Positions 1 to 38,424 of a stretch of 38,424 bases of DNA are shown in pieces. The stretch is from positions 1-38,424 of the forward strand of contig NZ_MNBL01000118.1 in NCBI RefSeq assembly GCF_001879695.1. Direction: 5' to 3'. The DNA comes from Nioella sediminis (GTDB lineage Bacteria; Pseudomonadota; Alphaproteobacteria; Rhodobacterales; Rhodobacteraceae). The stretch's first letter is position 1. Every line of letters starts with the position of its first letter. The notes beneath the pieces were generated by a model, which was given only the letters and a program-made list of their open reading frames with translations, made no database searches and was not told where the DNA came from. Both the position numbers and the translations under genes were made by a program.

Positions 1-95
1 TACGGAAAGCGGTTTCGCCGCGCTGGGGCGCGTCGACCGGGGGGCGGCCCTCGTCAGGCTCCTTCGGAGCCCTCCTCGGGCCGCGTTGCCACGGA
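1..95 (+). repeat. Structured intergenic repeat, long unit, copy A
   Basis: This non-coding stretch shares conserved blocks with the minus strand of 19971-20063: an 11-nt block cggtttcgccg (here 10-20), a gcggccctc block (44-52) and a 15-nt block at 81-95. The 5' block forms a small hairpin (9-12 with 18-21). The centre forms a larger one: outer stem 44-50 with 78-84, inner stem 57-62 with 66-71. The second copy keeps both stems with different sequence in the inner one. The true left edge may lie outside the window. Confidence 0.75.
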
Positions 96-146
96 AAATC
101 GGATGGGGCAGTGCGCCGATCTGACCGGGTGCCGACCGGAAGGTCA

Positions 147-183
147 GGACGCCTCCGGCGGAGGTATTTTGGCCAAGATGAAG
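147..183 (+). repeat. Short terminator-like repeat, copy 1
   Basis: This 37-nt unit recurs at 11196-11235 (plus) and 19882-19918 (minus). It holds a perfect CCTCC-ggc-GGAGG hairpin (152-164) followed by TATTTT, then a conserved GGCCAAGATGAAG tail. A short GC-rich hairpin plus T tract resembles a compact intrinsic terminator, but the conserved tail is not explained by termination alone. It lies 51 nt after the long unit, the same spacing as in the second composite copy. Confidence 0.8.
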
Positions 184-247
184 GGGCCGTATTGCGCGAT
201 GCGCGAGGGTAACGCAGAATTCCGGCGAGCCGATTTTGGGGGGTAGC

Positions 248-1465
248 GTGCAAAGACGGGACGTATTGGCAGCGGTTGCGGCGGGCGTCGCCGGGACGTT
301 TCTGCCGATGGATCGGGGGATGGCCAGCGGAGCGCGGCTGACCGGCTATCTGCGGACGAACTGGAGCCGCGATCCGTTCTGCTTCGGGTCTTACTCCTAC
401 ACACCGCGCGGGCTGTTTCGCGCCGCGCATCGCAGGCTGGCGGAACCGGTGGCGGGACGGATATTTTTTGCCGGGGAGGCCGCAAACCCGGATTACGGCA
501 GCACCGTTCACGCGGCCTATGAATCGGCGGGCCATGCGGTCGAGGCCATCGAGGAGGAAGATCACGGGGATATTGCCGTGATCGGGGCGGGCATTGCCGG
601 GCTGCGCACGGCGCAGATGCTTGCCGATCTGGACTATGACGTGACGATCTACGAGGCGCGCGACCGGATTGGCGGGCGGCTATGGACGGACCGCAGCCTC
701 GGGGTGCCGCTGGACCTTGGGGCGAGCTGGATTCACGGGATGGAGAACAATCCGCTTGTCGGTCTGGCGGAGGATGCTGGCGCGACATTGGTCGAGACCG
801 ATGAAGAGATTGTCTTTCGGCTGAGCGGCGGGGCGTTGCTGGACGCGGAGGAGGTGCCGGACTGGCTGGAGGAGGTCATCTCGATCCAGCACAATGCCGG
901 GGCAAGGCGGGACCAGATCAACCTTGCCGCGTTTCGCGCCCCGACCGATTATGGCGGCGCAGAGGCGGTCATCGCCGAGGGATATGACCGGCTGGTGCCG
1001 GAACTGGCCGGGGACTACACGCTGCTGACCGGCCATGTGGTGCAGCGGGTGACGCTGGGCGGGGGCATCCGGCTGGGGTTTGCCGATGGCACAGAGGCGC
1101 GGCACGATGCGGTTGTTGTCACCGTGCCCCTGGGTGTCTTGCAGGCAGGTCGGATTGTCTTTGACCCGGCCTTGCCGGACACCAAGCAAGAGGCCATTGC
1201 ATCGCTTGGCATGGGGGTGCTGGACAAGCTCTACCTGCAATTCGACGCACCGTTCTGGGAGGGCGATCCGACCTGGATCGTGACCGCTGATACCGGGCTG
1301 CCGCGCGGGCAGTTCAACCAGTGGCTCAACCTGTTGCCGGTTCTGGGCGAGCCGATTCTGCTGGGGTTCAACGGGGCCGATGCGGCGCGGGAGCTGGCGG
1401 GGCAGGATGATGACGCGTTGGTTGGTGCGGCGCTGGCGGTTCTGGAGCGGGCTTATGGGCTTTAG
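248..1465 (+). CDS. Flavin amine oxidase with circularly permuted domain order, Tat signal
   Basis: Predicted FAD-dependent oxidase of primary or polyamines, probably exported by the Tat system (QRRDVLAAVAAG at residues 2-13). The usual family order is Rossmann FAD motif, then substrate domain, then a C-terminal segment with the GSYSY and RIFFAGEA..STVHAAYES motifs. Here that last segment comes first (W39, GSYSY 47-51, RIFFAGEA 71-78, STVHAAYES 85-93). The dinucleotide motif VIGAGIAG (111-118), EARDRIGGR (136-144) and the rest follow, and the protein stops after LERAYGL, just where the C-terminal segment normally starts. No second copy of that segment lies downstream. A GTG at 248 is preferred because the Tat motif then begins at residue 2; an in-frame TTG at 236 is the alternative. 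Length 405 aa. The oxidase family is clear; the substrate is not. Confidence 0.85.
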   Translation: MQRRDVLAAVAAGVAGTFLPMDRGMASGARLTGYLRTNWSRDPFCFGSYSYTPRGLFRAAHRRLAEPVAGRIFFAGEAANPDYGSTVHAAYESAGHAVEAIEEEDHGDIAVIGAGIAGLRTAQMLADLDYDVTIYEARDRIGGRLWTDRSLGVPLDLGASWIHGMENNPLVGLAEDAGATLVETDEEIVFRLSGGALLDAEEVPDWLEEVISIQHNAGARRDQINLAAFRAPTDYGGAEAVIAEGYDRLVPELAGDYTLLTGHVVQRVTLGGGIRLGFADGTEARHDAVVVTVPLGVLQAGRIVFDPALPDTKQEAIASLGMGVLDKLYLQFDAPFWEGDPTWIVTADTGLPRGQFNQWLNLLPVLGEPILLGFNGADAARELAGQDDDALVGAALAVLERAYGL

Positions 1466-1532
1466 CGGCCATATGAGCCTTGGATTCCGGGGCTGCTCGC
1501 GCTAACCGGGGGCGAGGAAACGGAGCGCCCCC

Positions 1533-2633
1533 ATGTCCATGAACAGCTTTGGCCATCTTTTTCGAGTCACCACCTGGGGCGAAAGCCACGGGCCCGCGCT
1601 GGGCGCGACGGTGGATGGCTGCCCGCCGGGGGTGCCGGTGGAGGCCGAGGCGTTGCAGCACTGGCTGGACAAGCGCAAGCCCGGGCAGAACAAGTTCACC
1701 ACGCAGCGACGCGAACCCGATCAGGTGGAGATTCTGTCAGGCGTCTTCGAGGGTGTCAGCACCGGCACGCCCATCCAGCTGATGATCCGCAACACCGATC
1801 AGCGGTCGAAGGATTACGGCGATATTGCCGAGAAGTTCCGGCCCGGACATGCGGATATCACCTATTGGCAGAAATACGGCATCCGCGATTATCGCGGCGG
1901 CGGGCGATCTTCGGCGCGGGAAACGGCGGCGCGGGTGGCGGCGGGCGGCGTGGCGCGCGAGGCGCTGAAGCAGCTTGTGCCGGGGTTGTCGATTACCGGC
2001 TACATGGTGCAGATGGGGCCGCATGGGATCGACCGGGATCGGTTCGACTGGGATGAGATCGAGCGCAACCCGTTCTGGACGCCTGATGCCGGGGCCGCAG
2101 CGGATTGGGCCGCGTATCTCGATGGGCTGCGCAAGACCGGCGACAGTGTCGGCGCGGTGATCGAGGTGACGGTGCGGGGGATGCCCGCGGGCCTTGGCGC
2201 GCCGATCTATGGCAAGCTCGACACCGACCTGGCGGCCGCGATGATGTCGATCAATGCCGTGAAGGGCGTCGAGATCGGCGAGGGCATGAACGCGGCCTGC
2301 CTGACCGGCAGCGAGAATGCGGATGAGATTCGCATGGGGCCAGAAGGGCCGGTCTATGGCTCGAACCATGCAGGGGGCATTCTGGGCGGAATTTCCACCG
2401 GGCAGGATGTGGTGGTGCGGTTTTCGGTCAAGCCGACCTCGTCGATTCTGACGACGCGCAAGACCATCACCAAGTCGGGCGAAGAGACTGAAATCATTAC
2501 AAAAGGTCGCCATGACCCTTGCGTTGGCATTCGGGCGGTTCCGGTGGCCGAGGCGATGGCGGCTTGCGTCTTGCTGGATCACGTGTTGCTGCATCGTGGC
2601 CAGAATGGGGCAAACCGGGGGCAGATCGGCTAA
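1533..2633 (+). CDS. aroC: Chorismate synthase
   Basis: Converts 5-enolpyruvylshikimate-3-phosphate to chorismate, the last common step of aromatic amino acid synthesis, in the cytoplasm with reduced FMN. The protein is 366 aa, the usual length. It shows the family signatures: the N-terminal [19 protein letters not shown], the central RPGHADITY and [17 protein letters not shown] blocks, and the late [20 protein letters not shown] region. The start is the ATG at 1533 (MSMNSFGH), with GGAG 7 nt upstream; a second ATG two codons on is possible. It follows the amine oxidase on the same strand after a 67-nt gap, with no obvious functional link. Confidence 0.97.
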
Positions 2634-2706
2634 ATTTGCCCCTAATTTCTCCATTCTCCGTTGATAGCCGTGGGGTTCACGTGACTGCCAGCGGAGAGTT
2701 CAGCGT

Positions 2707-3414
2707 ATGCTGAAGGAGTTTTTCAGATCTGAATCGGGCGCAGTGACCACGGATTACGTGGTGCTGAGCGCGGGCGTCGTGGGCGTCGGCATTGCGGTGC
2801 TGAATTCCACGTCGGCGGGCATCGAGAACCTGGCTGGTGACATCGACGCGACCCTTCGTGGACAGATCGTGAATTCCAGCTTTGCGCGGCAGAGTTATTT
2901 CGACGATTTCGAGGACGGAGCAGGGTTCTGGTTCGGCGGCGTGACCGATGGCTCGGACGCGGCCTATGGCGGGCTTCTGGGCCCCTATGGCGGCAGCGGC
3001 GGGGCCGAGATCGTGACCCGGACCTATGACCTGATGTCGGGCTATGATGCTGCGGTGATCGAATTCGACCTGCATGCCATCGACAGCTGGGACAATGAAG
3101 AATTCATCATGTTCGTGGATGGCAACCCGATCAGTTCCCACAACTTCAATTGGCAGTCGGACGGGGTGACAGGCAGCTGGACAACCTCGGATGGCAACTA
3201 CAACGTCACGGTCGAGCCGTCCGGCGACCGTGGGCATATCGGCTATAGTTCCAGTTGGTCCGATCAGAGCTTTACCGTCCGGGTGGAAGTGACCGACCCC
3301 GGCCCGTCGATGAGTGTCGGCTTCGGGTCTACCCTGAACCAGAGTGTCCATGACGAAAGCTGGGCCGTGGACAATGTCGCCGTGACATCGACCAACGACC
3401 CCTCTGACGTCTGA
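2707..3414 (+). CDS. Flp-pilin-like N-terminus fused to an extracellular beta-sandwich domain
   Basis: Function unknown. The first 33 residues look like a Flp/Tad-type prepilin: a short charged leader, a cleavable Gly (G11), Asp-Tyr at +5/+6 (D16, Y17) in place of the usual Glu-Tyr, then a hydrophobic helix (18-32). Flp pilins usually end soon after this helix. This protein continues for about 200 residues rich in Asp, Gly, Ser and aromatics, with an FEDG start (51-54) and a DNVAVTST end. That pattern resembles jelly-roll or lectin-like extracellular domains. GGAGAG lies 8 nt before the ATG. There is no tad gene nearby, so any prepilin peptidase would act in trans. It may instead be a membrane-anchored surface protein. 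Confidence 0.65.
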   Translation: MLKEFFRSESGAVTTDYVVLSAGVVGVGIAVLNSTSAGIENLAGDIDATLRGQIVNSSFARQSYFDDFEDGAGFWFGGVTDGSDAAYGGLLGPYGGSGGAEIVTRTYDLMSGYDAAVIEFDLHAIDSWDNEEFIMFVDGNPISSHNFNWQSDGVTGSWTTSDGNYNVTVEPSGDRGHIGYSSSWSDQSFTVRVEVTDPGPSMSVGFGSTLNQSVHDESWAVDNVAVTSTNDPSDV

Positions 3415-3420
3415 GACGGG

Positions 3421-3819
3421 TCAGCTGAGCCCCAGATCCATCAGTGACTGAATCTCCGAGCGGCTGGTGCCCGCAACGATGCGGCCCAGTTCGGCGTCGC
3501 CACGTAGCACGACCAGGGTCGACCGGCGCGGGATATCGAGGCTTTGGGCCAGTTCGCCTCGCCCATAGGTATCCCAATCCACGCGAATGAAGCTCATTGC
3601 CGCGTCATAGGCGGGGTTCTCGGCGCGGATCGCCTCGACATGGCGTTCCTGGGTGCGGCAGGTCCCGCACCAGGGCGCGAAGAAATCGACGAACAGCGTT
3701 TCGCCGGCGGCAAGGCGCTGCTGCACAAGGCCGGGCGTATAGTCGATATTGCTGGCCCCGGCACGGCCCGCCAGTAACAGCGTGGCTCCGGACATGATCA
3801 ATAGCTCGCGTCGGTTCAT
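3421..3819 (-). CDS. Periplasmic thioredoxin-like protein (WCGTC)
   Basis: Thiol-disulfide oxidoreductase of 132 aa with a twin-arginine-like signal (MNRRELLIMSGATLLLAGRAGA). The active site is WCGTC (C51, C54) after the beta strand FVDFFAP. The segment where thioredoxins carry the cis-proline (I-P-T-L) reads RRSTL here, so Ser100 appears to replace it. The gene lies 12 nt downstream of ccdA on the same strand, so it probably receives electrons from CcdA and reduces periplasmic thiols. It could serve cytochrome c maturation, or a SoxW-like role as in SoxV/SoxW pairs, but no sox or ccm genes are in the window. GGGAGA lies 6 nt before the start. Confidence 0.85.
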   Translation of the reverse strand: MNRRELLIMSGATLLLAGRAGASNIDYTPGLVQQRLAAGETLFVDFFAPWCGTCRTQERHVEAIRAENPAYDAAMSFIRVDWDTYGRGELAQSLDIPRRSTLVVLRGDAELGRIVAGTSRSEIQSLMDLGLS

Positions 3820-3831
3820 CAGGTTTCTCCC

Positions 3832-4551
3832 TTACAGGGCTACCGAGAGATCCTGCAGCCAGTAGGGCAGGATATCGAGCAGCCAGATTTCGATTGCATG
3901 GTGCCAGCGCAGCAGGATCGCGGTGCCGACGAGGATGAAAATGCCGCCAAGCAGCGGGCGGGATCGTTCGGCGATGGCCTGCATCAGCGCTCGGCGACGC
4001 TGGAAAAAGGACCGCGCGCCATAGCCAAGGGCGAGGATGATGGTGGATACGCCAAGGGCAAAGAACACCATGATCGCCGCTGCGCGACCGATTTGTTCAC
4101 CGGCACTGGCCAGCGCGATGGCGCCACCGAGGGTTGGGCCAACGCAAGGCGACCAGACCGCGCCAAGCAGCGCACCGCCAATGGCCTGCCCCTGCCAGCC
4201 GTCGCGGCCATTCAAGCTGGACATCTGGCTGTCCGCTCCGGCGGACACGCCTGCAGTTGCGGTGGCGAAGGCGGCGGAAAAGCGCGGGATCAGCAGGACA
4301 AGGCCAAAGGCGATCATCAGAACCGCGCCCGCCTGCCCTATGGCTTGTTCATCAATGCCAACGGCTCTTCCGGCCAATGCGACAGTCAGGCCGAGCGCCA
4401 CGAAAGACAGGCTCATGCCCCCCGCCAGCGCCAGCGGGCCGAACCGGCTGGCCTGCAAGGAGCCCGCCAGCACGATGGGCAGCACCGGCAGAACGCAGGG
4501 GTTGATGAGGGTCAGAAGACCCGCGCCATAGGCAAAGACAAGTTCCAACAT
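3832..4551 (-). CDS. ccdA: CcdA/DsbD-like transmembrane electron carrier
   Basis: Inner-membrane protein of 239 aa with about six hydrophobic helices. It carries electrons from cytoplasmic thioredoxin to periplasmic thiol partners. The two redox cysteines are visible in their usual contexts: NPCVLPVLP (C19) in the first helix and WSPCVGPT (C136) in the fourth. The region around residues 100-120 is the hydrophilic cytoplasmic loop. The downstream thioredoxin-like gene is very probably its partner and is co-transcribed. The start ATG has only a weak purine-rich site upstream. Confidence 0.92.
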   Translation of the reverse strand: MLELVFAYGAGLLTLINPCVLPVLPIVLAGSLQASRFGPLALAGGMSLSFVALGLTVALAGRAVGIDEQAIGQAGAVLMIAFGLVLLIPRFSAAFATATAGVSAGADSQMSSLNGRDGWQGQAIGGALLGAVWSPCVGPTLGGAIALASAGEQIGRAAAIMVFFALGVSTIILALGYGARSFFQRRRALMQAIAERSRPLLGGIFILVGTAILLRWHHAIEIWLLDILPYWLQDLSVAL

Positions 4552-4619
4552 GCGCCTGTTCTGGCGCGGACGCGCTGTAATGTCATCTGACGCCTGCGTG
4601 AGCGGGCATCACAGTGACG

Positions 4620-5498
4620 TCAGCGGGCGGCGCGGGCCAGTTGCACCGCCAGAATGCCCGCCGCGATGATCGTGACGCCGAGGATATCGGCCCAACCCAG
4701 GCGCTCGCCCAGGATCACAGCTGCGATTGCCACCCCGAAGAACGGGTTGAGGAAATGGAAGGTCGCGCCGCGCGTGGCCCCGATGCGTTGCACCAGCAGA
4801 AACCAGATCCAGGTGGCCAGCAGGCCGGGGGCGAAACAGGTGTAGATGAAGGCAACGATCAGCTGCCAGGACCAGTCCACCACCCAGCTTTCCAGGGCCA
4901 GCGCGAAGGGCACCAGCGCCGCGCCGCCCACCAGCATCTGAAGACCCACGATCATCAGCACGCTGGCCCCGCTGCTCTTGCCAGAGGATGCGCCGGTCAC
5001 GGTCAGCGTGGCGACGGCCAGTGCGATGGCGCCGACGATGCACAGCGCGACGCCAAGCGGATCGACCCCACCGGTCAGCCGCTGCGCCATGATCAGTGCG
5101 ACACCGCCAAAGCCCGCCATGAGCCCAAGCACACCCATGACCGGCAGCTTTTCACGGAAGATGGCCCAGTTCGCTGCGGCCACGATCAGCGGCATGGACG
5201 AGGCAATGATGGCGGCCAGAGAGGCCTCGATCCACTGCATGGCCACGAAATTAAGGCCAAGATAGAGCGCGTTCTGGCAGATGCCGAAGATGATGACCGA
5301 GCGCCACTGGGCGCGGTTCAGTTGCCAGTTCTGACCCAGCGCGCGGGCGATCAGGACGCCGATTGCACCGGAGATGGCAAAGCGGATCGCCAGCGCCGTC
5401 AGTGGCGGGGCGGCGGCCACGATGATACGCGCCGAGGAGAAGGCCGAAGACCAGATCAGGGCGAAAGCCAGCCCCATGCCGATTGCGCGCAGATCCAT
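4620..5498 (-). CDS. EamA/DMT superfamily permease
   Basis: Ten-helix drug/metabolite transporter of 292 aa, with the internal duplication of two EamA halves (about 8-135 and 150-285). The first half starts LAFALIWSSAFSSARIIV, and the second has the typical late block WIWFLLVQRIGATRGATFHFLNPFFGVAIAAVILGERLG. It probably exports an amino acid or other small metabolite; the substrate cannot be read from sequence. GGAG sits 7 nt before the ATG. It lies 55 nt downstream of the WYL regulator on the same strand and may share its transcript, so it could belong to that regulator's unit. Confidence 0.9.
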   Translation of the reverse strand: MDLRAIGMGLAFALIWSSAFSSARIIVAAAPPLTALAIRFAISGAIGVLIARALGQNWQLNRAQWRSVIIFGICQNALYLGLNFVAMQWIEASLAAIIASSMPLIVAAANWAIFREKLPVMGVLGLMAGFGGVALIMAQRLTGGVDPLGVALCIVGAIALAVATLTVTGASSGKSSGASVLMIVGLQMLVGGAALVPFALALESWVVDWSWQLIVAFIYTCFAPGLLATWIWFLLVQRIGATRGATFHFLNPFFGVAIAAVILGERLGWADILGVTIIAAGILAVQLARAAR

Positions 5499-5553
5499 GC
5501 CGTGTCTCCGTTTCTTGCCCTGTTAACTGCCTTATCCCGCGACGCGGGAAAGG

Positions 5554-6240
5554 TCAGCCCCCATTCCGCAGTTGGTCCACATAGTCACGCAGCAGGCGCA
5601 CCCGGTGCGGGCGGAAGGAGTCGTCTGTTTCTGTCAGGCTTTCGATCTGTTCGGGGTCGAACTTTCGAAAGCCCTGACGCAGGCAACACCATGCAAGGAC
5701 GAACTGGCGCGGTTCGAGGAAGATGATGGAAAGGGGCCAGATACGGCGGTGCGTTCTGGCGCCCAACCGATCGCAGTAGGTGATGTCGACTGCACGCTCG
5801 GCCCACGATGCCTGACGCAGCGGTTCCAGCAGTTCCGACGCGCGGGCGGACGGTCGGAAACGATAGACCATGCTGACCGCGTGGGCGGCCTGCTGCGCGA
5901 CCCGTTCCGGCAAGCGCGCGGTGATCTTGGCCAGCGCCCGGTCTGCGGCGTCCGCCAGGGCGGTGTCGCCGAATGCACTGACCTCCGCCAGTCCCAGGAC
6001 AAGCGCCTCGACCTCGTGCCGGTCGAACATCTGCGGCGGCACGGCGGGGTCTTCGGTGAGACGGTAGCCATAGCCGGCCTCGCCGTCGATCAACGCACCT
6101 GCCGCGCGCAGGCTGTCGATGTCACGGTAGAGCGTGCGCTCGGACACGCCGGTTTCCTCGGCCAGCCGTGCTGCGGTGACGGGCGGGGGCAGGCTGCGCA
6201 ACAGGTGCAGCAGGCGAAACAGGCGGTCGGTGCGGGGCAT
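5554..6240 (-). CDS. YafY-type HTH/WYL-domain transcriptional regulator
   Basis: DNA-binding regulator of 228 aa. An N-terminal HTH_11 domain (RLFRLLHLLRSLPPPVTAARLAEETGVSERTLYRDIDSLRAAG) is followed by a GYGYRL wing near residue 57 and a C-terminal WYL domain (about 140-205: ITYCDRLGARTHRRIWPLSIIFLEPRQFVLAWC). WYL domains bind small ligands or nucleic acid; the ligand here is unknown. It is divergent from the GST gene at 6319, the usual layout for a local regulator. Two CTGAC repeats one helical turn apart sit just before its own start, suggesting autoregulation. AGGAG lies 4 nt before the ATG. Confidence 0.92.
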   Translation of the reverse strand: MPRTDRLFRLLHLLRSLPPPVTAARLAEETGVSERTLYRDIDSLRAAGALIDGEAGYGYRLTEDPAVPPQMFDRHEVEALVLGLAEVSAFGDTALADAADRALAKITARLPERVAQQAAHAVSMVYRFRPSARASELLEPLRQASWAERAVDITYCDRLGARTHRRIWPLSIIFLEPRQFVLAWCCLRQGFRKFDPEQIESLTETDDSFRPHRVRLLRDYVDQLRNGG

Positions 6241-6247
6241 GACGCTC

Positions 6248-6265
6248 CTGACGGAAACTGACAGG
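6248..6265. promoter_or_regulatory. Candidate operator between WYL regulator and GST
   Basis: CTGAC occurs at 6248-6252 and again at 6258-6262 (extended to CTGACAGG), exactly 10 nt apart and so on the same face of the helix. The pair lies 8-25 nt upstream of the regulator start and 54 nt or more upstream of the divergent GST start. Position and phasing suggest binding by the regulator; this is inference. Confidence 0.35.
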
Positions 6266-6318
6266 ATGGGGGGAGCATATACGGGTCATTCAACAACTCA
6301 AGACAAAGGATCTCTTCC

Positions 6319-6933
6319 TTGCTGACGCTTTACCACGCCCCTTTCAGCCGCTCGACGCGGATCGTTGCGCTGATCCATGACCTTGGCCTTCAGGACCGGG
6401 TTCAGATTGAACCGGTGACCGTTTCCCGCACGGATGGCAGCGGCGGGCGTGACCCGAAGAACCCGCACCCAGAGGGCAAGGTGCCGCTGCTGGTGCATGA
6501 CGGCGCGGTGATCCGGGAATCGTTGGCCATCGCGCTGTACCTGTCAGAGCTGGCCCCGGAGGCCGGGCTGGCCCGCCCCATCGGCGCAGCGGATCGCGGC
6601 CCGTTCCTGAGCTGGCTGTCATGGTATAGCGGCGTTCTGGAACCGGTGATCGTACTGACCCTATGCGAGCTGGAGCACCCGGTGCTGACCACCACGTTCC
6701 GGGGTCTGCCCGAGGCCACGGAACGGCTGGCCGACGCGCTGAAGGGGAACAGCTATCTGATGGGCGATGACTTCACGATTGCCGACCTGATCATCGCTTC
6801 CACGTTCAGCACCCTGCCGCAACTGATGCCCGACAGTCCGGACATTCAGGGTTGGGTTGCGCGCTGCGCCAATCGCCCGGCCATGCAGGCGGCATTGGCC
6901 TATGACGCGGAACTGATGGCGGCGACCGCCTGA
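6319..6933 (+). CDS. Glutathione S-transferase family protein
   Basis: Cytosolic GST-fold protein of 204 aa. The N-terminal thioredoxin-fold half starts LTLYHAPFSRSTRIVALIHDLG, with the Ser of PFSRS in the usual position for glutathione activation. The glutathione-binding block is HPEGKVPLLVHDGAVIRESLAIALYLSEL. The C-terminal helical half contains NSYLMGDDFTIADLIIAS. The start is a TTG with AAAGGA 8 nt upstream; no ATG fits the conserved N-terminus. It is divergent from a WYL regulator that probably controls it. The substrate is unknown. Confidence 0.9.
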   Translation: MLTLYHAPFSRSTRIVALIHDLGLQDRVQIEPVTVSRTDGSGGRDPKNPHPEGKVPLLVHDGAVIRESLAIALYLSELAPEAGLARPIGAADRGPFLSWLSWYSGVLEPVIVLTLCELEHPVLTTTFRGLPEATERLADALKGNSYLMGDDFTIADLIIASTFSTLPQLMPDSPDIQGWVARCANRPAMQAALAYDAELMAATA

Positions 6934-6942
6934 AACGAAAAA

Positions 6943-6964
6943 GGGCCGCCCGAAAAGGCGGCCC
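6943..6964 (-). terminator. Intrinsic terminator of HU gene
   Basis: A perfect 8-bp GC stem (GGGCCGCC / GGCGGCCC, loop cgaaaa) lies between two convergent genes. Read on the minus strand it is followed by a run of six T, so it serves the HU gene best. On the plus strand only AATTCT follows, so termination of the GST transcript would be weaker. Confidence 0.85.
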
Positions 6965-6988
6965 AATTCTGTTGGAACGGTCCGGCGA

Positions 6989-7279
6989 TTAGCCGTTGAC
7001 GCTGTCCTTCAGAGCCTTCGCAATGGTCACCTTGACCACCTTGTCGGCCTCTTTCTTGATCTGCTCACCCGTGGCAGGGTTGCGCACCATACGCTCGGGG
7101 CGTTCGCGGCAATACACTTTGCCGATACCGGGAAGGGTCACGGCGCCGCCAGCGGCGACTTCTTTGGACACGACGGCGGTCACTGCGTCGAGCGCTGCGG
7201 AAGCAGCTTTCTTGTCGCTGCCCATCTCTTCGGCAAGGGCTGCAACAAGCTGGGTCTTGGTCATGGGCTTTTGTGCCAT
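6989..7279 (-). CDS. hup: HU family DNA-binding protein
   Basis: Small basic nucleoid protein of 96 aa that bends and compacts DNA as a dimer. The HU fold is clear: an N-terminal helix pair (MTKTQLVAALAEEMGSDKKAASAALDAV), GIGKVY at the start of the beta arm, RNPATGE at the arm tip, and the closing helix VVKVTIAKALKDSVN. The arm motif keeps the intercalating Pro of RNPATGE, so DNA bending should be intact. AAGGAG is 8 nt before the ATG. A strong terminator follows. A perfect 7-bp inverted repeat sits next to a candidate -10 element in its promoter region. Confidence 0.95.
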   Translation of the reverse strand: MAQKPMTKTQLVAALAEEMGSDKKAASAALDAVTAVVSKEVAAGGAVTLPGIGKVYCRERPERMVRNPATGEQIKKEADKVVKVTIAKALKDSVNG

Positions 7280-7338
7280 GTTCTGTTCTCCTTAACTGCC
7301 CGAACCCATGGGGCTCGTTGCGGGAAAGCTACCCGAAT

Positions 7339-7368
7339 ATTGTAGGGGCACACAATGACTAGTGTGCC
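7339..7368 (-). promoter_or_regulatory. Candidate HU promoter -10 and adjoining operator palindrome
   Basis: On the minus strand, TACAAT (7344-7339) is a good -10 element about 60 nt before the HU start. Immediately upstream of it is a perfect inverted repeat, GGCACAC-N8-GTGTGCC (7347-7368), covering the -35 to -10 spacer. The -35 itself is weak. A protein bound to the palindrome would block or replace RNA polymerase contacts. Both assignments are by inspection. Confidence 0.4.
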
Positions 7369-7410
7369 ATTTCCTCAAAAAACAAGCATTTTGGGGCAAA
7401 TTCCCCAGCG

Positions 7411-8895
7411 TCACAGGAAGGCCGTCTCCTCGAAACTGCGCAATTTCCGGCTGTGGAGCCGTTCCAGCGGCATTTCCCGCAGCGTTTCCATGGCGCGGAT
7501 TCCGATCAGAAGATGCCGCGACACCTGCGTTTTATAGAAGGCGCTGGCCATGCCGGGCAGCTTCAACTCGCCATGCAGGGGCTTGTCCGATACGCAAAGG
7601 AGCGTTCCATAGGGCACCCGGAAGCGGAACCCGTTGGCGGCGATGGTGGCGCTTTCCATATCCAGCGCGATGGCGCGGGACTGGCTGAGGCGCTGCACAG
7701 GGCCGGACTGGTCGCGCAACTCCCAGTTGCGGTTGTCGATGGTGGCGACGGTGCCGGTGCGCATGATCTTCTTCAGCTCGAACCCGGACACTTCGGCGAC
7801 ATCCGCCACCGCGCCTTCCAGCGCGATCTGGACCTCGGCCAGTGCCGGGATCGGCACCCAGACCGGAAGGTCATCGTCCAACACGTGATCTTCGCGCAGA
7901 TAGGCATGGGCGAGCACGAAATCCCCTAGGCTTTGGCTGTTCCGCAGCCCTGCGCAATGGCCCACCATCAGCCAGACATGCGGGCGCAGCACGGCGATAT
8001 GGTCGGTCGCGGTTTTGGCGTTGGACGGCCCCACCCCGATATTGACCAGGGTGATGCCGCCGCCGCCTTTGCGCTTGAGGTGATAGGTGGGCATCTGCGG
8101 CAGCTTCGCGGGCGTGTTCAGCTGATGGTCGGGTTCGGTGATCACGTCATTTCCTGGACCCACCAGGGCCGTGTAACCGCTGTCTGCATCCGCCAGCATC
8201 TGCCGCCCATAGGCCACGAATTCCTCGACATAGAACTGGTAGTTGGTGAACAGGACATGGTTCTGAAAATGCTCCGGCCCCGTGGCGGTGTAATGCGACA
8301 GCCGTGCCAGCGAGTAATCCACCCGCTGCGCGGTGAAGGGGGCCAGCGCGCCCGATCCGTCCTCGTTCTTGAAGCCATAGCCATTGACGATGTCGTCATT
8401 GGTCGTGCCCAGATCAGGCACGTCGAACACATCGCGCAAAGGGAAGGACATGGCCCCGTCATGGGGGATTTGGATGTCGGCGTCGTTCAGCACCGCGAAA
8501 TGCACCGGGATCGGCGTTTGAGAGGCGCAGATACAGACCGGAACACCGTGATTGTCGATCAGCAGTTTGATCTGTTGGGTCAGGTAGTGCTGGAACAGGT
8601 CGGGCCGCGTGACCGTGGTGGCATAGGTGCCGGGTTCAGCGACGTGCCCAAAGGACAGGCGGCTATCGACATGACCGTAGCTGGTCGTTGTGATCCTGAT
8701 CTCGGGATAGAAGGCGCGATAGCGGCGGTCGGGCATGCCGGACTCGACCACTTCGGAAAACCGGGCCTGAAGGAAGCTTGTCGCATCCGCATAGAGCTTT
8801 TGCAGATGGTCCACCGCCTCGCCCGGATCGGAGAAATAGCGCGGTTCGGCCTCTTGCGGGGTTTCAAGGGGAAGCTGTTGGGAAACGGGGGTCAT
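7411..8895 (-). CDS. amn: AMP nucleosidase
   Basis: Hydrolyses AMP to adenine and ribose-5-phosphate in the cytoplasm. The protein is 494 aa, close to the enterobacterial Amn length. An N-terminal substrate-sensing domain (about 1-170) precedes the phosphorylase-like catalytic domain, with the blocks GGGGITLVNIGVGPSNAKTATDHIAVLRPHVWLMVGHCAGLRNSQ and the late ALDMESATIAANG, which carries the ribose-binding Met-Glu. The start is the ATG at 8895, with GGAGGG 8 nt upstream and four bases (ATGA) overlapping the adenine deaminase stop. The upstream in-frame reading belongs to that gene. Overlap implies translational coupling and a shared AMP-to-hypoxanthine route. Confidence 0.96.
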   Translation of the reverse strand: MTPVSQQLPLETPQEAEPRYFSDPGEAVDHLQKLYADATSFLQARFSEVVESGMPDRRYRAFYPEIRITTTSYGHVDSRLSFGHVAEPGTYATTVTRPDLFQHYLTQQIKLLIDNHGVPVCICASQTPIPVHFAVLNDADIQIPHDGAMSFPLRDVFDVPDLGTTNDDIVNGYGFKNEDGSGALAPFTAQRVDYSLARLSHYTATGPEHFQNHVLFTNYQFYVEEFVAYGRQMLADADSGYTALVGPGNDVITEPDHQLNTPAKLPQMPTYHLKRKGGGGITLVNIGVGPSNAKTATDHIAVLRPHVWLMVGHCAGLRNSQSLGDFVLAHAYLREDHVLDDDLPVWVPIPALAEVQIALEGAVADVAEVSGFELKKIMRTGTVATIDNRNWELRDQSGPVQRLSQSRAIALDMESATIAANGFRFRVPYGTLLCVSDKPLHGELKLPGMASAFYKTQVSRHLLIGIRAMETLREMPLERLHSRKLRSFEETAFL

Positions 8896-10700
8896 TGGTC
8901 GCCCTCCACGAAAAGAGAGGTCAGCTCGAACGTGGTCACGTCCACCAACCCGAGATCGGAAATCCTGAGGCTGGGAATGACCACGAGCGCCAGCAGCGAA
9001 TGCTGCATATAGGCGTTGTTTAGCGTACATCCACACTCGGCCATGGCCGCCACGATGCCCTGTGCCTTGTCGGCCACGCGAGAGGCGAGATCGTCGCTCA
9101 TCAGCCCGGCAATGGGCAATTCGACCAGGGCGATTTCTTCCCCGTCCTTGAAGACGGTGACGCCGCCGCCGACCTCGGCCAGCCGCATCGCGGCCTTGGC
9201 CATGTTGTCCCGGTCGGTGCCCACCACGATGATGTGGTGGCTGTCATGGGCCACGGTGGAGGCCATGGCCATCGGGCCCTTGTAGCCAAAGCCGGAGACG
9301 AACGCATTGACCACGCCGCCGGTGGCCTGATGCCGTTCGACAAGGGCGATCTGGCAGACATCGCCTTCGCCCTCGACCAACCCATCGACGACCGGCAATT
9401 CAGCGGTCAGCGCCTCGGTCGGGGCCTGGTTTTCGACGACGCCGATGACTTTGACATGGGCGGAATTGGCACCCTTGGGCGCTTCGATTTCGAAATCCTG
9501 CGCGGTCAGGTCCTTGCCCAGATGCACGGTGTTGCGCGCCTTAGCGGGCCAGTCGAGATGCGGGCAATCGACAAGGATTTCGCCGTTCTCGGCCAGCTTC
9601 ACGCCCCGGCCATAGACGACCTCGATCGGCAGCGCCTTCAGGTCGCTCGTAAGGATCATGTCTGCCCGGCGGCCCGGCGCGATGGAGCCCAGTTCCCGCT
9701 CCAGCCCGAAATGCGTTGCCGTGTTCACGGTGCACATTTGCAGCGCCACCAGCGGATCGCAGCCGCAGGCGATGGCGTGGCGCAAGACGCGGTTCATGTG
9801 CCCGTCATGGACCAGCGTGCCGGAATGGCAATCGTCGGTGCACAGGATGAAGTTGCGCGGGTCGAGCCCCTTTTCCGTGACCGCCGTGATCTGGCTTTCC
9901 ACGTCATACCAGGCAGAACCGAGCCGCAGCATCGACCGCATCCCTTGCCGAACGCGATCAATCGCGTCGCTTTCGCGGGTGCCTTCGTGATCGTCCGCAG
10001 GCCCGCCCGCCGCGTAGGCGTGGAAGGCGGGGCCACGGTCGGGGCTGGCATAGTGGCCGCCCACGGTCTTGCCTGCGTTCATCGTCGCGGCCATCTCCGC
10101 CAGCATCTGCGGATCACCATTCACCACGCCGGGGAAATTCATCATCTCGCCCAGCCCGATGATGCCGGGCCATGTCATCGCCTCGGCCACATCCTCTGGC
10201 CCGATTTCATAGCCCGTCGTCTCCAGCCCCGGCGCTGACGGCGCGCAGGAGGGCATCTGGGTGTAGATGTTGACGGGCTGCATCAGCGCCTCGTCATGCA
10301 TCAGCCGCACGCCTTCCAGCCCCATCACGTTGGCGATCTCGTGCGGATCGGTGAACATGGTGGTGGTGCCATGGGGGATGACCGCGCGGGCGAATTCGGC
10401 GGGCGTCAGCATGCCCGATTCGATATGCATATGCCCGTCACAAAGGCCGGGAATCAGGTAGCGCCCGCCGCCATCGACCACTTCTGTGCCCGCGCCGATG
10501 CAATGGCTGGCATCCGGGCCGACATAGGCGAAACGGCCATCGGCCACCGCCACTTGCCAGCCGTCCAGCACCTCTCGGCTTTGAACATTGACGAGTTTCA
10601 GATTGCGCAGAACCAGATCGGCTGGTTCACGCCCAGCCGCGATGGCCACGAGTCGGGCCGCAGATTCGGCCCATGATTTGAATGAAGATTGTTTTTCCAT
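8892..10700 (-). CDS. ade: Adenine deaminase
   Basis: Amidohydrolase that converts adenine to hypoxanthine and ammonia in purine salvage. The protein is 602 aa. It has an N-terminal composite beta domain (DLVLRNLKLVNVQSREVLDGW), the metal motif HMH (H90, H92) in GLCDGHMHIESGM, the downstream HGTTTMFTDPHEIANVMG block, and the extra C-terminal domain found in microbial Ade (GGGVTVFKDGEEIALVELPIAGLMSD). The ATG at 10700 fits the usual N-terminus, but its GGAG is only one base away; a GTG at 10715 in frame is an alternative start. It uses the adenine released by the overlapping amn gene. Confidence 0.95.
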   Translation of the reverse strand: MEKQSSFKSWAESAARLVAIAAGREPADLVLRNLKLVNVQSREVLDGWQVAVADGRFAYVGPDASHCIGAGTEVVDGGGRYLIPGLCDGHMHIESGMLTPAEFARAVIPHGTTTMFTDPHEIANVMGLEGVRLMHDEALMQPVNIYTQMPSCAPSAPGLETTGYEIGPEDVAEAMTWPGIIGLGEMMNFPGVVNGDPQMLAEMAATMNAGKTVGGHYASPDRGPAFHAYAAGGPADDHEGTRESDAIDRVRQGMRSMLRLGSAWYDVESQITAVTEKGLDPRNFILCTDDCHSGTLVHDGHMNRVLRHAIACGCDPLVALQMCTVNTATHFGLERELGSIAPGRRADMILTSDLKALPIEVVYGRGVKLAENGEILVDCPHLDWPAKARNTVHLGKDLTAQDFEIEAPKGANSAHVKVIGVVENQAPTEALTAELPVVDGLVEGEGDVCQIALVERHQATGGVVNAFVSGFGYKGPMAMASTVAHDSHHIIVVGTDRDNMAKAAMRLAEVGGGVTVFKDGEEIALVELPIAGLMSDDLASRVADKAQGIVAAMAECGCTLNNAYMQHSLLALVVIPSLRISDLGLVDVTTFELTSLFVEGDQ

Positions 10701-10808
10701 GCTCCAATCTGGCACCGGTTTTTTCCGGCTTCAAGCCACATTTTCATGACAGGTTTTCAATCGGTTGCTTCCGGCCTACGGTGCGCGGGACCGAACTGGA
10801 GGCCGAAG

Positions 10809-11159
10809 ATGCGTGTCACGATCTACTACAACCCAAGGTGTAGCAAGTCGCGCCAGACGCTGGAGCTGATCCGCGCCGCCGGGGTGGAGCCCGAGATTGT
10901 GGAATACCTGAAAACCGGCTGGACCGAGGCGGTTCTGAGCGACCTGTTTACCAAGGCCGGTATCGCGCCACGCGACGCGCTGCGCCTGAAACAGGACCCG
11001 GCGCCAGAGCTCGGGCTGGCCAAGGCGGATGACGCCACGATTATGGCCGCTATGATCACCCATCCGGTCCTTGTGGAACGGCCCATTGTCGTGGTGGGGG
11101 ATCAGGCGGCAATCTGCCGTCCGCCGGAACGGGTGCATGAGGTGCTGGACAAGGTCTGA
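10809..11159 (+). CDS. arsC: ArsC-family (glutaredoxin-dependent) arsenate reductase
   Basis: Small cytosolic protein of 116 aa with the ArsC thioredoxin-like fold. The catalytic cysteine lies in YNPRCSKSR (C11), and the anion-binding arginine near the C-terminus lies in ICRPPERV. In classical ArsC, arsenate is reduced with glutathione and glutaredoxin. There is no ars operon around it, so it may be a housekeeping member of the ArsC/Spx/YffB group with another role. GGAGG lies 6 nt before the ATG; the open frame further upstream has no ribosome site and is not used. It is divergent from ade. Confidence 0.88.
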   Translation: MRVTIYYNPRCSKSRQTLELIRAAGVEPEIVEYLKTGWTEAVLSDLFTKAGIAPRDALRLKQDPAPELGLAKADDATIMAAMITHPVLVERPIVVVGDQAAICRPPERVHEVLDKV

Positions 11160-11195
11160 CTGCGTCCTGCTTTTGTCGGGGCGCTGGCGGATGGC

Positions 11196-11235
11196 GCGGA
11201 CGCCTCCGGCGGGAGTATTTGGACCAAGAAGAAGG
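11196..11235 (+). repeat. Short terminator-like repeat, copy 2
   Basis: This second copy of the unit at 147-183 reads CGCCTCCGGCGGGAGTATTT followed by GGACCAAGAAGAAG. The hairpin arms have shifted to CTCC/GGAG (11204-11215) but still pair. It lies 36 nt after the arsC stop, in sense orientation, and ends just before the mtgA ribosome binding site. The long unit is absent here. Confidence 0.75.
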
Positions 11236-11247
11236 CAGGAGACGCGA

Positions 11248-11952
11248 TTGACCCGAACACCACGCAAGGCAAAACGGCGACCATTGCTTCGGTTCTTGCT
11301 GCGCTGGCTGTTTCGGGGGGCGCTGCTGGTTGCCGTTCTGGCGACGGCGTGGATCGCGCTTTATGCCGTCGTGGCTCCGCCCACCACGCCTTATATGCTG
11401 AGCGAACGGGCGCGGCTGGGCGAGGTGTTGCAGGTCTGGCGACCAATCGAGGACATCTCACCGCATCTGGCGCGGGCCGTGGTGGCCGCCGAGGATGCGA
11501 ATTTCTGCCTGCATGCGGGGTTCGATATGGACGCGATCCGCGCCGCGATTGCCGAAGGCATGTCGCGCGGCGGGTCCACGATCAGCCAGCAGGTGGTGAA
11601 GAACGCCTTTCTGTGGCAGGGCCGGTCCTGGGCGCGCAAGGCGCTGGAAGGGGTAATGACACCGGTGATGGAGCTGATCTGGACAAAGCGCCGGGTGTTG
11701 GAGGTCTACCTGAACATCGTCGAGTTCGACGAGGGCATCTTTGGGGCCGAGGCCGCCGCGCAGCACTATTTCGGCATCTCCGCCGCCGATCTGAACCCGA
11801 CGCAGGCCGCGCGACTGGCCGCCGTTCTGCCAAACCCGCGCGAACGCTCGGCCTCCTCCCCTTCGGCGGCTTTGCGCGAACGGGCAGCCCGGATCGCCGA
11901 CGGGGCGGCAACGATACGCGCGGATGGCCGTGACGCCTGTTTTGCGCGTTGA
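11248..11952 (+). CDS. mtgA: Monofunctional peptidoglycan glycosyltransferase
   Basis: Membrane-anchored GT51 enzyme that polymerises lipid II into glycan strands. The protein is 234 aa, normal for MtgA. A basic N-terminus (MTRTPRKAKRRP) and one transmembrane helix (about 22-42) precede the GT51 domain. Catalytic Glu82 is in AAEDANFCLHAGFD; further motifs are GGSTISQQVVKN, WTKRRVLEVYLNIVEFDEGIFGAEAAAQHYF and the closing LPNP. The start is a TTG with AGGAGA 5 nt upstream. An upstream in-frame extension would run through arsC and the repeat and is rejected. Confidence 0.94.
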   Translation: MTRTPRKAKRRPLLRFLLRWLFRGALLVAVLATAWIALYAVVAPPTTPYMLSERARLGEVLQVWRPIEDISPHLARAVVAAEDANFCLHAGFDMDAIRAAIAEGMSRGGSTISQQVVKNAFLWQGRSWARKALEGVMTPVMELIWTKRRVLEVYLNIVEFDEGIFGAEAAAQHYFGISAADLNPTQAARLAAVLPNPRERSASSPSAALRERAARIADGAATIRADGRDACFAR

Positions 11953-12005
11953 AATTGGCCTCGCCCCAAGGCAAAGAGAGGGGATAAGCCAAAAAAGAGC
12001 AGATC

Positions 12006-12671
12006 ATGACCCGCCTCTACCACTTCGCCCTCTCCCCCTTCTGCCGCAAGGTCCGGCTGGTTCTGGCCGAGAAGAAGATCGATGTGGAGCTGATCGACGA
12101 ACGGTACTGGGAACCCTCGGGCGAGTTTCTGCGCCGCAACCCGGCGGCCAAGGTGCCGATCCTGAAGATCGACGGGATGCTGCTGACCGAAAGTCAGGCG
12201 ATCTGCGAGTATATCGAGGAAACCAACCCCGAGCCCGCCTTGATGCCCCGCGATCCGGCGGCACGGGCCGAGGTGCGCCGGCTATGTTTCTGGTTCGACG
12301 ACAAGTTCCACCACGAGGTGACGGCGAACCTTGTCTATGAGCGCGTGAACAAGAAGGTGATGCGCGGGGGCTATCCGGACGGCAAAGCCGTGAAGACCGG
12401 GGCGCAGAAGATCAAGTTTCACCTCGATTACATGACATGGCTGCTGGATCACCGGCGGTGGCTGGCGGGCGACAGCCTGACGCTGGCCGATTTCACCGCT
12501 GCGGCGCATCTGTCCTGTCTCGACTATATCTCGGACGTGGATTGGAACCGGTCCGCCGTGGTCAAGGATTGGTACGCCAAGATCAAGTCGCGCCCGGCCT
12601 TCCGGTCGATCCTGGCCGACCAGATCCCCGGTTTCATCCAGCCGCCCCATTACGCGAACCTGGACTTTTGA
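12006..12671 (+). CDS. Glutathione S-transferase family protein
   Basis: GST-fold protein of 221 aa. The thioredoxin-like half ([24 protein letters not shown]) has a CxxK-like SPFCRKVR site, and the pattern [24 protein letters not shown] for glutathione contacts. The helical half contains [26 protein letters not shown]. The stop overlaps the TTG start of queG, so the two are co-translated. This GST-queG arrangement is familiar to me from Rhodobacterales, but no functional reason is known to me. Shine-Dalgarno match is weak (AGAGCAG). Confidence 0.9.
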
Positions 12672-13699
12672 CCGGGCTGAAACCGGCGCTGGAGGCGAAG
12701 GCCCTGGAAGAGGGCTTTGCAAAGATGCGTGTGTGTCGTCCGGATGCGATCCCGGAGGCCGCCGGGCGGTTGGCTGCGTTTGTGGATGCGGGTCGTCATG
12801 GCCAGATGGGCTGGATGGCCGAGCGGATGCACTGGCGCGGAAACCCTGCCGAACTGTGGCCCGAGGCGCGGTCGGTCATCATGCTGGCCGAACCCTATAC
12901 GCCCGAGGCGGACCCGCTGAAGGCGTTGGAACAGCGCGATTGTGCCACGATCAGCGTCTATGCGCAGAACCGCGATTATCATGATCTGGTCAAGAAGCGC
13001 CTGAAGCGGGTGGGTCGCTGGCTGCTGGATCAGGCGCCGGGTGAGGCGATCAAGGTCTTTGTCGATACTGCCCCGGTGATGGAAAAGCCGCTTGGGCAGG
13101 CGTCGGGCCTTGGCTGGCAGGGCAAGCATACGAACCTGTTGGCGCGCGATCTGGGGAACTGGTTTTTCCTGGGCTCGATATTTACGACTGTGGAGCTGGA
13201 ACCCGATGCACCCGAGCGCGATCATTGCGGTAATTGCACCGCCTGCCTCGATATCTGCCCGACCGGGGCCTTCCCCGCGCCCTTTCAGTTGGACGCGCGC
13301 CGCTGCATTTCCTACCTGACCATTGAACATCACGGCCCGGTGGAGCTGGAACTACGCCCGCTGATGGGCAACCGCATCTATGGCTGTGACGATTGTCTTG
13401 CCGTGTGCCCGTGGAACAAATTCGCCGTGGCCGCGACCGAGATGCGCTATGCCGGGCGGCCAGAGCTGCAAAGCCCGAAACTCGCCGATCTCGCGGGGCT
13501 TGATGACACCGCGTTTCGCGCCATGTTCAGCGGGTCGCCGATCAAGCGGATCGGACGCGGGCGGTTCGTGCGCAATGTGCTTTATGCGATTGGGAACAGT
13601 GGCGACGCGAGGATGAGGGCGGCAGCGCAGGCCCTTACGGAAGATGAGGACCCGACGGTTGCCGATGCGGCCCGGTGGGCGGTGGAGAGGTTGCGATGA
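12668..13699 (+). CDS. queG: Epoxyqueuosine reductase
   Basis: Cobalamin- and iron-sulfur-dependent enzyme that reduces epoxyqueuosine to queuosine in tRNA, the last step of the pathway. The protein is 343 aa. The catalytic Asp lies in [12 protein letters not shown] (D133). Two 4Fe-4S motifs follow: [16 protein letters not shown] (from C187) and [13 protein letters not shown] (from C240). A C-terminal HEAT-like helical stretch begins near residue 300 ([16 protein letters not shown]). The start is a TTG overlapping the GST stop as TTGA; no ATG precedes the conserved [14 protein letters not shown]. The stop overlaps the next ATG as ATGA, so three genes are chained. Confidence 0.95.
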
Positions 13700-14565
13700 A
13701 ACTGGTGATTTTCGGCATGGGCTACTCGGCGGCCACGCTGGTGCGGGAAATGCGGCCCTATCCGGCGGGCAGCGTCATTGGCACCACACGATCCCCGCAG
13801 AAGGCGGAGATTCTGGGCAAAACCTCGATCTATCCGCGTGTTTTCCCCGGCACCGATATGCGCCCCGATTTGGAAAAGGCGACTCATGTCCTGATCACGG
13901 CGGGACCGGAGGACGGGGCCGATCCGGTTCTGAAGCACCTGCGCCCGGTGTTCGAGGACTTGGCGAACAGCTTTCAATGGGTCGGATACCTGTCCACCAC
14001 GGGCGTCTACGGTGACCATCAGGGCGGATGGGTGGATGAAACCGCACCGCTGACCCCGGCCACAAAGCGAGGGCGCGCGCGGGTGCAGACCGAGATGGAA
14101 TGGAACGAGCTATACCGGCTGAAGGGCCTTCCGCTGCATATCTTCCGCCTGCCGGGCATCTACGGGCCGGGGCGCGGGCCGTTCGCCAAGGTCAGGAACG
14201 GCACGGCGCGGCGGATCATCAAGGAGGGGCAGGTGTTCAGCCGCATCCATGTGGAGGATATCGCGCAGGCGCTGATGGCCTCGATGAAACGGCCGCGTCC
14301 CGGTGCGATCTACAATATCTGCGATGACGACCCCGCACCTCCGCAGGACGTGCTGACCTATGCGGCGGAATTGCTTGACGTCGATCTGCCCCCTGCCGTG
14401 CCGTTTGAAGAGGCGGATCTGACGCCCATGGCCCGCAGCTTTTACGCGGAATCGAAGCGCGTCGATAACAGCCTGATGAAGCGAGAGCTTGGGGTGAAGC
14501 TACGTTACCCGACCTATCGCGCGGGGCTCGATGCGCTCTTTGCCGCCGAGCAGGCGAAAGGCTGA
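13696..14565 (+). CDS. NAD-dependent epimerase/dehydratase (SDR, YeeZ-like)
   Basis: Extended short-chain dehydrogenase/reductase-like protein of 289 aa. The N-terminal nucleotide motif is atypical (FGMGYSA). An [17 protein letters not shown] block holds the usual Ser/Thr, but the expected YxxxK reads [13 protein letters not shown], as in YeeZ-like proteins. [13 protein letters not shown] and [14 protein letters not shown] complete the family pattern. Cofactor binding is likely; the substrate is unknown. The ATG overlaps the queG stop and has GGAGAGG 5 nt upstream, so it is in the GST-queG operon. Confidence 0.85.
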
Positions 14566-14594
14566 TTCCGGGGGCGCGCGGCATCTGCTAGGGT
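14566..14594 (+). promoter_or_regulatory. Candidate promoter for L,D-transpeptidase lipoprotein
   Basis: TGCTAGGGT (14586-14594) looks like an extended -10 element. TTCCGG at 14566-14571, 17 nt before TAGGGT, is a weak -35. The identical 9-mer occurs upstream of the cytochrome c gene at 35463-35471. The assignment rests on inspection alone. Confidence 0.3.
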
Positions 14595-14622
14595 GCCGCA
14601 AATCAGGTTTGAGGCGAGACCC

Positions 14623-15108
14623 ATGCGCAGTCTTTTGGCGATTCTCTTGCTGGCGGTTTTCGCCGTCACCGGGTGCAGCCGGTTCCCCACATATGACGGG
14701 CCGGAGGTGACGCGGATCATCGTCAACAAAAGCGCCCGCCAACTGATCCTGATGCATCACGGTGAAGTGCTGCGCGAATATGAGATGGAGCTTGGCTTTG
14801 CCCCCGTAGGGGACAAGCAGGTGGAAGGCGACGGGCGCACACCCGAAGGCAGCTACATCATCGACCGGCGTAATCCGAACAGCGAGTTCTACCTGTCGAT
14901 CGGCATTTCCTACCCGAACGAAGAGGATATCGCCGAGGCAGAGGCGCTGGGTGAAAGCCCCGGCGGCGATATCTTCATCCACGGCACGCCGAACCCGTTC
15001 CGCCGGGGCGATGACTGGACCGCCGGTTGTATCGCCATTTCCAATCGAGAGATGCGTGAGGTCTATTCGATGGTGCGGTTGGGCACGCCCATCGACATCT
15101 ATCCGTAA
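14623..15108 (+). CDS. L,D-transpeptidase lipoprotein (YkuD domain)
   Basis: Predicted periplasmic lipoprotein of 161 aa. The signal MRSLLAILLLAVFAVTGC has a lipobox with Cys18. The YkuD catalytic region shows HGTPNPF (H120) and TAGCIAIS (C136), the His and Cys of L,D-transpeptidases. These make 3-3 peptidoglycan crosslinks or attach proteins to the wall. An N-terminal strand (RIIVNKSARQLILMHHG) matches the family start. A GAGGCGAG site precedes the ATG. A GTG 30 nt upstream is in frame but would bury the lipoprotein signal. Convergent with the CAP-domain lipoprotein. Confidence 0.92.
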   Translation: MRSLLAILLLAVFAVTGCSRFPTYDGPEVTRIIVNKSARQLILMHHGEVLREYEMELGFAPVGDKQVEGDGRTPEGSYIIDRRNPNSEFYLSIGISYPNEEDIAEAEALGESPGGDIFIHGTPNPFRRGDDWTAGCIAISNREMREVYSMVRLGTPIDIYP

Positions 15109-15115
15109 ATGCCGC

Positions 15116-15670
15116 TTAACTGCTGCGATTCGCAGGCAGGCCCTGACCGGTCGTGCCGCCATCGCCGGTGACCATGGTCCACCAGATCTTGCCCGCCTCT
15201 TCCTGGTAGAAGGCAAAGCCCAGATGACGCGCATCGGGGTCGGTGATCACGTCGCGGGTATCAGCCTGCTGCATCCAGGCGGCAACGGTTTCCAGCTCTG
15301 ATTCGTAGGTTTCCGAGATGTTTTCGCCCAGAAGCCGCCCCTGATAGCCCGCCCGCTGTGCCCGGTCGATGGGAGAGGATCCGTCCGACCCGAAATGCCA
15401 GGGACGGTTCTGCAGGCTCATATCCCGTGAATGGGTAGCAGCGGCGGCGTTCAGTTCCGCGTTCAGCGTCAGATCAGGGGCACCTGCCGCGCGGCGCAGG
15501 GCGTTGACGCTGTCCAGCACCCGAAACTGGATTTCGGCCTCGTCTCGCGGGTTGATTCGATAGACCGTCGGCAACGGGCGCCCATCCGCCCCAAGCCGGG
15601 GGCTGGTGGTGCCCATGCAAGCCGAAAGCGAGCCGAGGGCCGTCGTCATCAGAAAAGTGCGTCGCAGCAT
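15116..15670 (-). CDS. CAP (SCP-like) domain lipoprotein
   Basis: Extracytoplasmic protein of 184 aa with a lipobox (LSAC, C18) after MLRRTFLMTTALGS. The CAP domain spans about 47-170, with VNALRRAAGAPDLTLNAELNAAAATHSRDMS, a GENISE block, and the late HLGFAFYQEEAGKIWWTMVTG. The conserved His of ATHSRDM and the Glu of GENI are present. Bacterial CAP proteins are exported but their activity is mostly unknown. No Shine-Dalgarno site is visible before the ATG. It sits between two L,D-transpeptidases, suggesting an envelope role; this is inference. Confidence 0.88.
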   Translation of the reverse strand: MLRRTFLMTTALGSLSACMGTTSPRLGADGRPLPTVYRINPRDEAEIQFRVLDSVNALRRAAGAPDLTLNAELNAAAATHSRDMSLQNRPWHFGSDGSSPIDRAQRAGYQGRLLGENISETYESELETVAAWMQQADTRDVITDPDARHLGFAFYQEEAGKIWWTMVTGDGGTTGQGLPANRSS

Positions 15671-15730
15671 GGGTGGGTTCGCGCCTGTTCATCTTTGGTT
15701 GTCCAGATCAATAGCGTCCCGGCCCCCTCC

Positions 15731-15768
15731 GATCAAACACAACAGGCGCAAATCTGCGCATTGTGATC
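15731..15768. promoter_or_regulatory. Imperfect palindrome in divergent CAP / L,D-transpeptidase region
   Basis: GCGCA-aatc-TGCGC (15746-15759) is flanked by CACAA upstream and TTGTG downstream, and further out by GATCA and TGATC. The spacers are unequal. It lies between divergent starts at 15670 and 15843 and could be a shared operator. Confidence 0.3.
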
Positions 15769-15842
15769 CGCCCATCAATGGACGCAGCGGGCCAGAGCCG
15801 CTATTTTACACACCAGAGGCAGTTCCCTACGGAGGTCGGACA

Positions 15843-16445
15843 ATGAGCGACCCGAAAAACCCAGATCTGAACCGTCGCCTGTTTCTTGGCGCGGCGGCCG
15901 CAACGCTGGCAACTCCGGCGCTGGCGCAGGACAGCACCTATGAAGGCAGCACCGAGCTGGAGCGCGATGTCAGCCAGACAGTGCGGCACAATATCTCCAG
16001 CTTTCGTACGCTGGAATGGCAGGACTATTTCGACAACCTGAACAACGGCGCGATTCTGGTCGATATCACCTCGCGCGCTCTGCATTACTGGAACGAGGAA
16101 GAGACGGTCTATCGCTTGTACCCCACGTCTGTTCCCGCGACCGAGGATCTGACGCGGCGCGGCCGTACCCGCGTGGTACGCAAGGTGGAAGGCCCGGACT
16201 GGCGCCCGACGCCCGCCATGCGGGAACGCAACCCGGAATGGCCGGAATACGTGGCCCCCGGCCCGGACAACCCGCTTGGCACCCATGCGTTGTATCTCAG
16301 CTGGACCTATTATCGCATCCACGGCACCCATGACACGCGCAAGATCGGGCGGCGCAGTTCGAACGGATGTATCGGCCTGTACAATGAACATATCGCAGAT
16401 CTGTTCGAACTGGCCCGTGTTGGCACCCAAGTGTTGCTAATTTGA
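15843..16445 (+). CDS. Tat-exported L,D-transpeptidase (YkuD domain)
   Basis: Second L,D-transpeptidase-like protein, 200 aa. A twin-arginine signal (NRRLFLGAAAATLATPALAQD) replaces the lipoprotein signal of the neighbour. The catalytic region reads RIHGTHDTRKIGRRSSNGCIGLYN, with H160 and C176, as in ErfK/YbiS proteins. The N-terminal strand GAILVDITSRALHYWNEEETVYRLYP is the usual YkuD start. GGAGG lies 7 nt before the ATG; the open frame upstream has no such site. It probably crosslinks peptidoglycan or links proteins to it. Confidence 0.93.
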   Translation: MSDPKNPDLNRRLFLGAAAATLATPALAQDSTYEGSTELERDVSQTVRHNISSFRTLEWQDYFDNLNNGAILVDITSRALHYWNEEETVYRLYPTSVPATEDLTRRGRTRVVRKVEGPDWRPTPAMRERNPEWPEYVAPGPDNPLGTHALYLSWTYYRIHGTHDTRKIGRRSSNGCIGLYNEHIADLFELARVGTQVLLI

Positions 16446-16597
16446 CCACAAATCGGCGATCTTGGGGTTCGGGACGATTTCCCGGCATTGCAATCCCAAG
16501 GCATTGCTGCTTAAACCTAGTTACGAGGTACAGTCTTGGGTGCCCCGCTATGCGTAATACCGCGCGAAAAATTTTGGGGCGTATCTTGGAGGATACT

Positions 16598-16777
16598 ATG
16601 AAAAAACTCGCACTCGCAGCCGCTCTGTCCGTTGCCGCCACCTCCGCTTTTGCTGGCGGCTACGTTGAGCCCGTTCTGGAACCCGTCGTGATCGTGGAAG
16701 ACACCTCGTCCTCCGCTGGCGGCGTCCTGGTTCCCCTGCTGGCTATCATCCTGATCGCAGCTGCAATCGCTGACTAA
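16598..16777 (+). CDS. Small exported protein, 59 aa
   Basis: Function unknown. A clear signal peptide (MKKLALAAALSVAATSAFA) is followed by an acidic linker GGYVEPVLEPVVIVEDTSSS and a hydrophobic C-terminal segment VLVPLLAIILIAAAIAD. The mature peptide would be about 40 residues with one membrane-spanning stretch. GGAGGA lies 4 nt before the ATG and a strong terminator follows, so it forms its own unit and may be well expressed. Similar small proteins are, to my recollection, frequent in Rhodobacterales and sometimes carry unrelated names. In-frame sequence upstream of the ATG has no signal or ribosome site. Confidence 0.85.
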   Translation: MKKLALAAALSVAATSAFAGGYVEPVLEPVVIVEDTSSSAGGVLVPLLAIILIAAAIAD

Positions 16778-16802
16778 TAAGTCATCGACTTCTAGAATAG
16801 AG

Positions 16803-16830
16803 AAAGGCGGCCTTCGCGGGCCGCCTTTTT
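16803..16830 (+). terminator. Intrinsic terminator after 59-aa protein gene
   Basis: A perfect 10-bp stem, AAAGGCGGCC / GGCCGCCTTT with loop ttcgcg, ends in a run of five T. It lies 25 nt after the stop at 16777 and before the convergent rlmN stop at 16859. It may also act on the rlmN transcript, although the minus-strand tail is poorer. Confidence 0.9.
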
Positions 16831-16858
16831 CATGTTCCGTCGCTGAAGATATCAAGAA

Positions 16859-18046
16859 TTATTCGGCAATTCCGGCCTCGGCGGCGATCTGGGCGCGGCT
16901 CTTGCGGGCACGCTCAGTTGCCGATTTCAGCTGACCGCAAGCGGCCATGATATCCTCGCCCCGAGGGGTGCGGATTGGGCTGGCGTAACCTGCCTTGTAG
17001 ATGATGTCGGCAAAGCGCTCGATCCGCTCCCAGTCCGACCGCTCATAGGGTGCGCCGGGCCACTCGTTGAACGGGATCAGGTTGATCTTGGCCGGGATGC
17101 CCTTGATCAGCTTCACCAGCCTGCGGGCGTCCTCATCCGTGTCGTTCACATCCTTAAGCATCACATATTCGAAGGTGATTCGTTCAGAGTTCGACAGTTT
17201 CGGATAGGCACGCAACGCATCCAGCAGGTCGGCGATCGGCCAGCGCTTGTTGATCGGCACCAGTTTGTCACGGGTCTCATCGGTGGTGGCGTGGAAGGAC
17301 ACCGCCAGCATGCAACCGATTTCCTCGGCGGTCTTGGCAATCTCGGGCACCACGCCAGAGGTCGACAGGGTGATCCGGCGGCGTGACAGGGAAATCCCTT
17401 CACCATCCATCGCGATCTTCATCGCGTCGCGGACATTGTCGAAATTATAGAGCGGCTCGCCCATGCCCATCAGCACGATGTTCGACAGCAGGCGCGGGCC
17501 GTTCTCGCCAGTGCCTTCGCCCGGTTCCGGCCATTCGCCCAGATCGTCGCGCGCCACCATGATCTGGCCGACAATCTCACCGGCTGTCAGGTTGCGCACC
17601 AGTTTCTGCGTGCCCGTGTGGCAAAATGAGCAGGTCAGCGTACACCCCACCTGAGACGAGATGCACAGAGTCCCACGATCGGTTTCGGGGATATAGACGA
17701 TCTCGACCTCATGGCCGCCGGCGATCCGAACCAGATATTTGCGGGTGCCATCGGCAGAGACATTGCGCGTCACCACCTCGGGCACTTCGATCACGAAACG
17801 CTCCGCCAGTTGCGCGCGATAGGCCTTGGCGAGGTTCGTCATCTCGTCGAAGCTGCGCACGCCCCAGTGGTAAACCCATTGCCAGATCTGGTTGACCCGC
17901 ATCTTGGCCTGCTTTTCCGGCGTCCCCGCCGCGATCAGCGCCTCGCGCAGCTGGTCCCGCGTCAGGCCGACGATATTGGTCGGGCCTTCGGGCAGTTTGC
18001 GCGGAATGGTCAGGACATCCTGCGTGATGGGGGCGCTGGCGGACAT
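16859..18046 (-). CDS. rlmN: Dual-specificity RNA methyltransferase RlmN
   Basis: Radical SAM enzyme that methylates C2 of A2503 in 23S rRNA and of A37 in some tRNAs. The protein is 395 aa. The iron-sulfur cysteines are in [11 protein letters not shown] (C135, C139, C142). Other signatures are [45 protein letters not shown] and the second catalytic Cys in DIMAACGQL near the C-terminus. The start is the ATG at 18046, with GGAG 8 nt upstream; an in-frame extension further upstream lacks a site. Confidence 0.96.
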
Positions 18047-18121
18047 GTCAAAGCTCCGAGAAGGGAATGCGGACACATATAGGCATCCGCCCCTCAAGGC
18101 AAACCTTGTCTTGGCAGAAAA

Positions 18122-18649
18122 TCAGCCGCCGCAGCGGGTTTCCGCATCCTCGACCGCGGCGGTGAAGCCCAACAGAGAGAAGGTATCGACCGTTTGCGTG
18201 CCCCGCGCCGACCGGGCGGTCAGCACCGCTTCGGCCCCGCGCTTCATCGCGGTGATGATCCGCTGATCTTCCTGTTCGGACGCGGCCCAGGCCATTTCAC
18301 CATCGGTGAACAACTCGAAGGTCGAGTTGCCGATTTCCATCGTCACCGTGGAATCATCCGCAAAGGGATAGCCACCGGTAAAGGAAACCTCGCCCATCCG
18401 GCTTTCGGACGGCCAATAGCTGACGAACAGCAGGATCTCCGACCGGCGCACGGCCACCACGCGACCATCGCGGGTGTTCACCGTTTCGCGCGGCGCGGAC
18501 ACGACCCAGCATTGCGTCGGGTCATCCTCGACGAACACGCTCCAATCCGTTTCCGCGTTGACGCGGTTCTCGGATTCCTCGGTGTCCTGGGCAAACGACG
18601 GCGCCGAAAACGCCAGTGCGATCACCAATCCAGCAACCCAGTTCTTCAT
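18122..18649 (-). CDS. Invasion-associated locus B (IalB) family protein
   Basis: Periplasmic or secreted protein of 175 aa. A signal peptide (MKNWVAGLVIALAFSAPSFAQ) precedes an IalB-like domain: DWSVFVEDDPTQCWVVSAPRET, then RRSEILLFVSYWPSESRMGEVSFTGGYPF and the closing VDTFSLLGFTAAVEDAETRC. Cys at the W-V-V strand and near the C-terminus may form the family disulfide. IalB was first linked to Bartonella invasion but the family is widespread in free-living alphaproteobacteria, where its role is unknown. GGAGG lies about 10 nt before the ATG at 18649. Confidence 0.85.
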   Translation of the reverse strand: MKNWVAGLVIALAFSAPSFAQDTEESENRVNAETDWSVFVEDDPTQCWVVSAPRETVNTRDGRVVAVRRSEILLFVSYWPSESRMGEVSFTGGYPFADDSTVTMEIGNSTFELFTDGEMAWAASEQEDQRIITAMKRGAEAVLTARSARGTQTVDTFSLLGFTAAVEDAETRCGG

Positions 18650-18827
18650 CTTGATCCAGCCTCCAGCCGTCTCTGCCTCTGGTTTGGGGTTCGGCCTGTT
18701 TTCAGGTCTTGCGCTCAAACCCCGCCCACTTCTAACTGCGAGCGGAGATTAACCCGAAAATCCTTTTGGGGAAAAGCCCCGGTAGCGGAAAATTGCCGGA
18801 ACCCCTGACCAGAAGAAGGAAAACAGC

Positions 18828-19838
18828 ATGGCTGAGGCGGAAACACTGGTCGAGGTCTGGCGAGGGCCGTTCCGCGAAAGCGTTCATCGCGGTCATGCGG
18901 TCGTGTGGGACGCCGATGGCGGCATCGTGGCCAGCTGGGGCGACCCCGATGCGGTGATCCTGCCCCGGTCGTCCTGCAAGATGATCCAGGCGCTGCCCCT
19001 GATCGAAAGCGGCGCCGCCGAAGCGTTCGGTTTGTCAGAGGCGCAGCTGGCCCTGTCCTGCGCGTCCCATAACGGGGCGGCGGTCCACACGGAAATGGTG
19101 CGTGCGTGGCTGGGCGGGCTGGGGATCGACCCCGAAGAGGCCCTGCGCTGCGGGCCGCAGATGCCGGGTGACCCTGACGCGCGCAACGCCCTGATCAAGG
19201 CCGACAGCTCGCCCTGCCAGATCCACAACAATTGTTCCGGCAAACATTCCGGCTTTCTGACCCTGGCAAAACATCTGGGGGCCGGGCCGGACTATGTGGA
19301 TCCCGACCACCCGGTACAGGTGGCGGTAAAATCCGCGTTCGAGGAGGTGACCGGGGAAACCAGCCCCGGCCATGGCATCGACGGATGTTCCGCGCCCAAC
19401 TTCGCCTGCACCGTCACCGGGCTGGCCCGCGCCATGGGCCATTTCGCCGCCGCAACCGGTGCGGGCAATGCGCGCGACCGCGCCATGCACCGGCTGACCC
19501 GCGCCATGGCGGCCCATCCGGTTCTGGTGGCGGGCGAAGGAAGATCCTGCACGGCGCTGATGCGTGCAATGTCAGGCCGCGCATCGGTCAAGACCGGGGC
19601 CGAGGCGGTGTTCATCGCCATCGTGCCTGAAAGGCGCATGGGCGTCGCCCTTAAGATCGAGGACGGCGCGACGCGAGGATCGGAAGCGGTCATCACCCGC
19701 ATTCTGTGCGGCCTGGGTGTGCTGGACGCACGCCATCCAGCCGCCCTCACCTATACAAACGGCCCGATCCGTAACCGCCGCGATATCGTGACCGGAGAAT
19801 ATCGCTTGTCAGGGTCGCTTTCCGACTGGAAACCATAG
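18828..19838 (+). CDS. L-asparaginase, Rhizobium etli (type III, zinc) family
   Basis: Hydrolyses L-asparagine to aspartate and ammonia. The protein is 336 aa and belongs to the beta-lactamase-like asparaginase family of R. etli, not the E. coli types. The catalytic Ser48 and Lys51 sit in LPRSSCKM with the same numbering as in the R. etli enzyme. The zinc site is visible as C136 and K139 in HNNCSGKH and C187 in IDGCSAPNFA. CASHNG (78-83) is the other conserved block. An AAGGAA site precedes the ATG. It is divergent from the IalB-like gene and convergent with the histidine kinase, with a composite repeat between the stops. Confidence 0.93.
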   Translation: MAEAETLVEVWRGPFRESVHRGHAVVWDADGGIVASWGDPDAVILPRSSCKMIQALPLIESGAAEAFGLSEAQLALSCASHNGAAVHTEMVRAWLGGLGIDPEEALRCGPQMPGDPDARNALIKADSSPCQIHNNCSGKHSGFLTLAKHLGAGPDYVDPDHPVQVAVKSAFEEVTGETSPGHGIDGCSAPNFACTVTGLARAMGHFAAATGAGNARDRAMHRLTRAMAAHPVLVAGEGRSCTALMRAMSGRASVKTGAEAVFIAIVPERRMGVALKIEDGATRGSEAVITRILCGLGVLDARHPAALTYTNGPIRNRRDIVTGEYRLSGSLSDWKP

Positions 19839-19881
19839 TCAAGAGCCACGGGCTACAGTCGGACAGCCCCCCCTCGGCTCT

Positions 19882-19918
19882 TTCATCTTGGCAAAAATAC
19901 CTCCGCCGGAGGCGTCCT
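19882..19918 (-). repeat. Short terminator-like repeat, copy 3
   Basis: The minus strand reads GGACGCCTCCGGCGGAGGTA then TTTTTGCCAAGATGAAA, nearly identical to 147-183. The CCTCC-ggc-GGAGG hairpin is at 19900-19912. It lies 52 nt after the long unit copy B in the same orientation, downstream of the histidine kinase gene. Confidence 0.8.
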
Positions 19919-19970
19919 GCCCTCTCTGCCTAGCCCTTCATCACGGCCAGTGAACCGCGCTTTCCACGCA

Positions 19971-20063
19971 TCCGTGGCAACGCGGCATGACGAGGCCTCC
20001 GGCGCATGCCGGAGGTTGAGGAGGGCCGCTCACGGGTCGACGCCGACAGGCGGCGAAACCGGT
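19971..20063 (-). repeat. Structured intergenic repeat, long unit, copy B
   Basis: On the minus strand this unit shares the cggtttcgccg block (20061-20051), the gcggccctc block and the final 15-nt block (19985-19971) with copy A at 1-95. Its inner hairpin is CCTCCGGC / GCCGGAGG (19996-20015), where copy A has GGCTCC / GGAGCC. Both are perfectly paired. The outer stem (19982-19986 with 20025-20029) also survives. It begins 6 nt after the histidine kinase stop, so it is probably transcribed as a 3'-UTR. Confidence 0.78.
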
Positions 20064-20069
20064 TGGTGC

Positions 20070-22199
20070 CTATTCCTGCATCAGCGGCAATACGCCCTCC
20101 GGTTTCAATGCTTCCAACTTCCCGATGATCTCGGCCTTCTTCAGTGGTTTTGTCAGGTAGTGATCCACCCCCGCCGCCACGATCTCCGCTTCGTGATCCT
20201 CCATCGCATGGGCAGTCATCGCGACAATCGGCAATCGCGGCAGACCCTTCGCCTCCTCATCCGCACGGATCCGGCGGGTCAGTTCCAGCCCGTCCATTTC
20301 GGGCATGGAGATATCGGTGAACAGCAGGTCGGGCCGTTCCGCCTGGTAGGCCTCCCATGCCTCCTGACCATTATTTGCAAGCTCCAGCTCAAGGTCGAGC
20401 GCCTTGATCATCTTGCGAAAGATCATCTGGTTGGTCTTGTTATCCTCCGCCGCCAGCAGGCGCAGCTTTCCTGGAGCGTCCGCAGGCGGGGCATCCTGCG
20501 GAGGCACTGTTCGCGTGACACGCGCCACCTTTTCCATCAAGCCTTGCCGGAAATCGCGCAAGGGGGCTTCCAGCGTGATTTCGGGAATCGGGGCCGCGGG
20601 GTTGGCCCGACGATCCGATAGGCATCGCAGGACGGGGAAGGCAGGGGTTTCCAGCGGCTCTTCCCCGGCCTCTTCCGTCAGAACCACGAGGTCGGGCCTG
20701 CCTCCGATCGCTGCCACCTCGTCCACCGCCCGCACATCCGCCTTGAGCTTCAGGAACTGGCGTTCCACCAGCCGCCGCGCGCCAGTATCCGGGCCGACCA
20801 GCACAACCTTGGTCAGCTCTGCGGGCAATGGCTGCACCGGGCAGGGCACTTCGCCGTCCGCCACAGGCAGGGTCAGTCGGAACGCGAAGGTTGCACCCTT
20901 CCCAAGCTCCGAATCGATCCAGATATCGCCGCCCATCATCCGCACCAGCCGGTGCGTAATCGCCAGACCAAGCCCGGTGCCTTCGTATTTCCGGTTTGCC
21001 TGATCCTCGACCTGGTTGAACTCGCCAAAGACATGCGCCTGTTTGTCGGCCGCGATGCCGATGCCGGTATCTTCCACCGCGATCACCAGCGTGACCTGAC
21101 CGTTTTCCACCGGTTCGCCCATGACGCGCACAAGGACATGGCCCCGGTCGGTAAACTTGACGGCATTCCCGATCAGGTTGGTCAGCACTTGCCGCACCCG
21201 GCCCCGGTCGCCCACAAGCGATTGAGGCAGGAAGATATCGTAATCCAGCAGCAATTGCAGATCTCGGCCCTGAATGGACGGGCGCAGCAGGCGGAAGATC
21301 TCGCGGATCAGGTCCTCCAGATCGAAGGCCTCGGCATGCAGCACCAGCTTGTCGGCCTCGATCTTGGAAAAATCGAGCACATCGTTGATGATCTCCAGCA
21401 GCGCCTCGCCGGAATTGCGGATCGTGTCGGCGCATTGGCGCTGATCCTCGTCGAGATCGGTTTCCCGCAGCAGGTCTGCCATGGCCACCACGCCGTTCAT
21501 CGGCGTCCTGATCTCGTGGCTCATATTGGCAAGGAAGGCCGACTTGGCCCGGTTCGCGGCCTCGGCCTGATCGCGGGCATCGCGCAGATCCCGTTCCCGC
21601 CGGATCGTTTCGGTGATGTTCAGCATCAGGCTGACCATGTCGCCATCGGGCGCGCGCTTGTCCACCAGTTTGACGAAGCCACCATTCCAGAGTTTGACCG
21701 TTCGCTGCGGGATCGGGTGCTGTTCCCACCGGGCGGTCATGTCATCGACCCAATCGTCGGGATGCACGCCTTCCAGATCGACCAGCCCTTCGTCCACGGC
21801 GATCCGCAGGATGGAATCGTAGCTGGCCCCCGGCCCAACCTCGACCATGCCCTCAAAGATGTTGAGAAAGGCGCTGTTGGCCGCGACCAGCCGGCCCGAG
21901 CGGTCATAGATCGCAAAGCCATCCTCGATGATATCGAGAGAATCCCACAGTCGCCGTTCGGCACGTTCGGCCTTTTCTGTCGCCACTTCCAGATCGGCCC
22001 GCGCGCGGGTTGTTTCGCCGACCAGTTCGGCGTTTTCCTCCCGCTGCTCGATCACCTGATCCGACAGACGGTCCGCCTGTTGGGCCAGCTTGCGGTTTGC
22101 GGCGAACAGTTCCTCCTGCTTCTGGACCAGCAGCCGTTCAGCCGCCAGCCGCGCCCGGCGTTCGCGCGCCAAACGATCGTCGAAGCCGGTGCCATCCAT
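20070..22199 (-). CDS. Soluble hybrid histidine kinase (coiled coil - PAS - HisKA - HATPase - pseudo-REC - REC)
   Basis: Signalling kinase of 709 aa without a transmembrane helix. An N-terminal coiled coil (about 5-75, many Arg/Glu heptads) leads to a PAS domain (DIIEDGFAIYDRSGRLVAANSAF). HisKA carries the phosphorylated His in MSHEIRTPMNG (H228). The ATPase domain shows NLIGNAVKFTDRG, DTGIGI and GTGLGLAITHRLV. A degenerate receiver follows (KVVLVGPDTGARR..., no Asp at the phosphorylation site), then an intact receiver with D629 in LLFTDISMPEMDG. The ATG at 22199 has GGTGAG 7 nt upstream; a GTG four codons earlier is possible. It is divergent from the alpha-2-macroglobulin/pbpC pair. Its phosphorelay partner is unknown. 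Confidence 0.93.
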   Translation of the reverse strand: MDGTGFDDRLARERRARLAAERLLVQKQEELFAANRKLAQQADRLSDQVIEQREENAELVGETTRARADLEVATEKAERAERRLWDSLDIIEDGFAIYDRSGRLVAANSAFLNIFEGMVEVGPGASYDSILRIAVDEGLVDLEGVHPDDWVDDMTARWEQHPIPQRTVKLWNGGFVKLVDKRAPDGDMVSLMLNITETIRRERDLRDARDQAEAANRAKSAFLANMSHEIRTPMNGVVAMADLLRETDLDEDQRQCADTIRNSGEALLEIINDVLDFSKIEADKLVLHAEAFDLEDLIREIFRLLRPSIQGRDLQLLLDYDIFLPQSLVGDRGRVRQVLTNLIGNAVKFTDRGHVLVRVMGEPVENGQVTLVIAVEDTGIGIAADKQAHVFGEFNQVEDQANRKYEGTGLGLAITHRLVRMMGGDIWIDSELGKGATFAFRLTLPVADGEVPCPVQPLPAELTKVVLVGPDTGARRLVERQFLKLKADVRAVDEVAAIGGRPDLVVLTEEAGEEPLETPAFPVLRCLSDRRANPAAPIPEITLEAPLRDFRQGLMEKVARVTRTVPPQDAPPADAPGKLRLLAAEDNKTNQMIFRKMIKALDLELELANNGQEAWEAYQAERPDLLFTDISMPEMDGLELTRRIRADEEAKGLPRLPIVAMTAHAMEDHEAEIVAAGVDHYLTKPLKKAEIIGKLEALKPEGVLPLMQE

Positions 22200-22357
22200 G
22201 CCCTGTCTCACCCGAATCCATTCTCCGACCGGCAGAATGACGCCGGTTTCCTTTCCATCTGCTTAAGACGGGCGCCGCGGCATGGACTCCAAGGGGCCGG
22301 TCATGGCAGCATATGAGAAAGTCTTTTTTTGATACGATTTCTGATCCGGAGGTTCCC

Positions 22358-25300
22358 ATGCGCGCGTTGATCGTGGCTGGTTTGATGTCCTTGCTGCCCC
22401 TGATGGCCACCGCCCAGGACGGGCCCGTGGCCGAGCGGTTCTATGCAATCACCCAGGATACGGATTTTCCCGGTGCGGACCTGACACCGATCTATGACAC
22501 CTCGCTGATCGGGTGCATTCGGGCTTGCCTGGCAGATTCGGATTGTGCCGCCTTCACCTTCAACGAACGCAATGGCAGCTGTTTTCCCAAAACCGATGTC
22601 CTTGCGATGGAGTCCTATGACGGGGCCATGTCCGCCACGGTGCGCGACACCGATCCGGCGGTTCTGGCGCGGCTGGAGGACCGTCTGGAGCAACTGGATT
22701 TCCTGAGTGAGACTGATCTGTCCAGGGCGCGCATCGAGGCCGAAGGGCTGCCCCGCCGCCACTATGCCGGGACCTGGACGGCAGAACGTATTCTCGCCGC
22801 CGCCGAAGCGCGGCTGGAAGAGGGAGAGTTCCAGCAGGCCATGCGGCTCTATGGTTCTGCCATCACCGTGACAGACGACCCTGCCCATTGGATGGAATTT
22901 GCGCGTCTGGCGCTGGAAATCGAGGTGTCCAGCCGGACCGAACAGCGCAACCTGAATCGCACCGCCCTGACGGCGGCCACCAATGCCACCTTGCGGGCCG
23001 CACCCGGACAACAACTGTCTGACGCCGCCGCCCTGCTGGCCCGTGCATTGGAAGAAAACAGCCGGGGCCGCAGCATGATCTTCGCGCTGCGACTTGCGAT
23101 TGCCGAGGCCCCATCAGAGGCGCTGGAAGCAGAGCTTGAACGTGCAATCGGGCTCTACGGCTTCCGCGTGACCACGACCCGCGTGGAAAACGACGCCGCC
23201 GAACCGCGCATCTGCGCCATCTTCTCGGAAGATATCGCAGGCGGTGTCACCCATGCGGATTTCCTGCAAACCACGGTGAGCGGCCTGTCGGTCGAGGCTG
23301 AGAACCGACAGTTCTGCATCTCGGGCGTCCAGCATGGGCAGCGCTATGAATTCACCCTGCGCGCGGGCCTGCCTGCCGCCTCGGGCGAAACCCTGCACAA
23401 CCCGGCCACCCTGCGGCTCTATGTGCGCGACCGATCCCCCACATTGCGGTTTCCGGGCCGCGCCTATGTTCTGCCGCGTCTTGCGGGCGGCGCGCTGCCC
23501 ATTGTGACGGTGAATACCGACGAGGTGGCATTGCGGCTCTATTCCGTGACCGACCGCAATATCGTGCGCAGCCTGCAGGACGACTATTTCGGGCGCCCCC
23601 TGAACCAGTGGGAAGTGAACCGGTTCTCGACCGAACTGGCCGAAACCGTCTGGGAAGGGGTGGGAGAGGTCTCTAACCGGCTGAATCAGGACGTCACCAC
23701 CAGCCTGCCCATGGGCGAGGTTCTGGCCACGCTCGACCCCGGTCTTTATGCGCTTGAGGCCCGGATCGACAGCCCCGAGGGGCGCGACCTGCCCCCTGCG
23801 ACGCAGTGGTTTTTCGTCTCTGACCTTGGGCTTTCTGCCGTTTCTGGGGTGGATGGTGTCCATGTGATCGTGCGGTCTCTGGCCGATACCTCCGGCATCG
23901 AGGGGGCCACCGTGCGCCTGGTGTCTGAATCGAACCGGGTTCTGGCCGAACTGGAAAGCGACCGGCAGGGCCGGGTGCATTTTCCCGCCGATCTGACCGC
24001 AGGCCGGGCCGGGGCATCGCCCGCCATGATCACCGTGGAACAGGAGGGCGATTTCGCCTTCCTGTCGCTGCGCGAGGCGGAGTTCGACCTCTCTGACCGG
24101 GGGGTCGAGGGCCGCCCCGCCGCGCCGCCGATTGACCTGTTCCTGACCACAGAACGCGGCGCTTATCGGGCGGGTGAAACCATCCACGCCACCGCCCTGG
24201 CCCGCGACGGGCAATCCCGCGCCCTGCCGGGCCTTCCGCTGACGGCCATTCTGACACGCGCCGATGGCGTCGAATACAGCCGCATGGTGCTGGAGGAAAC
24301 CGGTGCGGGCGGCTTCGTCTGGCAGATGCCCCTGGGCGCGAATGTGCCGCGCGGCACCTGGCGTCTGGCTGTCCATGCCGACCCCGACGCGCAGCCCTTG
24401 GCCAGCCGAACCCTGCTGGTCGAGGATTTCCTGCCGGAACGCATCGACGTGGAGCTGTCCTTGCCCGAAGGCTCGCAACCCCTCGACCGGCCCGCCGTGC
24501 TGGACCTTCAGGCCGACTACCTCTTTGGGGCCCCCGCAGGTGAATTGCCGATCGAAGGCGAATGGGTTCTGCGCCCAGTCGCAACGCTGGAGGCCTTCCC
24601 CGGTTACCGCTTTGGCCGATATGACGACCACCCCGACCGAATTCGCTACAGCCTGCCGGATGGTCAAGGAACAGATGCCACCGGCGCGGCCCGGATTGAG
24701 CTGTCTCTGCCAGAGATCGACGGCCTGCCACATCCCTGGACGATGAGCGTCACCGCCCGCGTCACCGAAGGATCTGGCCGCCCGGTGGAGCGGCAGATCA
24801 GACGGCCCCTCGACCCTTCGGGCACGCTCATTGGCATTCGCCCGCTCTTTGACGGCACCCTGCCCGAAGGCACGGATGCCCAGTTTCACCTGATCGCCGT
24901 CGGAGCCGAGGCGCAGCCGGTGCGCTGGACCCTGAACCGGGTCGAACGGCGCTATCAGTGGTACACGCAGAACGGGCGCTGGAACTGGGAACCGGTGACA
25001 ACCCGTACCCGCATTGTCAATGGCGAGGCCGTGCTTGGCGCTGACCCTGTGGCAATCTCCGCTCCCGCCGATTGGGGGCGCTATGAACTGCGCGTGGAAA
25101 GCACCGAGGGCCGCTACACGGCCAGCTCTGTCAGCTTCCGCGCCGGGTGGTATGGCGGGGGCGATGACGTGGGCACGCCCGATCTGCTGGAGGTCTCGCT
25201 CGATGCCGAAAGCTATGACGTGGGCGACGAAGCGCGGTTGCGCGTGGTGCCCCGGTCCGGCGGACTGGTCCTGATCCGGGTCATGTCGAACCGGCTGATC

Positions 25301-27775
25301 CATCAGGAACTGGTGACCATCGGCGATGCCCCCGACACTTTCCCGCTGGCGGTGACAGAGGAATGGGGCAATGGCGCTTACGTGACCGCAACGCTCCTGC
25401 GTCCGTTGGAGGGGTTGCCAGCGCAGATGCCTGCGCGCTCGCTTGGGCTGGTGCATGCCACCGTCAATCCCGGCCCCCGCGCGCTGGATGTGGTGATGGA
25501 AGCCCCGATCACCTCCGCCCCCCGTGGCCCGCTGGAGGTTGTCCTGCGCGTTGGCAATGCCGAACCGGGCGACACAATCTACGCCAGCATTGCCGCCGTC
25601 GATCTGGGCATCCTGAACCTGACCGGCTTCCAGTCGCCCGACCCGATGGGGCATTTCTTCGGTCAGCGGCGTCTTGGCGTTGGTATCCGCGACCTCTATG
25701 GGCGGCTGATTTCCGGCGGGGGTGACCCCGGCGCGATCCGGCAAGGGGGCGATGCCAGTGCCGGTGCCCGCATGCAGGCCCCACCCCCGACCGAGGCGCT
25801 GGTGGCCTTCCATTCCGGCCCTGTCACAGTGGATGCGGACGGGCTGGCGCGTGTCAGTTTCGACATTCCCAGCTTCAACGGCACCGTGCGCGTGATGGCC
25901 ATGGCCTGGAACGAGACCGGCATCGGGCAGGCCGAGGCCGATGTTCTGGTGCGTGATCCGGTGGTTGTCACCGCCTCCATGCCGCGTTTCATGGCGCCGG
26001 GCGACAGCGCAAGGCTGCTGCTGGAAGTGACCCATGCGGAGGGCCCCACCGGGCTGATGCCGATTGAGATTGAGACCTCTGCGGGGCTGAACATCGGGTC
26101 CATCCTCTCTGCCGTAACGTTGGAGGAAGGCGAGACCGAACGCCTGCGCGTGCCGCTTTTTGCGTTGGAGCAGCTTGGCGAGCAACAGGTGGACGTCACC
26201 CTGATCACGCCCGACGGGCAGCGGCTGTCGCGGACATTGCGGCTGGTGGTGCAGTCGAACGATCCCGTCACCGCCGTGACCTCTCGGTTTACCCTCGCCC
26301 CCGGCGACAGCCTCGACTTTGACGCAACCGTGCTGGCGGGCCTGCGCCCCGGCACGGGCCGGGCGACCCTGTCCGCCGGTCCCCTTGCCCGGTTCGACGC
26401 GCCGGGGCTGTTACAGATGCTCGACCGCTACCCCTATGGCTGCACCGAACAGGTTACCAGCCAGGCGATGCCGCTGCTCTACATGGCCGATGTGGCCGAG
26501 GCGCTGGACCTTGCCCATGCCGATGACCTTGCGCTCCGCATCCAGCAGGCCATTGACGCGGTGCTGGTGAACCAGGCCGCCAATGGCGGCTTTGGCCTAT
26601 GGGGGGCCTATTCCGGCGATCCGTGGCTTGATGCCTATGTCACCGACTTCCTGTCGCGCGCGAGGGCGGAGGGCTATGCGGTGCCCGACCTCGCCTTCCA
26701 ATCGGCGCTGGACGCGCTGCGCAACCATGTCGCCACCGCCTCCGATTTCGAGGAAGGGGGCGAATCCATCGCCTATTCGCTGATGGTTCTGGCCCGCGAG
26801 GGCGCGGCAGCGATTGGTGACCTGCGCTACTATGCCGATGTGAAGGCCGATGCCTTTGCCACTCCGCTGGCGCTTGGCCAGTTGGGCGCGGCGCTGGCGA
26901 TGTATGGGGATCAGCCACGCGCCGATGCGATGTTCCGGCAGGGCTATCAGTTGCTGCTGAGACAGAGCCTTGCGTCTGAAACCACCGGCTGGCGGGCTGA
27001 TTTCGGCACAAGACGCCGCGACGCCACCGCGCTGCTGACACTGGCCGCCGGGGCCGGGTCGCAGGCCATTCCGCTTGATGCGCTCGCTGCCGCCCTGCCC
27101 GCGCCCAGTGCCAATGTCTCTACCCAGGAAGCGGTGTGGAGCCTTCTGGCCGCAGATGCGCTGATCGACATGGACGGGCTGTCGTCGCTGACGTTGAACG
27201 GGGCGGATGTCACCGGCCCGCTGATCGAAGTTCTGGAAGCGGGCGATCCGACCACCCGGACCCTCACCAATACCGGCGACCGGCCAGAAACCCTGACGCT
27301 GACCCGCTACGGTCAGGCAGAGGGCGCGACGGAAGAGGGCGGCAACGGCTATCGCATCACGCGCAGCTACATGACGCTGGATGGCGTTCCTGCCGACCCG
27401 TCCGAGGTCACCGTCGGCACACGGCTGGTCGTGGTGCTGAACGTGGTTGGCTTCACCGACCGCACCGCGCGGCTGATGGTGAACGACCCGCTGCCCGCGG
27501 GCTTCGAAATCGACAATCCCAACCTGCTGCGCGCGGGCGATATCGGCACGCTCAGCGATCTGGATGTGACCGACTTCACCGATCATACGGAGTTCCGGCA
27601 AGAAAGGTTCCTTGCCGCCGTCACACACCGGCGCGGTGACCTGATGCGGCTGGCCTATATCGTGCGTGCCGTGACACCCGGCAGCTTCCACCACCCGGCG
27701 GCCTCGGTCGAGGACATGTACCGCCCCGCCTTCCGCGCTCAGACGGCCTCGGGCCATGTGGTGATCACCGAGTGA
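22358..27775 (+). CDS. yfhM: Bacterial alpha-2-macroglobulin with N-terminal PAN domain
   Basis: Very large periplasmic protein of 1805 aa, thought to trap proteases that breach the outer membrane. A signal peptide (MRALIVAGLMSLLPLMATAQ) lacks a lipobox, so unlike E. coli YfhM it appears soluble. Residues 28-90 form a PAN/Apple-like domain with four Cys (C53, C57, C63, C75). MG-type domains follow, with the bait-region area near DLYGRLISGGGDPGAIRQGG. The thioester motif is intact: YPYGCTEQ (C1362-Q1365). The complement-like helical domain follows (NGGFGLWG...). GGAGG lies 5 nt before the ATG. Its stop overlaps the pbpC start, the usual partner that repairs the wall. Confidence 0.95.
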   Translation: MRALIVAGLMSLLPLMATAQDGPVAERFYAITQDTDFPGADLTPIYDTSLIGCIRACLADSDCAAFTFNERNGSCFPKTDVLAMESYDGAMSATVRDTDPAVLARLEDRLEQLDFLSETDLSRARIEAEGLPRRHYAGTWTAERILAAAEARLEEGEFQQAMRLYGSAITVTDDPAHWMEFARLALEIEVSSRTEQRNLNRTALTAATNATLRAAPGQQLSDAAALLARALEENSRGRSMIFALRLAIAEAPSEALEAELERAIGLYGFRVTTTRVENDAAEPRICAIFSEDIAGGVTHADFLQTTVSGLSVEAENRQFCISGVQHGQRYEFTLRAGLPAASGETLHNPATLRLYVRDRSPTLRFPGRAYVLPRLAGGALPIVTVNTDEVALRLYSVTDRNIVRSLQDDYFGRPLNQWEVNRFSTELAETVWEGVGEVSNRLNQDVTTSLPMGEVLATLDPGLYALEARIDSPEGRDLPPATQWFFVSDLGLSAVSGVDGVHVIVRSLADTSGIEGATVRLVSESNRVLAELESDRQGRVHFPADLTAGRAGASPAMITVEQEGDFAFLSLREAEFDLSDRGVEGRPAAPPIDLFLTTERGAYRAGETIHATALARDGQSRALPGLPLTAILTRADGVEYSRMVLEETGAGGFVWQMPLGANVPRGTWRLAVHADPDAQPLASRTLLVEDFLPERIDVELSLPEGSQPLDRPAVLDLQADYLFGAPAGELPIEGEWVLRPVATLEAFPGYRFGRYDDHPDRIRYSLPDGQGTDATGAARIELSLPEIDGLPHPWTMSVTARVTEGSGRPVERQIRRPLDPSGTLIGIRPLFDGTLPEGTDAQFHLIAVGAEAQPVRWTLNRVERRYQWYTQNGRWNWEPVTTRTRIVNGEAVLGADPVAISAPADWGRYELRVESTEGRYTASSVSFRAGWYGGGDDVGTPDLLEVSLDAESYDVGDEARLRVVPRSGGLVLIRVMSNRLIHQELVTIGDAPDTFPLAVTEEWGNGAYVTATLLRPLEGLPAQMPARSLGLVHATVNPGPRALDVVMEAPITSAPRGPLEVVLRVGNAEPGDTIYASIAAVDLGILNLTGFQSPDPMGHFFGQRRLGVGIRDLYGRLISGGGDPGAIRQGGDASAGARMQAPPPTEALVAFHSGPVTVDADGLARVSFDIPSFNGTVRVMAMAWNETGIGQAEADVLVRDPVVVTASMPRFMAPGDSARLLLEVTHAEGPTGLMPIEIETSAGLNIGSILSAVTLEEGETERLRVPLFALEQLGEQQVDVTLITPDGQRLSRTLRLVVQSNDPVTAVTSRFTLAPGDSLDFDATVLAGLRPGTGRATLSAGPLARFDAPGLLQMLDRYPYGCTEQVTSQAMPLLYMADVAEALDLAHADDLALRIQQAIDAVLVNQAANGGFGLWGAYSGDPWLDAYVTDFLSRARAEGYAVPDLAFQSALDALRNHVATASDFEEGGESIAYSLMVLAREGAAAIGDLRYYADVKADAFATPLALGQLGAALAMYGDQPRADAMFRQGYQLLLRQSLASETTGWRADFGTRRRDATALLTLAAGAGSQAIPLDALAAALPAPSANVSTQEAVWSLLAADALIDMDGLSSLTLNGADVTGPLIEVLEAGDPTTRTLTNTGDRPETLTLTRYGQAEGATEEGGNGYRITRSYMTLDGVPADPSEVTVGTRLVVVLNVVGFTDRTARLMVNDPLPAGFEIDNPNLLRAGDIGTLSDLDVTDFTDHTEFRQERFLAAVTHRRGDLMRLAYIVRAVTPGSFHHPAASVEDMYRPAFRAQTASGHVVITE

Positions 27776-29817
27776 TCAGGGCGAGGCTTTTCCTCTGGCT
27801 GGCGGCGCTGCTGCTGGCGGTCGGGCTGGCGCGGGACCTGTTCGATGCGTGGATCGACGCGACGGTCATCCCGCCGCTGGTGCCCATCACATCGGTCGAA
27901 GTGCTGGACCGCGACGGAACGCTCCTGCGCGCCTATACGGTCGAGGACGGTCGCTGGCGATTGCCTGTGACTTTGGCCGAGGTGGACCCCGAATTCATCG
28001 AACTGCTGCTCAATTTCGAGGACCGGCGGTTCTACGACCACGCCGGCGTCGACTGGCGGGCCATGGCGCGGGCCGGGTGGCAGGCGATCACCAATGGGCG
28101 GATCGTCTCGGGCGCCTCCACCATCACCATGCAGGTTGCCCGCCTGCTGGAGGACAGCGGCACAGGTTCCTGGCGCGGCAAGCTCAGGCAGATGCGGCTG
28201 GCACTGGCGCTGGAACGGCAGTTGACCAAGCAGGAGATTCTGACGCTTTACCTGCATCTCGCACCCTATGGCGGGAATATCGAGGGCATCCGCGCCGCGA
28301 CCTTCACCTGGTTCGGGCAGGAACCTCGTCAGCTAACGACGGCTGAGGCCGCCCTGCTGGTCGCCATTCCCCAGGCCCCCAACAGCCGACGCCCCGACCG
28401 CAACCCGGAAAACGCCCATATCGCCCGCGACCGCGTACTGGCCCGCGCCGTGACCTTCGGCGTTCTGTCCGAGGAAGAGGCGACCTCGGCCATGGCCGAA
28501 CCTCTGCCCACCGAGCGCCGCGACTTCCCGCTGCTGGCCCCGCACCTGTCCGACAGGATGCTGGCCGAAGACCCCACAGGGCAGCACAGGCTGACCATCG
28601 ACGCGACCTTGCAGGCTCAGATGGAGGCGCTGGCGCGAGAGGCGGTGCGCGGGCAGGGCACCCGGCTGAATGCCGCGATCATGGTGATGGATCACCAGAC
28701 GGGCGAGGTTCTGGCCTCGGTCGGATCTGCCGAGTATTCCGACAACCCGCTGCAGGGCTTCGTTGACATGACGCAGGCATTGCGTTCGCCCGGCTCCACT
28801 CTCAAGCCGCTGGTCTACGGTCTGGCCTTCGAGGCCGGGTTGATCCACCCCGAAAGCCTGATCGAGGATCGCCCGACCCGGTTCGGCAGTTACGCACCCC
28901 AGAATTTCGACCGCGTCTTCCGGGGCGAGCTGTCTGTCCGTCGCGCTCTGCAAGCCTCTCTCAACATCCCCGTGGTGTCGCTGCTGGAGGAACTTGGCCC
29001 CGCAGAGCTGATGAACCGCATGCGCCGTGCGGGGATGGAGCCGGAACTGCCCGCCGGTCAGCCGGGCTTGGCCGTGGCGCTTGGCGGTGTCGGCGTGACG
29101 ATGGAAGACCTGATGCGCCTATATGGGTCGCTGGCCTCAGGCGGGGAATACGTGCCGCTGCATTACCGGCAGGGCGACCGCGCGGGCGATCCGGTGCAAA
29201 TACTGTCCCCCGTGGCCAGTTGGTATGTGGGTGACATCCTGTCCGACATGATCCCGCCCGCCAATGCGCCGCGCAACGGGCTGGCCTACAAGACCGGCAC
29301 CAGCTACGGCCACCGCGATGCCTGGGCCTTTGGTTATGACGGGCGGCATGTGGTGGGCGTGTGGCTGGGCCGTGCCGATGGCGCTTCGGTGCCCGGCGCC
29401 TTCGGGGCCGATGTGGCCGCGCCGCTGCTGTTCGAGGCCTTTGCCCGCGTCTCCCCACGCCTGACACCGCTGCCAGCCCCACCCCCCGGTGCGTTGACGG
29501 TCAGCCATTCCGACCTGCCCGAACCGCTGCAACGATTTGCCAGCCGCTCTGCACCCACCACAGACCCAAATGCCCCCGAGATCGCCTTTCCCCCAGATGG
29601 CGCCGTGCTTGCCAGCCAGCCGGGCCTGCCCCTGATGGCGCGGGTGGACAGGGGCAGGCCACCCTTCACCTGGCTCTGGAATGGCACACCGGTAAGCACT
29701 GCCAACCGGGATCGTCAGATGACGCTTGACCTTACTGGGCCCGGGTTCGGGGAGCTGACGGTTATAGATTCAATGGGCCGGGCCGCCCGCATCACGGTCG
29801 AAGTCGCGGCCCCCTGA
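27772..29817 (+). CDS. pbpC: Penicillin-binding protein 1C
   Basis: Bifunctional peptidoglycan synthase of 681 aa anchored by one N-terminal helix (about 6-22). The GT51 domain has Glu83 in NFEDRRFYDHAGVD and GASTITMQVARLL. The transpeptidase domain has S342-T-L-K345, S396-L-N398 and K507-T-G. A C-terminal BiPBP_C beta domain (from about 605, PEIAFPPDGAVLASQPGLPL) closes the protein. The GTG start overlaps the upstream stop by four bases (GTGA), so it is translationally coupled to the alpha-2-macroglobulin. The pair is a known conserved envelope-defence unit. Confidence 0.96.
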   Translation: MIRARLFLWLAALLLAVGLARDLFDAWIDATVIPPLVPITSVEVLDRDGTLLRAYTVEDGRWRLPVTLAEVDPEFIELLLNFEDRRFYDHAGVDWRAMARAGWQAITNGRIVSGASTITMQVARLLEDSGTGSWRGKLRQMRLALALERQLTKQEILTLYLHLAPYGGNIEGIRAATFTWFGQEPRQLTTAEAALLVAIPQAPNSRRPDRNPENAHIARDRVLARAVTFGVLSEEEATSAMAEPLPTERRDFPLLAPHLSDRMLAEDPTGQHRLTIDATLQAQMEALAREAVRGQGTRLNAAIMVMDHQTGEVLASVGSAEYSDNPLQGFVDMTQALRSPGSTLKPLVYGLAFEAGLIHPESLIEDRPTRFGSYAPQNFDRVFRGELSVRRALQASLNIPVVSLLEELGPAELMNRMRRAGMEPELPAGQPGLAVALGGVGVTMEDLMRLYGSLASGGEYVPLHYRQGDRAGDPVQILSPVASWYVGDILSDMIPPANAPRNGLAYKTGTSYGHRDAWAFGYDGRHVVGVWLGRADGASVPGAFGADVAAPLLFEAFARVSPRLTPLPAPPPGALTVSHSDLPEPLQRFASRSAPTTDPNAPEIAFPPDGAVLASQPGLPLMARVDRGRPPFTWLWNGTPVSTANRDRQMTLDLTGPGFGELTVIDSMGRAARITVEVAAP

Positions 29818-30121
29818 GTCGTCGAACACCCGATGCCGGGGATTCGCCGGCCACAGGCATCCGCAAGCGTCGCACAGCATTTCCCAGAAGAACCAACGCG
29901 CTGAATGGCCGATAAGTTTCACGAGATCACACAGCCGTCACCAACAGTGACGCTCTGGGCTATGCCGCAGATGGGCATGTGCACATGCGCACCAACCTCA
30001 CGCAATTATCCCGCTTTCGTTGGATGAAACACCAAACTCAAGCCCCTAAGTTGAGTGTCATCGGAGGCACAACGCCTTCAAACGCAAACGCACTGCAAAA
30101 GACACTCGAAAGGAAAGACCC
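29818..30121. other. Intergenic region between pbpC and small exported protein
   Basis: About 300 nt without a supported gene. It holds a possible weak hairpin just after pbpC (GATGCC 29832-29837 with GGCATC 29856-29861, plus an inner GCCGG/CCGGC) but no T tract. Nearer the next gene is a 6-bp inverted repeat, ACTCAA-N9-TTGAGT (30036-30056). The part after 29960 is more AT-rich and probably contains the promoter of the small gene. Nothing else was recognised. Confidence 0.5.
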
Positions 30122-30502
30122 ATGAAAACCATCGCACTCACCACCGCCCTTGTGACCGCCCTTGCCGCCCCCGCTGCATTCGCGTCCGACAACCTTGCCG
30201 CGTCACTGGGTGTTGAACCCGGCACCTACTCCACGTCCGAACTGGTCCGCCTGAGCCAGGCCATGTCCGACAACGACCATGCGGAAGTGGCCTTCATTCT
30301 GAACGGCGGCGCAGGTCCGGTTGACGCTTCGGTTGCATTCGACGCCCGTGTTCGTCAGGTCCAGGAAGACGATGATCACGCCATCGCAGCCTACCTCACC
30401 AATAGCGGCACCGAAGTGATTTCGACCCAGAGCTTTGGCCACAACGAAGTCGCGGCCCGCATTTTCGCCCAGCTGGCTGAAGAATCGCGCTTCGAAGACT
30501 GA
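30122..30502 (+). CDS. Small exported protein, 126 aa, unknown function
   Basis: Not recognised. A signal peptide (MKTIALTTALVTALAAPAAFA) is followed by about 105 residues, acidic and mostly helical by eye. Two stretches look similar: SELVRLSQAMSDNDHAEVAFILNGG (about 38-62) and ARVRQVQEDDDHAIAAYLTNSG (about 75-96), suggesting a helix repeat with a D-H-A core. No cysteines or membrane segments remain after the signal, so it should be soluble in the periplasm or outside. AAGGAAA precedes the ATG. It is flanked by a 300-nt gap and a strong bidirectional terminator, so it is probably its own transcript. Confidence 0.82.
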   Translation: MKTIALTTALVTALAAPAAFASDNLAASLGVEPGTYSTSELVRLSQAMSDNDHAEVAFILNGGAGPVDASVAFDARVRQVQEDDDHAIAAYLTNSGTEVISTQSFGHNEVAARIFAQLAEESRFED

Positions 30503-30568
30503 TGCCCATCACTCACGGGCCGGAACCGGCAGGGTGCCCCTCTCCCCATCCCGCCGGTTCCAACAAAA

Positions 30569-30603
30569 AAAACCCCCGATGCCGATATGGCACCGGGGGT
30601 TTT
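30569..30603. terminator. Bidirectional intrinsic terminator
   Basis: AAAACCCCCG (30569-30578) pairs perfectly with CGGGGGTTTT (30594-30603), with an inner GCC/GGC pairing. Eight A on the left and four T on the right give T tails on both strands. It serves the convergent 126-aa protein gene and the thiolase gene. Confidence 0.9.
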
Positions 30604-30622
30604 CATTTTCGTGTCGCTCAGA

Positions 30623-31798
30623 TCAGATGCGTTCGATGGCAATCGCGATGCCTTGACCGCCGCCGATGCACATGGTGATCAGCGCCTTGCTGCCGCCGGT
30701 GCGTTCCAGCTCGTGCAGGGCCTTCACGGTGATGATCGCGCCGGTCGCGCCCACCGGGTGGCCCAGCGCAATCGCGCCGCCATTGGGGTTCACCTTGGCG
30801 GGGTCAAGCCCCAGACCCTTATTCACCGCCAGCGCCTGTGCGGCGAAGGCCTCGTTCGATTCGATCACGTCGAAATCGGTAACCGACAGGCCGGTGCGCG
30901 CCAGCAGGTTCTGGACCGCAGGCACCGGGCCGATGCCCATCACCTCGGGCCGCACACCTGCATGGGCATAGCCGATGATCCGCGCGCGGGGTTTCAGGCC
31001 AGCGGCCTCTGCCGCATCCGCCCGCGCCAGAACCAGCGCGCCCGCGCCGTCATTGATGCCCGAGGCATTGCCCGCCGTGACCCGCCCGTCTTTCTTGAAC
31101 ACCGTCCGCAGCCCGGCCAGCGTTTCCATGGTGGACGCCTTGGGATGTTCGTCGGTGTCGAAGGGCACCATATCGCGCTTGACCTTCACCTCGACCGGGG
31201 CGATCTGATCCTTGAAATAGCCAGCCTCGATGGCGGCGATGGCCCGCTTCTGGCTTTCCACGGCAAAGGCATCCATCTGCTCGCGCGTGATGTCATGCTC
31301 TTCTGCGACATTTTCCGCCGTCACACCCATATGGCCAGTGCCGAACGGGCAGTTCAACGCGCCGACCATCATGTCCGTGCCGCCCATATCACCCATCTTC
31401 TGACCCCAACGAATGGCCGGCACGATGTAGGGTCCGCGGCTCATGCTTTCGGCACCACCGGCAAGGCCGAACTCCGCATCGCCAAGCATCAGGTTCTGCA
31501 TCACCGACACGATGGCCTGAAGCCCAGACCCGCACAGGCGGTTCACGTTCATCGCGGGCGTGGTGTCGGGAATGCCCGCCTGCATGGCGGCGACGCGGGA
31601 CAGGTACATGTCACGCGGTTCGGTGTTGATCACATGGCCAAAAGCCACATGCCCCACCTGCTTGCCATCCACACCCGCACGCTCCAGCGCGGCCTTGGCG
31701 GCAACGGTGCCAAGCTCGATCGGGGGTGTCGCGGCCAAAGATCCGCCAAAGGTGCCGATGGCCGTCCGGGCACCGGACAGGATCACGATATCGGTCAT
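30623..31798 (-). CDS. Acetyl-CoA C-acetyltransferase (thiolase)
   Basis: Thiolase of 391 aa that condenses two acetyl-CoA or cleaves 3-ketoacyl-CoA. The nucleophilic Cys89 is in NRLCGSG, the catalytic His347 in GHPVGATG and the acid/base Cys377 in CIGGGQG. Length and the MTDIVILSGARTAIGTFGG start match the PhaA/AtoB/BktB class. No phaB follows, so a role in polyhydroxybutyrate synthesis is possible but not shown; fatty or amino acid breakdown is equally open. GGAGGA lies about 6 nt before the ATG. The MarR gene is 67 nt upstream on the same strand. Confidence 0.94.
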   Translation of the reverse strand: MTDIVILSGARTAIGTFGGSLAATPPIELGTVAAKAALERAGVDGKQVGHVAFGHVINTEPRDMYLSRVAAMQAGIPDTTPAMNVNRLCGSGLQAIVSVMQNLMLGDAEFGLAGGAESMSRGPYIVPAIRWGQKMGDMGGTDMMVGALNCPFGTGHMGVTAENVAEEHDITREQMDAFAVESQKRAIAAIEAGYFKDQIAPVEVKVKRDMVPFDTDEHPKASTMETLAGLRTVFKKDGRVTAGNASGINDGAGALVLARADAAEAAGLKPRARIIGYAHAGVRPEVMGIGPVPAVQNLLARTGLSVTDFDVIESNEAFAAQALAVNKGLGLDPAKVNPNGGAIALGHPVGATGAIITVKALHELERTGGSKALITMCIGGGQGIAIAIERI

Positions 31799-31865
31799 TT
31801 ATAGTCCTCCAAAGACTCCAACCCGCCAGCAGGCGGGCAATATGCCAAATTCCCCTGAACGCTGT

Positions 31866-32312
31866 TTACCCGCGTTGCGCGGGTTCCGCCATGAGCCGTT
31901 TCAGCGCGCTTTGAAACCCCTCCGCATCCGGCGCGAGCGATTTCAGCACCTCGGTCTGATATCTCTCGGCAATCGGTGTCAGCGCATTGATGATACCCCT
32001 GCCGCTTTCCGTCAGCGCCAATACGACGAGACGCCGGTCAGCAGGTGAGGTCGTCTTGCTGATATAGCCCATCTCTTCCAACCGCGACACGGCCCGGCTG
32101 ACCTTGGACTTGTCGAGCACAGCCTGAGCCGAGATTTCGCGAACCGAAACGGCCGATTGCTGACTCAGATGCGCCAGAACCCGCCATTCGGACCGGGACA
32201 GGCCGAACATCTCTTTGTAGTGGCGCGCGAACTGGCCGCTGACCCGCTCGGCCACCACGGCCAGCTGGTAGGGTAGGAAATCATCCAGGACGAAAGGCGG
32301 GTTGGTGCTCAT
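31866..32312 (-). CDS. MarR family transcriptional regulator
   Basis: Winged-helix repressor of 148 aa. Family blocks are LSRSEWRVLAHLSQQSAVSVREISAQAVLDKSKVSRAVSRLEEMGYISKTTSPADRRLVVLALTESG, with the DRR wing motif intact. The terminal helices would dimerise. The start is taken at the ATG giving MSTNPPFVLDDFLPYQL, but no Shine-Dalgarno sequence is visible in front of it; a leaderless or weakly translated message is possible. It may control the thiolase gene downstream. Ligand unknown. Confidence 0.9.
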   Translation of the reverse strand: MSTNPPFVLDDFLPYQLAVVAERVSGQFARHYKEMFGLSRSEWRVLAHLSQQSAVSVREISAQAVLDKSKVSRAVSRLEEMGYISKTTSPADRRLVVLALTESGRGIINALTPIAERYQTEVLKSLAPDAEGFQSALKRLMAEPAQRG

Positions 32313-32359
32313 GTGTGAAGGATGGAGTGAAACAGGCCCAAACCGCAAGCCTGAACGAA

Positions 32360-32386
32360 AAAGCCCCGGCCAGAGACCGGGGCTTT
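32360..32386 (-). terminator. Intrinsic terminator of serA
   Basis: AAAGCCCCGG / CCGGGGCTTT form a perfect 10-bp stem (loop ccagaga). Read on the minus strand it ends in five T, 20 nt after the serA stop. It separates serA from the MarR gene that follows on the same strand. Confidence 0.88.
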
Positions 32387-32406
32387 GACGGGCTGACACG
32401 TCAGTT

Positions 32407-34002
32407 TCAGGCGGCGTCGAACTGCATCGGCGCGACCTGCTGGAACATGCCTGTGGCGCGCAGTTTCTCCAGCACGTCCGCCGGGGGCTGCGCGTCGAGA
32501 TACAGAAGCGCGATGGCATCCTTGCCCGCACCGGACCGGCCAAGGGTAAAGTTGGCGATGTTCACGCCGTTTTCGCCCATGGTCTGGCCGAGCGTCCCGA
32601 TGATGCCCGGCACGTCCTCGTTGGTGGTGTAGAGCATATGTTCGCCAATCTCGGCGTCGATATTGATGCCCTTGATCTGGATGAAGCGCGGTTTACCGTC
32701 AGAGAACACAGTGCCCGCGATGGACCGGGTGCGGTGCGGGGTCACGACCTCCAGCCGGATATAACCTTCGAACGCACCGGACTTGTCCTGCGTGGTGGTC
32801 GAGATTTCGATGCCCCGTTCCCGCGCGATCACGGGGGCGGAAACCATGTTCACATCCGGGTTCACCGCCTTCATGATCCCCGCGATGACGCCGCAATTCA
32901 GCGCCTCAAGGTTCATCGTCCCCGCAACCCCGTTATAGGTGATGCGGATTTCCTCGATGGCTTCTTCGGTCAGCTGGCCCACGAAGCTGCCCAGATGCTG
33001 CGCCAGTTTCAGCCAAGGGCCCATGACCTTGGCTTCCTCTGCCGTGACCGACGGCATGTTCAGCGCGTTCTGCACGGCACCGGTCAGCAGGTAGTCGGCC
33101 ATCTGTTCCGCCACCTGCAGCGCCACGTTTTCCTGCGCCTCGGTCGTTGCCGCGCCAAGATGCGGCGTGCAAACCACATTGGGCAGGTTGAACAGCGGGT
33201 TTTCCGTGGCCGGTTCCTCTGCGAACACGTCGAAAGCCGCCCCCGCGACATGGCCCGATTTCAGCAGCTCCGCCAGCGCGGTTTCATCAACCAGCCCGCC
33301 CCGCGCGCAGTTGATGATGCGCACGCCCTTCTTGGTCTTGGCGAGGTTATCCGCCGACAGGATGTTGCGGGTCTGGTCGGTCAGCGGCACGTGCAGCGTG
33401 ATGAAATCGGCCCGCTTGAGCAGCTCTTCCAGTTCCACCTTTTCCACGCCCATCTTGTCGGCCTTCTCTTCCGACAGGAAGGGATCGTAGGCGATGACTT
33501 TCATCTTTAGACCACGGGCCCGGTCGCAGACGATGCCGCCGATATTGCCCGCGCCGATGACGCCAAGGGTCTTGCCGGTCAGTTCGACCCCCATGAATTT
33601 CGACTTTTCCCACTTGCCAGCATGGGTCGAGGCGCTGGCCTCGGGGATCTGCCGGGCCACGGCAAACATCATCGCAATCGCGTGTTCGGCGGTGGTGATC
33701 ATGTTGCCGAAGGGGGTGTTCATGACGATCACGCCCTTCTTGGACGCGGCAGGCTTGTCGATATTGTCGGTGCCGATCCCGGCGCGGCCGATCACCTTGA
33801 GGTTTGTCGCGGCGGCAAGGATTTTTTCCGTCACCTTTGTGGCGGAGCGGATGGCAAGGCCGTCATACTCACCGATCTTGGCAAGCAGCGCGTCCTTGTC
33901 CTTGCCGAGACCGGGTTCGAAATCAACTTCGATGCCGCGATCGCGGAAGATCTGGACGGCGGTTTCGCTGAGTTTGTCGGAAACGAGAACTTTGGGGGCC
34001 AT
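32407..34002 (-). CDS. serA: D-3-phosphoglycerate dehydrogenase
   Basis: NAD-dependent enzyme that oxidises 3-phosphoglycerate to 3-phosphohydroxypyruvate, the first step of serine synthesis. The protein is 531 aa, the long form. Substrate and nucleotide domains show GRAGIGTDNIDKPAA, LGVIGAGNIGGIVCDRA and the catalytic block TPHLGAATTEAQENVA. An intervening domain (about 315-445) and a C-terminal ACT domain (DVPGIIGTLGQTMGENGVNIANFTLGR) follow; ACT domains usually mediate serine feedback. The ATG at 34002 has AAAGGA 9 nt upstream. It lies 100 nt after serC in the same direction, with a palindromic repeat between them. Confidence 0.97.
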   Translation of the reverse strand: MAPKVLVSDKLSETAVQIFRDRGIEVDFEPGLGKDKDALLAKIGEYDGLAIRSATKVTEKILAAATNLKVIGRAGIGTDNIDKPAASKKGVIVMNTPFGNMITTAEHAIAMMFAVARQIPEASASTHAGKWEKSKFMGVELTGKTLGVIGAGNIGGIVCDRARGLKMKVIAYDPFLSEEKADKMGVEKVELEELLKRADFITLHVPLTDQTRNILSADNLAKTKKGVRIINCARGGLVDETALAELLKSGHVAGAAFDVFAEEPATENPLFNLPNVVCTPHLGAATTEAQENVALQVAEQMADYLLTGAVQNALNMPSVTAEEAKVMGPWLKLAQHLGSFVGQLTEEAIEEIRITYNGVAGTMNLEALNCGVIAGIMKAVNPDVNMVSAPVIARERGIEISTTTQDKSGAFEGYIRLEVVTPHRTRSIAGTVFSDGKPRFIQIKGINIDAEIGEHMLYTTNEDVPGIIGTLGQTMGENGVNIANFTLGRSGAGKDAIALLYLDAQPPADVLEKLRATGMFQQVAPMQFDAA

Positions 34003-34030
34003 TTGGCTGTGTCCTTTGTCGAGGCGTACC

Positions 34031-34096
34031 GGTGGCAAACTGCCCACCCTACGCACGGGGAAACGGGAAGGTGTAGGGTGGGCAGTTTTGCCCACC
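34031..34096. repeat. Paired inverted palindromes between serC and serA
   Basis: Two copies of an 18-20 nt palindrome face each other. The right one is GGTGGGCA-gttt-TGCCCACC (34077-34096) and the left one is GGTGGCA-aac-TGCCCACC (34031-34048). Together they also form a long hairpin, CTGCCCACCCTAC (34040-34052) with GTAGGGTGGGCAG (34073-34085). The motif GTAGGGTGGGCA is, from memory, a dispersed repeat in many proteobacterial genomes. It could attenuate or process the serC-serA message. Confidence 0.75.
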
Positions 34097-34102
34097 ACCA
34101 CG

Positions 34103-35257
34103 TCAGGCGGCTTCGGCCTGTGCGGCGATCTCAGCCTCAAAGGCCCATTCCAGCCAGGGCAGCATCGCCTCGATATCCGAGGTCTCCACGGTCGCCCCGC
34201 ACCAGATGCGAAGACCGGCCGGCGCGTCACGGTAAGCCCCGATATCGAGTGCAATCCCCTCGGCCTCCAGCCGCTTGGCCACGGCCTTGGCAAAACCCGC
34301 CCCATCGGCAATCCGTGCGTCGGTGAACTTCAGGCAGACGCTGGTGTTCGACCGGGTAGCTTCAACTTCAGCAAGGTTGGCAATCCAGTCATGCCGGTCG
34401 CAGAAGTCCCAGATCGCCTGCGCATTGGCGGTGGACCGGGCAATCAAACCTTCCAGCCCGCCAACCTCACGCGCCCAATCCAACGCAAAAAGGTAGTCCT
34501 CCACGCACAGCATCGAAGGCGTATTGATGGTTGCGCCGGTGAAGATGCCGTCAATCAGCTTGCCGCCCTTGGTCAGGCGGAAGATCTTGGGCAACGGCCA
34601 GGCCGGGGTGTAGCTTTCCAGCCGTTCGACAGCACGGGGGGACAGGATCAGCATCCCGTGGGCCGCCTCGCCGCCCATGACCTTCTGCCAACTGAATGTG
34701 GTGACATCCAGCTTGTCCCAGGGCAGGTCCATGGCAAAAGCGGCAGAGGTCGCGTCGCAGATGGTCAGGCCCCCGCGATCCGCCGGGATCACGTCGCCAT
34801 TGGCCACGCGCACGCCAGACGTGGTGCCGTTCCAGGTGAACACCACGTCCGTGTCATAATCCAGCGCCGCCATATCGACGATCTGACCATACTCTGCGGT
34901 CTTCACCTCGGCGTCGATCTTCAGTTGCTTGACCACATCCGTGACCCAGCCCGCGCCGAAGCTTTCCCAGGCAACCATGGTGGCCTTGCGTGCGCCAAGC
35001 AGCGACCACAGCGCCATTTCCACGGCGCCGGTGTCGGACGCGGGCACGATGCCGATCTTGTAGTCTGCGGGGATGCCGAGGACCTCGCGCGTTCCTTCGA
35101 TGGCAGCCTTCAGCTTGTCCTTACCGATAGCGGCACGGTGGCTGCGGCCCAGGGGCGCGTCCTTCAATGCATCGAGAGTCCAGGTGGGGGGTTTGGCACA
35201 GGGGCCAGAGGAAAAACGCGGGTTTGCCGGCCGCGTTGCCGGGGTAGTCGTCACCAT
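34103..35257 (-). CDS. serC: Phosphoserine aminotransferase
   Basis: PLP enzyme that aminates 3-phosphohydroxypyruvate with glutamate to give phosphoserine. The protein is 384 aa and belongs to the alphaproteobacterial/archaeal-type SerC. It begins [18 protein letters not shown]. The PLP lysine is in [18 protein letters not shown] further block, [16 protein letters not shown], lies near residue 315. The ATG at 35257 ([16 protein letters not shown]) has AAGGA 8 nt upstream, lying in the loop of a small hairpin that belongs to the leader RNA. It is co-directional with serA. Confidence 0.96.
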
Positions 35258-35345
35258 TGCTGGTATCCTTCCAGATATGCGCCCCTCGTTGGGGAGGGGT
35301 GTCCCACCGCCGGAAATACGGCCAGCCGCGGGGGTGCACAAGTCG
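35258..35345 (-). promoter_or_regulatory. Probable serC leader RNA motif
   Basis: On the minus strand the 88 nt before serC fold into three hairpins: GCCG/CGGC (35322-35309), CCCCTC/GAGGGG (35299-35282) and CTGG-aaggata-CCAG (35274-35260), the last with the Shine-Dalgarno sequence in its loop. Location directly against the serC start, hairpin layout and a GCGCATATCTGGAAGGATAC segment fit the serC motif reported in alphaproteobacteria (Rfam serC leader), as I remember it. It probably controls serC-serA expression. Confidence 0.65.
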
Positions 35346-35440
35346 GAAAAATCGTCAAAACAGTCGTTTCAGGAAAAATCTACGCGTCCCGCGTTCACGA
35401 TCGGAAACAAGAGCAAGACACAACCATTTCGGGTAACATC

Positions 35441-35471
35441 TGGACATTCGGGCATTTTTTCGTGCTAGGGT
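35441..35471 (+). promoter_or_regulatory. Candidate promoter for diheme cytochrome c gene
   Basis: TGCTAGGGT (35463-35471) matches an extended -10 form and is identical to the 9-mer at 14586-14594. TGGACA (35441-35446) is a possible -35 with a long 19-nt spacer. The region is AT-richer than its surroundings. Predicted by inspection. Confidence 0.3.
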
Positions 35472-35523
35472 AGAAATCCGGCCTTCGAAAACCTCTGATC
35501 GGGCCGGAAGACGGGAGGACCCA

Positions 35524-36372
35524 ATGCACAAACTGACAAAGGCGGCCCTGGCCGCAACCGTTCTGATGGCCGCGCCCGCCGTTGCCCAGAACGATGATCT
35601 TGTTGCCCGTGGAGAGTATCTCGTGACCGGACCCGCAGGCTGTGGCAACTGCCACTCGCCGATGGGGCCGACTGGTTTTATCGAAGGGCAGGAACTGGGC
35701 GGCCGGCTGGTCGAAGCCAACGACATGTTCACCGCCATCGCCCCCAACATCACCCCCGCCGGCCCCTCCGGCCAGTGGACCGACGCGGACCTCGCCCGCG
35801 CGATCCGAGAAGGCATCCGCCCCGATGGCTCGGTCATCGGCCCGCCGATGCCCTTCACCTTCTACCGGGGCCTCAGCGACACCGACCTCGCCGCCATCGT
35901 GGCCTATCTGCGCACGGTTCCGGCCGTCGACAACGACCCCGGCCGCTCCGCCTACAACATCCCCCTGCCCCCCGCTTATGGCCCGCCGGTGGACAGCGTG
36001 GCGGACATCCCTGCGGGCGTAACGGTGGAGTATGGCGAATACCTGGCCGGGCCGATTGCGCATTGCATGGAATGCCACACACCGATGGGCTCCATGGGCC
36101 CGATGGTGGACACCGATCTCGGTCGGGGCGGGTTCGAATTCCACGGGCCTTGGGGCACCTCCGTCGCTTCCAATCTCACCAGTCACGAAGACGGGTTGGC
36201 GGGCTACAGCGACGACGAGATCGCCGCGATGATCACGCAAGGGGTTCGGCCCGATGGCTCGCCCATGTTCCCGCCGATGCCCTACGGGTTTCTTGCCAAC
36301 ATGACCGAGGAGGACCTCGCCGCGATCATCCTCTACCTGCGCAGCCTTCCGCCGCTTCCTTACGCGGGCTGA
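35524..36372 (+). CDS. Diheme c-type cytochrome
   Basis: Periplasmic electron carrier of 282 aa with a signal peptide (MHKLTKAALAATVLMAAPAVAQ). Two similar cytochrome c domains have arisen by internal duplication. The first heme site is C40-GN-C43-H44 and the second C181-ME-C184-H185. Likely axial Met residues lie in PPMPFTFYRG and PPMPYGFLAN at matching places. RGEYLV and YGEYLAG begin each domain; TDLAAIVAYLR and EDLAAIILYLR end them. It resembles cytochrome subunits of alcohol or aldehyde dehydrogenases, but no such enzyme is adjacent, so its redox partner is unknown. GGGAGGA precedes the ATG. Confidence 0.93.
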   Translation: MHKLTKAALAATVLMAAPAVAQNDDLVARGEYLVTGPAGCGNCHSPMGPTGFIEGQELGGRLVEANDMFTAIAPNITPAGPSGQWTDADLARAIREGIRPDGSVIGPPMPFTFYRGLSDTDLAAIVAYLRTVPAVDNDPGRSAYNIPLPPAYGPPVDSVADIPAGVTVEYGEYLAGPIAHCMECHTPMGSMGPMVDTDLGRGGFEFHGPWGTSVASNLTSHEDGLAGYSDDEIAAMITQGVRPDGSPMFPPMPYGFLANMTEEDLAAIILYLRSLPPLPYAG

Positions 36373-36390
36373 GCCCCTTCAAATCCGGCT

Positions 36391-36431
36391 CCCCCCGTGG
36401 TTTATGCGTGCCAAACGCAAGCCACGGGGGG
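36391..36431 (+). promoter_or_regulatory. GC-rich hairpin covering the serB ribosome binding site
   Basis: CCCCCCGTGG (36391-36400) pairs perfectly with CCACGGGGGG (36422-36431), and TGCGT (36405-36409) with ACGCA (36415-36419) inside it. The 3' arm GGGGGG is the only purine-rich site before the serB ATG at 36439, so folding would hide it. It lacks a T tract, which argues against a simple terminator for the cytochrome gene ending at 36372. Confidence 0.65.
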
Positions 36432-36438
36432 CACACCC

Positions 36439-37311
36439 ATGTTCATCGCCACGCTTCTGACCAATCCCGCAACGCCAGGGCTGGAGGGCGCGCTGGTCGA
36501 CTCGCTCCGCAACGCCTGGGGCGGGGGCGACACGCTTTGGCTCTCGCCCGATGTGGCTGCGGAATTTGCGATGCCCGCGATGCCCGCAAACCGGTGGAAC
36601 GTGTGGGAGAGCCTGCAAGCCGAGGGTGTGGACCTGATCGTTCAGCCCGCAGAGGGCCGCCGCAAGAAGATGCTGCTCGCCGACATGGACAGCACCATGA
36701 TCCAGCAGGAATGCATCGACGAACTGGCCGATGAGGCAGGCGTCGGGGAACGCGTGAAGGACATCACCGCGCGCGCCATGAATGGTGAGCTGGATTTCGA
36801 AGGCGCGCTCATCGAACGCGTTGGCCTGCTGAAGGGTCTGCCCGAAGAGGTCATCACCCGTGTGCTGGAAACGCGCATCACCCATATGCCCGGCGGCAAG
36901 GCGCTGCTGGCAACGATGAAAACCCACGGGGCCTATGCCGCTTTGGTCTCGGGCGGCTTCACCGCCTTTACCACGAAGGTCGCCGCCGATCTGGGCTTCG
37001 ACGAAAACCGCGCCAATACGCTGCTGTCCGAGGCAGGCCAGCTGACGGGGGAGGTGGCGCGCCCGATCCTCGGGCGCGATGCCAAGGTTCAGGCGCTGCA
37101 CGACATCACCACCCGCATCGGCATTACCCCCGCCGACGTGATCGCCGTGGGTGACGGCGCCAATGACCTCGGCATGCTGGGGCTCGCGGGCACTGGCGTG
37201 GCGCTACATGCGAAGCCGTCGGTGCAGGCCGAATGCGAGATCCGCGTGAACCACGGCGATCTGACGGCGCTGCTTTATCTGCAGGGCTATGCCGACAGCG
37301 ATTTCGCGTGA
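36439..37311 (+). CDS. serB: Phosphoserine phosphatase
   Basis: HAD-family phosphatase of 290 aa that makes serine from phosphoserine, the last step of the pathway begun by serA and serC. The nucleophile and acid are D82 and D84 in LLADMDSTMI. Motif II is VSGGFTAF, and motif III/IV is VGDGANDLGMLGLAG. The N-terminal 70 residues correspond to the divergent ACT-like region of alphaproteobacterial SerB. The ATG at 36439 is the only start giving the expected N-terminus; its ribosome site lies inside a strong hairpin. It is on the opposite strand from serC-serA, with the cytochrome gene between. Confidence 0.96.
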   Translation: MFIATLLTNPATPGLEGALVDSLRNAWGGGDTLWLSPDVAAEFAMPAMPANRWNVWESLQAEGVDLIVQPAEGRRKKMLLADMDSTMIQQECIDELADEAGVGERVKDITARAMNGELDFEGALIERVGLLKGLPEEVITRVLETRITHMPGGKALLATMKTHGAYAALVSGGFTAFTTKVAADLGFDENRANTLLSEAGQLTGEVARPILGRDAKVQALHDITTRIGITPADVIAVGDGANDLGMLGLAGTGVALHAKPSVQAECEIRVNHGDLTALLYLQGYADSDFA

Positions 37312-37316
37312 TTGCT

Positions 37317-37334
37317 GCGCCTTATGGCGCTTTT
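37317..37334 (+). terminator. Intrinsic terminator of serB
   Basis: GCGCC-ttat-GGCGC followed by TTTT begins 5 nt after the serB stop. The 5-bp stem is short but GC-rich. Confidence 0.7.
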
Positions 37335-37427
37335 CAACAGTTCACTTGCAGTGATCAACCTGTAGATCGGAGTGCTCTTGATGCCGGAAAGCGGTAGAGC
37401 GCGCCCATTCCGGTGTTTTGCGAACAG

Positions 37428-37450
37428 ATTGTAACCAGTTGGTTAACAAT
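37428..37450. promoter_or_regulatory. Operator-like palindrome upstream of RTX gene
   Basis: ATTGTAACCA-gt-TGGTTaACAAT is a near-perfect 10-bp inverted repeat with one bulged base, about 100 nt before the RTX start. It sits in the most AT-rich part of the window (37420-37500), where the promoter of that gene should be. A second GTTAA follows at 37452-37456. It suggests a dimeric regulator; which one is unknown. Confidence 0.45.
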
Positions 37451-37548
37451 AGTTAATTGACTCGACATAAAGCCAATATTCATTACATTCCGCTCAAGGC
37501 CTCATCCTGTCCAGAGGCAATAGAACGGCCAGTATTTGGAGCATCTAA

Positions 37549-38424
37549 ATGTCGACAGTCACTCTTCAGGGTTTCGCCATCAATTCCACGACCTATGTCG
37601 GCTCGGCATCCCTGACACTCACGATTTCCGAAGGGGCCACACTGTCTTATTCCGATGTCCCGGAGGGTGTCACAAATCTGTTCGGCATTACGGAGGTGGA
37701 TGTCGTGAGCTCCTACGGGGCCTACACGAGCCAGTTTTCTCTTAATGGCGGCGTTCCTATTCCCGTGGCTGACGAAGACGAGACGTATATCTATCAGCTC
37801 AATCTCAGCACCGGGCCGGTAACTGTCCTGTCTCATTTCGATAGCAGCACGGATATCGACTATGTTTTCTTGCTGGCGGGCAGCGCACCAGCTCCCACCA
37901 ACCAGGCGGAGTTCAACGCGCTTTTTGCGTCCATAAATCAGACCACACCGGCCCAAACCGCGCCAGCCCCATATGCGCCCGGCCAGGCGATCGACCCGAC
38001 CGCCATTTCCGGGGCATCGGTGTCACAAGATGATTCCTTCGTCGGAACCTCGGATGGCGAAGCCTTCGATGGCGGCAGCGGCGCGGATGATCTTGACGGA
38101 AACGGCGGCAATGACACGCTCAATGGCGGGTCCGGAAACGACACGCTCAATGGCGGTGCGGGTGAAGATACCTTCGGTTACTCGGGTGGCGCGGATGTGA
38201 TCGAGGATTTCTCCGGCGATTTCCTAAAGATCGACTCGCCAGCCCTGAGCGGAAATTTGGCCTCTGTGCTGTCATCGGCCACTGTGGTCAACGGCAATCT
38301 TGTTCTCGATTTCGGAGGTGGCAACACGCTGACGCTGAACGGCATCACCGATGTTGCAGCACTGGACGGGCGCATTCAGGGCGTGAGCCAGCATGACCCC
38401 GAAAGCGACCTGACGGGCGATGGC
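37549..38424 (+). CDS. RTX-type calcium-binding secreted protein, N-terminal part (cut by window edge)
   Basis: The reading frame runs open to the last base, giving 292 residues so far (starting MSTVTLQGFAINSTTYVG). There is no signal peptide, as expected for type I secretion. Residues 1-140 are a beta-rich domain I do not recognise, followed by a Pro/Ala linker. Residues 175-209 hold nonapeptide RTX repeats (GGSGADDLDGNGGNDTLNGGSGNDTLNGGAGEDTF in pieces), which bind calcium. A second beta domain begins after IEDFSGDFLKID. The product may be an adhesin, a Hint-domain protein or an enzyme; that part lies outside. Codon use is less GC-biased than in neighbouring genes. TTGGAG precedes the ATG. 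Confidence 0.85.
   Translation, partial: MSTVTLQGFAINSTTYVGSASLTLTISEGATLSYSDVPEGVTNLFGITEVDVVSSYGAYTSQFSLNGGVPIPVADEDETYIYQLNLSTGPVTVLSHFDSSTDIDYVFLLAGSAPAPTNQAEFNALFASINQTTPAQTAPAPYAPGQAIDPTAISGASVSQDDSFVGTSDGEAFDGGSGADDLDGNGGNDTLNGGSGNDTLNGGAGEDTFGYSGGADVIEDFSGDFLKIDSPALSGNLASVLSSATVVNGNLVLDFGGGNTLTLNGITDVAALDGRIQGVSQHDPESDLTGDG

Follow-up and report, generated by a model that had tools for sequence, protein, structure and literature searches.

Does the amine oxidase gene at the beginning of this Nioella sediminis contig encode an enzyme whose chain has been circularly permuted, and is the arrangement confined to one genome or typical of a whole subfamily? The window, by which we mean the whole stretch of DNA analysed, is an entire contig of 38,424 bases (C22). 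The gene is an open reading frame (ORF) of 405 amino acids with a GTG start codon (248-1465, + strand) and begins 247 nucleotides from the contig start. A sequence-only reading had placed the motifs that normally close flavin amine oxidases ahead of the FAD-binding motif, and the residues stand as it described: W39, DPF (42-44), GSYSY (47-51), RIFFAGEA (71-78) and STVHAAYES (85-93) all precede VIGAGIAG (111-118), and the protein ends in LERAYGL. The features of the gene and its downstream neighbour are as follows.

248-1465, + strand: gene for the putative circularly permuted flavin amine oxidase (ORF, PF01593 matches, homologues with identical order)
248-334, + strand: twin-arginine (Tat-like) leader, residues 1-29, a motif-level assignment (R3 and R4 invariant in 20 of 20 rows)
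335-562, + strand: moved C-terminal segment, residues 30-105 (PF01593 positions 375-442 at residues 35-102; omega, pLDDT)
563-856, + strand: FAD Rossmann domain up to the helical region, residues 106-203 (PF01593 positions 1-67 and NAD_binding_8; GxGxxG at 113-118)
857-883, + strand: shortened helical substrate region, residues 204-212 (gaps relative to the canonical relative L010 after P204 and I211)
926-1462, + strand: second FAD/substrate half with the putative flavin-site lysine K327, residues 227-405 (PF01593 positions 184-366)
1533-2633, + strand: chorismate synthase (aroC), a downstream neighbour outside the enzyme (PF01264, E 4.7e-135)

Along the protein, the pieces of the Pfam profile PF01593 run from 375-442 to 1-67 and then to 184-366/370, the order that the earlier reading had proposed to check. 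On the DNA they lie at 347-550 (profile 375-442, E 1.4e-10), 593-796 (1-67) and 926-1471 (184-370). The native protein scores 198.1 bits against a gathering cut-off of 19.8, which places it within the superfamily, and it departs from the canonical linear order of the profile. Since the moved segment on its own gives 45.4 bits (E 9e-12), a chance match is excluded. As a control, the sequence was rotated by omitting the leader and returning the moved segment to the end of the protein. The PF01593 score rose to 213.8 bits and the matched stretches fell from three to two, the second of which runs from 184 to 442 across the seam. Against LSD2, the best PDB match, the rotated sequence scores 147.6 bits (native 136.7), with one stretch spanning the seam at the cost of a three-residue gap. 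Rotation restores a continuous alignment to the canonical family across the seam, and together with the profile order it bears out the proposal of a true circular permutation. The seam of canonical relatives consists, with some variation, of ...YG, a further two or three residues and then (L/I)PxP; permuted proteins often end in ...YG or ...YP and often have P or PxP between the leader and the W..DP motif. Judging from these sequences, the residues lost at the cut are a few at most. Profile order and predicted structure make it very probable that the window protein is an LSD1/polyamine oxidase-type flavin amine oxidase whose chain has undergone true circular permutation. For annotation there is a pitfall here, in that the protein has a good Pfam score, yet the single best stretch hides the changed order. 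The best 25 of its 39 NCBIfam matches all score below their cut-offs.

The predicted structure is in line with a single intact MAO-type fold. AlphaFold2 with a 19-row alignment gave one compact fold (mean pLDDT 81.0, pTM 0.83), a model that leans on how the alignment was placed, with 4 permuted proteins and 15 canonical pieces entered as separate rows at homologous positions; with just 6 rows in the alignment the prediction came out poor (pLDDT 47.7). In the 19-row model residues 1-18 and 145-149 fall under 50, and a helix at 87-102 is followed, after five residues, by a strand at 108-112 that forms the first Rossmann strand. It had been asked whether residues 30-105 complete the fold. They lie within it, with block means of pLDDT between 65 and 94, and their packing is predicted from these confidence values. 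Among the 50 Foldseek matches listed, the best PDB entries are LSD2 (4fwj_A, TMq 0.66), LSD1 and maize polyamine oxidase; an aligner that keeps chain order cannot fully match a permuted protein.

The amine oxidase domains of LSD1 and LSD2 (KDM1A/KDM1B) are the best PDB matches of the window protein by sequence as well as by structure, and the FAD motif, the lysine and the W..DP...AGEA motifs align; K327 aligns with a lysine of LSD2. However, LSD2 has the canonical order, and chromatin substrates are not implied for the window protein. LSD proteins carry SWIRM and tower domains that the window protein lacks, and SWIRM, by which a KDM1 histone demethylase would be recognised, is not among the 7 Pfam families listed for it at E 0.001. 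The polyamine and spermine oxidases, a family with a longer helical substrate region, are the next best solved relatives by sequence (1b37, 7oxl), and 1b37 is so by structure too; 7oxl, unlike the window protein, is canonical in the alignment. A profile of the permuted proteins matched 94 PDB entries, and among the best 60 each best stretch covers part of the profile; order was read residue by residue for the LSD2 chains and one spermine oxidase, both canonical. The permuted enzyme belongs to a known superfamily and is not a new kind of system. Natural circular permutation is uncommon among the large enzyme folds that have been studied well, and in the titles and abstract openings of the open-access PMC papers listed, no flavin amine oxidase with a permuted chain is described.

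The FAD motifs and the putative flavin-site lysine are conserved. The window-type loci, hereafter group A, were aligned in 20 rows (members L080 and L082 stand outside the alignment), and R3, R4, W39, D42, Y49, E77, H88, G113, G115, G118, E136 and K327 are invariant in all 20, as is the GGR motif (G142, G143, R144). The three Nioella pairs have overall omega values of 0.25-0.30; for the moved segment taken separately the values are 0, 0.053 and 0.064. All are rough because there are few substitutions between Nioella species. By this sequence measure the permuted gene, including its moved segment, is under purifying selection. The catalytic body spans 291-299 amino acids in group A (21 measured) against 320-353 in canonical loci, and alignment with L010 locates the shortening in the helical substrate region. 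With about 40 residues fewer than canonical enzymes in all 21 members measured, no common partner gene among the compared loci and a patchy distribution (15 of 394 genomes in the family), the protein might be a non-catalytic relic or have been repurposed, for example for binding FAD or a ligand instead of acting as an oxidase. That is unlikely in view of the invariance, in 20 of 20 rows, of K327, E77, the GxGxxG glycines and the W..D/Y-S motif residues, and of the low omega both overall (0.25-0.30) and in the moved segment (0-0.064).

As an active permuted oxidase, the protein would be built and would work as follows. The last 75 or so canonical residues sit between the twin-arginine leader and the Rossmann domain. 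The cut falls in a short loop that canonically lies between ...YG and the (L/I)PxP ahead of the W..DP motif, and a tight turn now connects what was the C-terminal helix with the first strand of the Rossmann domain. Motifs suggest that FAD would be bound by the Rossmann motif and that the group A protein would fold in the cytoplasm and then be exported by the Tat system in its folded state. A lysine near the flavin N5 has a role in flavin amine oxidases; from what is known of the family, the amine would be oxidised at the flavin with K327 near N5, an imine or aldehyde would be released, and oxygen or some other acceptor would presumably take up the electrons. With its helical region shortened, the enzyme probably has a more open or altered substrate entry. 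Through the permutation, two parts of the FAD domain that are otherwise apart become contiguous at the N-terminus, which may help folding around the cofactor or its loading. The earlier reading had proposed a Tat signal at the new N-terminus. The arginine pair is found in 20 of 20 rows, followed by a hydrophobic stretch recognised by eye, and it stands before the moved segment; the Tat signal is a putative one, judged from the motif. The window protein is probably exported by the Tat system and active as an oxidase, as far as its sequence tells.

How the order arose is constrained by the leader. The canonical proteins L061, L065, L068, L070 and L072 have, by eye, a twin-arginine leader ahead of the Rossmann domain, and L010 has the same with a longer linker. 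In L010, L061 and L065, close bacterial relatives with PF01593, the leader is followed by GxGxxG and the protein ends in AGEAT...VHGA; they differ from the window protein in carrying the segment at the C-terminus and in a catalytic body that is larger by about 40 residues. The route first suggested, tandem duplication followed by loss of the outer parts, fails in its plain form, as it would not keep the leader, which precedes the moved segment. Because the leader stands ahead of the segment, either insertion of the segment between the leader and the Rossmann strand or duplication with an inner deletion would be needed. The same order would fit a stepwise gain of a domain, with the C-terminal segment first copied to the front of the protein and the old one lost afterwards. 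We consider this quite unlikely: the gene and the neighbours examined hold no second copy, no classed locus is mixed, the moved segment supplies the profile positions that are otherwise missing, and the seam closes within a few residues; moreover, it is less a different outcome than another path to the same arrangement. No second copy of the segment follows the stop codon, where the next gene is chorismate synthase, as the earlier reading had said of the missing copy. Own-genome search and neighbour annotation found no neighbouring gene bearing the segment in canonical order, which that reading had named as a finding that would speak against it. A search of the same genome with the permuted protein returned the gene itself and three weak matches (best E 8.1e-5). 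PF01593 matches also occur on contigs C195, C156 and C19, and in the own-genome protein search none is a close homologue.

A scan of contigs recovered permuted relatives in Nioella sp. MMSF_3534 (96% identity), Nioella ostreopsis Z7-4 (92%) and a Rhodophyticola metagenome-assembled genome (52%), and a fourth relative, L010, with 41% identity and canonical order. At this level of identity to L010, the two orders can be set side by side to test in what order the chain folds, how the cofactor is loaded ahead of Tat export and how the substrate gains access. In the genus, a full-length permuted protein occurs in 3 of 6 genomes. In the family, 34 of 394 genomes gave a match at E 1e-20 and 15 of 394 hold the permuted protein (genome counts from the larger searches are lower bounds because only some of the first-look candidates per genome were scored). 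These 15 comprise the window genome, G005 and 13 fetched loci (L030-L042, with L039 cut by a contig end), one of which, L035, sits on a contig of 4,595,413 bases; among the remaining family matches, the 15 fetched are canonical and 4 are outside the fetched set. The search of the order matched 6 of 196 genomes at E 1e-30, all permuted and including L058, and that of the class 4 of 385 (3 permuted, 1 canonical). A second alphaproteobacterial family has the permuted protein in 4 of 17 genomes. Fetched ORFs holding both segments were classed with two profiles, one for the moved segment and one for the remainder, and ORFs of other FAD proteins without a moved-segment match were left outside this scheme. 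Distinct loci numbered 40 for the permuted order and 27 for the canonical one (the latter from 31 rows, 4 of which are repeats), and none was mixed. Group A accounts for 22 permuted loci, 18 in the family of the window and 4 in the second alphaproteobacterial family. Group B (L069 type, 16 loci) and group C (L103 type, 2 loci) belong to one family of another bacterial class, where 18 of 198 genomes have the permuted order and 4 further genomes gave canonical matches. Across 274 genomes of that other class, the L069 protein at E 1e-25 found the query genome and one more, the match covering query residues 99-420. No relative of the window or L069 proteins was found by tblastn at E 1e-30 in 72,556 plasmid records, and a search of viral contigs with the permuted profile found none. 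The permuted loci of the other class are L069 (G937), L084-L098 and L067, with L103 and L104.

The question of one genome or a subfamily is answered in favour of a whole subfamily, with two more permuted groups in another class. Since related bacteria and members of a second class have the layout too, comparison of sequences shows a conserved family of enzymes and not an error of sequencing. That an ordinary amine oxidase gene was rearranged during assembly or sequencing, as might be suspected of a gene only 247 nucleotides from the start of contig C22, can be dismissed as extremely improbable, since independent assemblies share the permuted order (92-96% identity in two Nioella assemblies, away from contig ends, and 15 of 394 family genomes, including the 4.6-Mb contig of L035) and the frame is open and under purifying selection.

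Groups B and C share the permuted order with the window type, and the cut site looks alike by eye. They differ in a longer catalytic body (318-319 and 325-328 residues) and in having, by eye and from putative starts, no twin-arginine leader with a hydrophobic stretch. Among the 22 window-type loci the seam is 26 residues long in 18 and either 27 or 31 in three (the value for L041 is unreliable). It is likewise 26 in 12 of 16 L069-type loci (the other 4 were missed by the pattern), and 29 in both L103-type loci. Seam length was considered as a sign of a single origin and dropped, as a turn so tight may be structurally fixed.

In a 66-row tree of re-linearised sequences, there is support for each of groups A (97/93), B (100/100) and C (100/100), and 3 changes of the label are required. 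Forcing all permuted rows together costs 10.2 log units and is not rejected (p-AU 0.142); in a set reduced to 62 rows by removing two canonical rows on long branches together with both L103-type rows, the same constraint costs 6.1 and is borderline rejected (p-AU 0.0458). From these sequence trees one, two or three origins of the permuted order are possible. A tentative proposal, which we do not favour, is that the same MAO/PAO loop may have been opened, and the former ends joined, more than once (up to three times, in the window, L069 and L103 types). By bringing two pieces of the split FAD domain together at the N-terminus, permutation would alter folding around the cofactor, which in the window type takes place before Tat export. 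If true, this would be a repeated, adaptive permutation in a major enzyme superfamily.

Comparison of the neighbourhoods of 19 loci by ORF clustering found no gene common to the window-type loci that would point to a substrate. Neighbours are shared in subsets only: among the three Nioella loci and between L009 and L113, L112 and L114, L114 and L116, and L117 and L118. The L069 gene (L117, 8171-14687) adjoins two short-chain dehydrogenases, with genes for a GFA-type enzyme, LysR and MarR regulators and an MFS transporter close by, and some genes of this neighbourhood are common to L118. It is perhaps a catabolic cluster, whose neighbours name no substrate. L041 falls on the tree within the clade of the second alphaproteobacterial family (five rows, 96/90), and its locus, L113, has several neighbour genes in common with L009; tree and neighbourhood disagree on its placement.

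In Nioella sp. MMSF_3534 (L007) the two genes upstream of the homologue encode a polyprenyl synthetase and a DXP synthase. Downstream in the window, an ORF of 235 amino acids (2707-3414) is kept in the other two Nioella loci; it gave zero matches in a Pfam search at E 1e-5, and its start looks pilin-like by eye, with a small leader. On the minus strand, 3421-4551 encodes a thioredoxin-like protein with a leader, adjoining a DsbD/CcdA-type membrane protein, and the two are likely to form a periplasmic thiol pair.
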